DNA from: Psychrobacter sanguinis
Lineage (GTDB): Bacteria > Pseudomonadota > Gammaproteobacteria > Pseudomonadales > Moraxellaceae
DNA: 64,000 bases
Direction: 5' to 3'
Assembly: GCF_020736705.1 (NCBI RefSeq)
Contig: NZ_CP085990.1
Location: 1,178,001-1,242,000, forward strand
Under the pieces are notes generated by a model, which saw only the letters and a program-made list of their open reading frames with translations, searched no databases and was not told the origin of the DNA. Positions within the stretch are counted from its first letter, which is position 1. Each line of letters begins with the position of its first letter. The position numbers were made by a program, and so were the translations under genes. Below are positions 1 through 64,000 of the stretch, one piece after another.

Positions 1-3
1 ATT

Positions 4-894
4 ATGAGCTATCAGCAACAGCTAGAGCGTATCAAAAACGACACAGGTTTTATCGCAGCTTTGGACCAAAGTGGCGGCAGTACTCCTAAAGCGTTACGTA
101 TGTATGGCGTAGAAGAAAGCGAATATTCAAACGATGATGAAATGTTTGCTAAAGTTCATGAAATGCGTACGCGTATTATGACTTGTGAAACTTTTGACAG
201 TGAGCGTGTTTTAGGGGCAATTCTGTTTGAAGACACTATGGACCGTGAAGTAAATGGTAAGCCTACTGCTAACTATCTATGGGAAGATAAAAATATCGTT
301 CCTTTTTTAAAAGTGGATAAAGGTCTTGCTGATGAGATGGATGGCGTTCAAGTTATGAAGCCAATGCCTGAGCTTGATAGCCTATTAGACAAAGCGAAGA
401 AATTCCCAATCTTTGGCACAAAAATGCGCTCTGTTATTCACAAAGCTACTCAAGATGGTATCGAGACTGTGGTTCAACAGCAATTTGATGTGGCTAAGCA
501 AATCCTATCAAAAGGCTTAATGCCAATCGTTGAGCCAGAAGTGAACATTGAGAGCGAAGAAAAAGCACAATGTGAAATACTTTTGAAAGATGAAATCCTT
601 CGTAACCTTGATCGTTTAGACGGTGATCAACAAGTTATGCTTAAGCTATCTTTACCTGAAGAGCCAGGTTTCTATAGTGATTTAATAAACCATCCAAAAG
701 TTCTTAAAGTAGTAGCGCTATCGGGTGGCTATAGCCGTGATGAATCATGTGAGCGTCTATCACAAAATCCAGGTATGATTGCTAGCTTCTCACGTGCTTT
801 CACTGAAGGTTTGTCAAAATCACAAACTGACGAAGAGTTTGCAGCAACTATCGATGCATCTATCGATAAAATCTATAACGCCTCTAAAGTATAA
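4..894 (+). CDS. fda: Class I fructose-bisphosphate aldolase
   Basis: This 296-residue protein is a class I (Schiff-base) fructose-1,6-bisphosphate aldolase of the short bacterial type. It interconverts fructose bisphosphate with glyceraldehyde phosphate and dihydroxyacetone phosphate in cytoplasmic glycolysis and gluconeogenesis. The N-terminal ALDQSGGSTPKAL segment is typical of the family, and Lys-214 in MLKLSLPEE is the likely Schiff-base lysine. The length matches the family. The ATG at base 4 is taken as the start because the sequence begins there in register with the family, although the ribosome binding site lies outside the window. A strong hairpin follows. Function is inferred from family recognition. 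Confidence 0.93.
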   Translation: MSYQQQLERIKNDTGFIAALDQSGGSTPKALRMYGVEESEYSNDDEMFAKVHEMRTRIMTCETFDSERVLGAILFEDTMDREVNGKPTANYLWEDKNIVPFLKVDKGLADEMDGVQVMKPMPELDSLLDKAKKFPIFGTKMRSVIHKATQDGIETVVQQQFDVAKQILSKGLMPIVEPEVNIESEEKAQCEILLKDEILRNLDRLDGDQQVMLKLSLPEEPGFYSDLINHPKVLKVVALSGGYSRDESCERLSQNPGMIASFSRAFTEGLSKSQTDEEFAATIDASIDKIYNASKV

Positions 895-950
895 ATAACT
901 CAAATAAGACAACTGCTTTAACAGCAAGCCTTATTTAATCAGTATAAAAA

Positions 951-986
951 AAGCTTGAATTCCTATAGAAGGATTCAAGCTTTTTT
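951..986. terminator. Bidirectional terminator between fda and thiC
   Basis: Inverted arms AAGCTTGAAT and ATTCAAGCTT enclose a short loop, with an A-run before and a T-run after. It can end transcription of the aldolase on the plus strand and of thiC on the minus strand. Confidence 0.85.
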
Positions 987-1026
987 GTTGTTTAATTTTA
1001 AAATTTTGTAGATTAGCTTTTAATGG

Positions 1027-3360
<2,334 letters not shown>

Positions 3361-3486
3361 ATGACTTTCCTACGGCGGTATTAACCGCATCAGGTTCAAC
3401 GGGTGATGTCTCAGCAGACGCTTTTTTAGAGACAGTAGCGAGTAGTAATGCTACTAGTTAAAAAAGAAGGTCTGCACCCCGAGTCT
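3361..3486 (-). promoter_or_regulatory. TPP riboswitch (THI element)
   Basis: Read on the minus strand, the segment contains the conserved TPP aptamer blocks in order: ACTCGGGGTGC, then GCTGAGA, then ACCCGTTGAACCTGAT, then GGTTAATACC followed by GCGTAGG-like sequence. The variable P3 arm is extended by a long stem closed by runs of T and A. It lies upstream of thiC and should lower thiC expression when thiamine pyrophosphate is abundant. This class is well established. How the aptamer acts across the long leader is not evident. Confidence 0.96.
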
Positions 3487-3599
3487 TAATGATCGTGATG
3501 ATAGGGCTATCTTATCAAACTTTGAAAACATTAACAGTGCTCAATTCAACTAAAGCTCACTTCAATTAAACTATCACTACTCCAAACCTTCTCTCCATA

Positions 3600-3628
3600 A
3601 AAAACGCCAACTTAATAGTTGGCGTTTA
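3600..3628 (-). terminator. Terminator after the RlpA-family gene
   Basis: Stem arms AACGCCAAC and GTTGGCGTT with a six-base loop are followed on the minus strand by a T-run, 37 bases beyond the stop codon of the rlpA-like gene. Confidence 0.8.
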
Positions 3629-3664
3629 TCGAATTGGCGCGGTGACATAAGGACAATACCGAGG

Positions 3665-4015
3665 CTACTTGCCCCTTCTTAACACTTCCACATCTACTTT
3701 GCATAAGTTACAGCTAATCATCTGATTGGCTTTTTTGGATAAGTCGATAATACGACCTGGCTTAAATGGACCACGGTCATTGATTTTAACGACCACGGAT
3801 TTGTTGTTATTTAGGTTAGTTACTTTTACTTTGGAACCAAAAGGAAGCGATTTATGAGCTGCAGTCATCGCATACATATTATAAATAGCGCCAGATGCAG
3901 TCTTTTTACCATGGAAGCCTGGACCATACCACGAGGCCATACCTGCATTGGCGGGCACTGTTAACATCGTAGCTAACATCAGCGTAAATGGCATAAAAAG
4001 TTGGTGGTGGTTCAA
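3665..4015 (-). CDS. RlpA-family protein with IS-disrupted N-terminus
   Basis: This is a small exported protein with a double-psi beta-barrel of the RlpA (rare lipoprotein A) family, whose members act on septal peptidoglycan. Family hallmarks are [33 protein letters not shown] and KINDRGPF followed by RIIDLS. An IS1-family element is inserted after codon 5 of the original gene. Joining the flanks across one copy of the 8-bp duplication restores an ATG at 4806 giving [12 protein letters not shown], a normal signal peptide. As it stands, the frame can only start at a TTG inside the IS terminal repeat (4015, reading [10 protein letters not shown]) or at the internal ATG, and either loses the two lysines of the signal peptide. 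Export and activity are probably impaired, so it may be a pseudogene. Confidence 0.85.
3995..4002. repeat. 8-bp target-site duplication, left copy
   Basis: AAAAAGTT borders the left end of the IS1-family element, with an identical copy at 4792-4799. A duplication of 8-9 bp is usual for IS1. Confidence 0.9.
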
Positions 4016-4791
4016 AAAGTAGGCTGAAAAAAAACAGGCTGAGAAATTGATAAAATAGTGAAATGCAAATCACACTATACATCAAATGCCCAGCCTGTCT
4101 AAGTGACAGTATAAAGAAAAATGGCTTCAAAAGCTATGGTAAACAAAACTATAAATGCAAAGACTGCAAACGGCAGTTTATTGGCGACCATGCCTTAACG
4201 TACCAAGGCTGTCACTCCCAAAAAGATAGCAAAATACGCCATCTTATGGTTCGAGGCAGTGGCATAAAAGACATCGCTTGCGTTGAGAGAATCAGCAAAG
4301 GCAAAGTACTGGCCACCCTAAAAAAGTGTCACTACCAAATAACCCCCAAGCAAAGGCAATACGACTGTCTTGAAGTCGATGAGCTTTGGACATTCGTAGG
4401 CAAGAAGACCAACAAACAATGGCTAATTTATGCCTATCACCGTGACACAGGTGAAATTGTTGCCTATGTGTGGGGAAAACGAGACCTTAACACTGTCAAA
4501 AAGCTTAAAGCTAAACTGCAAGCCTTAGGCGTAAGTTGTGCTAGAATCGCTAGTGATACCTGGGATAGCTTTGTTACCGGTTTTAAGGGCTTTACCCAAG
4601 TCATTGGCAAGTTTTTCACGGTCGGTATTGAAGGTAATAATTGCACTATCAGACATCGAGTAAGGCGAGCATTTAGGCGAAGTTGTAACTTTTCTAAAAA
4701 GCTGGAAAATCACTTTAAAGCCTTTGATTTAGCTTTCTTTTACATCAATCATGGATATGTCTAATGTCAGCCTACTTTTTGAACCACCACC
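4003..4791. mobile_element. IS1-family insertion sequence (789 bp)
   Basis: The element is bounded by perfect 25-bp terminal inverted repeats, 4003-4027 and 4767-4791, each starting GGTGGTGGTTCAAAAAGTAG. It is flanked by the 8-bp direct repeat AAAAAGTT. It carries one uninterrupted transposase gene, so it looks complete and recently inserted. The size suits IS1, but the single transposase frame differs from classical IS1, where InsA and InsB are joined by a frameshift. It interrupts an rlpA-like gene. Confidence 0.93.
4063..4764 (+). CDS. IS1-family transposase (single frame)
   Basis: This 233-residue DDE transposase catalyses movement of the surrounding IS. The N-terminus has the InsA-like zinc finger, [13 protein letters not shown] followed by CKDCKRQF, then a helix-turn-helix region. 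The catalytic part resembles InsB: Asp in DELWTFVG, Asp in ASDTWDSF, and a Glu within the [13 protein letters not shown] segment, ending in the basic FSKKLENH region. InsA-like and InsB-like parts are fused in one frame, so no programmed frameshift is needed. The ATG at 4063 lies 36 bases inside the left inverted repeat. It is intact and probably active. Confidence 0.93.
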
Positions 4792-4806
4792 AAAAAGTTT
4801 TTTCAT
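4792..4806 (-). pseudogene. Detached 5' stub of the rlpA-like gene
   Basis: The original start codon and codons for MKKLF remain on the far side of the IS, with AGG upstream at good spacing. Reading on into the IS gives a short meaningless peptide that ends within the element. It is the missing beginning of the gene at 3665-4015. Confidence 0.82.
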
Positions 4807-5097
4807 AGGTAATACCTGTAATCTAATGAATGGTTGGAACAAATTAACGCAATAAAATTTTGGAAGAACATCTAGGCGTAGAAGCCTAAGTTGTTAGCAA
4901 AATAAAATTGTCTGCACCAAAACATCGAGAGCGTAGTCTACAGGTCTTAGATTTAGCCCACCTTTCTAATGGGTAAAGATAATGTAAAGATTATAAATGT
5001 CGCATTTTTGGCCATAAGCTCCCATTTACTTTAATTTACTGACAATTCTGTAACAAATACCTTCGCAAAAGTTACGATATTTCCACAATTAATTTAA
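4807..5097. other. Intergenic region between IS/rlpA stub and pstS
   Basis: This stretch is AT-rich with no recognisable gene. It should hold the original minus-strand promoter of the rlpA-like gene. The plus-strand pst control region begins at its right end. Confidence 0.5.
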
Positions 5098-5119
5098 GTT
5101 TCATCAAACTGTCATATTT
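5098..5119 (+). promoter_or_regulatory. Pho box (PhoB-binding site) upstream of pstS
   Basis: Two 7-base half sites, GTTTCAT and CTGTCAT, are spaced 11 bases apart and each is followed by an AT-rich tetramer, as in the PhoB consensus CTGTCAT-N4-CTGTCAT. The position, about 120 bases before the pstS start, suits PhoB activation under phosphate limitation. A possible -10 (CAGAAT) lies about ten bases downstream. Confidence 0.7.
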
Positions 5120-5240
5120 AAACGTCAGAATAACCTCATTCTAATTAAGGGTGCTTTTATCGACTGTGAAGCACTCAAAATCCAGATGGCTCAATTTGAC
5201 ACTCTGCATTTATAACACTTATAACTTTTTAGGAGAGACC

Positions 5241-6410
5241 ATGCGTTATTCACTGTTAGCCGTAGCTGTAGCCAGCGTACTTACTTTATCGGCTTGTAAT
5301 AAATCAGAAAACGATACAGCTGCCACCGACGATACCACAGCCGCTGCCCCTGCCGAAGGTTCTACTTCAGCAGCAACAACCGGTACAGCTTCTGAAGGCG
5401 GCTTTAAGTCAGCTGAAGGCATTGAGATGAATATTACAGGTGCGGGCGCTTCATTCCCACAGCCTATCTATATTAAATGGTCAGCAGATTACAACAAAGA
5501 AACTAAGGGTCAAGTTAACTATCAGTCAATCGGCTCATCTGGCGGCATCAAACAAATTATTTCTAAAACAGTAGATTTCGGCGCATCAGATGCTCCTATG
5601 ACACCTGAAGAGTTAGAAAAAGAAGGTCTTATTCAGTTTCCAACCGTTATCGGTGGTGTGGTTCCTGTTGTTAACCTAGAAGGCGTTGAGCCAGGTCAAC
5701 TAAAGCTAGACGGCGAAACGTTAGCTAATATTTATTTAGGCAAAATTACTAAGTGGAATGATCCTGCGATCGTTGCTTTAAACCCAGATTTAAAACTTCC
5801 TGATACGGCTATTACTACTGTATTCCGTTCTGATGGTTCAGGCACTACTTTTAACTTTACTGATTATCTAGCCAAAGTTTCTCCAGAGTGGAAAGACAAA
5901 ATTGGGGTAGATAAGACAGTTCAGTGGCCTACTTCAGCAACAGGTGTTGGCGGTAAAGGTAACGAAGGCGTAGCTAGTAACGTAACTCGCATGCCAAACT
6001 CAATTGGTTATGTTGAATATGCCTATGCTAAGCAAAACAAAATGTCTCACACTGCTCTAAAAAATGCAGCAGGTAATGTGGTTCAACCTTCAGCAGAAAC
6101 TTTTGCAGCAGCGGGTGACATTGACTGGTCAAAAGAAGAAGGCTTCTACAAAGTCATCACCAACTCTGAAACTGATCAAGCTTGGCCAATTGCAGCAGCG
6201 ACTTTCATCTTAGTTCACAAAAATCCTGAAAACCCACAAAAAGTGGCAGGTGTCTTGAACTTCTTTGATTGGGCTTATACCCGCGGTGACCAAGATGCAA
6301 TGGACTTAGACTATGTACCATTCTCTGATAAAGCAGTGGCTTTATTCAAAGCAAAATGGAATGAAGTAGTTGATAAAGATGGTAAACCTGTTTATACCCC
6401 AGCGCAGTAG
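5241..6410 (+). CDS. pstS: Phosphate ABC transporter substrate-binding protein PstS
   Basis: PstS captures phosphate in the periplasm and delivers it to the PstCA channel. The chosen start gives MRYSLLAVAVASVLTLSAC, a lipoprotein signal ending in the lipobox LSAC, preceded by AGGAGAGACC at proper spacing. The frame is open upstream to 5151 but those codons do not fit a signal peptide. After an Ala/Thr/Glu-rich linker of about 45 residues the family core begins with ITGAGASFPQPIY and contains SIGSSGGIKQI, FGASDAPM and FRSDGSGTTFNFTDYL, all phosphate-binding elements. The protein is 389 residues, longer than the E. coli one because of the linker and lipid anchor. It leads the pst cluster. Confidence 0.95.
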   Translation: MRYSLLAVAVASVLTLSACNKSENDTAATDDTTAAAPAEGSTSAATTGTASEGGFKSAEGIEMNITGAGASFPQPIYIKWSADYNKETKGQVNYQSIGSSGGIKQIISKTVDFGASDAPMTPEELEKEGLIQFPTVIGGVVPVVNLEGVEPGQLKLDGETLANIYLGKITKWNDPAIVALNPDLKLPDTAITTVFRSDGSGTTFNFTDYLAKVSPEWKDKIGVDKTVQWPTSATGVGGKGNEGVASNVTRMPNSIGYVEYAYAKQNKMSHTALKNAAGNVVQPSAETFAAAGDIDWSKEEGFYKVITNSETDQAWPIAAATFILVHKNPENPQKVAGVLNFFDWAYTRGDQDAMDLDYVPFSDKAVALFKAKWNEVVDKDGKPVYTPAQ

Positions 6411-6468
6411 TTCATAGTGCCTTAAAGGCCATTATGAGATTTATTTAGTAATTAACAATGAGGCTGTT

Positions 6469-7419
6469 ATGGCAGATTTACATTCCCAGTTAGCAAAGCA
6501 AAAGCGTTACGATTTCCTTTTTGTCAATGCGACAAAGGCGTTTGCGGTACTGGTATTGTTGTCATTAGGTGGGATTTTACTGTCGTTAATTGTTGGTGCA
6601 TGGCCCAGTATTCAAGAGTTTGGTCTGGGCTTTTACACCAGTAATGATTGGGATACAGTAGGGGACCAATACGGGGCTTTAGCCCCTATTTATGGTACCG
6701 TGGTGACCTCAGTAATTGCTATCTTAATTGCAGTTCCGGTAAGTTTTGGTATCGCCATTTTCTTAACGGAACTGTGCCCTGCCTTTTTGAAGCGCCCATT
6801 AGGTATTGCCATTGAATTATTAGCAGGTATTCCTTCTATTATTTATGGTATGTGGGGCTTATTTATTTTCGTTCCTTTCTTTAGTACTTATATTCAGCCT
6901 TGGTTTATTGAACATGTGGCACCTTTACCAGTGATTGGTAAATTGTTTTCAGGTGCGCCTATTGGCTTAGGCATGTTTACAGCATCTCTAGTGCTGGCCA
7001 TCATGATTATTCCTTTTATCGCTGCCACCATGCGTGATGTGTTCTCAGTAGTACCAGACCTTCTAAAAGAGTCGGCTTATGGTATGGGAGCCACAACTTG
7101 GGAAGTAATGTTTAAGATCATTCTTCCTTATACCAAAGCGGGCGTGGTAGGCGGCATAATCTTAGGTTTGGGTCGTGCTCTAGGTGAAACGATGGCCGTT
7201 ACCTTCTTAATTGGTAACGCTTACAACATCAGTCCAAGTTTATTTACCTCAGGTGTCACTATTACTTCGGCCTTGGCGAATGAGTTCGCAGAAGCAGGCA
7301 GTGAGCTACACTTAGCGTCATTACTACACTTAGGTCTGATTCTGTTTGTTATTACCTTTATCGTACTGTCTATATCAAAATTGATGTTGATGCGTATTGA
7401 TAAAAAAGCAGGTAATTAA
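6469..7419 (+). CDS. pstC: Phosphate ABC transporter permease PstC
   Basis: PstC and PstA together form the inner-membrane phosphate channel. The 316-residue protein shows about six hydrophobic segments, including the first near residues 25-45, and the binding-protein-dependent permease (EAA) loop around [20 protein letters not shown] followed by [12 protein letters not shown]. Its start ATG is at 6469, 58 bases after pstS, so it is probably co-transcribed. Length and motifs match the family closely. Confidence 0.95.
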
Positions 7420-7460
7420 AACGAGAGTTAAAACAACTTAGATTGCTTATTTCGAAAAAT

Positions 7461-7487
7461 TTTATAGCGGCAATATGCCGCTATAAA
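7461..7487. other. Perfect hairpin between pstC and pstA
   Basis: Two 12-base arms, TTTATAGCGGCA and TGCCGCTATAAA, enclose a 3-base loop in the 150-base pstC-pstA gap. No T-run follows, so it is more likely an mRNA stability or processing element, or a partial attenuator, than a simple terminator. Confidence 0.65.
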
Positions 7488-7614
7488 TCCAGTTTTAATA
7501 TCTAATATTAATAATCGAATAATTAAGATTTTGCTAATCAAACACGGTAATGCTTAGCCAATAAATAATGTGGTTTTTAGCCCAGACAGTTTTAGCGAAA
7601 TGGAGAAACAGTTA

Positions 7615-8511
7615 ATGCGTTCAGCTGAAGTCAGTCTCAATCATGGTGCCCGTTTTGAGGACCGCTACAATAAGTCGCTTTATAATAAGCGCCGTTTTGT
7701 TAACAAGTTAGGATTGTTCTTTGCCATTTCAGCAATGGCATTTGGATTATTTTGGTTAACTTGGATATTAGTTACACTATTTATTGAAGGCTTCCAAGCG
7801 CTATTAGACATGCCTGTATTCTTAACAGATACGCCGCCACCGCAGACAGAAGGTGGGTTACGTAATGCTATCGTGGGATCGATTATGTTGGCATTTTCTG
7901 GCTTATTTATTGGTGCCCCTGTAGGAATGATGGCCGGTATTTATCTTGCAGAATTTGCTCAAGGCAGTTGGCTGGGCAAAGTAACCCGTTTTTTAAACGA
8001 TATCTTATTATCAGCACCTTCTATTGTTATTGGTCTATTTATCTACGCGCTAATGGTAAAAGGTCAGCATTTTTCAGGTTGGGCTGGTGCATTGGCTTTA
8101 GCTTTGATTGTAATTCCTGTGGTCGTACGTACCACAGAAAATATGTTGAATCTGGTTCCTAATACCTTGCGTGAAGCAGCTTATGCATTAGGTACACCAA
8201 AGTGGAAATTAGTAACTACGGTTACTGTAAAAGCGGCCCGTGTTGGTTTAACCACAGGTGTCTTATTGGCCTTCGCTCGTATTGCGGGTGAAACTGCGCC
8301 TTTACTGTTCACCGCCTTCAACAATCCGTTCTTTAGTACAGATATGAATCAGGCAATGGCCAACTTACCCAATACTATTTATCAGTTTACTTCTAGTCCT
8401 TATGAAAACTGGCATACCTTAGCTTGGGCAGCAGCATTACTGATTACCATGACAGTACTTATATTAAACATTGTTGCCAGATTAATCGGCGGTAAGGATC
8501 AAAGTCATTAA
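7615..8511 (+). CDS. pstA: Phosphate ABC transporter permease PstA
   Basis: PstA is the second channel subunit of the phosphate importer. The ATG at 7615 is preferred because GGAG sits nine bases before it and the resulting 298 residues match the usual family length. In-frame starts at 7570 (GTG) and 7600 (ATG) have poorer ribosome binding sites. The sequence has a basic N-terminus, about six membrane segments, APSIVIGLFIYAL, and the EAA loop LREAAYALGTPKWKLVTTV followed by ARIAGETAPLL. It lies 195 bases after pstC, the widest gap in the cluster. Confidence 0.95.
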   Translation: MRSAEVSLNHGARFEDRYNKSLYNKRRFVNKLGLFFAISAMAFGLFWLTWILVTLFIEGFQALLDMPVFLTDTPPPQTEGGLRNAIVGSIMLAFSGLFIGAPVGMMAGIYLAEFAQGSWLGKVTRFLNDILLSAPSIVIGLFIYALMVKGQHFSGWAGALALALIVIPVVVRTTENMLNLVPNTLREAAYALGTPKWKLVTTVTVKAARVGLTTGVLLAFARIAGETAPLLFTAFNNPFFSTDMNQAMANLPNTIYQFTSSPYENWHTLAWAAALLITMTVLILNIVARLIGGKDQSH

Positions 8512-8607
8512 CAACGCCACTCTATAAGGTAGTTACTTGATTTTTTATTAATAGATAGACCTAGCTTATTCGTGTAAGCCCAAATATATGAAGCACAGGA
8601 CAAGATT

Positions 8608-9519
8608 ATGACAGATTTAGTAGAGAAAACCCCAGTGAACAAAACTAAAACCACTTCAGAGGGGAGCCTATTGGGTATGCCTATGAATACCGGATCTCAA
8701 ATTGCCCAGCCTGATACGGCCAGTTTTAATAAGCAAACTATGGCAGATATGCCAGAAAATATGCCTAAGGCTAAGTTGGAAGTTCGCGATTTAAACTTCT
8801 ACTATGGTGATTTTAAAGCTCTTAAAAATATCAACATTGATATTCCAGAGAGAAAAGTAACCGCATTCATCGGTCCATCAGGTTGTGGTAAATCTACTTT
8901 ATTACGTACCTTTAACCGTATGTATGACTTATATCCTGGCATGCGTGCTGAAGGTTTGATTAATCTTGATGGTAAAAATATTTTAGATAAGCATATTGAT
9001 GTTAACTTATTGCGTGCTCGTGTAGGTATGGTGTTCCAGAAGCCAACACCATTCCCAATGTCTATCTATGACAACGTTGCTTTTGGCGTACGTCTGTACG
9101 AAAAGCTTAGCAAAGCTGAGCTTGATGAACGCGTAGAATGGGCACTGAAAAAGTCAGCACTTTGGCCTGAAGTAAAAGACAAACTTAAAGCATCAGGCTT
9201 GTCACTTTCAGGTGGTCAGCAGCAGCGTCTATGTATCGCTCGTGGTGTGGCCACTAAGCCAGAAGTATTGCTTCTTGATGAGCCAACGTCTGCGTTAGAT
9301 CCTATTTCAACCGGTGCTATTGAAGATTTGATTGAAGATTTGAAACACGATTATACTATTGCCATTGTGACTCATAACATGCAACAGGCAGCTCGTGTTT
9401 CAGACTATACCGTGTATATGTATTTAGGTGATATGGTTGAGATGGGTGAAACCAATCAAGTCTTTACCAATCCTGCTCAAAAAGCGACCGAAGACTATAT
9501 TACAGGTCGCTATGGCTAA
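8608..9519 (+). CDS. pstB: Phosphate ABC transporter ATP-binding protein PstB
   Basis: PstB hydrolyses ATP to drive phosphate import through PstCA. It shows Walker [10 protein letters not shown] at residues 89-97, the ABC signature LSGGQQQR at 200-207, Walker B LLLDEP at 221-226 and the switch histidine in VTHNMQQA. The 303-residue protein carries about 50 extra N-terminal residues compared with E. coli PstB. This polar, low-complexity extension lies before the conserved [12 protein letters not shown]. An internal start could shorten it, but the ATG at 8608 follows an acceptable AGGACAAG site. Confidence 0.95.
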
Positions 9520-9624
9520 ACTTAATTTAGTCTAGACAGTCCTTAGAGTTATTAGATAGAGCCAGACGCCAATTTCTATTAGGTTTCTGGCTTTTATATT
9601 ATAAGAGTAATGAGGGAATATTTT

Positions 9625-10365
9625 ATGCCGCTTACTGAAAAGCACTCATCAAGAAGCTTTGATCACGACTTACAGGAATGTATTGATCTTTTCATGACCA
9701 TGGGTCGAATGGCCGCAGAGCAGGTGACTTTGGCCACGCATGCCTTAGTTGATGGTGATGTTGAATTGGCCAAAAAGGTTATTGAGGAAGACACTCAGAT
9801 TAACCAGATGGAAATCAAAGTTGATGAGCTAGTGGTATTATTAGTCGCTAAGCGTCAGCCCACAGCCAGTGATTTAAGATTGGTTATGGCACTAAGCAAA
9901 GGGGTGGTTGATCTGGAACGGGTTGGTGATGAAGCCAGTAAGATTGCCCGTATGGCTTGTAAGCTTAATAAGGAAGGAGTGTCACCCAGAGGCTACTCTG
10001 AAGTTCAGCACTTATCGAATCAGGTTCGGGTGATGTTATTAGAAGCGTTAGAGGCTTTCTTACGTATGGATCCTGAGCAAGCCTTTTCAGTATTGCAAAG
10101 TGATGAAATCGTCAATGAAGAATATCAGTCCGCCAGTCGCTCTTTGATGACCTATGTGATGGAAGACAGTCGTCATGTCTCCAAGGTTATCAATATTTTA
10201 TGGGTGTTACGGGCGTTAGAGCGAGTAGGTGACCATGCTCGAAATATTGCTGAATTAATTATTTACTGCACCAGTGGCAAGGACGTGCGTCATACCGATT
10301 TCTTGACTGTAGAGCAGGCAGTACAAGAAGCATCAAATATCATTGCTTCTCGTAATAACCCCTAA
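9625..10365 (+). CDS. phoU: Phosphate signalling regulator PhoU
   Basis: PhoU links the Pst transporter to the PhoR sensor kinase and keeps the Pho regulon off when phosphate is plentiful. It is a soluble all-helical protein with two PhoU repeats. Visible family motifs are DLRLVMALSKGVVDLERVGDEASKIA and, in the second half, INILWVLRALERVGDHARNIAE. The start at 9625 is chosen because GAGGGA lies seven bases before it; an ATG at 9610 overlaps that site. The resulting 246 residues fit the family. It ends the pst cluster and is followed by a terminator. Confidence 0.95.
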   Translation: MPLTEKHSSRSFDHDLQECIDLFMTMGRMAAEQVTLATHALVDGDVELAKKVIEEDTQINQMEIKVDELVVLLVAKRQPTASDLRLVMALSKGVVDLERVGDEASKIARMACKLNKEGVSPRGYSEVQHLSNQVRVMLLEALEAFLRMDPEQAFSVLQSDEIVNEEYQSASRSLMTYVMEDSRHVSKVINILWVLRALERVGDHARNIAELIIYCTSGKDVRHTDFLTVEQAVQEASNIIASRNNP

Positions 10366-10411
10366 TACTTTACATACAATAAACAGCCAAATAAGAAACT
10401 ATTTTATTATT

Positions 10412-10443
10412 AAAAAAGGAGAGACCGCGGTCTCTCCTTTTTT
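10412..10443. terminator. Bidirectional terminator after phoU
   Basis: This is a perfect 32-base palindrome with arms AAAAAAGGAGAGACCG and its complement. It can end both the pst cluster on the plus strand and yggX on the minus strand. Confidence 0.9.
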
Positions 10444-10482
10444 ATGGTGCTAGTCTTTATGACTTTAAATTTAGCACTTTAA

Positions 10483-10779
10483 TTATTTCTCAGACTCTGG
10501 TGTCCATCCTTGTGGACGTTCATAGTCCGCATTGTCTAAAAATTTTTCACGCTGTTCAGTGATAAATTTCTTAGCTTCTGGATTAATCATGCTCAAGTGG
10601 TTTTCATTAATAAGCATAGTTTGTAATTCTAACCACTCATCCCATGCTTTTTTCGAAACAGTATTTTGAATCTCTTCGCCTTTTTTGTTAGGGAATGGTG
10701 GGTTTGGCATTTTGGGCAAATCTTGCTTATATTTACGGCAAAATACCATATTCGCTTTTGGATCAAAAGTAGCTGTCAT
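10483..10779 (-). CDS. yggX: Fe(2+)-trafficking / oxidative damage protection protein YggX
   Basis: The 98-residue cytoplasmic protein belongs to the YggX family, which is linked to iron handling and protection of iron-sulfur enzymes from oxidants. Conserved features are [11 protein letters not shown] near the N-terminus with its single cysteine, [11 protein letters not shown], and the [14 protein letters not shown] helix. The usual length is about 90 residues. The ATG at 10779 follows AGGATAGG. In many relatives yggX neighbours mutY; that gene is not seen here. Confidence 0.95.
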
Positions 10780-10866
10780 TGTCCTATCCTATGTTAATGA
10801 TGAAAGTATATGTTAAAGATAAAGGTATGCTTTAAGACCGAATTCTAAACGGTGCCGACGCTTCGC

Positions 10867-12330
10867 TTATTTGACGTCGATATTGTACTGGGCCAAACGC
10901 TCTCGACCACGGACCACAGCTTGTAAAACTTGATTTGGTGCCGTACCACCCAAATGGTCACGTGCTGCCAATGAACCTTCAAGCGTTAAATAGTCAAACA
11001 CGTCATCACCGATAGCATCACTAAACTGTTGTAACTGATCAAGTTTTAGTTCGCTTAAGTCAACGCCTTCTTTGATACCTAGTGCGACAGCATTGCCTAC
11101 CACTTCATGAGCATCGCGGAAAGGAACACCGCGGCGTACCAGATAATCGGCCAAATCAGTCGCAGTGGCATAACCTTTCATGGTGGCGGCGCGCATATTT
11201 TCTTTATTGGGTATGATGTTGGGCAGCATGTCACCAAAAGCAAGCAAAGAACCCGTTAGAGTGTCCACACAATCAAATAAAGGCTCTTTATCTTCTTGGT
11301 TGTCTTTGTTATAAGCCAACGGTTGGTTTTTCATTAAAGTCAGTAGAGTAATCAGTTGACCGAAGACACGAGCGGCTTTACCGCGAACCAATTCAGGCAC
11401 GTCTGGGTTTTTCTTCTGCGGCATGATAGAAGAGCCAGTACAGAAGCGATCAGGAATTTGCACGAAGCCAAACTGTGCAGACATCCATAAGATAATTTCT
11501 TCACTCATACGCGATAGGTGCATCATTAAAATAGAAGCTGCTGAGGTGAATTCAATGGCAAAGTCACGGTCAGAGACGGCATCTAGTGAGTTTTGACAAA
11601 TACCTTCGAAACCCAAAAGCTCAGCAGTAATGGTGCGGTCAATTGGGAAAGTAGTCCCAGCAAGCGCAGCACTGCCTAAAGGCATCTGATTGATACGACG
11701 ACGGGCATCAATTAAGCGCTCGGTATCACGATTTAGCATTTCAAACCAAGCCATGACGTGATGACCAAAGCTGACCGGCTGTGCGGTTTGTAAGTGAGTA
11801 AAACCTGGCATAATGGTATCAGTATGCTGTTCGGCTAGGTTCAATAAGCCTGATTGCAACTTCACCAATAGCTCGACAATATTATCCACTTCTTCACGTA
11901 ACCATAAGCGGATGTCGGTGGCTACTTGATCGTTACGGCTACGGCCAGTGTGTAGTTTTTTACCGACAGTACCAATAATGTCGGTTAGACGAGATTCGAC
12001 GTTCATATGGATGTCTTCTAAAGCGATAGACCAGTTAAACTCGCCAGCGTCAATTTCTTGCTGTACTTTATGTAGACCTTCAATAATAGTATCCACTTCT
12101 TCGGACGTGAGAATACCGCAGCGTCCGAGCATCGTGGCATGAGCAACTGAGCCTTGAATATCATGTTTGGCAAAGCGTTGGTCAAATCCGACAGAGGCGG
12201 TGAACGCAGCCACAAAGCTGTCGGTGGCTTCACTAAAGCGGCCACCCCACATTTGTTGACCTTGGCCACTAGTAACGTTAGGTTTATTTTCTTGTGTATC
12301 AGAAGTCTTGTTTGAGTTGTTGGCAGTCAT
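10867..12330 (-). CDS. argH: Argininosuccinate lyase
   Basis: ArgH splits argininosuccinate into arginine and fumarate, the last step of arginine synthesis. The 487-residue protein has [11 protein letters not shown] at the N-terminus, [27 protein letters not shown], and the fumarase/lyase signature [12 protein letters not shown]. The ATG at 12330 is chosen because GGA lies upstream and the polar leader runs directly into the conserved core. A longer reading from 12375 would add 15 atypical hydrophobic residues. It is transcribed away from hemC, and the 236-base gap probably holds both promoters. Confidence 0.97.
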
Positions 12331-12566
12331 ATCAGTCCAAATCCAGTAAAATGCACAGAGTTTGCAGTATAGCAAAGGACAAGGTCGCCTTGCTAGTTAA
12401 CCGGTTCAGTTAAATTAGGCAACGTTCCAACATAACATCACTGAAATAGACGGCCATTTATGGTTAAATAAGCAAGGTAATAGTGAGACTTGTCTTAAGC
12501 ACCAATCAGGTCTTACCCCTTAATTTTACTTTCTATTATATTTACTAAACCTATTAAAAGATAACT

Positions 12567-13586
12567 ATGACCACATCAGCCCACACCACCACTTTAAAAA
12601 CTTTAAATATTGCCACTCGAAAAAGCCCTTTGGCCATGTGGCAAGCAGAGCACATAAAATCACGTCTAGAATCTTTGTACCCAGAGTTGGAAGTCAACCT
12701 AGTAACGATGGTGACCCAAGGTGACAAAATCCTTGATACGCCTTTGGCTAAAATTGGCGGTAAAGGACTGTTTGTTAAAGAGTTAGAACAGGCCTTATAT
12801 GATGGGCGTGCCGATATTGCAGTACATTCCTTAAAAGATGTGCCTATGCAATTACCTGAAGGTTTGATACTAGGTACGTATTGTAAGCGCGAAACGCCTA
12901 CCGATGCCTTTGTCTCTAATACTTATGACAAACTAGAAGACTTACCCGAAGGTGCGGTAGTAGGTACTGCCAGTTTACGCCGTCAGTGTCAGATAAAAGC
13001 TTTCCGTCCAGACTTACAAATTAAGTCTCTACGCGGTAATGTGCAAACCCGCTTAAGCAAATTAGATGCTGGCGAGTATGATGCGATTATTTTAGCGACC
13101 AGTGGTCTCAAACGAGTAGAGTTAAGTGAACGTATCAAACAAGAGATTGATATTGACATCAGTTTGCCGGCGGTAGGTCAAGGTGCTTTGGCCATTGAGT
13201 GTCGCAGTGACGATGAGGCAGTACTAGAGTTGTTGAAACCACTTAACGATGGCCAAGCACGTATTCGTCTAAAAGCTGAACGTGCCTTAAATCGAAGACT
13301 TGAAGGCGGTTGCCAAGTGCCTATTGCTGCCTATGCCGTAATTGAGAAAGACTCAGAACCGTCTGATCAACAAACTTTCCAAAAGACACTATGGTTGCGT
13401 GGGCGTGTTGGTTCTGAAGATGGAACAACATTGCTTAAAGCCGAAAAACGTATCGAACTAAGCGGTGATCAAGCGGCTCGTGAAGCGCAAGCAGAACAAT
13501 TAGGTATCGAAGTGGCTGATGAGCTATTGTCATTAGGAGCAGATAGTATCTTAGCTGCTATCTACTCAGATAAGAAAGACCAATAG
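12567..13586 (+). CDS. hemC: Hydroxymethylbilane synthase (porphobilinogen deaminase)
   Basis: HemC joins four porphobilinogen molecules into hydroxymethylbilane in the heme pathway. The 339-residue protein has the N-terminal [41 protein letters not shown] and [10 protein letters not shown] substrate and cofactor segments. Cys-249 in [12 protein letters not shown] should carry the dipyrromethane cofactor. The start ATG fits the family register. It is followed 43 bases later by hemD, the next enzyme of the same pathway. Confidence 0.97.
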
Positions 13587-13629
13587 CTGTTAGATTTGAT
13601 GTAAACCTACCTTGACTCGAAGTGTTGTC

Positions 13630-14439
13630 ATGATTTTTATCAATACCCGTCCCACCAGTCGTGCCCAGCCGCTAAGCTTAGCGATGCAGAACAGGGGGAT
13701 GACTGTGTTAGAGATGCCGTTATTAGAGTTAGCCCCTGTCGATATTAGTGGGCGTGAATTGCAATATCAGAAAGACTTCTATCAGCAGCCAGAGCGATAT
13801 CAAGCTTTGGTTGTGGTAAGTCCAACAGCGGCACGTATGGGATTGGCAGCTTGCCCGCAAGGTTTTATCCCAAAGTGTGCTGTTATTGCCGTTGGTCACG
13901 CAACGGCAGAAGTCCTACGCGCTGCAGGCTGGCAAGTGCAGTGTCCTGATGAGTATAGCAATGAGGGAATGATAAAGATGCCTTCATTAAATACGTTAAG
14001 CACAGGTCACCATATTTTGGTCTGGCGTGGCCGTGGCGGTCGACGGGTCTTGGTTAATTTTCTACAGGAAAACGGGGTGACGGTAGATGCCATTGCTTGG
14101 TATCAGCGCCGTTGTCCGATTGATGCACTCGATAAATTTACAAGGCTACAGCAGCAACTGGTAACTTTATCTGCCAAATCTGAACCCATTGCGCCTATTA
14201 AACCTATTACTTTGATAAGTAGTGGCGAAGCATTTACCAATTGGAGAATGCTGTTTGCAGAATGGCAGACCGATAGAATGACCTCTACAGACGCCGCTCA
14301 ACTCAGCGACTTTGATTATTTAACGTTTGGAAAACGGCTGACCGATACGTTGCAAGACTTGCAGTTAAACTGTATGCGTATTGAGCATCTTGATGATGAT
14401 GAAGTTTGGCAAGGTATCCAGCGACTGATTAATAACTAA
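13630..14439 (+). CDS. hemD: Uroporphyrinogen-III synthase
   Basis: HemD closes hydroxymethylbilane into uroporphyrinogen III while inverting ring D. The 269-residue protein begins MIFINTRPTSRAQPL, the usual start of the family; an in-frame TTG at 13612 would only add a few residues. Recognisable segments are VVVSPTAARMG, AVGHATAEVLRAAGW and VWRGRGGRRVL. The family is poorly conserved, so the position directly after hemC supports the call. No hemX or hemY follows, unlike in enterobacteria. Confidence 0.92.
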   Translation: MIFINTRPTSRAQPLSLAMQNRGMTVLEMPLLELAPVDISGRELQYQKDFYQQPERYQALVVVSPTAARMGLAACPQGFIPKCAVIAVGHATAEVLRAAGWQVQCPDEYSNEGMIKMPSLNTLSTGHHILVWRGRGGRRVLVNFLQENGVTVDAIAWYQRRCPIDALDKFTRLQQQLVTLSAKSEPIAPIKPITLISSGEAFTNWRMLFAEWQTDRMTSTDAAQLSDFDYLTFGKRLTDTLQDLQLNCMRIEHLDDDEVWQGIQRLINN

Positions 14440-14556
14440 TCGGCCTTAGTAAATAAACCTAATAAATAAAGCTGAAGTCAAACAAGACTAAGGCTAAGAT
14501 TCCTAAAACAATAACTAAAAGCTATTTAATATATGCTGTGGAGATGATTTAGTTCA

Positions 14557-15045
14557 ATGACTAACCCTACTTTAGATTCAAATTCAAATCTACCTGCTGA
14601 TTTCAAAAAACCTGAAGCTTTGGCAGAGTTTGCCAGTATTTATGTTCAGCCTGTTATCTGGAACGACATGGATGCCTTTAATCATGTTAATAATGTGGTG
14701 TATTACCGCTATGCGGAGTCAGCACGTATTAACTATTTACAAGAAATAGGCGCGTTCTCAGATGAAGTGACCACGGTTCTAGCCCAATCTAGCTGCTCTT
14801 ATTTAAAGCCAGTGGTTTATCCTGATACTTTGTTGGTCGGGGTACGCACTAAGAAGCTTGGCAATACCAGTATCGTGATGGAATACTGCTACTATAGCCA
14901 AGCACAACAGACCGTCGTCGCTACTGGAGATTCGGTATTGGTTCGATTGAACAAGAATGCCAGTGCGAAATTAGCTTGGACTGAGGCAGAGCGTGACACT
15001 ATCTTGGCCTTTGAAAAAACGGCCAGTTACACTCCGGAATTTTGA
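14557..15045 (+). CDS. Acyl-CoA thioesterase, hot-dog fold (YbgC/FadM-like)
   Basis: The 162-residue protein is a 4-hydroxybenzoyl-CoA-thioesterase-type hot-dog enzyme that should hydrolyse acyl-CoA thioesters. The active-site segment WNDMDAFNHVNNVVYYRYAESARI contains the catalytic Asp and the helix start typical of the family. The later SSCSYLKPVVYPDTLLVGVRTKKLG is also diagnostic. It ends in TGATG, where its stop overlaps the start of the next gene, so the two are translationally coupled. The exact substrate is unknown. Confidence 0.88.
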   Translation: MTNPTLDSNSNLPADFKKPEALAEFASIYVQPVIWNDMDAFNHVNNVVYYRYAESARINYLQEIGAFSDEVTTVLAQSSCSYLKPVVYPDTLLVGVRTKKLGNTSIVMEYCYYSQAQQTVVATGDSVLVRLNKNASAKLAWTEAERDTILAFEKTASYTPEF

Positions 15046-15800
15046 TGTTCTCATTTTTCAATCGCAAAACTACAGCGCAGTTAGTTCCTGCGCTATCCAA
15101 TCTCGATACAGTTCTATATCCCTTACAGTGGCAACAACAGTCTTTTAATTCTGCGCAGCAAATTTTGATTCATCTTATTGAAAACTTCGCTGTTACTGAA
15201 AAAGTTCCTAACAGTGCCTCCTATATTGCAGCTAATTTGATAAGTTATCAAAAGCAATTTAGCCAGCTGTTATTAGAGCAGCCGGTATATCAAGACTGGA
15301 TAAATTTCACTGTTTTTGGTCGTTACATCCAGCGGAGTTTTAGTGCCTTTTATCAACAAACCGAAGATGTGTTCAATGCAGACATGCCAGAAATACTAAA
15401 ACATGAGTTGATGAGACACACGCAGCGATTGCCCAAAGGACAAGTATTGCTGACTGGGGGCAAGCTACCTATGTCGGTACGCAGCGAGAAGTTACTTACT
15501 ACAACGCTAAACCCATTTAAAGCCATTGAGCAGGCGCTAAAGTATAGTGATTTATCTAAAACCAAAGGTGGGGTGAAGCCCATAAATGCCACGCCACTTA
15601 TATTTAATCTAATAACGGTGGGCTCAGATAGCGTGAAAGCATTTGCAGTGAAGCATAATAAGCATACCTCGGATGCGGTACGCAATGAAGTGATGATATT
15701 AGATTTTAGCCAACTTACGCTGATCAAAGAAGACACCCATAATAATAATAATGCCCAACCAGAGTTGTCATCTCTGATTAGGCATTACACGATAGGCTAA
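15045..15800 (+). CDS. Uncharacterised protein, possible ADP-ribosyltransferase fold
   Basis: I do not recognise a named family for this 251-residue protein. It has no signal peptide and no clear membrane segment. Its start ATG overlaps the stop of the thioesterase gene by one base. The second half has a pattern reminiscent of ADP-ribosyltransferases: a strand with GQVLLTGGKLP where the RG motif would be, TTTLNPFKAIEQAL resembling the STS motif, and NEVMILDFSQLTLI resembling the E-containing strand. The arginine of the first motif is not seen, so this is a fold-level suggestion. A polar Asn-rich stretch lies near the C-terminus. Confidence 0.6.
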   Translation: MFSFFNRKTTAQLVPALSNLDTVLYPLQWQQQSFNSAQQILIHLIENFAVTEKVPNSASYIAANLISYQKQFSQLLLEQPVYQDWINFTVFGRYIQRSFSAFYQQTEDVFNADMPEILKHELMRHTQRLPKGQVLLTGGKLPMSVRSEKLLTTTLNPFKAIEQALKYSDLSKTKGGVKPINATPLIFNLITVGSDSVKAFAVKHNKHTSDAVRNEVMILDFSQLTLIKEDTHNNNNAQPELSSLIRHYTIG

Positions 15801-15869
15801 GCGCAAATGACAAATAAGTAGATTTAAAGCGGATAGTATAACTTTAGACCTTCTACAGTTAAGAGATGC

Positions 15870-16508
15870 TTATTTTGTGCCAAAGATTTTATCACCTGCA
15901 TCGCCTAGGCCAGGGATGATGTAGCCATCTTCATTTAAATGACTGTCTAAAGACGCAGTGTAAATTTTAACATCAGGGTGTGCTTCGTTTACTAAGCGTA
16001 CGCCTTCAGGCGCTGCCACAAGTACCAGTGCTTTGATGGTTGAGCACCCTTTTTCTTTCAACATATCAATGGTAGCAACCATTGATCCGCCTGTTGCTAA
16101 CATTGGGTCAATAATTAGCGCAGGACGACGGTCCACATCAGCAACTAATTTTTCGAAAAAAGGCACAGGTTGTAAGGTTTCCTCGTCACGTTGCAGGCCA
16201 ACCATTGAGATTTTAGCCGTTGGGATAAGGTCTAATACGCCATCTAGCATACCTAGTCCAGCACGTAGGATAGGAACAATGGTCACCGTCTTACCAACGA
16301 TTTGCTCACCTTTAATTTCCGTATTGTCCCAACCTAACATGTCGAATTCTTCAATTTCAAAATCACGACACGCTTCATAGGCCATTAAGCGGGCAAGCTC
16401 ACTGGTTAAAGTGCGGAATTTATAAGTACTACAATCTTTGGCGCGCATTAAGCTTAATTTATGGCGTACAAGGGGGTGGGTGATTATCTCAATATTTAGG
16501 TTGTTCAT
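15870..16508 (-). CDS. upp: Uracil phosphoribosyltransferase
   Basis: Upp salvages uracil by converting it with PRPP to UMP. The 212-residue protein starts [20 protein letters not shown] at an ATG preceded by AGAGG; the open frame continues upstream but without family similarity. Key segments are [13 protein letters not shown], the PRPP-binding loop [12 protein letters not shown], and the C-terminal [17 protein letters not shown], the uracil-binding end. Length and motifs match the family. It converges with the preceding gene without an obvious terminator in the 69-base gap. Confidence 0.97.
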
Positions 16509-16613
16509 AAGACCTCTTTGACCGTCGTCAGAATTAGGACAGCTTGCTTGAATTTGGAAGGGAGTCATATTTGGAAAATATGTTGCATTGTCGAAGATGA
16601 CTGCAATTAACAA

Positions 16614-16909
16614 AACAATTATACCAATAAAACAAAAGCAACTGACAAACTTCCTGATTTAGATACCCTAGAAGATAGACCAAAGTAAAAGAAAAACATC
16701 TATAACGCTCGTTTGGAAGGAATATCTCTCGATATTAAACTGTTATTAAGGTGTTTAAGCGTTAAGGCATTCTAGGCATTAAAAGAACGTAAGAGAGCAT
16801 GAATTAATTAAGCCAATGTTAGACAATGGGCATTACTGATTTATTACTATGGATATAAAGCGCCATAGACTATTCATTGATATGTATATATAGAAGTTAT
16901 TGGGAGTAA
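16614..16909. other. Intergenic region between upp and the UDG-like gene
   Basis: AT-rich sequence in which I see no gene, RNA or repeat. It separates two divergent genes and should contain both promoters. Confidence 0.4.
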
Positions 16910-17551
16910 ATGTTGAACAGTCATAATTTAGAGCAGATGGCCGATGGCACAGTGGTAGAAACGCATCCGTTTGGAGCGGTTCTACCGAGTAATGCTACTA
17001 TCATGATGATGGGTACTTTTCCGCCAACTGCAGATAAATGGGGTATGGCGTTCCATTATCCTAATTTTTATAATGACATGTGGCGTATTTATGGCAGAGT
17101 ATTCTTTAAAGATGCTGACCATTTTAGACAGGGTGAAGAAAAAGCATTTGATCCTGAAAAAATTATTGCCTTTATGAAAGATAGGGGTATTGCTTCTTGT
17201 CCTACTGTCAAAAAGGCCATACGTGAGCAAGGCAATGCTGCTGATAAGCACTTAACAATAGTAGAGCCTGTGGACTTAAAGGAAATTTTGGCTCAAGTGC
17301 CTAAAGTACACACTATTTTTACCACCGGCGGTAAAGCGACCGAAATTTTAATGCAGCTATTGGAGCAAGAACAGGGTAAGGCCTTACCAAAGTCAAAATG
17401 GCCTAAAACCAATCAACAGATGTCTTACCCTTATGCAGGCCGTGATTTAACTCTATATAGATTACCGTCAACTTCACGTGCTTATCCGTTATCGCTTGAT
17501 AAGAAGGTAGAAGCCTATCGAAATTTCTTTCAATCAGTGGGCAAAGTTTAG
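16910..17551 (+). CDS. Uracil-DNA glycosylase superfamily protein
   Basis: The 213-residue protein looks like a member of the uracil-DNA glycosylase superfamily, base-excision enzymes that remove deaminated bases. The motif MMGTFPPTADKWG near residue 32 followed by FHYPNFYNDMWRIYG matches the N-terminal active-site and base-stacking region. LPSTSRAYPLS near the C-terminus occupies the place of the DNA-intercalation motif. The pattern is closest to the hypoxanthine/deoxyinosine glycosylase branch, but substrate cannot be told from sequence. GGGAG lies three bases before the ATG; a TTG one codon later is better spaced. Confidence 0.8.
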   Translation: MLNSHNLEQMADGTVVETHPFGAVLPSNATIMMMGTFPPTADKWGMAFHYPNFYNDMWRIYGRVFFKDADHFRQGEEKAFDPEKIIAFMKDRGIASCPTVKKAIREQGNAADKHLTIVEPVDLKEILAQVPKVHTIFTTGGKATEILMQLLEQEQGKALPKSKWPKTNQQMSYPYAGRDLTLYRLPSTSRAYPLSLDKKVEAYRNFFQSVGKV

Positions 17552-17808
17552 AGTAGGATTAGGTCAGAGTAGGGGTTATAAAATAGAAGGGTTAGAGTAG
17601 AATGATATGAGAACAATCTGCTCATCTAGCTACTTATATAGTTGATCATATAATAGGGTGGCCTAACTATCTGAAGGTTTTAAAAATCAAACTAAAGTTG
17701 ATTCTCCTATTGACCAATCTTAAATAAGCTATATACTAGTGCGCTGTCGAGAGGAAAGAGTTTGATGTTGATTTATAACAACAAATTCCAACAAAATTGA
17801 AATACTTC

Positions 17809-18282
17809 TTGACACCAGATACAAAACGCGTATAATACGCACCTCATCGGGACAACGTAGTTAATGAATATGGACTTCGGTCTTTGGTTTGATTACGGTG
17901 ACTTGATAAAGAATTTAAAAAAGCTGTTGACAAATATTTTGAATAAGATATACTAGACGGCTCGCTACTAAGGCTAACCAATCTTCGAATTGAAGATAGA
18001 GTATCCTTTAATAGCACAACTTAATACGGACGACGTACTAAGTCAACTATTTAAAAGCTAAAATCAAAGAACAACTTGTGTGGATTTTTGCTGATTTAGA
18101 ATGCTAAAAATTAAAGTTGGGCTTATCTCTTTTCGGGATGAGGACTAACTATAAAAATTATCATTCTTTATTAGTAGAGAAACTCGAAGTTAATTCATTA
18201 TATGAAACATACGGAAAAGCAATTTGCTAGTATTGAATGAGCCAAGTTTAGAAGTCTCTTTAAAGGACTTCATAGCAAGATT
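17809..18282 (+). promoter_or_regulatory. rRNA operon 1 promoters and leader
   Basis: Two sigma-70 promoters are visible. P1 is TTGACA (17809) and TATAAT (17831); P2 is TTGACA (17927) and TATACT (17949). Both have 16-base spacers. The leader then contains AAATCAAAGAACAACTTGT (18061-18079), which is perfectly complementary over 19 bases to 19847-19865 beyond the 16S gene and should form the RNase III processing stem. Two small hairpins follow: ATCTC/GGGAT, and GAAGTC/GACTTC around a boxA-like CTCTTTAAAG. Confidence 0.88.
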
Positions 18283-19817
<1,535 letters not shown>

Positions 19818-19878
19818 TTGACGCATTCGGTCAGCAAGAATTCACAACAAGTTGTTCTTTGATTTAGCAAGCTCTTAA

Positions 19879-19955
19879 GGGTCTGTAGCTCAGCTGGTTA
19901 GAGCACCGTGTTGATAACGCGGGGGTCATAAGTTCAAGTCTTATCAGACCCACCA
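19879..19955 (+). tRNA. tRNA-Ile (GAT), operon 1
   Basis: This 77-base cloverleaf has acceptor arms GGGTCTG and CAGACCC, an encoded CCA, and a GAT anticodon at 19913-19915. It sits in the 16S-23S spacer. Confidence 0.96.
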
Positions 19956-19968
19956 CTTATCCCGATAC

Positions 19969-20044
19969 GGGGCCATAGCTCAGTTGGTAGAGCGCCTGCC
20001 TTGCACGCAGGAGGTCAGGAGTTCGACTCTCCTTGGCTCCACCA
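19969..20044 (+). tRNA. tRNA-Ala (TGC), operon 1
   Basis: This 76-base cloverleaf has acceptor arms GGGGCCA and TGGCTCC (one G-U pair), an encoded CCA, and a TGC anticodon within CTTGCACG. It follows tRNA-Ile by 13 bases. Confidence 0.96.
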
Positions 20045-20375
20045 TATTGGATTACGGATTAAGAGTAGATAAAATAGAATTAAGTGATTCATCTTTATAA
20101 TGAAGGTAATGATTACTTACTTCTGTTTTATACAGAAAATATATGACGATCTGATGAAGACGTTATTACTATTTAAAAACATAGATATGAGTTGTAATAT
20201 ACGGTTAGACGATGAATCATTCACTGAGCCATTGTCTAACCAGATAACCAACCTTTTAATGACATCAGTTGTTATCCCAAGGGGTTGGTTATCAAAGTAA
20301 AGAGAACTGAATCAAGCGTAAATTATCAAGGTGATATCGTTATAATTACAGACTAAAGACCCTTTGGGGTTGTAT

Positions 20376-23228
<2,853 letters not shown>

Positions 23229-23374
23229 ACAACACCCAAGTGGTTTTGTAGCTCCTTATAAAGAGCAAGCTATAATTATTTCGATATCACCCTGATAATA
23301 TTGATTCAAGTTCTGATATAATAGTCAAACAAAGTTGAGCTAATAGCTTAACCAACTCATATCTATACCCCCTT

Positions 23375-23490
23375 TGCTGACGACAATAGCACGATGGAAC
23401 CACCTGATCCCTTCTCGAACTCAGAAGTGAAACATCGTTGCGCCAATGGTAGTGTGGTTCGCCCATGTGAGAGTAGGTCATCGTCAGCTC
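23375..23490 (+). rRNA. rrf: 5S ribosomal RNA, operon 1
   Basis: About 116 bases long, with terminal pairing GCTGACGA/TCGTCAGC and internal landmarks GATCCCTTCTCGAACTCAG and GTGAGAGTAGG. The termini are approximate. Confidence 0.94.
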
Positions 23491-23499
23491 CCTATACCT

Positions 23500-23535
23500 A
23501 AAAGCCCCCATTCAAATCTGAATGGGGGCTTTTTC
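23500..23535 (+). terminator. rRNA operon 1 terminator
   Basis: Arms AAAGCCCCCATTC and GAATGGGGGCTTT with a six-base loop and a T-run lie just after the 5S gene. Confidence 0.92.
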
Positions 23536-23675
23536 CTTTTTCAGCTTTAAAATTTGAATAAACCATATCTGATTCATATCTAAAATAAATTAATAGACTA
23601 TTTATTAATACTATATATATAATATTAGTGTAACTTAACGTAAATTTAATTAGATTATATAGAAAGGATTGTTCG

Positions 23676-24026
23676 ATGAGAATAAAGCATATCATATCTA
23701 TTACTTCGCTGCTTTCTATTGCCTCTTTAGCAACTGCAAGTATTAGTTGTGATAAAAATTCAGTTAATAAGCCTGAATGTAATAATGTGTCTATGTATCA
23801 AACTGTTCCATTAGATACGACTAATAATAGCAGAGGAATTAAATGGCTTGCTAATCACTTTGTCAAAACGCGAAGTGATAATAGGCTCACGTATAGCAAA
23901 GATCCTTTTGTTGCTACTGGAGATAATAAGGCAAATACCTGGAAGAAAGAGTCATTTAGTAAGGACATAAGTAATGAAGGTTCTATATGTCGTATCAACT
24001 CTTTTGGTATGACAATATGTAATTGA
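23676..24026 (+). CDS. Small secreted protein of unknown function between rRNA operons
   Basis: I do not recognise this 116-residue protein. The N-terminus is a signal peptide, MRIKHIISITSLLSIASLATA, with likely cleavage after ATA. The mature part is polar, about 95 residues, with four cysteines (one pair near the start, one pair at the end) that could form disulfides. AAAGGA lies about ten bases before the ATG. It stands alone between two rRNA operons. A rich Asn/Ser/Lys content and low GC suggest either a fast-evolving lineage gene or a transferred gene. Confidence 0.68.
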   Translation: MRIKHIISITSLLSIASLATASISCDKNSVNKPECNNVSMYQTVPLDTTNNSRGIKWLANHFVKTRSDNRLTYSKDPFVATGDNKANTWKKESFSKDISNEGSICRINSFGMTICN

Positions 24027-24168
24027 ATAGGGTGCTAAATTAATTTGGAATTTATAAGTGACTAAGGTTGACCTACTGCTCAAAGTCTATATAATACGTT
24101 CCTCAGTTAAGGGAATTATTTGAAAACTGTTCCAAACGAACAAAACTTAAATAAAACAAAACAAACCC

Positions 24169-24642
24169 TTGACACCAGATACAAAACGCGTATAATACGC
24201 ACCTCATCGGGACAACGTAGTTAATGAATATTGACTTCGGTCTTTGGTTTGATTACGATGACTTGATAAAGAATTTAAAAAAGCTGTTGACAAATATTTT
24301 GAATAAGATATACTAGACGGCTCGCTACTAAGGCTAACCAATCTTCGAATTGAAGATAGAGTATCCTTTAATAGCACAACTTAATACGGACGACGTACTA
24401 AGTCAACTATTTAAAAGCTAAAATCAAAGAACAACTTGTGTGGATTTTTGCTGATTTAGAATGCTAAAAATTAAAGTTGGGCTTATCTCTTTTCGGGATG
24501 AGGACTAACTATAAAAATTATCATTCTTTATTAGTAGAGAAACTCGAAGTTAATTCATTATATGAAACATACGGAAAAGCAATTTGCTAGTATTGAATGA
24601 GCCAAGTTTAGAAGTCTCTTTAAAGGACTTCATAGCAAGATT
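24169..24642 (+). promoter_or_regulatory. rRNA operon 2 promoters and leader
   Basis: It is nearly identical to the operon 1 control region from the P1 -35 onward. P1 is TTGACA (24169) with TATAAT (24191); P2 is TTGACA (24287) with TATACT (24309). Similarity to operon 1 stops abruptly just before the P1 -35, so this box marks the left edge of the duplicated block. The 16S processing strand is at 24421-24439 and its complement at 26207-26225. Confidence 0.88.
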
Positions 24643-26177
<1,535 letters not shown>

Positions 26178-26238
26178 TTGACGCATTCGGTCAGCAAGAA
26201 TTCACAACAAGTTGTTCTTTGATTTAGCAAGCTCTTAA

Positions 26239-26315
26239 GGGTCTGTAGCTCAGCTGGTTAGAGCACCGTGTTGATAACGCGGGGGTCATAAGTTCAAGTC
26301 TTATCAGACCCACCA
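26239..26315 (+). tRNA. tRNA-Ile (GAT), operon 2
   Basis: The sequence is identical to the tRNA-Ile of operon 1, with encoded CCA and GAT anticodon. Confidence 0.96.
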
Positions 26316-26328
26316 CTTATCCCGATAC

Positions 26329-26404
26329 GGGGCCATAGCTCAGTTGGTAGAGCGCCTGCCTTGCACGCAGGAGGTCAGGAGTTCGACTCTCCTTGGCTCC
26401 ACCA
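26329..26404 (+). tRNA. tRNA-Ala (TGC), operon 2
   Basis: The sequence is identical to the tRNA-Ala of operon 1, with encoded CCA and TGC anticodon. Confidence 0.96.
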
Positions 26405-26718
26405 TATTGGATTACGGATTAAGAGTGCATAAAATAGAATTAAGTGATTGTTTGATTACTTACTTCTGTTTTATACAGAAAATATATGACGATCTGATGA
26501 AGACGTTATCACTATTTAAAAACATAGATATGAGTTGTAATATACGGTTAGACGATGAATCATTCACTGAGCCATTGTCTAACCAGATAACCAACCTTTT
26601 AATGACATCAGTTGTTATCCCAAGGGGTTGGTTATCAAAGTAAAGAGAACTGAATCAAGCGTAAATTATCAAGGTGATATCGTTATAATTACAGACTAAA
26701 GACCCTTTGGGGTTGTAT

Positions 26719-29571
<2,853 letters not shown>

Positions 29572-29717
29572 ACAACACCCAAGTGGTTTTGTAGCTCCTT
29601 ATAAAGAGCAAGCTATAATTATTTCGATATCACCCTGATAATATTGATTCAGGTTCTGATATAATAGTCAAACAAAGTTGAGCTAATAGCTTAACCAACT
29701 CATATCTATACCCCCTT

Positions 29718-29833
29718 TGCTGACGACAATAGCACGATGGAACCACCTGATCCCTTCTCGAACTCAGAAGTGAAACATCGTTGCGCCAATGGTAGTGTGG
29801 TTCGCCCATGTGAGAGTAGGTCATCGTCAGCTC
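29718..29833 (+). rRNA. rrf: 5S ribosomal RNA, operon 2
   Basis: The gene appears identical to the operon 1 copy. The upstream spacer has one change (CAGG for CAAG). Confidence 0.94.
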
Positions 29834-29842
29834 CCTATACCT

Positions 29843-29877
29843 AAAAGCCCCCATTCAAATCTGAATGGGGGCTTTTT
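29843..29877 (+). terminator. rRNA operon 2 terminator
   Basis: It has the same GC-rich hairpin and T-run as operon 1. Similarity to operon 1 ends within a few bases after it. Confidence 0.92.
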
Positions 29878-29956
29878 CCTTTGTCTAGGCTTTTTTCATT
29901 GGGTTTGTGATATGGTGTTGGCATAATAATTTCATACTTTTTACCGGATTTTATAC

Positions 29957-30247
29957 ATGCCAAAACAAGTCATATTTTTAGCAGTTGGATTTCTGCTTCT
30001 AGGAATACTTCCTTTACCCTATGGCTACTACACACTATTAAGACTTATCGCCTGTGCTGTATTTGCTTGGGCTGCCTATGTGACCTTTGAGAAAAAAGAA
30101 TCAATATTGCCTTGGGTCTTTATTATTTTGGCATTACTGTTTAACCCACTGATAAAAGTTTATCTCTCGAAAGAGATATGGACTGTTATAGACGCTTGTT
30201 CAGCAATATTTTTGCTTATTGTCAGTCCTAAATTGCAGCAAGCATAG
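29957..30247 (+). CDS. Small membrane protein, DUF6804-like
   Basis: This 96-residue integral membrane protein has three to four hydrophobic segments, roughly residues 5-20, 28-43, 51-65 and 74-90. The pattern LPYGYYTLLRL, a central AWAAY, then LFNPLIKVYLSKEIWTVID resembles the DUF6804 family, whose function is unknown. It starts at an ATG preceded by an ACCGG-rich but weak binding site. It sits between the second and third rRNA operons with the methyltransferase gene downstream. A function cannot be given. Confidence 0.75.
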   Translation: MPKQVIFLAVGFLLLGILPLPYGYYTLLRLIACAVFAWAAYVTFEKKESILPWVFIILALLFNPLIKVYLSKEIWTVIDACSAIFLLIVSPKLQQA

Positions 30248-30418
30248 AATGCTCTTCGATTCAATCGTTGCGAAATCAATCTAATAAGTTACACATATTT
30301 TAAGAGGCTTAATTATTTAAGTCGATTATCGTGCAATGAGGTTAGCGATTAGTCTTAAAAGTCTTAAAGCATATACATATTAATCTAACCATTTTCAATT
30401 TATGAAGTGAGAGGGGTT

Positions 30419-31099
30419 ATGAACGAAGAAAGTGTAGAAAGCGCCGATATCACCCCTAGATCGAAGTTACCATTTTCTCAGGCATGCGAAAATAATAAAG
30501 ATCCAATATTGAGTGTGTTGCAACAAGAACTTCAAAATTACCATTATGTGTTTGAAGTTGGTTCAGGCACTGGGCAACATAGCATTTATTTCTCCCCCAG
30601 ATTATCTCATTTACAATGGCAAACCAGCGATTTGGTTGATAATCATGGAGTTATTCAAGGGTGGCACGACCAACATCCTGCGCCTAATTTACATCCGCCC
30701 TTAGCCTTTGATCTGACTACGGATGATATACCTAAATCCCTTAACTCTATGAATAGCCAAACCGGTAATTTGCCATATGATGCTGTTTTCACTGCTAATA
30801 CCCTACATATCATTGCTTGGCCTTTGGTTGAGAGGTTATTTGAGTTAGTCGGGGAAGCACTGCCTATTAATGGTAAGTTCATAATATACGGACCGTTTAA
30901 TGAGAACGGCCAATATAGCAGTGATAGTAATAGACAGTTTGATAAGCATTTGCGTCAGCGAGATCCAAACAGTGGTATTCGTAATAAAGAGGATGTCGTT
31001 GCTTTAGCCAAACAGCATCAACTAATCTTAGATAAGCAGTATAAGATGCTTGCTAATAACGAGATTTTAGTTTTTAAAAAAACAAAGTTTGAACTTTGA
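30419..31099 (+). CDS. DUF938-family SAM-dependent methyltransferase
   Basis: The 226-residue cytoplasmic protein belongs to the DUF938 family of class I methyltransferases. The motif-I glycine loop FEVGSGTGQHSIYFS follows the family lead-in ACENNKDPILSVLQ, and LQWQTSDL and FTANTLHIIAW supply the later SAM-fold strands. The substrate is unknown. The ATG at 30419 is preceded by GAGAGGGG at short spacing; a GTG four codons earlier would overlap that site. It lies alone, upstream of rRNA operon 3. Confidence 0.88.
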   Translation: MNEESVESADITPRSKLPFSQACENNKDPILSVLQQELQNYHYVFEVGSGTGQHSIYFSPRLSHLQWQTSDLVDNHGVIQGWHDQHPAPNLHPPLAFDLTTDDIPKSLNSMNSQTGNLPYDAVFTANTLHIIAWPLVERLFELVGEALPINGKFIIYGPFNENGQYSSDSNRQFDKHLRQRDPNSGIRNKEDVVALAKQHQLILDKQYKMLANNEILVFKKTKFEL

Positions 31100-31205
31100 G
31101 ATATATAACCATCAACCTATTTTACTAATGCGAGTGAACGACTAGAGATAGGGCGGGTAAATTTCATTAGAAAATGAATAATTAGAAAAAACTTTAAAAA
31201 GGCAG

Positions 31206-31669
31206 TTGACAGAAAAAATTAAGGGTCTATAATACGCCCTCACTAAGACGGACATGAGGCAATAAATCGAGAGATTGAAAGCTGGTTCACTTAGAAAGAA
31301 TTAAAATTAAGTGTTGACAACGATATTGAAATGTATATAATAGTCAGCCTGCTAAGCAACAACGTTATTACTAATTAATAATAACTGAGTGCAGCAAAAG
31401 ATTTAACTTAGGCTTGGACGACAAGCTAAGATACTATTTAAAAGCTAAAATCAAAGAACAACTTGTGTGGATTTTTGCTGATTTAGAATGCTAAAAATTA
31501 AAGTTGGGATATCATCTTTTCGGTGATGTGACTAACTATAAAAATTATCATTCTTTATTAGTAAAGAAACTCGAAGTTAATTCATTATATGAAACATACG
31601 GAAAAGCAATTTGCTAGTATTGAATGAGCCAAGTTTAGAAGCTTCTTTAAAGAGCTTCATAGCAAGATT
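31206..31669 (+). promoter_or_regulatory. rRNA operon 3 promoters and leader (divergent from operons 1-2)
   Basis: The promoters are P1 TTGACA (31206) with TATAAT (31228) and P2 TTGACA (31314) with TATAAT (31336), both with 16-base spacers. The sequence up to about 31430 is unrelated to operons 1 and 2, so this operon may be controlled differently. The rest of the leader matches, with the processing strand at 31448-31466 and its complement at 33234-33252. Two leader hairpins differ by compensating changes (ATCATC/GGTGAT and GAAGCT/AGCTTC). Confidence 0.88.
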
Positions 31670-33204
<1,535 letters not shown>

Positions 33205-33265
33205 TTGACGCATTCGGTCAGCAAGAATTCACAACAAGTTGTTCTTTGATTTAGCAAGCTCTTAA

Positions 33266-33342
33266 GGGTCTGTAGCTCAGCTGGTTAGAGCACCGTGTTG
33301 ATAACGCGGGGGTCATAAGTTCAAGTCTTATCAGACCCACCA
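33266..33342 (+). tRNA. tRNA-Ile (GAT), operon 3
   Basis: The sequence is identical to the tRNA-Ile of the other operons, with encoded CCA and GAT anticodon. Confidence 0.96.
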
Positions 33343-33355
33343 CTTATCCCGATAC

Positions 33356-33431
33356 GGGGCCATAGCTCAGTTGGTAGAGCGCCTGCCTTGCACGCAGGAG
33401 GTCAGGAGTTCGACTCTCCTTGGCTCCACCA
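33356..33431 (+). tRNA. tRNA-Ala (TGC), operon 3
   Basis: The sequence is identical to the tRNA-Ala of the other operons, with encoded CCA and TGC anticodon. Confidence 0.96.
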
Positions 33432-33745
33432 TATTGGATTACGGATTAAGAGTGCATAAAATAGAATTAAGTGATTGTTTGATTACTTACTTCTGTTTTA
33501 TACAGAAAATATATGACGATCTGATGAAGACGTTATCACTATTTAAAAACATAGATATGAGTTGTAATATACGGTTAGACGATGAATCATTCACTGAGCC
33601 ATTGTCTAACCAGATAACCAACCTTTTAATGACATCAGTTGTTATCCCAAGGGGTTGGTTATCAAAGTAAAGAGAACTGAATCAAGCGTAAATTATCAAG
33701 GTGATATCGTTATAATTACAGACTAAAGACCCTTTGGGGTTGTAT

Positions 33746-36598
<2,853 letters not shown>

Positions 36599-36746
36599 AC
36601 AACACCCAAGTGGTTTTGTAGCTCCTTATAAAGAGCAAGCTATAATTATTTCGATATCACCCTGATAATATATTGATTCAGGTTCTGATATAATAGTCAA
36701 ACAAAGTTGAGCTAATAGCTTAACCAACTCATATCTATACCCCCTT

Positions 36747-36862
36747 TGCTGACGACAATAGCACGATGGAACCACCTGATCCCTTCTCGAACTCAGAAGT
36801 GAAACATCGTTGCGCCAATGGTAGTGTGGTTCGCCCATGTGAGAGTAGGTCATCGTCAGCTC
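36747..36862 (+). rRNA. rrf: 5S ribosomal RNA, operon 3
   Basis: It matches the other 5S copies. The spacer before it carries two extra bases (AATATATTG, against AATATTG). Confidence 0.94.
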
Positions 36863-36872
36863 CCTATACCTT

Positions 36873-36908
36873 AAAAGCCCCCATTCATTTCTGAATGGGG
36901 GCTTTTTT
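36873..36908 (+). terminator. rRNA operon 3 terminator
   Basis: Arms AAAAGCCCCCATTC and GAATGGGGGCTTTT enclose a loop ATTTCT, changed from AAATCT in the other two operons. A longer T-run follows. Confidence 0.92.
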
Positions 36909-36984
36909 TATGTCTGGGTTTTAATTTCGTAATAGCCACTGCTGCTAAAAATATTACTACTAAATAATTTGCTTTGCTTTGACT

Positions 36985-37245
36985 CTAAAATAAATCATCA
37001 ATCTCTACATCATGTTCAAAATCAAATGCCATCTGCTGTTTTTGCCGACTACGCATTTGCTCTATTCGTTGTCTACGTCCTACGATAAGCCGTAATACCT
37101 CTCGTCTCTGCTCATTGGTCATTCTTAACCATAATTGTCTTTCTTCGCGGCTACGCAAGCAGCCGAAGCAATATCCTTTTTTATTGCTTTGGCATACCCC
37201 AATACAGGGATTGTCAATTTCAAACATTTCAATTTGATCGAACAT
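36985..37245 (-). CDS. DUF1289 domain protein
   Basis: The 86-residue cytoplasmic protein carries a DUF1289 domain, a small cysteine motif probably binding a metal. The pattern is NPCIGVCQSNKKGYCFGCLR, four cysteines in CX3C...CX2C form, then REERQLWLRMTNEQRREVL. The C-terminal third is basic and then acidic. The ATG at 37245 follows AGGA at good spacing; an upstream start would add 12 residues. The function of the family is unknown. Confidence 0.88.
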   Translation of the reverse strand: MFDQIEMFEIDNPCIGVCQSNKKGYCFGCLRSREERQLWLRMTNEQRREVLRLIVGRRQRIEQMRSRQKQQMAFDFEHDVEIDDLF

Positions 37246-37444
37246 GACTTTTATCCTGTCTTTAGGTATTGATCTAACCAATTAAGTTTTGCTACAACGC
37301 TAAAATTGATGAACAAAGGCAACTCGGTAAGGCGATAGCCTATAGTAGAATAACCTTTTGTGATTTAATCAATTTTAGCATGATTCCTTTAAGCCTTTCA
37401 TTCGTGATAATCTTGCTGAGCCAGTTAAATATAAAGGATTTGCG

Positions 37445-38083
37445 ATGAGAATTATATATATCCATGGTCTTGATAGCACCGCCAACTCGATAAAAGGCCA
37501 ATTACTTGAGCAATATTGTCGAACTTATCATCCTGACGTAGAAGTGATTAGACCTGACTTGAATCAATCACCCGATGAAGTATTTTCTAAGCTGTGTAAT
37601 TTGGTTCAATCAGTACATTCAACCCCATCTCAGCCTCTTAATTCCACGATGGTTATGGGAAGCTCTCTAGGTGGCTATTTTGCAAGTTTAGTCAGTAATG
37701 AGACAGGATGTCCTGCGGTTCTGTTAAACCCCAGCACCAAGCCTCACGTTAGCTTACAACGCTTTGTCAATGATACTGTAATAGACAGTATTGCCTGTGA
37801 TGATAGTAATGATACAGTTATTTATCGTACGACTGGGGGATGGGGGATTACTTTAGGAGACTTAGATTGGTTTGGCAGTCATAAGCTGACACAGATTTTA
37901 TACCCTAAGAAAGTGTTTGCTGTTATTAAAAAGGGCGATGAACTATTAGATCCTAGGATTGCTACTGAATTTTATCGTTTACAAGGGGTTGAGGTAGCAC
38001 TGCAATCAGGTGGCGATCACCGTATGACGGATTTCGAAAGTCAACTACCTATGATTATGGACTATCTAATTTCCTTGCGGTAA
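37445..38083 (+). CDS. YqiA-like alpha/beta-hydrolase esterase
   Basis: The 212-residue protein belongs to the YqiA/YcfP (UPF0227) group of small alpha/beta-hydrolases. It begins IIYIHGLDSTANSIKG (oxyanion region). The nucleophile elbow is GSSLGGYFA, an acidic residue lies in IKKGDELLDP, and the catalytic histidine in GGDHRMTDF. In E. coli the homologue lies directly upstream of parE, and the same order is kept here, with 150 bases between. The physiological substrate is unknown. Confidence 0.88.
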   Translation: MRIIYIHGLDSTANSIKGQLLEQYCRTYHPDVEVIRPDLNQSPDEVFSKLCNLVQSVHSTPSQPLNSTMVMGSSLGGYFASLVSNETGCPAVLLNPSTKPHVSLQRFVNDTVIDSIACDDSNDTVIYRTTGGWGITLGDLDWFGSHKLTQILYPKKVFAVIKKGDELLDPRIATEFYRLQGVEVALQSGGDHRMTDFESQLPMIMDYLISLR

Positions 38084-38233
38084 ATCGCTATTTTTGTGAA
38101 TTGGCTTCTTTTACCGTGCTGTTTTCTTTACGTCATTTGCTGTCGTTAATACTTTTACTAACCCCCTATGTTTTACGATATTAGTTATAATATGGCTAAT
38201 AATTAAACGCTTAATTAAGCAAAGGATATTATT

Positions 38234-40123
38234 GTGAGCAATTATACAGCACAGTCACTTGAAGTTTTAGAGGGTCTTGAACCAGTACGTCGCCGCCCTG
38301 GTATGTATACGGATACCACCCGTCCTAATCACTTAGCACAAGAGGTGATAGATAACTCAGTGGACGAGGCTCTAGCGGGTCATGCCAAGACTATTAAGGT
38401 GCAGCTGCATGAGGATGGCTCATTGTCCGTGGAAGATGATGGACGCGGGATGCCAACAGACATCCATCCTGAATTTAATCAAACAGGTATCGAGCTTATC
38501 CTGACCCGTCTTCATGCAGGGGGTAAATTTAATACCAGTAACTATCAAGTGTCTGGTGGTCTGCATGGGGTAGGTATTTCTGTCGTTAACGCTTTGTCTA
38601 AGCGGGTAGAGGTGACTGTATGGCGTGACGGTATTCAGTATGATATTGCCTTTGAAAATGGCGCTCCTGTCACTAAATTAACAGAGTCAGTAAGTTCTAA
38701 TAAGCGCAAAAGAGGCACCAAAGTTCGCTTTTGGGTGGACGATTCGTTTTTTGACACTCCTAAATTCAGCGTCAAGCAGCTTAAGCACAATCTAAAAGCA
38801 AAGGCAGTATTAGCAGCGGGTTTGACCATTGAATTTTATGATGAAGCCAATAAAGATAAAGTAGTGTGGCAATTCGCTGATGGGGTCGTAGAGTATCTCA
38901 ATGAACAGCTTGATGGCCTAGAAACGCTACCGCCACAACCTTTCTATTTTGTATATGAAGCCAAAGACGGTGAGCGTGCTGGGGTTACCTTTGCTTTATC
39001 TTGGTTACCTGAAGGCGGTCATCCTATTCAAGAAAGCTATGTTAACCTGATTCCTACAGCGCAAGGTGGTACCCATGTTAATGGCTTACGTACAGGCATC
39101 TTAGAAGCACTGCGTGAATTTTGTGAAATCCATAACCTATTACCACGCAATGTTAAATTGACCGGAGAAGATGTCTGGGACGGGGTCAACTATATCTTGT
39201 CTCTTAAGTTCTCTGAGCCACAATTTTCAGGTCAGACCAAAGAGCGACTTTCTAGTCGAGAAGCGGCAGGTGCAGTACAAGCCCAAGCCAAAGATGCCTT
39301 TAGCCTATGGTTAAACCAACATGCTGACTTGGGTGCTCAAATTGCCGAATTGGCTATCTCGAAAGCCGGTAAGCGTTTAAAGTCTGCCAAAAAAGTAGCC
39401 CGCAAAAAAATTACGCAAGGACCTGCATTACCTGGCAAGTTAGCGGATTGTCGTGGTGGCGTACGTGACGGCGCTGAGTTGTTTTTAGTAGAGGGTGATT
39501 CAGCGGGTGGTAGTGCCAAACAGGCCCGTGATCGTCATTTCCAAGCTATTTTGCCCCTGCGTGGTAAGATTTTGAATACTTGGGAAGTCTCCCCCGATAC
39601 GGTACTTTCAAGTCGTGAAATTCATGATATTGCAATTGCTATTGGCGTGGACCCAGCATCTGATGACTTATCAGAGCTTCGCTACGACAAAATTTGTATT
39701 TTGGCCGATGCCGACTCTGATGGTCTACATATTGCGACTTTAATTTGTGCGCTATTTGTCAAACATTTCCCAGCATTAGTTGATGCGGGTCACTTGTTTG
39801 TTGCTATGCCGCCCCTATATAGAATAGATATCGGCAAAGAAGTTCACTATGCCCTAGATGAGGCTGAATTAGAGCATATCTTAAGCAAGGTGCCTGGTAA
39901 TAAAAAGCCGCAAATTACCCGCTTTAAAGGTTTGGGTGAGATGAGTGCTGAGCAATTGCGTGAGACCACCATGCATCCTGATACGCGTAAATTGGTCCAA
40001 TTAGATATGGATGATATGCAGTTGACCAATAGCGTAATGGACATGCTTCTGGCCAAAAAACGAGCGTCTGATCGTAAGACGTGGCTTGAGGGTAAAGGTG
40101 ATCTTGCTGATATTATCGTGTGA
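38234..40123 (+). CDS. parE: DNA topoisomerase IV subunit B
   Basis: ParE is the ATPase subunit of topoisomerase IV, which unlinks replicated chromosomes together with ParC. The 629-residue protein has a GHKL ATPase domain (VIDNSVDEALAGHAK, EDDGRGMPTDIHPE, GGLHGVGISVVNAL), the transducer domain, and a TOPRIM domain with LVEGDSAGGSAKQARDR and ADADSDGLHIATL. The start is a GTG preceded by AAAGGA. Length and motifs separate it from GyrB, which has a large insert absent here. Confidence 0.97.
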   Translation: MSNYTAQSLEVLEGLEPVRRRPGMYTDTTRPNHLAQEVIDNSVDEALAGHAKTIKVQLHEDGSLSVEDDGRGMPTDIHPEFNQTGIELILTRLHAGGKFNTSNYQVSGGLHGVGISVVNALSKRVEVTVWRDGIQYDIAFENGAPVTKLTESVSSNKRKRGTKVRFWVDDSFFDTPKFSVKQLKHNLKAKAVLAAGLTIEFYDEANKDKVVWQFADGVVEYLNEQLDGLETLPPQPFYFVYEAKDGERAGVTFALSWLPEGGHPIQESYVNLIPTAQGGTHVNGLRTGILEALREFCEIHNLLPRNVKLTGEDVWDGVNYILSLKFSEPQFSGQTKERLSSREAAGAVQAQAKDAFSLWLNQHADLGAQIAELAISKAGKRLKSAKKVARKKITQGPALPGKLADCRGGVRDGAELFLVEGDSAGGSAKQARDRHFQAILPLRGKILNTWEVSPDTVLSSREIHDIAIAIGVDPASDDLSELRYDKICILADADSDGLHIATLICALFVKHFPALVDAGHLFVAMPPLYRIDIGKEVHYALDEAELEHILSKVPGNKKPQITRFKGLGEMSAEQLRETTMHPDTRKLVQLDMDDMQLTNSVMDMLLAKKRASDRKTWLEGKGDLADIIV

Positions 40124-40182
40124 TTTTAAATTTTTGAATAAAGTATTAGAACTAATGGAAGTTAAAGTAAGGATGCAGTGTA

Positions 40183-40848
40183 ATGTCTAAGCATGACTCG
40201 TTAAAAAATGCCCCAATGAACATCAGGCAAAGATTTAGCCATAAGGCTTTGGGCGATAAGGTACCAAGACGCAAGGGTCGCATTGTCGCACCTGTATTTC
40301 GTACGATTTTTAAATCTCTGGGCTGGAAAGTAGTAGGTAATATCCCCAACGTTCCCAAAGCAGTTCTGCTGGCGTTACCGCATACCTCAAATTTCGATGG
40401 TTTATATGCAATTCCATTCATCCTTGGTTATGATATAGATATCAAGATAATGGGCAAAGATAGTTTGTTTAAATACCCCGTCTTATCTTCATTTTTTAAG
40501 TGGGCAGGTATTATTCCCATTAATCGAAATAAGAAAGGGACTGTGTTACAGGCGACCATTGACCGCATGAAGCGTAGTGATTCGTTATTTTTAGGACTGG
40601 CGCCTGAAGGCACTCGAGGCTATACCGAAAAATTGAAAACGGGATTTTATTACATTGCTAAAGAAGCAGAGGTGCCAATTATCCCTGTTGCCATGGATTA
40701 TAAGACTAAAGAAATACGGTTTATGACCCCAGTCACGCCCAGTGACGATTTTGATGCAGATATGCAAAAAATCTTATCTCAATATAAAGGGGTAGTGCCT
40801 AAATATCCTGAGAAGATGTCAAAAGTTTTACAAGATGTTAATGATTAA
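40183..40848 (+). CDS. PlsC-like 1-acyl-glycerol-3-phosphate acyltransferase
   Basis: The 221-residue protein belongs to the PlsC/LPLAT acyltransferase family, membrane-associated enzymes of glycerophospholipid synthesis. The catalytic HX4D motif is in LPHTSNFDGLYAI, a second block is AGIIPINRNK, and the substrate-binding block is LAPEGTRGYTEKLKTGFYYIA, followed by VPIIPVAMDYK. It lies 59 bases after parE and may share its transcript. It is a short relative, probably an accessory acyltransferase rather than the essential plsC; its acyl acceptor is unknown. Confidence 0.85.
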   Translation: MSKHDSLKNAPMNIRQRFSHKALGDKVPRRKGRIVAPVFRTIFKSLGWKVVGNIPNVPKAVLLALPHTSNFDGLYAIPFILGYDIDIKIMGKDSLFKYPVLSSFFKWAGIIPINRNKKGTVLQATIDRMKRSDSLFLGLAPEGTRGYTEKLKTGFYYIAKEAEVPIIPVAMDYKTKEIRFMTPVTPSDDFDADMQKILSQYKGVVPKYPEKMSKVLQDVND

Positions 40849-40881
40849 AGTTTAGTAATCTTCTAATAAACCCTTTATGAA

Positions 40882-40913
40882 AAAAGACCTATCTAAATTT
40901 AGATAGGTCTTTT
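40882..40913. terminator. Bidirectional terminator between PlsC-like and SDR genes
   Basis: A perfect 32-base palindrome with arms AAAAGACCTATCTAAA and its complement, bordered by A and T runs. It serves two converging genes. Confidence 0.9.
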
Positions 40914-41014
40914 CAGTGGAAGGCTATAATCAATATATCGCAGTAATGATTCATCGTCGTCTAAAGGTAATTAAAAGCTTATTAAAGGCCCATTAAAAAC
41001 TTAGTAGTTGGCTA

Positions 41015-41692
41015 TTAAAGGGTTAGGCTTAGCCCACCATCTACGGCAAGTGTGGTACCAGTAATTATGCTCGATTCATGACTTGCTAAAAATAAGATGG
41101 CATTTGCAATCTCTTCCATATGCAGTAATTTACTCAATGGGCTTTGTTCTGTGAAGAGTGCCACATTATCAATGTCATCACTATCTTCAACCGTCAGACC
41201 AGCATGTACCCCATTCACTCTAACTTCTTTAGAACCATAGTCTAAAGCAAGTTGCTTATTGTGCGCTGTTAAGTCCTCATAAGCCTTTTTATAAGCGGTT
41301 AATGACCACTGCTCACTGGTGTCAGATAATAAGGAGACATTGACAATACTACCTTTTGTTTTAGCCAATTCTGTCAAAAGTGCTTGGCTGATTTTAACCT
41401 CAGTATTGATATTTATTAGACCATCCACTCTATGGTATTTATCTAATATATGGCTAACCAATCTTTCACCTTGCTGTTCATTGGTAATATCACAAGTAAC
41501 GGCTAAATGATTGCCGGTATTTATCCAAGTATGGTCTTCAGGAAGCTCACTGGCTATATGTTCTAACAGAGTACTATTGGTACCTAACAGAATCACATTA
41601 GCCCCTTCCCGTGCTAACTGTAGTGCAGTTACTCGACCAAGACTAGAGTCCGCCCCAGTGATAATAATGGCTTTATCATTAAATCGCTTCAT
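41015..41692 (-). CDS. Short-chain dehydrogenase/reductase with altered active site
   Basis: The 225-residue protein has the SDR Rossmann fold, starting with the nucleotide-binding TGADSSLGRVTALQL, with a C-terminal ITGTTLAVDGGLSL typical of the classical type. The usual catalytic residues look changed. The strand that normally reads N-x-S-S has NVSLL, placing Leu where the Ser should be, and the YxxxK motif reads YKKAY, with Tyr in the lysine position if aligned without gaps. It may be catalytically weak, inactive or act differently. The ATG at 41692 begins MKRFNDKAIIITGA. It is a single gene between terminators. Confidence 0.82.
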   Translation of the reverse strand: MKRFNDKAIIITGADSSLGRVTALQLAREGANVILLGTNSTLLEHIASELPEDHTWINTGNHLAVTCDITNEQQGERLVSHILDKYHRVDGLININTEVKISQALLTELAKTKGSIVNVSLLSDTSEQWSLTAYKKAYEDLTAHNKQLALDYGSKEVRVNGVHAGLTVEDSDDIDNVALFTEQSPLSKLLHMEEIANAILFLASHESSIITGTTLAVDGGLSLTL

Positions 41693-41908
41693 ATACTCTT
41701 AACCTGTTCGTTTATAAATTTATAAGTGTCTATTATGATTCTGACAAGAAAGAGCAGGGATAGCAACTGCCATATTAAGGGTTTAAGTAACGGGTTTGTC
41801 TTTATCTGGATCTATCATGCTTAATGGAAGATGACTCAAACATAACTCAAAGATACTTATAAGCTAAACAAGTCAAAGCGAGACCATCAAACAAACCGAC
41901 AATAAAAA

Positions 41909-41936
41909 AGGCAGCCTATAAAGGCTGCCTCTTTGA
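41909..41936 (-). terminator. Terminator after the channel-like gene
   Basis: Arms AGGCAGCC and GGCTGCCT with a six-base loop, followed on the minus strand by a run of six T, just beyond the stop of the gene at 41974-43545. Confidence 0.82.
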
Positions 41937-41973
41937 ATATAACGTTACTATTAAACCGTTAATTCACTACTTC

Positions 41974-43545
41974 TTATTTATCATCTGAAGTAGGAATGGT
42001 TGGCTCATCACCTGAAATAGTAGTGATTGAAGGGGCATCACCTGTCTTTTCAGCAGTATTAGCGATAGCTTTCTCAACTTTCGCTTTCTCAGCTTCTGTC
42101 TCAGCTTTGTCTTGAAGTTTACGTAAGAAGCGAGCAGCAGCTTCTTGACCACCAAGACCGAATGATAGAGCAAAGGCAACAGCAACTGCACCCAAAGTAA
42201 GACCAAAAGCAAGGTTAACAATAGAGTCTGCAATACCCATTGCTTTTAGACCCATTGCCAATACCAGACCCATGATTAATACACGAACAATATTTGCTAA
42301 GAATTGTGATCCTTTATCAGAACGTTCAACCACACCAGCGATGATGTTGGCTAACCAGAAACCGATGAATAGGATAACTGCGCCTAGAATAATGTCGGCA
42401 CCAAAGGCGATGAACATGGTAATAATAGCACTAATTTGCTCGAAGCCTAGTAGATCAGCAGCTAGGATACCGGCAAATAGCATAGCAAAGAAGATAATTG
42501 CGTAAGCTACCAAGTCTGATACTTGAGTTTTACCCATCGCACTATCAAGACCCACTTTAGCAGGAATAGCATTAATGGTTGTATTTTCAAGTAGACCTTT
42601 CACCACATTCGCTACCATCTTCATGATGAAGTAAGTGATGATTAAAATAGCCGCTGCCGTAAAGATGTTTGGCAACGCATTCATAATTTTGTTCAGCATA
42701 TTGGTCGCTGGACGAGAGATAACTTCAATCTTTAACGCATCAAGAGCGATGATAGTCGTTGGAATGATAACTAGTAAGAAAGCCAGTGAACCACCAATAT
42801 TTGGTAAGCTATTTTCACGACTGTTACTGATGCCTGCTTTTTCAGCAAAGCCTTGTAGGTTTAAGCTTGAAATCATGTTGGTGACGATGCCACGAACAAT
42901 TTTAGCAACGATATAACCCACAAAGAATACAACGCCTGCCATAAAGATATTAGGAAGGTAGCTGACGGCTTTATTAAGCATATTAGTTAGAGGGGCAAAT
43001 AGACCGTCTAACTGTAATTGACCTAAAACAATAACTAGGATAAACAGCAAGATTACCCAATACACCATATCAGCAATAGTATTGCTCATAGGCTGAACAC
43101 CGGCTTCTGCACTTAGTTTTTCATCTAATGTGGTTTTAGAAAGCGCAGTGTTGATTGCGGTACGGGCAACTGTTGCCACTACCCAACCAATCACACCGAT
43201 AATAACGGCGCCAAGAAGTGTTGGGATGAAAGACAGAACACTGTCAATCATATTGGCAAATGGAGCAGAAATAGCATTTAAGCTAAGCATGCTTAATGCA
43301 CCAGAAATGGCCATTAAGAAAATAAACCAGAAAACGACTTTAGAGATAATATTTTCTAAATCGTAAGCTTTACCCGTTGAGGTATTCATGCGTTGATTTA
43401 AATTAACGCGAGCAAGTAAGTTACGAACAACGCCGGCAAGTGCCATGGCAATTAACCAACCAATAACGAACACTAAAATGGCTGCGATAATCGAGCCAAT
43501 AGGTCCGCCTAGATTGTTATTAAACCAAACAAACATGTTGTCCAT
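41974..43545 (-). CDS. Multi-repeat mechanosensitive-channel-like membrane protein
   Basis: The 523-residue inner-membrane protein consists of about five repeats of the conserved TM-helix unit found in mechanosensitive ion channel relatives. Each unit holds a pattern like GAVIIGVIGWVVATVART, GVVFFVGYIVAKIVRG, AAILIITYFIMKMVANVV or GAVILFIGFWLANIIAG, preceded by LPNIF or similar. The last membrane segment, ALSFGLGGQEAAARFL, resembles the MscS pore helix, but no large cytoplasmic MscS domain follows; a charged tail of about 60 residues does. It probably relates to osmotic response, by family only. Confidence 0.82.
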   Translation of the reverse strand: MDNMFVWFNNNLGGPIGSIIAAILVFVIGWLIAMALAGVVRNLLARVNLNQRMNTSTGKAYDLENIISKVVFWFIFLMAISGALSMLSLNAISAPFANMIDSVLSFIPTLLGAVIIGVIGWVVATVARTAINTALSKTTLDEKLSAEAGVQPMSNTIADMVYWVILLFILVIVLGQLQLDGLFAPLTNMLNKAVSYLPNIFMAGVVFFVGYIVAKIVRGIVTNMISSLNLQGFAEKAGISNSRENSLPNIGGSLAFLLVIIPTTIIALDALKIEVISRPATNMLNKIMNALPNIFTAAAILIITYFIMKMVANVVKGLLENTTINAIPAKVGLDSAMGKTQVSDLVAYAIIFFAMLFAGILAADLLGFEQISAIITMFIAFGADIILGAVILFIGFWLANIIAGVVERSDKGSQFLANIVRVLIMGLVLAMGLKAMGIADSIVNLAFGLTLGAVAVAFALSFGLGGQEAAARFLRKLQDKAETEAEKAKVEKAIANTAEKTGDAPSITTISGDEPTIPTSDDK

Positions 43546-44169
43546 GCTGTTTCTCCTATAATGTAATTCAATAAATGGGCCTATAAATGGCCCCAGTATA
43601 TACTTTGTATTTTTAAGTTTAAGTGTTAAGCCAAACTGAGTTTATTAAGTTATTGATAAACAAAGCATTAAATTAATGTTTTAAAATAAACAGTAGATTA
43701 AAAAATCTCTGATGAAATTAATGGTTCCATTAAATGAATTATTTATGCTAATTAATTAGTGAAAACCCTTAACCTCTATCACTTCCTAATATGTCACATA
43801 AAAGAGTGATAGTTAACGAGACCACTGTAGCGGATTAAGCAGCAATAATAAATAGCTTTTATTAATATAAGTTTAAATTTATGTGATAAGTTGTGACATA
43901 AAAGGGCTTTATTAACATTTTCTATACAATAATTCTATGATTTTCTTTGCCTTTGTGGTGCTTAATCTGCGATTTTGATATGATGGGTTCCAATATTATA
44001 AGAAACATTTAATGTCATCTTTATTACAATTGTCTCGTGATACTTGGTGGTTTAAACGTTAAAATAGCCGTATTCAGTGATAGGATGTCAGACATTTATT
44101 ATTTTCGATGTTGTCTGGCTATTTATCCGACTCATTAGATTATTATTTCACTTAAAATAGAGTTTATTT
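43546..44169. other. Intergenic region between the channel-like and FKBP genes
   Basis: About 620 AT-rich bases between divergent genes. I see no open frame or RNA. A similar element occurs twice, CACATAAAAGAG at 43797-43808 and GACATAAAAGGG at 43895-43906, in the same orientation; its meaning is unknown. Promoters of both flanking genes should lie here. Confidence 0.4.
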
Positions 44170-44928
44170 ATGAACAAAGTAATGGTACCTAAGTTTTTAG
44201 CAGTGGCCTTAATGAGCACTTTAGCCTTTGGTTGTGCGAATAACGGTAATAAGTCTGATCAAAGCAGCTCAAGCTCAACAGTAACTGAAAAAAGTGCTGA
44301 ACTTGAAAAAGTAGGCTACAGCATAGGGTATGCCACTGCTGAAAGTTACAAAGAATCTTTGAATGATCTTAATCTAGATACCTTCGAACAAGGCTTCCGT
44401 GATGCTTACGGCAATAAAAAAGCAGCACTGACTAAAGAGCAAATGCAAGAAGTTATGACCAAGTACGAAGAAAAGAAACAAGCTGAAATGATGGAAAAAA
44501 TGAAGCAAGACGCCGTCAAAAATAAAGCAGCTGGTGATAAATTCTTAGCAGAAAACGCTAAAAAAGAAGGGGTAAAAACTACTGCTTCTGGATTACAGTA
44601 TAAAGAGATTAAACCAGGTACCGGCAAACCAGTCGGCAATAGTGAAATGGTAAAAATCAACTATGAAGGTAAGTTGCTAGACGGTACGGTGTTTGATAGC
44701 TCATATGATAGAGGCGAACCAGTTGTCTTCCCAGTTGAGGGTATGATTCCTGGATTTACTGAAGGACTAAAACTTATGAAAGAAGGCGGCACTTACGAGT
44801 TATATATCCCAGCTGACTTAGCTTACGGTGAAACAGGTAACTCAGGTATTGATCCTAACAGTACTTTAATCTTTAAAGTAGAAATGATTGAAGTGAATCC
44901 TAAGATGCCTGCGCAGCCTGCTCAATAA
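44170..44928 (+). CDS. FKBP-type peptidyl-prolyl isomerase, lipoprotein (FkpA/Mip-like)
   Basis: The 252-residue protein catalyses proline isomerisation to help fold envelope proteins. It has a lipoprotein signal with lipobox AFGC, a Ser-rich linker, an N-terminal helical dimerisation domain (KVGYSIGYATAESYKE to about residue 125, with a long charged helix), and a C-terminal FKBP domain beginning TTASGLQYKEIKPGTGK. Active-site-type residues are seen in VKINYEGKLLDGTVFDSSYD, GMIPGFTEGLKLM and LAYGETGNSGI. The lipid anchor places it in the periplasm or at the outer membrane. Two hairpin terminators follow. Confidence 0.93.
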   Translation: MNKVMVPKFLAVALMSTLAFGCANNGNKSDQSSSSSTVTEKSAELEKVGYSIGYATAESYKESLNDLNLDTFEQGFRDAYGNKKAALTKEQMQEVMTKYEEKKQAEMMEKMKQDAVKNKAAGDKFLAENAKKEGVKTTASGLQYKEIKPGTGKPVGNSEMVKINYEGKLLDGTVFDSSYDRGEPVVFPVEGMIPGFTEGLKLMKEGGTYELYIPADLAYGETGNSGIDPNSTLIFKVEMIEVNPKMPAQPAQ

Positions 44929-45009
44929 GTCAGCTGCACTAATTGCATTTTATGAGTCATATTAGTCACTGACTTGTCTAGCATAAGTTTAAAAAGAGAT
45001 ATCAGTGAT

Positions 45010-45043
45010 AAAAAAAAGACCTGCTTAAGCAGGTCTTTTTTTT
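45010..45043. terminator. Terminator after the FKBP gene
   Basis: A perfect palindrome whose GACCTGCTT/AAGCAGGTC core lies between runs of A and T, eighty bases after the stop. Confidence 0.9.
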
Positions 45044-45054
45044 GGTTATTAAAA

Positions 45055-45086
45055 ATGCGCCACTCAAATGAGTTGGCGCGTTTTTA
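45055..45086 (-). terminator. Terminator after argA
   Basis: Stem GCGCC-A-CTC with GAGTTGGCGC and a four-base loop; T-runs occur on both strands, so it probably ends argA on the minus strand and backs up the FKBP terminator. Confidence 0.75.
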
Positions 45087-45157
45087 GTTGGTACCTAGTT
45101 TAGTTGGTAAATAGCTTAGTTGATAAATAGTTAGTTAGTCGCTAACAACGGTAAAAA

Positions 45158-46480
45158 TTACAAAGGTTTTTTGAAAACTTTGGAATTTCGGCCATTGTGA
45201 TAAGCGGTTCTGCGAGGTTCAGGTAGCATCTCTGCACTAACTTCCTCAAAACCTTGCTCAATGAACCAATGTGCCGTACGGGTGGTTAAAGCAAATAAGT
45301 TGTGACGTCCATGACTACGGGCTTGCTGCTCTAGAAAAGCCAATAAGTCGGCACCACGGCTGCCATTGCGATAATCAGGGTGAATGGCAATAGAGGCCAC
45401 CTCCGCCGAGTCTTCATCAAGCGGATAAAGGGCAGCGCAGCCTAAGATCATACCATCACGTTCGATAACGCTATACAGTTCAATTTCTTGCTCTAGGCGT
45501 TCGCGTGAACGTTGTACCAGGATACCTTGTTCCTCTAGAGGAGAAAGCAATTCAATCAAGCCGACCACATCATCAATAGTCGCACGGCGAATTTCTTCAT
45601 AAGGATCATGACTGATTAAGGTACCTGAACCATCGCGGGTAAATAATTCTTCTAGTAAAGCGCCATCTTGAGCATAAGAAATGATATGAGTGCGGTGGAT
45701 ACCTTCACGGCAAGCTTGTGCTGCGCAGTGTAAGAAGTAATAAATTTCACGCTCAAGGTCACGGTCTCTTAAGAAACGATCGACCTCATTCGGAATCATA
45801 GCGTGTAACAGTCGACCTTCTTCATTAATACCAGTTTCACCGCCAAGGAAAATTAATTTATCCGCATTGAGGGCAACCGCAGCCTTTAAGGCCACATCTT
45901 CACCCAGTAAGTTGAAAATCTCGCCTGTTGCAGAATAGCCCATAGAACCTAAAATCACCATATGATTGTGAAGCAGGTTGTTTTTGATGGCTTCTACATC
46001 GATAGAGCGTACTTCACCTGTCATCTGATAATCTACGCCATCTCTTACGCCGTAAGGTCTGGCAGTGACAAAATTGCCTGATACGGCATCAATACGTGAG
46101 CCATACATTGGTGAGTTGGCCAGGCCCATAGACAATTGAGCTTCAATCTGCAGGCGAATGGCACCGACAGCCTCTAAAATAGTAGGCATTGCTTCACGCG
46201 GTGTGACGCGGATGTCTTTGTGCAAAGGAGAGTCGATCCCTAGCTGCTTTAAGTTCTTTTCAATCTGTGGTCGCGCCCCATGTACCAGTACCAGTTTAAT
46301 ACCCAAGCTATGCAGTAAGGCGAAGTCATGAATTAAATTACTGAAATTGGGGTGGTTAACCGCTTCTCCGCCAAACATAATGACAAACGTTTTACCTCTA
46401 TGGGTATTGATATAAGGCGCAGAATTACGGAACCAATGGACATAGTCAGGAGTTATTTGTGGCATAGCAGTATCATTCAT
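45158..46480 (-). CDS. argA: Amino-acid N-acetyltransferase (N-acetylglutamate synthase)
   Basis: ArgA acetylates glutamate in the first step of arginine synthesis and is normally inhibited by arginine. The 440-residue length fits the classical bifunctional architecture. An N-terminal amino-acid-kinase-like domain (KTFVIMFGGEAVNHPNF, VLVHGARPQIEKNL, ILGSMGYSATGEIFN) binds arginine. A C-terminal GNAT domain (residues from about 290: RRATIDDVVGLIELL, VASIAIHPDYRNGSRGADLLAFLE) performs the transfer. The ATG at 46480 has no strong ribosome binding site; the next ATG is five codons on. Confidence 0.95.
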   Translation of the reverse strand: MNDTAMPQITPDYVHWFRNSAPYINTHRGKTFVIMFGGEAVNHPNFSNLIHDFALLHSLGIKLVLVHGARPQIEKNLKQLGIDSPLHKDIRVTPREAMPTILEAVGAIRLQIEAQLSMGLANSPMYGSRIDAVSGNFVTARPYGVRDGVDYQMTGEVRSIDVEAIKNNLLHNHMVILGSMGYSATGEIFNLLGEDVALKAAVALNADKLIFLGGETGINEEGRLLHAMIPNEVDRFLRDRDLEREIYYFLHCAAQACREGIHRTHIISYAQDGALLEELFTRDGSGTLISHDPYEEIRRATIDDVVGLIELLSPLEEQGILVQRSRERLEQEIELYSVIERDGMILGCAALYPLDEDSAEVASIAIHPDYRNGSRGADLLAFLEQQARSHGRHNLFALTTRTAHWFIEQGFEEVSAEMLPEPRRTAYHNGRNSKVFKKPL

Positions 46481-47019
46481 ATCAAAATATCACAATAGGC
46501 TTGAGGCGAATTAGAGGAAAATATACGCTTTTACGATAGCAAAAAATGCCAACTTGGGCTATCTTTATTTTATTAGTAAAAGCCAAGCAACTGACTTAAT
46601 ACAGTTAGTTACGCCAATTTGTCGCATACTATCTGTTTTGAATCTGCTCTTAACTGTATTCGCCTTTATGTCTATACTGACATTGCCTGTATAATTTAAA
46701 GGTGTAAAATCAGACAATCTATCTTTAATGATCATAATAACAGCGTTTCGATAATAGCGTGTCAGTCACATGAATCTAGTTTGCTTATTAAATCAGTCCA
46801 TAATTAATTCAATTGATGACTTAATCATTATGTTTAATGACTATGCTTAATAACTATAGAGACTAGACGAAATACCTATATAGATAAAATAAGCATGACA
46901 GACAAAATAGGCGTAAGGTCTTGATTGTATAGACACTATGGTTAAGATTGCTGATACAGACTAAGTTTTTTAATATTTTACAACACTTTATAACCCTCAC
47001 TTAAAAGGAAAGGTATCCT
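46481..47019. other. Intergenic region between argA and the DUF11-like gene
   Basis: About 540 AT-rich bases between divergent genes. No open frame, RNA or repeat was recognised; it should contain the promoters of both neighbours. No ARG box could be assigned by eye. Confidence 0.4.
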
Positions 47020-47601
47020 ATGAAATTTTCTGCTTCAACTTCCTCTAAATTGGTTGCTAAGTTCGCTAGTGTTACAGCAGTAGCGTCAGTGATGTTGGCA
47101 GGTAGCCTAAGCGCACAAGCCATGTTGCCGACGCCTGAGCCTGAAATGAGTAACCCAAGCAATGCGCAAAACGCAGCGGTTATGCAACAAGGTCAAACCA
47201 ATCAGGCCGGTAAAGTAACCACCAAAACCGTTGCTGCTTTAATCAGTGTTGATGCCCAAGGTCAGCCTGCGTTAAAACCTATTGATGCCACAACTCGTCT
47301 GAAAAAAGGTAACGTTATTGAATATCATAGCTACTTTACCAACAATAGCTCAGACCGTATGCGTAATATGACTGTGACAATGAGCATTCCTGATGAAGTT
47401 AAGTTGGTAGGTAAAGTGTCTCCAGATACAGCTTCTGCTAGTGTAGATGGTACTAACTTCAACCGTATGCCACTACGTGGTCGTATTAATGGTGAAATGC
47501 AAGATGTGCCTTTAGACATGTATAAGCAACTACGTTGGAACATCGAAGGCTTAGGAGTGAATGAAACGGCAGTGGTTAAATATCGTGCTGTGGTTCGTTA
47601 A
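47020..47601 (+). CDS. Exported protein with a DUF11-like domain
   Basis: The 193-residue protein has a clear signal peptide, with cleavage expected after SAQA near residue 34, preceded by AAAGGAAAGG as ribosome binding site. The mature part starts with a Pro/Asn/Gln-rich linker. It then forms a single Ig-like beta domain with DVIEYHSYFTN-type and MTVTMSIPDEVKLVGK-type strands resembling DUF11 and related surface-protein repeats, ending AVVKYRAVVR. It is probably an envelope or surface protein; the function is unknown. Confidence 0.75.
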   Translation: MKFSASTSSKLVAKFASVTAVASVMLAGSLSAQAMLPTPEPEMSNPSNAQNAAVMQQGQTNQAGKVTTKTVAALISVDAQGQPALKPIDATTRLKKGNVIEYHSYFTNNSSDRMRNMTVTMSIPDEVKLVGKVSPDTASASVDGTNFNRMPLRGRINGEMQDVPLDMYKQLRWNIEGLGVNETAVVKYRAVVR

Positions 47602-47936
47602 TTTTAAGTTTTATAGACATTAATTAAGTATCGGCTTCCCTCATTTAACCCAAGAGTTAAATTAAGTCGATTAAAACATACTAATTAAAGTCGTAACGAT
47701 AGCCCATTACTTCATTATTGGAGTAATGGGCTTTTTGTATTGCAATGATATCGAATGGCATTATGGAGTATAGCTAAGTGTCATTAAGGCTTAATAAGCC
47801 TTTGTTAGATTAATGAGTTTGTTGAAAGTACTGTCAATTTATTCACAATTTCCATTTTTTAAATAATCTCTATTGTTTAAGTGCTTTTAATTCTTTAACC
47901 ACTCTCTATTTTAACTACTCCCTATAAGGTCACTTC
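47602..47936. other. Gap between the DUF11-like and choice-of-anchor I genes
   Basis: Apart from the terminator at 47701-47737 I see nothing but AT-rich DNA. The promoter of the downstream lipoprotein gene should lie toward the right end. Confidence 0.4.
47701..47737 (+). terminator. Terminator after the DUF11-like gene
   Basis: Arms AGCCCATTACT and AGTAATGGGCT with a ten-base loop and a run of five T. Confidence 0.88.
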
Positions 47937-49718
47937 ATGTCATCATCTCTAAATGAACCCGATTTAAATACTAAATTAACTACTGACGTTGAATCATATA
48001 AAGTTATAGCCAATAGTTTAATAATGACAGGGGCGTTCTCAATAAGTTTGCTGTTATCAGCTTGTGCTGGCCAAGGAGCAAACAGTCAAACAAATGATAA
48101 TAAAATGGTAACTGGGCAAGTTAGCAGTGATAAAGCGGCTACTACACGCTATAAAAGCGTGACCTTTAATCCCGCTGGTAGCTATGTACATGGCAATTTT
48201 GACAAATCAGCGGCGGAAATTATCGCTTTTCATCCAGCAACAAAACGTAGCTTCGTAGTCAATGCTCAAAATAAGAAAGTGGATGTCATCGACTTATCTG
48301 ATATTCATAAACCTGTCTTGGTACGTTCATTGGTGGTATCTGATATTGGCAGCGTCGTTAATAGCGTGGCAATACAGGGAGATACGATAGCACTCGCTGT
48401 CCAAGCCAACGTAAAAACTGATAACGGTCATGTGGTGCTATTTGATGCTAAGACTCTTGAACGTGTTCAGGTAATTGAAGTCGGTGCGTTACCAGATATG
48501 GTCACTTTCACCCATGATGGCCAATATCTGTTAGTGGCTAATGAGGGCGAGCCAGATGAAGAATATAAAGTTGATGCTGAAGGGTCTATCAGTATTATTA
48601 ATCTGAAAAACATTCAAAGCCCTATCGTTAAGACGGCGACTTTCAACAAGTTTAATAGCCAAAAGCAACAGCTAATTGACGCAGGTGTACGCATCTTTGG
48701 TAAAAAAGCAGATGGTACCAAAAGTACAGTAGCAGAAGATTTAGAGCCAGAATATATTGTGGTAAATAAAGACAACAAGACAGCTTATGTCAGCTTACAA
48801 GAAAACAATGCGATTGCAGTTGTTGATATTGCAAGTGCTCAAGTGACCAACCTTAAACCACTGGGTGCTAAAGACCATTCGATAGAGGGTAATGAGCTAG
48901 ATGTCAGTAATAAAGATGGGGCCATCAATATTACAACGTGGCCTATTATGGGCATGTACATGCCAGATGCGATTGCGTATTACACGGTCGATGGTAAAGA
49001 ATATATTATCACTGCCAATGAGGGTGACGCTCGTGAATGGGGTAAATTTGATGAGCAGGTGGGCTTTAATGATATTAAGACTGACCCTGCAAAATTTAAC
49101 CGTCAAGCTTGTCATAACCTAGACTGTGGTGATAAAAAAGCATTGGGTAAAATTGATTTTTCAGCCTCAATCGGTGATAGCAATGGGGATGGAATCTATG
49201 AGAATCTATACAGTTTTGGCGCTCGCTCATTTAGTATTTGGGATGTTGATAATTTGACAACACCAGTGTTTGACAGTGGCAGCTTCATGGGTAAGTATAC
49301 GGCCCAAAAATATCCAAATAACTTTAATGCCAGCAATGACAAGAACGACTTTGATGATCGCAGTGATAATAAAGGGGTAGAGCCAGAAGGGGTAGCTGTC
49401 GGTCAAGTAGGTTCACAGACTATTGCTTTCGTTGGCCTTGAGCGTATCTCAAGCATCATGGCTTTCGATGTGACCAATCCTAAGCAGGCTAAATTTTTAG
49501 GCGAAATAAACACACGTACATTTGATGATAAAAAATTAAAAGCGGCTAAAGAGGGCAGTGCACCGGCCAATGCAGATGGAGATTTAGGTCCTGAGGGGTT
49601 AACCTTTATATCTACGGAAAACTCTCCTTCTGGCAAGCCATTACTGTTGGTTGGCTTTGAGGTTAGTGGTAGTTCTCGAGTCTTTGAATTAGACTTCTCA
49701 ACGGCAGCAGCAAAATAG
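47937..49718 (+). CDS. Choice-of-anchor I family lipoprotein
   Basis: The 593-residue exported protein matches the choice-of-anchor I family, a beta-propeller-like module found on bacterial surfaces with varied anchors. The lipobox LLSAC lies unusually far in, near residue 42, after a long polar leader; the ATG at 47937 follows TAAGG. Family segments are AEIIAFHPATKRSFVVNA, ALPDMVTFTHDGQYLLVANEGEPDEE, ITANEGDAREW and GVEPEGVAVG. DSNGDGIYENLY resembles a calcium-binding loop. Some relatives are annotated as alkaline phosphatases, but no phosphatase motif is evident, so an enzymatic role is not claimed. Confidence 0.85.
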   Translation: MSSSLNEPDLNTKLTTDVESYKVIANSLIMTGAFSISLLLSACAGQGANSQTNDNKMVTGQVSSDKAATTRYKSVTFNPAGSYVHGNFDKSAAEIIAFHPATKRSFVVNAQNKKVDVIDLSDIHKPVLVRSLVVSDIGSVVNSVAIQGDTIALAVQANVKTDNGHVVLFDAKTLERVQVIEVGALPDMVTFTHDGQYLLVANEGEPDEEYKVDAEGSISIINLKNIQSPIVKTATFNKFNSQKQQLIDAGVRIFGKKADGTKSTVAEDLEPEYIVVNKDNKTAYVSLQENNAIAVVDIASAQVTNLKPLGAKDHSIEGNELDVSNKDGAINITTWPIMGMYMPDAIAYYTVDGKEYIITANEGDAREWGKFDEQVGFNDIKTDPAKFNRQACHNLDCGDKKALGKIDFSASIGDSNGDGIYENLYSFGARSFSIWDVDNLTTPVFDSGSFMGKYTAQKYPNNFNASNDKNDFDDRSDNKGVEPEGVAVGQVGSQTIAFVGLERISSIMAFDVTNPKQAKFLGEINTRTFDDKKLKAAKEGSAPANADGDLGPEGLTFISTENSPSGKPLLLVGFEVSGSSRVFELDFSTAAAK

Positions 49719-49741
49719 CTAGAACCGCACAATAAATGTAG

Positions 49742-49786
49742 AATAGGATAAAAGTCATTAACTATAACTTTTATCCTATTTTTTTG
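49742..49786. terminator. Terminator after the choice-of-anchor I gene
   Basis: Arms AATAGGATAAAAGT and ACTTTTATCCTATT with an eleven-base loop and a run of seven T, lying between convergent genes. Confidence 0.85.
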
Positions 49787-49843
49787 AGTTTCTAAATGCC
49801 GATCTTCTAACTCATAGTCAAAAAGGGCTAAGGGGTTGGCTGA

Positions 49844-50902
49844 CTAGTTTGACTGACTATAGATTAGCTGAGCTTTTTGAATCGCAGCTCTTATCGTCGG
49901 CAAGTTTTGTTCAGTGGCTTTGACGCCCGCTTCAATGGCTGCTTCACGATTTACAGTACTAATAGCACTGATATTAGCAACATCGGGTCGAATAATAACA
50001 TCTGCTCGCCCTATTTCTGCCTTATTGATGGTTTCGTAGTTTTGAGTATAAGGTCCAGACTTTTTATCGGCAGTCGACCCTTTATTATAGGTATTATAAC
50101 CTTGCTCAATAAGCGACCAGAGGCTTTTGTTCTTTGATCCTGCTTGAGAGGGTGACTCTTTATCCACTTGCAAATCAACCGCAATGACGACATCGGCCCC
50201 TAAGGCTTTAGCGGCATCTACTGGCACGATACTGACTACCCCGCCATCCACATACTTTTTGCCTATCTGTCCTGACGCTTTAGGGTCAGGAATACGAGGA
50301 GCGATAAATACATTGGGGACACTACTCGACGCTTGTACAATGAGACCCGCTTCACCTTCAGTAAAGACAGCTTTCTGTAGCGTGTGTTTTTCGGCAGCCA
50401 CGGCGGCAAAGCGGATAGGGAAAGACTCAATAGGTTTGTGATTGACTTGATTGTTCACGAAATTACGAAGTTTTTCCCCTTCAATAATCCCTTGGTAGGA
50501 TAGGGTAAAGTCAGTGAGTTCACTATCAGGTGTGGTACGTGCTATGGATTCTAAATCAGTAGCAGACTTGCCACTGGCGTAGAGACTACCCACAAAACTA
50601 CCGATACTGGTGCCAACGACTAAGTTTGGGGTGATATTATTGGCTTCTAATGCTTTGATGACCCCAACATGGGCAAAGCCTTTGGCACCGCCACCCCCCA
50701 ACACCAAGGCTATTACTGGCCGTTTGGTATTAGTAGAGGAAGTAGAAGTCGCCCTGTCATCTACCGGAAGAGTACTACAGGCGGTTAACAGTAGCGATCC
50801 TGTCAGACTTAAGCCCACTACAACAGACTTTAGATAAGCTGATGTACTAAAAATGCCAATCGAAATCTGTGAAACCGGTTTAGCGGCTACAGGGTTACGC
50901 AT
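49844..50902 (-). CDS. Patatin-like phospholipase, lipoprotein
   Basis: The protein (352 residues from the ATG at 50902, 357 from that at 50917) is a patatin-family lipid acyl hydrolase with a Ser-Asp dyad. Motifs in order: oxyanion loop GGGGAKGFAHVGV, nucleophile elbow GTSIG, and the catalytic aspartate in KYVDGGVVS. A lipoprotein signal ends LLLTACSTL, so it should sit in the envelope. It overlaps the 3' end of corC (ATGCGTAA, start and stop interleaved), so the pair is translationally coupled. It resembles the RssA/patatin group; the lipid substrate is unknown. Confidence 0.9.
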   Translation of the reverse strand: MRNPVAAKPVSQISIGIFSTSAYLKSVVVGLSLTGSLLLTACSTLPVDDRATSTSSTNTKRPVIALVLGGGGAKGFAHVGVIKALEANNITPNLVVGTSIGSFVGSLYASGKSATDLESIARTTPDSELTDFTLSYQGIIEGEKLRNFVNNQVNHKPIESFPIRFAAVAAEKHTLQKAVFTEGEAGLIVQASSSVPNVFIAPRIPDPKASGQIGKKYVDGGVVSIVPVDAAKALGADVVIAVDLQVDKESPSQAGSKNKSLWSLIEQGYNTYNKGSTADKKSGPYTQNYETINKAEIGRADVIIRPDVANISAISTVNREAAIEAGVKATEQNLPTIRAAIQKAQLIYSQSN

Positions 50903-51785
50903 CGTCGGATAACTCATCCGCCAAAGGGGTAAGCTCTAGCAGTTTGATAAAACGGCCTTCTACATCAATGACCGAGATATTCCAACCTTTGGTAATGACA
51001 TGCTCACCTTCTAGGTCGCCCACATAGCCTAATTCCTGCATCACAAGCCCGCCCATGGTATCCACGTCTGTGTCATCAAAAGTGGTGTTCAGCTCTTCAT
51101 TGCAGTCTTCAATCAAGGTTGAGGCTTGAACAATCCAAGTATTCGGCTTCTCAGGATGAGGAATGATGTTATTAATATCGCTGTCTTCATCAAAGTCATC
51201 ATGCTCATCAACAATATCGCCCACAATTTCTTCTAGCAGGTCTTCCATGGTAACCACGCCAACCATGTTGCCAAACTCGTCGACTACCACCGCCATATGA
51301 ACTTGGGTGCGCTGTAAAGAACGTAGTAAGGTATCAGAACGTGCGGTTTCACTGATATATAGAGGCTGACGAATTAATGACTTCAAGCGAAAAGAGATGT
51401 CCACATCCTCCTCTTGGCGAATCATATTAACCAACAATGGAATCAAATCTTTTGCCAATAGGATACCAATAACTGCATCATCATCTTGGCTGTCAAAGAC
51501 CGGATAACGAGAGTGATTGGTCTCCATTATCATATCCATGATATCTGCTAATGTATCGTGTTCACGGACACCTTCTACTTGCGGGCGAGGGGTCATGATT
51601 TCACGAACTTGAGTAGCAGGTAGGTCTAACACCCCTTCCAACATATCTACAGTATCAGGCTCTAAAAACTGATGGGAATTTTGTACCAGCTTTATCAACT
51701 CGTCACGAGTCTCAGGGGCAGTATGTAGCCAACGCTTTAAACCGCGCATCGACCAGCTGGCTGTGCCAGAATTGTCATCAGACAT
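50895..51785 (-). CDS. corC: CorC/HlyC-family CBS-domain protein
   Basis: The 296-residue cytoplasmic protein has two CBS domains, around REIMTPRPQVEGVREHDTL and VHMAVVVDEFGNMVGVVTM, followed by EDLLEEIVGDIVDEHD and a C-terminal CorC_HlyC domain from about residue 205. Family members are linked to magnesium and cobalt efflux with CorA/CorB partners, and E. coli YbeX also to ribosome maturation. There is no membrane DUF21 domain, so it is the soluble type. It usually sits near lnt or ybeY, neither of which is here; instead it is coupled to a patatin gene. Confidence 0.9.
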   Translation of the reverse strand: MSDDNSGTASWSMRGLKRWLHTAPETRDELIKLVQNSHQFLEPDTVDMLEGVLDLPATQVREIMTPRPQVEGVREHDTLADIMDMIMETNHSRYPVFDSQDDDAVIGILLAKDLIPLLVNMIRQEEDVDISFRLKSLIRQPLYISETARSDTLLRSLQRTQVHMAVVVDEFGNMVGVVTMEDLLEEIVGDIVDEHDDFDEDSDINNIIPHPEKPNTWIVQASTLIEDCNEELNTTFDDTDVDTMGGLVMQELGYVGDLEGEHVITKGWNISVIDVEGRFIKLLELTPLADELSDDA

Positions 51786-51969
51786 GGGGAGAATATCACC
51801 TCGTATGGTTATTTAGTTGCTCTCACTTTATCCCAAGGAAGATTTATATTCAACGCCAAACCCCAATATTTTGTCGGCTATTTTGTATTGTCACTGTGTC
51901 TTACGATTTGCTAAGTTATGGCGACTAAAATACACTTACCCCAATACTGCATCCGGGATATCACTTATT

Positions 51970-53169
51970 ATGTCAAAAAACAGCTCACTTACGCCTACAA
52001 ATAGCCAAATAGGGAACCCTAATACTGGGGTAAAGAAAGTAGCAGTCACTCTGGGTAAGGTTCTATTTTCACTGGTTTTTTTGCTAGCAGTTCTCTGGGC
52101 TGGACTTATATTTTGGGTGCATTTGGCAGAGTATAATGTTTTGCGTTGGCTATCTGTCATTTGCATTGCTTTATTCAGTATTATGACCCTTAAAGTGACG
52201 CTTAACCAAGATCGATATTGGCAACAGTGGCTAGTAGGATTTATGTCTCTGTGGTTGATGCTAGCGGCTTGGTTTGTGTGGTTGCCTCCCAAGCAAGACC
52301 GATCATGGATGCCAGAAGTCAGTCAAGTATTACAATTTACCCAAAACTCCCGCAGTCCTAATTTAATTACCTTACACAATGTGCGTAATTTCGATTGGGT
52401 ACGGGCACCAGGGTCTGAAAAATTAATACAACCTACACAGCCCTATTATTACAAGGCAGTGGAACAAGGCGGGCAAGACGTGGTGGCCAAAGAGCGCTGG
52501 AGTGAGCGCACCATTGACTTAAATAAGCTTAGCGGCGTAGATATTATTAATTCTTATTGGATGGGGGAGCAAATAGGTCATACGCTATTGAGCTTTAGAT
52601 TTGAAGATGAGCGTCCATTAAGTTTTTCTATCGAAATACGCAAAGAAGAAGATGAGTCTTTTTCAGCCTTTGGGGGTTTCGTCAAACAATTTGAACTGGC
52701 GGTGGTCGCCTCAGAAGAACGAGACATTGTCTATACCCGCAGTAATGTCCGTGGTGAGCAGGTATATATGTTCCCTATTCAAGGCCTGACTCAACCGCAG
52801 GTACAGCAGCTATTTATGGCTTATTTGCAACATGCTAAGGAGTTACAACAACATCCTCAATGGTATAACACCCTGATTAGGAACTGTACCACGGTTATTT
52901 TTGACATGGCTCGAGCGATTGATCCTCAATCGTTCCCCTGGGATTATCGAATTTTAGCTTCAGGCTATGTGCCCAATTATTTATATGATGAAGGTTTGTT
53001 ACCGCAGCAGATTAATGGGGCACCGCACCATTGGGATATAGATCAGTGGTATATTAAGGCGCACGTTAATCCAAAGGTAGCGGACTTTAGCTTTGAGGAC
53101 AACCAAGATCCAGATGCCTATTCAAAAAAAGTCCGTCAAGGTTTACCGCAGCCACGTTTGGTGCCCTAG
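51970..53169 (+). CDS. DUF4105 membrane protein
   Basis: The 399-residue protein has three membrane segments near the N-terminus (about residues 30-50, 58-75, 83-100) and a large outer domain of the DUF4105 (Lnb N-terminal periplasmic) type. Diagnostic stretches are SYWMGEQIGHTLLSFRFED, FSIEIRKEEDESFSAFGGF, VYTRSNVRGEQVYMFPI and YNTLIRNCTTVIFDMAR, the last with the conserved Asn-Cys. The ATG at 51970 is preferred; the frame stays open to 51817 but that leader lacks family likeness. The function of the domain is not established; a membrane-linked hydrolase has been suggested from the NC pair. Confidence 0.85.
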   Translation: MSKNSSLTPTNSQIGNPNTGVKKVAVTLGKVLFSLVFLLAVLWAGLIFWVHLAEYNVLRWLSVICIALFSIMTLKVTLNQDRYWQQWLVGFMSLWLMLAAWFVWLPPKQDRSWMPEVSQVLQFTQNSRSPNLITLHNVRNFDWVRAPGSEKLIQPTQPYYYKAVEQGGQDVVAKERWSERTIDLNKLSGVDIINSYWMGEQIGHTLLSFRFEDERPLSFSIEIRKEEDESFSAFGGFVKQFELAVVASEERDIVYTRSNVRGEQVYMFPIQGLTQPQVQQLFMAYLQHAKELQQHPQWYNTLIRNCTTVIFDMARAIDPQSFPWDYRILASGYVPNYLYDEGLLPQQINGAPHHWDIDQWYIKAHVNPKVADFSFEDNQDPDAYSKKVRQGLPQPRLVP

Positions 53170-53217
53170 GCTGGCCTTTTGAATAAGACTTGCCAGTTTG
53201 ATAGGGAAGGCAAGCAC

Positions 53218-53931
53218 CTACATCTGCCGCATCAGGACTTCAGGCAAGATAGAATCCTTGAGTAGCCACCATGTTACGGGGTCACTGACCTGACGTAAGA
53301 AGGGATCAAAAGGTGGCGCTATGAAAATGAACATCAATAAGATGGTATAAAGACCCACATAGTAATAGCGCTGAGAGTCCTGATAAAATTTCATCGCTGT
53401 ACCTGAAGAGCGCTTTAAACGTCGGTTGAGTAAGTCGACACTATAGGCTTCATCTAAGCCAAGATGAACTAGAGAGCCTAAGAATAAAAATGCGCCATAA
53501 AACCAGCTTACGATAGAAGAGGTTTCTAACACATAATAGTTCAAGCAGGTCAGACCTAAGGCTAAGACCAACATGTAAGGAACAGAGTGAATAATGCCGC
53601 GGTGTACCGTTAATTTCGTGAAAATGGAAAACACGGTATAGCGCATTAGTAAATAACCGGTGAGCCATAGTAGGATCATAGACACTAAAGATAATTCACT
53701 GCGCCAATGAATCACTAAAGCAAAAGCAGTCGCTAAGGATACCAAGTCAAATCCCATTTTTATGGGAGTTGAATTGTCTGAATCGATATCGGGAAGTAGA
53801 CCACCCACAGTGCCGGCCAATACACACATCAAAAACTCATATGCGTCTACTAAACCGGCCTTATAGGTTACCAAGCCCAAAACCCCACTGACCGCAAAAC
53901 CGCCAGTGAGGTGGGTTCTAAAATTTGCCAC
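53218..53931 (-). CDS. YdjM/DUF457-type membrane metal-dependent hydrolase
   Basis: The 237-residue inner-membrane protein has about five to six hydrophobic segments and the histidine/aspartate pattern of the YdjM family (membrane-bound metal-dependent hydrolases). It begins MANFRTHLTGGF, has GGLLPDIDSDNSTP near residue 48, TVHRGIIHSVPYM near 112 and HLGLDEAYSVD near 160. These residues would bind a metal at the membrane face. The biochemical reaction is unknown. It converges with the DUF4105 gene. Confidence 0.87.
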   Translation of the reverse strand: MANFRTHLTGGFAVSGVLGLVTYKAGLVDAYEFLMCVLAGTVGGLLPDIDSDNSTPIKMGFDLVSLATAFALVIHWRSELSLVSMILLWLTGYLLMRYTVFSIFTKLTVHRGIIHSVPYMLVLALGLTCLNYYVLETSSIVSWFYGAFLFLGSLVHLGLDEAYSVDLLNRRLKRSSGTAMKFYQDSQRYYYVGLYTILLMFIFIAPPFDPFLRQVSDPVTWWLLKDSILPEVLMRQM

Positions 53932-54168
53932 GTATTATTAACCTAATGATAGTATGAATGAGATGGCTAATAGTGCCAGATAATATTTATTAAAGACAGA
54001 AAGTATTAAAGACAAAAAGAGTACCAAAAGTTCTCACTAAAAGTAACTGCTGTCTTTGTATTGCCCATAATTTAGGCAGCTCTTGTTTAATTAAAAGCTG
54101 CCTAATAAAACTAAACGCCAACTATTGCCTCAACGCTAAATAACGTCTTAAGGGACGCTATTTTAAGC

Positions 54169-54462
54169 TTAAAAGGTTTTTTGGTGTAAGATTTCTTCCA
54201 TGCGTTTTGCCAAACGAATGTCATGGCTTGAAATACCATTTAAATCGTGAGTAGTTAGGCGCACATGGACTTGATTATAGATATTGGTCCATTCAGGGTG
54301 ATGTTCTAATTCCTGAGCACGGAAAGAAGCTTGAACCATAAAGCTAATGGCTTCGACAAAGTCATGAAACACGAAGGTTTTAACTATGGCATTGCCTTCT
54401 TTGGTCCACCCTTCTAAATCTTGTAATTGTAGTTCAACTTGAGCGTCGGCGAGATGGCTCAT
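54169..54462 (-). CDS. phhB: Pterin-4a-carbinolamine dehydratase
   Basis: The 97-residue enzyme dehydrates 4a-hydroxytetrahydrobiopterin, recycling the pterin cofactor of phenylalanine hydroxylase. The family signature is complete: [23 protein letters not shown] followed by [16 protein letters not shown]. Length is typical. Its ATG follows AGGAGG in the upstream gap. No phhA (phenylalanine hydroxylase) gene lies in the window, so the partner must be elsewhere, or the protein serves another role. Confidence 0.95.
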
Positions 54463-54643
54463 AAAGCCCTCCTAAATAAAGTCAAAGATGCTTATATTAA
54501 TATGCTAGAGCACAGACAATGCAGTCTCTCGCTTATTATATAGGATTAATTATGGTCTGAGAGCCTACCTAAGTAGCGATTACTACTTATTTTTTACTTA
54601 TTATTTGAGACGGCTTAGTGCTTATTTCTTTCTTATTTAAACC

Positions 54644-54925
54644 TTACAGCAGTAGATCTTGATACTCTGCATGTTTGTTAATATAAGACGCCACAAAAGA
54701 ACAGGTAGGGATCACTTTTTTGCCTTCATTACGGGCATAATCTAAAGCGTGTTTTACCAAAGCTGAGCCGACTCCTTTTCCGCCTAGTTCAGAGGGAACA
54801 ATAGTATGGTCATAGACAATCCGGTCACCTTGGTCTTGGTAGCTAATGAAACCAGTATGCCCTTCAATGGTGGTTTCAAAACGGTTCGCCGCTTGATTGT
54901 GAGTAATGTCGATTGCCTGCGTCAT
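54644..54925 (-). CDS. Small GNAT-type N-acetyltransferase (YjdJ-like)
   Basis: The 93-residue protein is a minimal Gcn5-related acetyltransferase of the COG2388 kind. It shows strands ETTIEGHTGFISYQDQG and IVYDHTIVPSELGGKGVGSAL, the latter being the acetyl-CoA-binding P-loop, then the helix VKHALDYARNEGKKVIPTC. The ATG is preceded by GAGGAGACC. The substrate is unknown; such small GNATs are common stand-alone genes. Confidence 0.9.
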   Translation of the reverse strand: MTQAIDITHNQAANRFETTIEGHTGFISYQDQGDRIVYDHTIVPSELGGKGVGSALVKHALDYARNEGKKVIPTCSFVASYINKHAEYQDLLL

Positions 54926-55450
54926 AAAGGTCTCCTCATTGTTATTGTACTGATGGTTATTTTATTGATGATTTTTTCATTGATGATTAGTTTATTAACG
55001 CTTATTTATAAACCGTTATTTCACAACTTATTATTTTACATTGAGCTATGACCGCATATTGATGCTTATTTGGCAGTGATATGTTGGTTATTTGCCAATT
55101 ACGTGGGTCATTTTCAAGTCATTATTATAAGCTCGTTTTGACTACTCTAGCACAAAGCAAAACCATTATTGAATAGTATTATTGTGCCTTTAGCGACTTT
55201 TAAATTGTCAAAACATCATAAGTGTTCACGTCAATAGCGATAAGGGCTTAAAATAATGAAATAGGCTGAAAATATAACTTTTTTCGGAAAGCGAGGGGAT
55301 ATTGTAAAACTCATCTACTGTAACAATAAACCAAGACATTAGATGATAACTTTAGGCCAATATGCGATAATGCCAGTTAACTATTTATTCAGTTTTTAAT
55401 TAAGTTTTAATTAGTTTTCAATAGCGATTAATCTAAGTAATGGAGTCTTA
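54926..55450. other. Intergenic region upstream of ettA
   Basis: About 525 very AT-rich bases. I see no gene, RNA or repeat that I would defend. It separates two divergent genes and should hold the ettA promoter. Confidence 0.4.
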
Positions 55451-57112
55451 ATGGCACACTATATTTATACCATGAACAAGGTATCAAAACTTGTTCCACC
55501 CAAGCGCGAAATTTTGAAAGACATTAGTTTGTCTTTCTTCCCTGGCGCTAAAATTGGGGTTCTAGGCATTAACGGTGCGGGTAAATCAACTTTACTACGC
55601 ATTATGGCTGGCGTGGACACAGATTATAGTGGTGAGGCCCGTGCTCAACCCGGTACTAAAATCGGTTATTTACCACAAGAGCCACAGCTTGACGATAGCA
55701 AAGATGTGCGTGGCAACGTTGAAGATGGTATGCGTGAAGCCTTAGATGCTTTGGCACGCCTTGATGAGATTTACGCTGAGTACGCCGCACCAGACGCTGA
55801 CTTCGATAAGCTTGCTGAAGAGCAAGGTAAGATGGAAGACATCATCCAAGCATGGGATGCGCATAACTTAAACACTCAGCTGGAAAAAGCTGCTGACGCG
55901 TTACGTCTGCCACCTTGGGATGCTGAAGTTAGCAAATTATCTGGGGGTGAAAAACGCCGTGTGGCCCTTTGTCGTCTATTATTGTCTCGCCCAGACATGC
56001 TACTTCTTGACGAACCAACCAACCACTTGGACGCTGAATCTGTGGCGTGGCTAGAGCAGTTCTTGAAGAACTTTAGCGGTACTATCGTTGCTATTACCCA
56101 CGATAGATACTTCCTTGATAACGTGGCTGAGTGGATTCTTGAACTTGACCGTGGTTATGGCTACCCTTATGAAGGTAACTATACTGAGTGGCTAGAGCAA
56201 AAGAACAAGCGTCTAGAAGAGCAGAACAAGCAAGAAGAATCATTTGCTAAAGCGCTGAAGAAAGAGCTTGAGTGGGTTCGTAAAAATCAGAAAGGTCAGC
56301 AGGCCAAATCTAAATCTCGTATCCAGCGCTTCGAAGAGTTAAACTCTAAAGAATTCCAACAGCGTAACGAAACTTCTGAAATTTATATTCCACCAGGTCC
56401 ACGTTTAGGTAATAAAGTAATTGAGGTGAACAACATCTCAAAATCTTTCGGTGATCGTCTACTGTATGAAAACCTAAGCTTTAATGTGCCACCAGCCGCC
56501 ATCGTAGGTATTATTGGTCCAAACGGTGCCGGTAAAACCACTCTGTTTAATATGATGACAGGATTGGATAAACCTGACACCGGAACTGTCGAACTGGGTG
56601 AAAGTGTGAAAGTTGCCTATGTGGGTCAGGTTCGTGATAATTTAGATGACAGCAAGACGGTGTGGGAAGAAGTCTCTGACGGTCTGGACATCATCAAAGT
56701 AGGCGACTATGAAACCCCAAGCCGTGCGTACATTGGCCGCTTTAACTTCAAAGGTCAAGATCAGCAGAAACTGGTGGGCAACTTATCCGGTGGTGAGCGT
56801 AACCGTCTACAATTAGCGAAAACGCTAAAGCAAGGCGCTAACGTAATCTTACTGGATGAACCATCAAACGACTTGGACGTTGAAACACTACGTGCTCTAG
56901 AAGATGCGATTCAAGTCTTCCCAGGCACCGTTCTAGTTGTGTCGCATGACCGCTGGTTCTTAGACCGTATTGCCACTCATATCCTTGCGTTTGAGCCAGA
57001 AGGCCCAGTATGGTATGACGGTAACTACTCAGAGTACGAAGCGTATCGTAAGAAAACTTTGGGTGACGATGCCGGTCCTAAACGCATGAAATATAAGAAA
57101 ATCTCTAGCTAG
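55451..57112 (+). CDS. ettA: Energy-dependent translational throttle protein EttA
   Basis: EttA is an ABC-F protein that binds the ribosomal E site and restrains early elongation when the ADP/ATP ratio is high. The 553-residue protein has two ABC domains: Walker A GINGAGKST and GPNGAGKTT, signatures LSGGEKRR and LSGGERNR, Walker B LLLDEPTNHLD and ILLDEPSNDLD. The arm-like insertion and the basic linker between domains, with KNQKGQQAKSKSRIQRF, are characteristic. The start MAHYIYTMNKVSK matches EttA and GGAG lies upstream. It lies about 3 kb from a second predicted ribosome-silencing gene at 60262. Confidence 0.96.
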   Translation: MAHYIYTMNKVSKLVPPKREILKDISLSFFPGAKIGVLGINGAGKSTLLRIMAGVDTDYSGEARAQPGTKIGYLPQEPQLDDSKDVRGNVEDGMREALDALARLDEIYAEYAAPDADFDKLAEEQGKMEDIIQAWDAHNLNTQLEKAADALRLPPWDAEVSKLSGGEKRRVALCRLLLSRPDMLLLDEPTNHLDAESVAWLEQFLKNFSGTIVAITHDRYFLDNVAEWILELDRGYGYPYEGNYTEWLEQKNKRLEEQNKQEESFAKALKKELEWVRKNQKGQQAKSKSRIQRFEELNSKEFQQRNETSEIYIPPGPRLGNKVIEVNNISKSFGDRLLYENLSFNVPPAAIVGIIGPNGAGKTTLFNMMTGLDKPDTGTVELGESVKVAYVGQVRDNLDDSKTVWEEVSDGLDIIKVGDYETPSRAYIGRFNFKGQDQQKLVGNLSGGERNRLQLAKTLKQGANVILLDEPSNDLDVETLRALEDAIQVFPGTVLVVSHDRWFLDRIATHILAFEPEGPVWYDGNYSEYEAYRKKTLGDDAGPKRMKYKKISS

Positions 57113-57160
57113 TTTTACTTAGACTAAGCGATTATAGTCAGTGATACATTACTGACCGTA

Positions 57161-57208
57161 AAAAAGCCAGATAGCCGCTCATTGTATAGAGCGGATATCT
57201 GGCTTTTA
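57161..57208. terminator. Bidirectional terminator after ettA
   Basis: A long stem of AAAAGCCAGATA and CCGCTC with their complements and an eight-base loop, with A and T runs outside; it lies between ettA and the convergent zinc-ribbon gene. Confidence 0.87.
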
Positions 57209-57234
57209 TTTTATGTTCTAAATTTTGTATGTCG

Positions 57235-57480
57235 TTATTTCAAAAACTTAACCGTGCCTGAAGTACCTGTCGACATGGCATCATTGGCTAGGTTATTTTT
57301 TTCAATAATCTCTTCAGGGTCTGGACGTCTTTCGATATGGCCACAGTGGGTACATTCAATGTATTCGTCAGCTTCAGGTTCAAATATTTGAACCTGAACC
57401 ACAGCGTCCATTGTCTGACACTTAGGGCAACTAACGCCCGCTAAAAACTGACGCTTGGGACGGGTAGATTGATAACGCAT
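57235..57480 (-). CDS. YheV-type putative zinc-ribbon protein
   Basis: The 81-residue protein has a zinc ribbon of the YheV (DUF2387) family: FLAGVSCPKCQTMDAVVQV and DEYIECTHCGHIERRPDP, two CX2C knuckles about 30 residues apart. The chosen start MRYQSTRPKRQFL places its ATG immediately after the prlC stop (TGATATG), so translation should be coupled to prlC; a longer reading would run backward through prlC. The function is unknown. Confidence 0.85.
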   Translation of the reverse strand: MRYQSTRPKRQFLAGVSCPKCQTMDAVVQVQIFEPEADEYIECTHCGHIERRPDPEEIIEKNNLANDAMSTGTSGTVKFLK

Positions 57481-57481
57481 A

Positions 57482-59653
57482 TCAGGCCACCTCGCCATCT
57501 TTTTCATCAACGAAACCACCATGACGAAGTAGCGCATCAATGCTGGCTTCACGACCTCTGAAGTTCTCAAAGTTGGTCTTGGCAGGCAAGCTACCTCCAA
57601 CGGCTAAGATGTTTTCACGGAAAGCTTGGCCAGTCGCTGCATTAAACACACCTTCTTCCTCAAAGCGACTAAAGGCATCTGCAGACAATAACTCTGCCCA
57701 TTTATAAGAGTAATAACCGGCCGCGTAGCCCCCGGCAAAGATATGACTAAAGCCATTGGCAAAGCGGTTATAATCTGGGGTTGGTGTCACCGCCACATCG
57801 TCACGTACCTGATCTAAAGTCGATAAAATACCCTGATAATCCGGTGCTGGTGAAGCAGCGTGAATTAATAAGTCAAACAGTGCAAATTCAATCTGGCGCA
57901 GAGTCTGCATACCGCTTTGGAAGTTTTTAGCCGCCAATAATGCTTCAAGCTGAGATTTAGGCAGTGGTTCACCTGAATCTACATGAGCACTGATTAGCGC
58001 AATGCCCTCAGAGTTCCAAGCCCAGTTTTCTAAAAATTGGCTTGGTAGTTCGACAGCATCCCACTCAACCCCATTAACGCCTGCCACATCGCTGATACTG
58101 ACCTCAGTCAATAAGTGATGTAGACCATGCCCAAACTCATGGAATAAGGTCAGCACTTCATCATGAGTTAACAAACTAGGTTTGTCAGCAGTAGGTGGCG
58201 TGAAGTTACCTACCATAAAACAAACAGGCAACTGTGAGTAGGTGTCACTTGCCCCTAAATACTCATAACGGGCTTGGAAACCACTCATCCATGCGCCGCC
58301 ACGTTTACCGCTACGGGCATATAGATCAAAGTAAAAGCCACCAATTAAGCGCTCATCGCCCACTTCATTTTTATCGAACAGCTGATAGAAGCGAACATCG
58401 TCATGCCATAAAGAGACTTTATCCGACATTTCTACAGCACGTACTCCAAATAGCTTATTCACAATACTGAATAAGCCGTCAATCACTCTAGGTAAAGGGA
58501 AGTACGGACGAATTTCTTCTTGTGACAATTTGAATTTGGCTTGTTTTACTTTTTCGGCAAGATAGGCAGTGTCCCAAGGCTCAATATTATCGATGCCATA
58601 ATTAATGGCTTCGGCTTTTAATTGTTCTAAATCACGTTGGGCTGCTGGCGTTGCCTTTTCAGCCAAATCACGTAAGAAGCTTTCTACTTGTTCGGCACTG
58701 TCTGCCATCTTGCGAGATAGCGAAACTTGGGCGTAGTTATCGAAACCCAATAGCTTAGATTTCTTCGCTCGCAGTGCCAGAATCTCAGCCATGACTTGAC
58801 TGTTGTCCAACGACTCATCTTTGCTGTTTTTGTGGTTATCAAGTTCTGAGGCACGGGTAACATAAGCTTTATAAAGAGTCTCACGCAGGTCTCGGTCATC
58901 CGCATGGGTCATCACTGCCAGATATACTGGGATATCTAGTGTGGCCACATACTCAGGCTTATCTTCTAACGATTTGCCAGTCTCTGACTGTTTGGCAATA
59001 TACTGCTCAGCGGCTGCTTTCAGTATGGCAAGCCCACTTTCAGTAATACCAGCAAGCTGTTCTTCTTTTAAAGGCAATGCATAAGCTTGAGTGGCATCTA
59101 AAATATTGTCCGAAAACTTCGCTGATAGGGTAGAGAGTTGACTTTGAATCTCAGCATAATCGCTTTGCTTGTCAGCATCCAATGCCACTCCAGATAACTC
59201 AAAGCTTTGAATAGCAAGTTCAATAGCACGCTGGCGGGCAGGCTCTAACGCATCAAAAAAAGTATGGTCGTTTTTGATGGCTTGATAGCGGGTATATAGC
59301 GGTTTATTTTGACCGACACGAGTACTAAACGCAGACAGTAGCGGTAGCATCTCATGATGTACCTCACGAATGTCTTCGTTACTCATCACACTGTTAAGAT
59401 GAGATAAGATGCCCCAACTACGGTCTAAATTAAGCCCGATATGATCAAATTCAATAATATCTGTTAAGGCTGGCTGCGGCTGTACTACAGCGTCAGGTTG
59501 TTGCTCAAATTGTTCATCCAACTTATCTAGAAATTGGTTACCAGAATCAATGGCCTCAGTTATTTGAGCTTTTAACTGTTCTGGGGTTACCTGATTAAAA
59601 TCAACCAATTTTAAATTTGGATCAATGTCGATGGTAGAAGAGGGAGTTTGCAT
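57482..59653 (-). CDS. prlC: Oligopeptidase A (M3 family)
   Basis: PrlC is a cytoplasmic zinc metallopeptidase that degrades short peptides such as cleaved signal peptides. The zinc site is TLFHEFGHGLHHLL, the HExxH motif, followed by the downstream glutamate region VEWDAVELPSQFLENW. Other M3 features are GGFYFDLYARSGKRGGAW and AAGYYSYKWAELLSADAF. The ATG at 59653 (723 residues) has GGA upstream; an ATG at 59665 would add four residues but has no binding site. Family length is about 680. It forms a coupled pair with the zinc-ribbon gene. Confidence 0.95.
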   Translation of the reverse strand: MQTPSSTIDIDPNLKLVDFNQVTPEQLKAQITEAIDSGNQFLDKLDEQFEQQPDAVVQPQPALTDIIEFDHIGLNLDRSWGILSHLNSVMSNEDIREVHHEMLPLLSAFSTRVGQNKPLYTRYQAIKNDHTFFDALEPARQRAIELAIQSFELSGVALDADKQSDYAEIQSQLSTLSAKFSDNILDATQAYALPLKEEQLAGITESGLAILKAAAEQYIAKQSETGKSLEDKPEYVATLDIPVYLAVMTHADDRDLRETLYKAYVTRASELDNHKNSKDESLDNSQVMAEILALRAKKSKLLGFDNYAQVSLSRKMADSAEQVESFLRDLAEKATPAAQRDLEQLKAEAINYGIDNIEPWDTAYLAEKVKQAKFKLSQEEIRPYFPLPRVIDGLFSIVNKLFGVRAVEMSDKVSLWHDDVRFYQLFDKNEVGDERLIGGFYFDLYARSGKRGGAWMSGFQARYEYLGASDTYSQLPVCFMVGNFTPPTADKPSLLTHDEVLTLFHEFGHGLHHLLTEVSISDVAGVNGVEWDAVELPSQFLENWAWNSEGIALISAHVDSGEPLPKSQLEALLAAKNFQSGMQTLRQIEFALFDLLIHAASPAPDYQGILSTLDQVRDDVAVTPTPDYNRFANGFSHIFAGGYAAGYYSYKWAELLSADAFSRFEEEGVFNAATGQAFRENILAVGGSLPAKTNFENFRGREASIDALLRHGGFVDEKDGEVA

Positions 59654-59665
59654 AAACAAGTCCAT

Positions 59666-60261
59666 AACGATAAAAAGTGAAGGTACTTATAACTATTGAG
59701 TCTATTACCTAAGATTGCAAGTCATTAATAAACGCACCCTAAGGCTAAAGTGCTTTAGTCAATATTATTCAGCATAAGGCTAGTTAACAAAGAGCGTTTC
59801 TAATTACCATTGAGTGCTGTTAAAAGCAGATCTAGCATGAGTAATAGCAGAATAAAGAGAATGACTATTATCAATTCATAATGATAATTACATAACGGTG
59901 ACAACCATCGACAATCTACTAATATTGTTTACAATCACCCTATAGCTAATAAGGATTTTGGTTGATAAGGTAAAGGGATAGGAATTATTAAATATAGCTT
60001 ATAGATTTATAAATATTCTAGATAAATAAGCCAATATATAAGACCCAGTTGCATAAGACTGGATTTTTAAATTATAGGTATCAGTTTATAAAATAAGACC
60101 TGTCAGAATAAGACATGGCTTAACACCTATAATCTTCTATACCTATAAGCTTAAATAATAACTAACGATAAGCTTAGATAATTATAAACAATAGATAGAA
60201 TTTAGCTTTTGAGTCATAACCGTTTAGATATTAATAAATTAACTATAAAAAGGATTACTTT
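59666..60261. other. Long AT-rich upstream region of the Balon-like gene
   Basis: Nearly 600 bases without an open frame. It contains a duplicated block, 60038-60062 and 60093-60118, each with two copies of ATAAGAC spaced 15 bases apart. Each block can fold into a small hairpin with an AT-rich loop. A Fur-like CATAATGATAATTACATAA occurs at 59877-59895 but is only a partial match. Promoters of prlC (minus) and the Balon-like gene (plus) should be here. Confidence 0.5.
60038..60118 (+). repeat. Duplicated ATAAGAC-pair motif upstream of the Balon-like gene
   Basis: ATAAGAC occurs at 60038, 60053, 60093 and 60108. Each pair is spaced by 15 bases and the two pairs are 55 bases apart, and the copies continue into GG or TGG on the right. 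The arms CCAGT/ACTGG in the first unit and CCTGTC/GACATGG in the second differ in sequence, but both allow pairing around the repeated loop. Confidence 0.6.
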
Positions 60262-61374
60262 ATGAAAGCCACTTTAAAAAGTTTACGTGAAACAACCGCA
60301 AAGCCTGCTGTTAGTATCTTTGTAAAAACGCATAGACAGCATCCAGATAATGAGCAAGACCCTATTGCCTTAAAAAACCAACTTAAAGTTGCGGAAGAGC
60401 GTATTACTGATGAATACGACAAAAATACAGCAACTACTATCTTAGAAAATATTCACGCTAAAACAAACGATTTAAACCATAACTATAATTTAGACACATT
60501 GGCTATCTTTGCGAGCAAAGATGATGCGCAAGTAGTGCGTTTACCGTTTGATGCCAAAGAGCGTGTGATCATTGATGAACGCTTTGCTACTCGTGATTTG
60601 GTTCGTGATATGGCAAGTGCCGTTCACTACTATATTGTGGTGCTAGGTCGTGACCAAGCCCGTCTCATTGAAGCCGCTAATAACCGTGTGGTTAAAGAGT
60701 TTGATGCAGATGATGCTGCCCAGAACAATATGGAAAATATTCCTTTCCCTATTGAAAATAACAGCTTATATAAAACAGGCGATGGCGGCTCTGACCGTTC
60801 AGCCAACAACGAAAATAGTGTTCTAAAAGAATACTTTAACCGTATTGATAAAAGTGTCCAAGAGCTTTGGGGCGAGCATAAAATGCCGTTAGTGCTTGTC
60901 GGTGACAATCGAAATATTAGTTACTATAAAGAAGTGTGTGACCGCCCAGAAAATATCATTGGCGCAGTGTCTAATGTTACTGACTTAGAGCAGGGCAGTG
61001 CTCAGCATATCGTTGATGGAGTACAAGAAGCTGTAGAGGACTATCGTACGTCGCTTCATGAAGCTGCTTTAGGCGAAATTGATAAAGCCCGTGGTGCAGA
61101 TGTTTTGCGTACTGATTTACAAGAAATTTATCGTTCTGCCTTCCAAGGTGCTGGCGAGACTCTATATGTTCGTCGTGGCTATATGCAGCCTGCGAAAATC
61201 GATGAAAAAGCACAGACTTTAACGTTGGCTGACGATCCTGCAGCAGAAGGCGTAACGGATGATGCGATTAGTGATATCATTGAGCATGTGATGCACAATG
61301 GCGGTAAGGTGGTGTTCTTACCTGAAGAACTGATGGGCGATGACCTACCCATTGCTTTGGTAACTCGCTATTAG
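60262..61374 (+). CDS. Balon-like ribosome hibernation factor (aeRF1/Pelota-related)
   Basis: The 370-residue protein looks like a bacterial relative of archaeo-eukaryotic release factor aeRF1 and Pelota, matching the Balon family found in Psychrobacter urativorans, which occupies the ribosomal A site during cold shock and stationary phase with EF-Tu. The N-terminal part (to about 125) begins MKATLKSLRETTAKPAVSIF. The middle part has YYIVVLGRDQARLIEA and PLVLVGDNRNISYYKEV. The C-terminal part ends IIEHVMHNGGKVVFLPEEL and ALVTRY, as in the L7Ae-like third domain. No GGQ motif is present, so peptide release is not expected. AAAGGA precedes the ATG. The gene is monocistronic with its own terminator. 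Confidence 0.85.
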   Translation: MKATLKSLRETTAKPAVSIFVKTHRQHPDNEQDPIALKNQLKVAEERITDEYDKNTATTILENIHAKTNDLNHNYNLDTLAIFASKDDAQVVRLPFDAKERVIIDERFATRDLVRDMASAVHYYIVVLGRDQARLIEAANNRVVKEFDADDAAQNNMENIPFPIENNSLYKTGDGGSDRSANNENSVLKEYFNRIDKSVQELWGEHKMPLVLVGDNRNISYYKEVCDRPENIIGAVSNVTDLEQGSAQHIVDGVQEAVEDYRTSLHEAALGEIDKARGADVLRTDLQEIYRSAFQGAGETLYVRRGYMQPAKIDEKAQTLTLADDPAAEGVTDDAISDIIEHVMHNGGKVVFLPEELMGDDLPIALVTRY

Positions 61375-61476
61375 ATTTTTGTCTCATTAATCATTTATAG
61401 CCATTAATTATCTGTTAGTAGTTATCCGTTATTAATTTGCGAATAGTAGTGAACTGATAAAATAATGAGCTGATAG

Positions 61477-61508
61477 AAAAAACACTGATTTTATGTCAGT
61501 GTTTTTTT
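61477..61508 (+). terminator. Terminator after the Balon-like gene
   Basis: Arms CACTGA and TCAGTG (extended by A and T runs) around a seven-base loop and followed by a run of seven T. Confidence 0.87.
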
Positions 61509-61540
61509 ATGGGCTAAGGTTTATCGATCTAATACCAATT

Positions 61541-62118
61541 CTAAAAAATAACACTCAAGTCGCACCACTCCCGCTGAGTGATAGACCTAATTAAGTTAGT
61601 CTCATTACACAATGCATTCCAAGCGTCACATGCCGCATCGACAATCGCATCATAACTCTCAAAACAGCGATTAGATAACCAATGCTGTTTAAGGTACTGC
61701 CATACCTGTTCAGCAGGGTTAAGCTCAGGTGAGTAGGGAGGCAATTTAAGCATGGTCACATTGTCTTGATCCAAACTTGGTTGGTGCCATAGCGCCCCAT
61801 CCATAACCACCACGGCATGCCGACCTTCAGGAACAGCTTTACTGATTTCCTCCATATGCAATGCCATGGCTTGCTTATTCACATAAGGTAGAACAAGTCC
61901 AACACTCTCACCTGTCGCCGGATTAAAGGCACCAAATAGATAAGTCGATTCAAACTGCTGTTGCCTGACGACTCGAGGTCTTTGTCCTTTATAGTGCCAA
62001 ACCCTTGTGATAGAGCCTTGTTGGCCAATACGTGTTTCATCCTGAAACCATATATCAACTTGCTTGATATCAACACCATCAGGTAGAACTTGCTTTACCT
62101 GCTCAAGGAAGTTTTTTT
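61541..62118 (-). CDS. IS630 transposase, catalytic part (second frame)
   Basis: Read in the frame shifted by one base at the seven-A run (62112-62118), this segment gives the DDE core of an IS630 transposase: IWFQDETRIGQQG (first Asp), VVVMDGALWHQ (second Asp) and LPPYSPELNPAEQVWQYLK (the final acidic residue). It has no start codon of its own upstream of the first Asp, so it must be made as a fusion with the first frame by -1 slippage. The last residues run to 61541, six bases inside the left repeat. If no frameshift occurs the element is inactive. Confidence 0.85.
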
Positions 62119-62598
62119 ATATGCCTCCATGACTTTAGGATCTGCCTTAGGATGCTGACTACGCGCAGATATCCAGCTCATACCAATACGTTTCATGAGA
62201 GGATAGATCGCTTTAGGGGTATAGTTGGCGTTAAATTGTTCCTTGGCGATTTGTGCGATGTCTTTTGCCGTGAGCCTACCACCACCTCTTTGCTGCTGAG
62301 CTTCTACTATCGCTTGTTTGAATGGTTCTATGTCTTTTTCTGCTAAAAGACTCTTTCTGCCTCTGCCAGCTGCGTCATAGACACTAGTGATACCATGCAA
62401 CCAGTATTTCCTTCTTATGGTATAGACGCCTCTAGGGTTATAGCCAAAGTTCTCTGCTACGGTCGCTATAGGATGACCTTGACTCAGTTGATGCAGCATG
62501 AGTAGTCTGATTCGCGCTCTGGCATTGCCTTCTGTTTTAGATAGTTGCAGAAAATCGTGGTCTGTGAGTTTATGATTTCTAGGGGTCTTTTTCGGCAT
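62095..62598 (-). CDS. IS630 transposase, DNA-binding part (first frame)
   Basis: The 167-residue frame begins MPKKTPRNHKLTDHDFLQLS and holds the helix-turn-helix of IS630 transposases (HPIATVAENFGYNPRGVYTI) and the following winged region with GGGRLTAKDIAQI and SWISARSQHPKADP. It ends shortly after a run of seven A at 62112-62118. The sequence AYKKTSLSR followed by a stop is replaced, after a -1 shift, by AYKKNFLEQV, which continues the family pattern. A programmed frameshift is therefore likely, producing a protein of about 350 residues. Confidence 0.88.
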   Translation of the reverse strand: MPKKTPRNHKLTDHDFLQLSKTEGNARARIRLLMLHQLSQGHPIATVAENFGYNPRGVYTIRRKYWLHGITSVYDAAGRGRKSLLAEKDIEPFKQAIVEAQQQRGGGRLTAKDIAQIAKEQFNANYTPKAIYPLMKRIGMSWISARSQHPKADPKVMEAYKKTSLSR

Positions 62599-62653
62599 AT
62601 GATTCTATTATGTTGTTGAGTTGATTATATTGTATATTATTTTGTGGAATTGG

Positions 62654-62954
62654 TATAATAGGTAGAATCAATAAGTAGTGATAGAAGCATAAAGAAAGGT
62701 TATAAATAATTATTAACAATTATTAGAATTTAAAAACGAATATCCCTCAAAACATTGAGTGATTAATACTATAATTGTTTTAAGGCTAAAGTTATTTTAA
62801 AGCTAAAACATGAATAATTATTAATAACGATCCATAATCGGTAATAGCCCTTAGTTTAGAAAGAAACCGATATACTTTCTTTTCTTTTTATTGCTCTTAA
62901 AATTCATACTGCTCTTAAACTTCTAAAAATATTATAAAAATAAGTAAATTAAAA
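62654..62954. other. Gap between IS630 element and EEP gene
   Basis: About 300 very AT-rich bases. No gene or clear ribosome binding site was seen; the promoter of the next gene should lie here. Confidence 0.4.
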
Positions 62955-63710
62955 ATGATTAATTCTAACAGTATTACGGTGACCACCTATAACATACACA
63001 AAGGTATGTCGCCGCTAAACCGCCATGTGGTCACTCAAAGAATGGGCTTGGCTCTAAAACAAATCAATCCTGATATTATGTGCTTGCAAGAAGTACAAGG
63101 TCAGAACTTGAAGCGCATGCTCAAATACAATGAATATCCGAACCAATCGCAGCATGAGTGGTTTGGAGAGTTTTTGGACTGTCAACACAGCTATGGCAAA
63201 AATTCGGAGTATGGCAATGGTCATCATGGCAATGCTGTACTTAGTCGCCATCCTTTAGACCCCAAGCACAATGTCAATATTACTGTGAATAAGCTTGAAC
63301 AAAGGGGGGTGCTACACTGTGAAGTGCTGCCGCTAGGTTGGGAGGAACCTGTAGTTGTATTGTGTGCCCATTTAAATCTGTTAGAGAACGATAGAGAAAA
63401 GCAGTACAGAGCGATTGCGGCTTATGTTAACGATACCATTGATCAAAATCGTCCTTTAATATTGGCAGGCGATTTTAATGATTGGAAAAAAGTGTCTTGT
63501 CAGAAGTTAGCAGATGAGCTGAATATGACAGAAGCTTTTATGGAAATGCATCACAAGTTATTGCCCACTTATCCTGCCAAACTTCCAGTACTTAGCTTAG
63601 ACCGTATTTATGTGCGTAACCTAAAAATTAAACGAGCATGGGTACACAAAGGTAAACCATGGTCTTCCTTATCCGATCACCTGCCTATCAGTGCGGAGCT
63701 TTGTCCATAA
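62955..63710 (+). CDS. Endonuclease/exonuclease/phosphatase family protein
   Basis: The 251-residue protein has the EEP (DNase I-like) fold. Motifs in order are TTYNIHKGMSPLNRHV, IMCLQEVQG (metal-binding Glu), GNGHHGNAVLSRHPL, VLCAHLNLLENDREKQ (catalytic His), LAGDFNDWKK (Asp/Asn) and SLSDHLPISAEL (Asp/His). There is no signal peptide. The substrate may be DNA, RNA or a phosphoester; sequence alone does not decide. It is followed by a strong terminator. Confidence 0.9.
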   Translation: MINSNSITVTTYNIHKGMSPLNRHVVTQRMGLALKQINPDIMCLQEVQGQNLKRMLKYNEYPNQSQHEWFGEFLDCQHSYGKNSEYGNGHHGNAVLSRHPLDPKHNVNITVNKLEQRGVLHCEVLPLGWEEPVVVLCAHLNLLENDREKQYRAIAAYVNDTIDQNRPLILAGDFNDWKKVSCQKLADELNMTEAFMEMHHKLLPTYPAKLPVLSLDRIYVRNLKIKRAWVHKGKPWSSLSDHLPISAELCP

Positions 63711-63782
63711 ACTTTCATCGTCAAAGCAAATAGCGTTTACTTATTATTCTATTCTGCATCTATGGCTAAGCAACTAACCTAA

Positions 63783-63817
63783 AAAAAAGAGCTGTCCATT
63801 TTGGACAGCTCTTTTTT
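63783..63817. terminator. Bidirectional terminator between EEP gene and right-edge gene
   Basis: Arms AAAAAAGAGCTGTCC and GGACAGCTCTTTTTT enclose a five-base loop; it serves both converging genes. Confidence 0.9.
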
Positions 63818-63874
63818 AATAACCTTGGTTAAGTGAAATTTATCCGCTTAAGCAGGTTTCACTTATAATCTAAC

Positions 63875-64000
63875 TTAAGACTTAGGTTTGCCACGGCCTC
63901 GGCTATTACGGCGACGAGAAGGTTTCTTCTCATCAGCGCCTTTACTTTGACCATTTTGATTAGACTGTTTTTGCTTTGCCTTAGTCGCCGTATCATCTTT
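63875..64000 (-). CDS. C-terminal tail of a gene cut by the window edge, possibly a DEAD-box RNA helicase
   Basis: The last 41 codons of a minus-strand gene are visible; the rest lies beyond the window. The tail is strongly basic and polar: KQKQSNQNGQSKG, then KKPSRRRNSRGRGKPKS and a stop. Arg/Gly-rich tails like this are common on DEAD-box RNA helicases of cold-adapted bacteria, and also occur on RNase E and other RNA-binding proteins. The domain itself cannot be seen, so the identity is a guess. Confidence 0.55.
   Translation of the reverse strand, partial: KDDTATKAKQKQSNQNGQSKGADEKKPSRRRNSRGRGKPKS

Follow-up and report, generated by a model that had tools for sequence, protein, structure and literature searches.

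Gene order and signals around balon

The 64,000-nucleotide stretch of Psychrobacter sanguinis DNA analysed here (the window) carries balon between prlC and an insertion element of the IS630 type (Table 1). The prlC gene lies upstream and is transcribed divergently, with 596 bp between the two genes; its product is oligopeptidase A-like (724.5 bits, under the model cut-off of 927). Downstream of balon, the transposase ORFs of the IS630 element are found on the minus strand. The IS630 transposase model matched in two separate ORFs, each under the cut-off. Twelve full-length copies of this element, the window's included, and one fragment are present in the genome, and they are 97-100% identical.

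Table 1. Coordinates of the features discussed, numbered from the first nucleotide of the window.
Feature	Position	Strand	Remarks
TPP riboswitch	3350-3491	-	64.8 bits, gathering score 54.3
Three tandem rRNA operons	18283-36861		complete
EttA, energy-dependent translational throttle	55451-57112		967 bits; two genes upstream of balon
A+T-rich divergent intergenic region, prlC/balon	59666-60249	+	promoter(s) presumed within
Shine-Dalgarno AAGGA	60250-60254	+	7 nt 5' of the ATG; read straight from the sequence
balon	60262-61374	+	370 aa; ATG at 60262, stop at 61372-61374; orthologue of P. urativorans AOC03_06830 (Balon)
Codons of H27-P28, presumed HP motif	60340-60345	+	same residues in solved Balon
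Codons of residues 169-180, middle-domain loop	60766-60801	+	presumed lasso loop; pLDDT under 50
Hairpin with T run, probable intrinsic terminator	61476-61508	+	fold -16.0 kcal/mol (50-nt piece)
IS630-type element	61532-62656		imperfect terminal inverted repeats of 27 nt (81%); just past the balon terminator
Endonuclease/exonuclease/phosphatase-like gene	62955-63710		beyond the IS630 element; below the cut-offs of the matching models

Against a 90%-identical relative (L003), the 370 codons of balon differ at 31 first, 10 second and 160 third positions. This pattern, together with matches in all 60 genomes sampled from the genus, indicates that the reading frame is a genuine gene.

The initial annotation had presented balon as a stand-alone gene with its own leader and terminator. 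The first part stands, as prlC is divergent and the IS630 element lies on the opposite strand. The terminator is probable: judging from its sequence, the hairpin that follows the gene would be an intrinsic terminator of balon, and it was absent from the output of a consensus terminator scan. A conserved regulatory leader was sought in an alignment of 41 distinct upstream rows from the genus (the window, L003 to L031, and 11 more), each comprising up to 250 nt upstream and 30 nt of coding sequence. Strong conservation was confined to the stretch right before the start codon, where the consensus reads gATAATAAAA, then AAGGA at the Shine-Dalgarno place. The window's row retains AAGGA and diverges in the A+T stretch preceding it; further upstream, some columns are partly conserved. 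Promoter-like matches between 59600 and 61600 numbered 10, which is near chance (shuffle mean 7.6, sd 2.8), and an Rfam scan of 55000-64000 yielded no family at gathering score, with six sub-threshold matches; a second scan had none in that interval. None of these analyses pointed to a novel regulatory element, and nothing in them marks the stand-alone leader of balon as special.

Relationship to Balon and to release factors

The protein aligned end to end with the solved Balon of P. urativorans (phmmer E 3e-192), at 77.6% identity (287 of 370 columns, full length, one gap). It also passed the NCBIfam equivalog NF052287, 'AOC03_06830 family ribosome hibernation factor', with 529.1 bits against a cut-off of 330; to NF052288, the MSMEG_1130 model, it scored 21.3 bits, where 480 are required. 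A profile similarity to Balon, which the initial annotation had set as its own test, is therefore present, and the name 'Balon-like' given there proves too cautious: by sequence, the protein is a Balon orthologue. Balon is also its nearest PDB sequence, and the three further PDB sequences listed are at chance level (E 0.34 to 1.2).

In PDB entry 8rd8_B and the identical chains, Balon carries the molecule name 'Methyl-accepting chemotaxis protein', a label that could mislead annotation by transfer.

The gap and 82 substitutions that separate the protein from P. urativorans Balon could be taken to mean that its function was lost or changed in this species. We hold this to be very improbable, since the frame is intact and the differences from L003 fall mostly at third codon positions.

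The predicted structure (mean pLDDT 84.3) has the three-domain fold of the aeRF1 type, like the solved Balon chains. In the fold search, three Balon chains ranked first, followed by Msmeg1130, then aRF1/eRF1, Rv2629 and Pelota. The three-domain release-factor architecture that had been proposed from the letters alone is thus borne out by the prediction, with the solved Balon chains as top matches. Placed on the ribosome-bound Balon chains, the model superposed only at 6.9-7.0 Å rmsd (Foldseek TM 0.61-0.64), which probably reflects a different placement of the domains when no ribosome is present. The loop of the middle domain listed in Table 1 is presumed from the model to be the lasso loop, which section 10 of PMC10901736 describes as poorly ordered in ribosomes devoid of P-site tRNA. 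Along with the bL27 trap and an EF-Tu-binding beta-hairpin, this loop is a Balon feature given there without residue numbers.

The HP motif of Balon contacts the decoding centre, and is named in section 9 of PMC10901736 without residue numbers. H27-P28 is taken to be this motif, as it is the sole HP both in our protein and in solved Balon. Among 17 aligned sequences, P28 is invariant (17/17). Fourteen of them have H at residue 27, and the remaining three, all from outside the genus, have F.

The initial annotation had further noted a length of 370 residues and the lack of GGQ, and both points hold. GGQ and NIKS are given as the aeRF1 motifs in PMC10901736; both were searched for in the 370 residues and neither is present, so that the protein does not have the marks of an aeRF1 release factor. 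P. urativorans Balon (PDB 8rd8, 8rdv, 8rdw) likewise has neither. Could the protein nonetheless be a Pelota- or aeRF1-like rescue or release factor, belonging to the wider bacterial baeRF group and having a job other than hibernation? Its fold resembles aRF1/eRF1 and Pelota. In Pfam, its best score is to baeRF_family3 (110.7 bits, cut-off 31.5), and baeRF families 7, 6 and 8 also match above their own cut-offs with lower scores, family 11 being below its cut-off. However, because GGQ is absent, no peptide release is expected by known chemistry, NIKS is missing as well, and both the nearest PDB sequence and the equivalog model point to a hibernation factor. Such a role in rescue or release is therefore highly unlikely. 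Identity also differs in scale: aRF1/eRF1 and Pelota/Dom34 share the three-domain architecture at 9-17% identity among the matches listed, and the mycobacterial Balon homologues Msmeg1130 and Rv2629 are at 10-14%.

Distribution and conservation of the locus

All 60 genomes sampled from the larger genus group, the present one included, match Balon, and 59 of them have one match each. In one genome (G059), two overlapping matches accompany an in-frame TGA; in another (G032), the match spans residues 1-173 only. The present genome has a single place for baeRF_family3. Thus balon is a core gene of Psychrobacter. A peptide-pattern scan of named genomes matched 98 stretches, of which 75 loci were confirmed, all 75 in Psychrobacter, by a method that detects close relatives only. 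Of 81 genomes sampled from the taxonomic family, 23 carry a Balon-family match (22 above the cut-off). Thirteen of the 23 are in the genus, and the other ten, out of 68 genomes outside it (9 above the cut-off), belong to four other genera. At megablast sensitivity, PLSDB gave no match that would indicate plasmid carriage.

Gene order was read in 21 loci of the genus, namely the window and 20 picked by hand from the 60 genomes, rows under 38% identity being left out. The order prlC, balon, endonuclease-family gene was found in all 21. Other DNA sometimes intervenes between the last two genes, as does the insertion element in the window. Outside the genus, the same order was found in three of ten loci, and in one further locus of the ten, balon is accompanied by the endonuclease gene but prlC is missing. 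At another locus outside the genus (L082), balon was undetected at the thresholds used. Its core status, and a chromosomal place that is stable in the genus loci read, support the study of balon in other species of Psychrobacter.

Within the gene, two Psychrobacter species (L006 and L009) are 87-100% identical over the first five tenths of balon and 70-83% over the last five, and the DNA just upstream is near-identical. From this pair, balon alleles look as if they had recombined within the genus.

Proposed action and other hibernation factors

Balon was published in 2024 from Psychrobacter. According to PMC10901736, it sits in the A site of ribosomes, both vacant and translating, together with EF-Tu(GDP), in a manner compatible with RaiA; it binds regardless of mRNA, and the catalytic centre is left inert. 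Section 7 of the same paper reports that a P. arcticus balon knockout had a slight growth advantage in rich medium but grew less well on day one of recovery, with comparable rRNA levels.

We estimate at roughly 96% the probability that the gene described here encodes the Psychrobacter orthologue of Balon, with a function deduced from the published one. Full-length orthology, the family model, the fold, presence throughout the genus and the single RaiA/HPF-domain gene that accompanies balon in the genome all argue for it. The loose superposition on the ribosome-bound chains, F at residue 27 in three relatives and the P. arcticus knockout phenotype are points against. Given 77.6% identity, the same fold and the same genus, a mechanism identical to that of published Balon is by far the likeliest. 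Upon cold shock or starvation, the protein would enter the A site with no need to recognise a codon. The N domain would touch the decoding centre via the HP motif, the middle domain, with its lasso loop and a bL27 trap, would leave the peptidyl-transferase centre inert and release no peptide, and the C domain would bind EF-Tu(GDP). Vacant ribosomes may be bound alongside RaiA, and translating ones alongside mRNA and peptidyl-tRNA; the cell would benefit during early recovery from dormancy. The initial annotation had placed this gene first among the exciting systems of the window; as a novelty it cannot keep that rank, the protein being already published, its family named in NCBIfam and its gene core to the genus. 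The protein was already known, and is met here in the very genus that first yielded it; it is no new kind of system.

RMF was searched for in the present genome without a match. Across the 81 genomes of the taxonomic family, RMF is found in 17 and neither factor in 41. The genomes with RMF and those with a Balon-family match do not overlap; with 23 and 17 of 81, independence between genomes would predict about five that have both. The distribution of each gene follows genus lines, RMF occurring in 4 of the 16 genera and Balon in 5, and therefore few independent events lie behind this non-overlap. The exclusion is a lead only, confounded by relatedness, and a small one as to whether one hibernation factor may take the place of another.

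The ettA, prlC and balon genes are immediate neighbours in 4 of the 21 loci of the genus (the window, L053, L054 and L055). Outside it, ettA is near balon in one locus of ten (L075), about 5.5 kb away and without prlC. The idea that adjacency to EttA marks a functional pair conserved across the genus was rejected, since only those four loci show it. That Balon fills the place of RMF in the family and, in one subclade of Psychrobacter, is expressed or acts with the nearby EttA appears unlikely.

Elsewhere in the window, each of the tandem rRNA operons comprises 16S, Ile and Ala tRNA, 23S and 5S genes; the array covers about 19 kb, the operons are 99.3-99.6% identical across about 5.5 kb, and the genome has five copies of the 16S gene.
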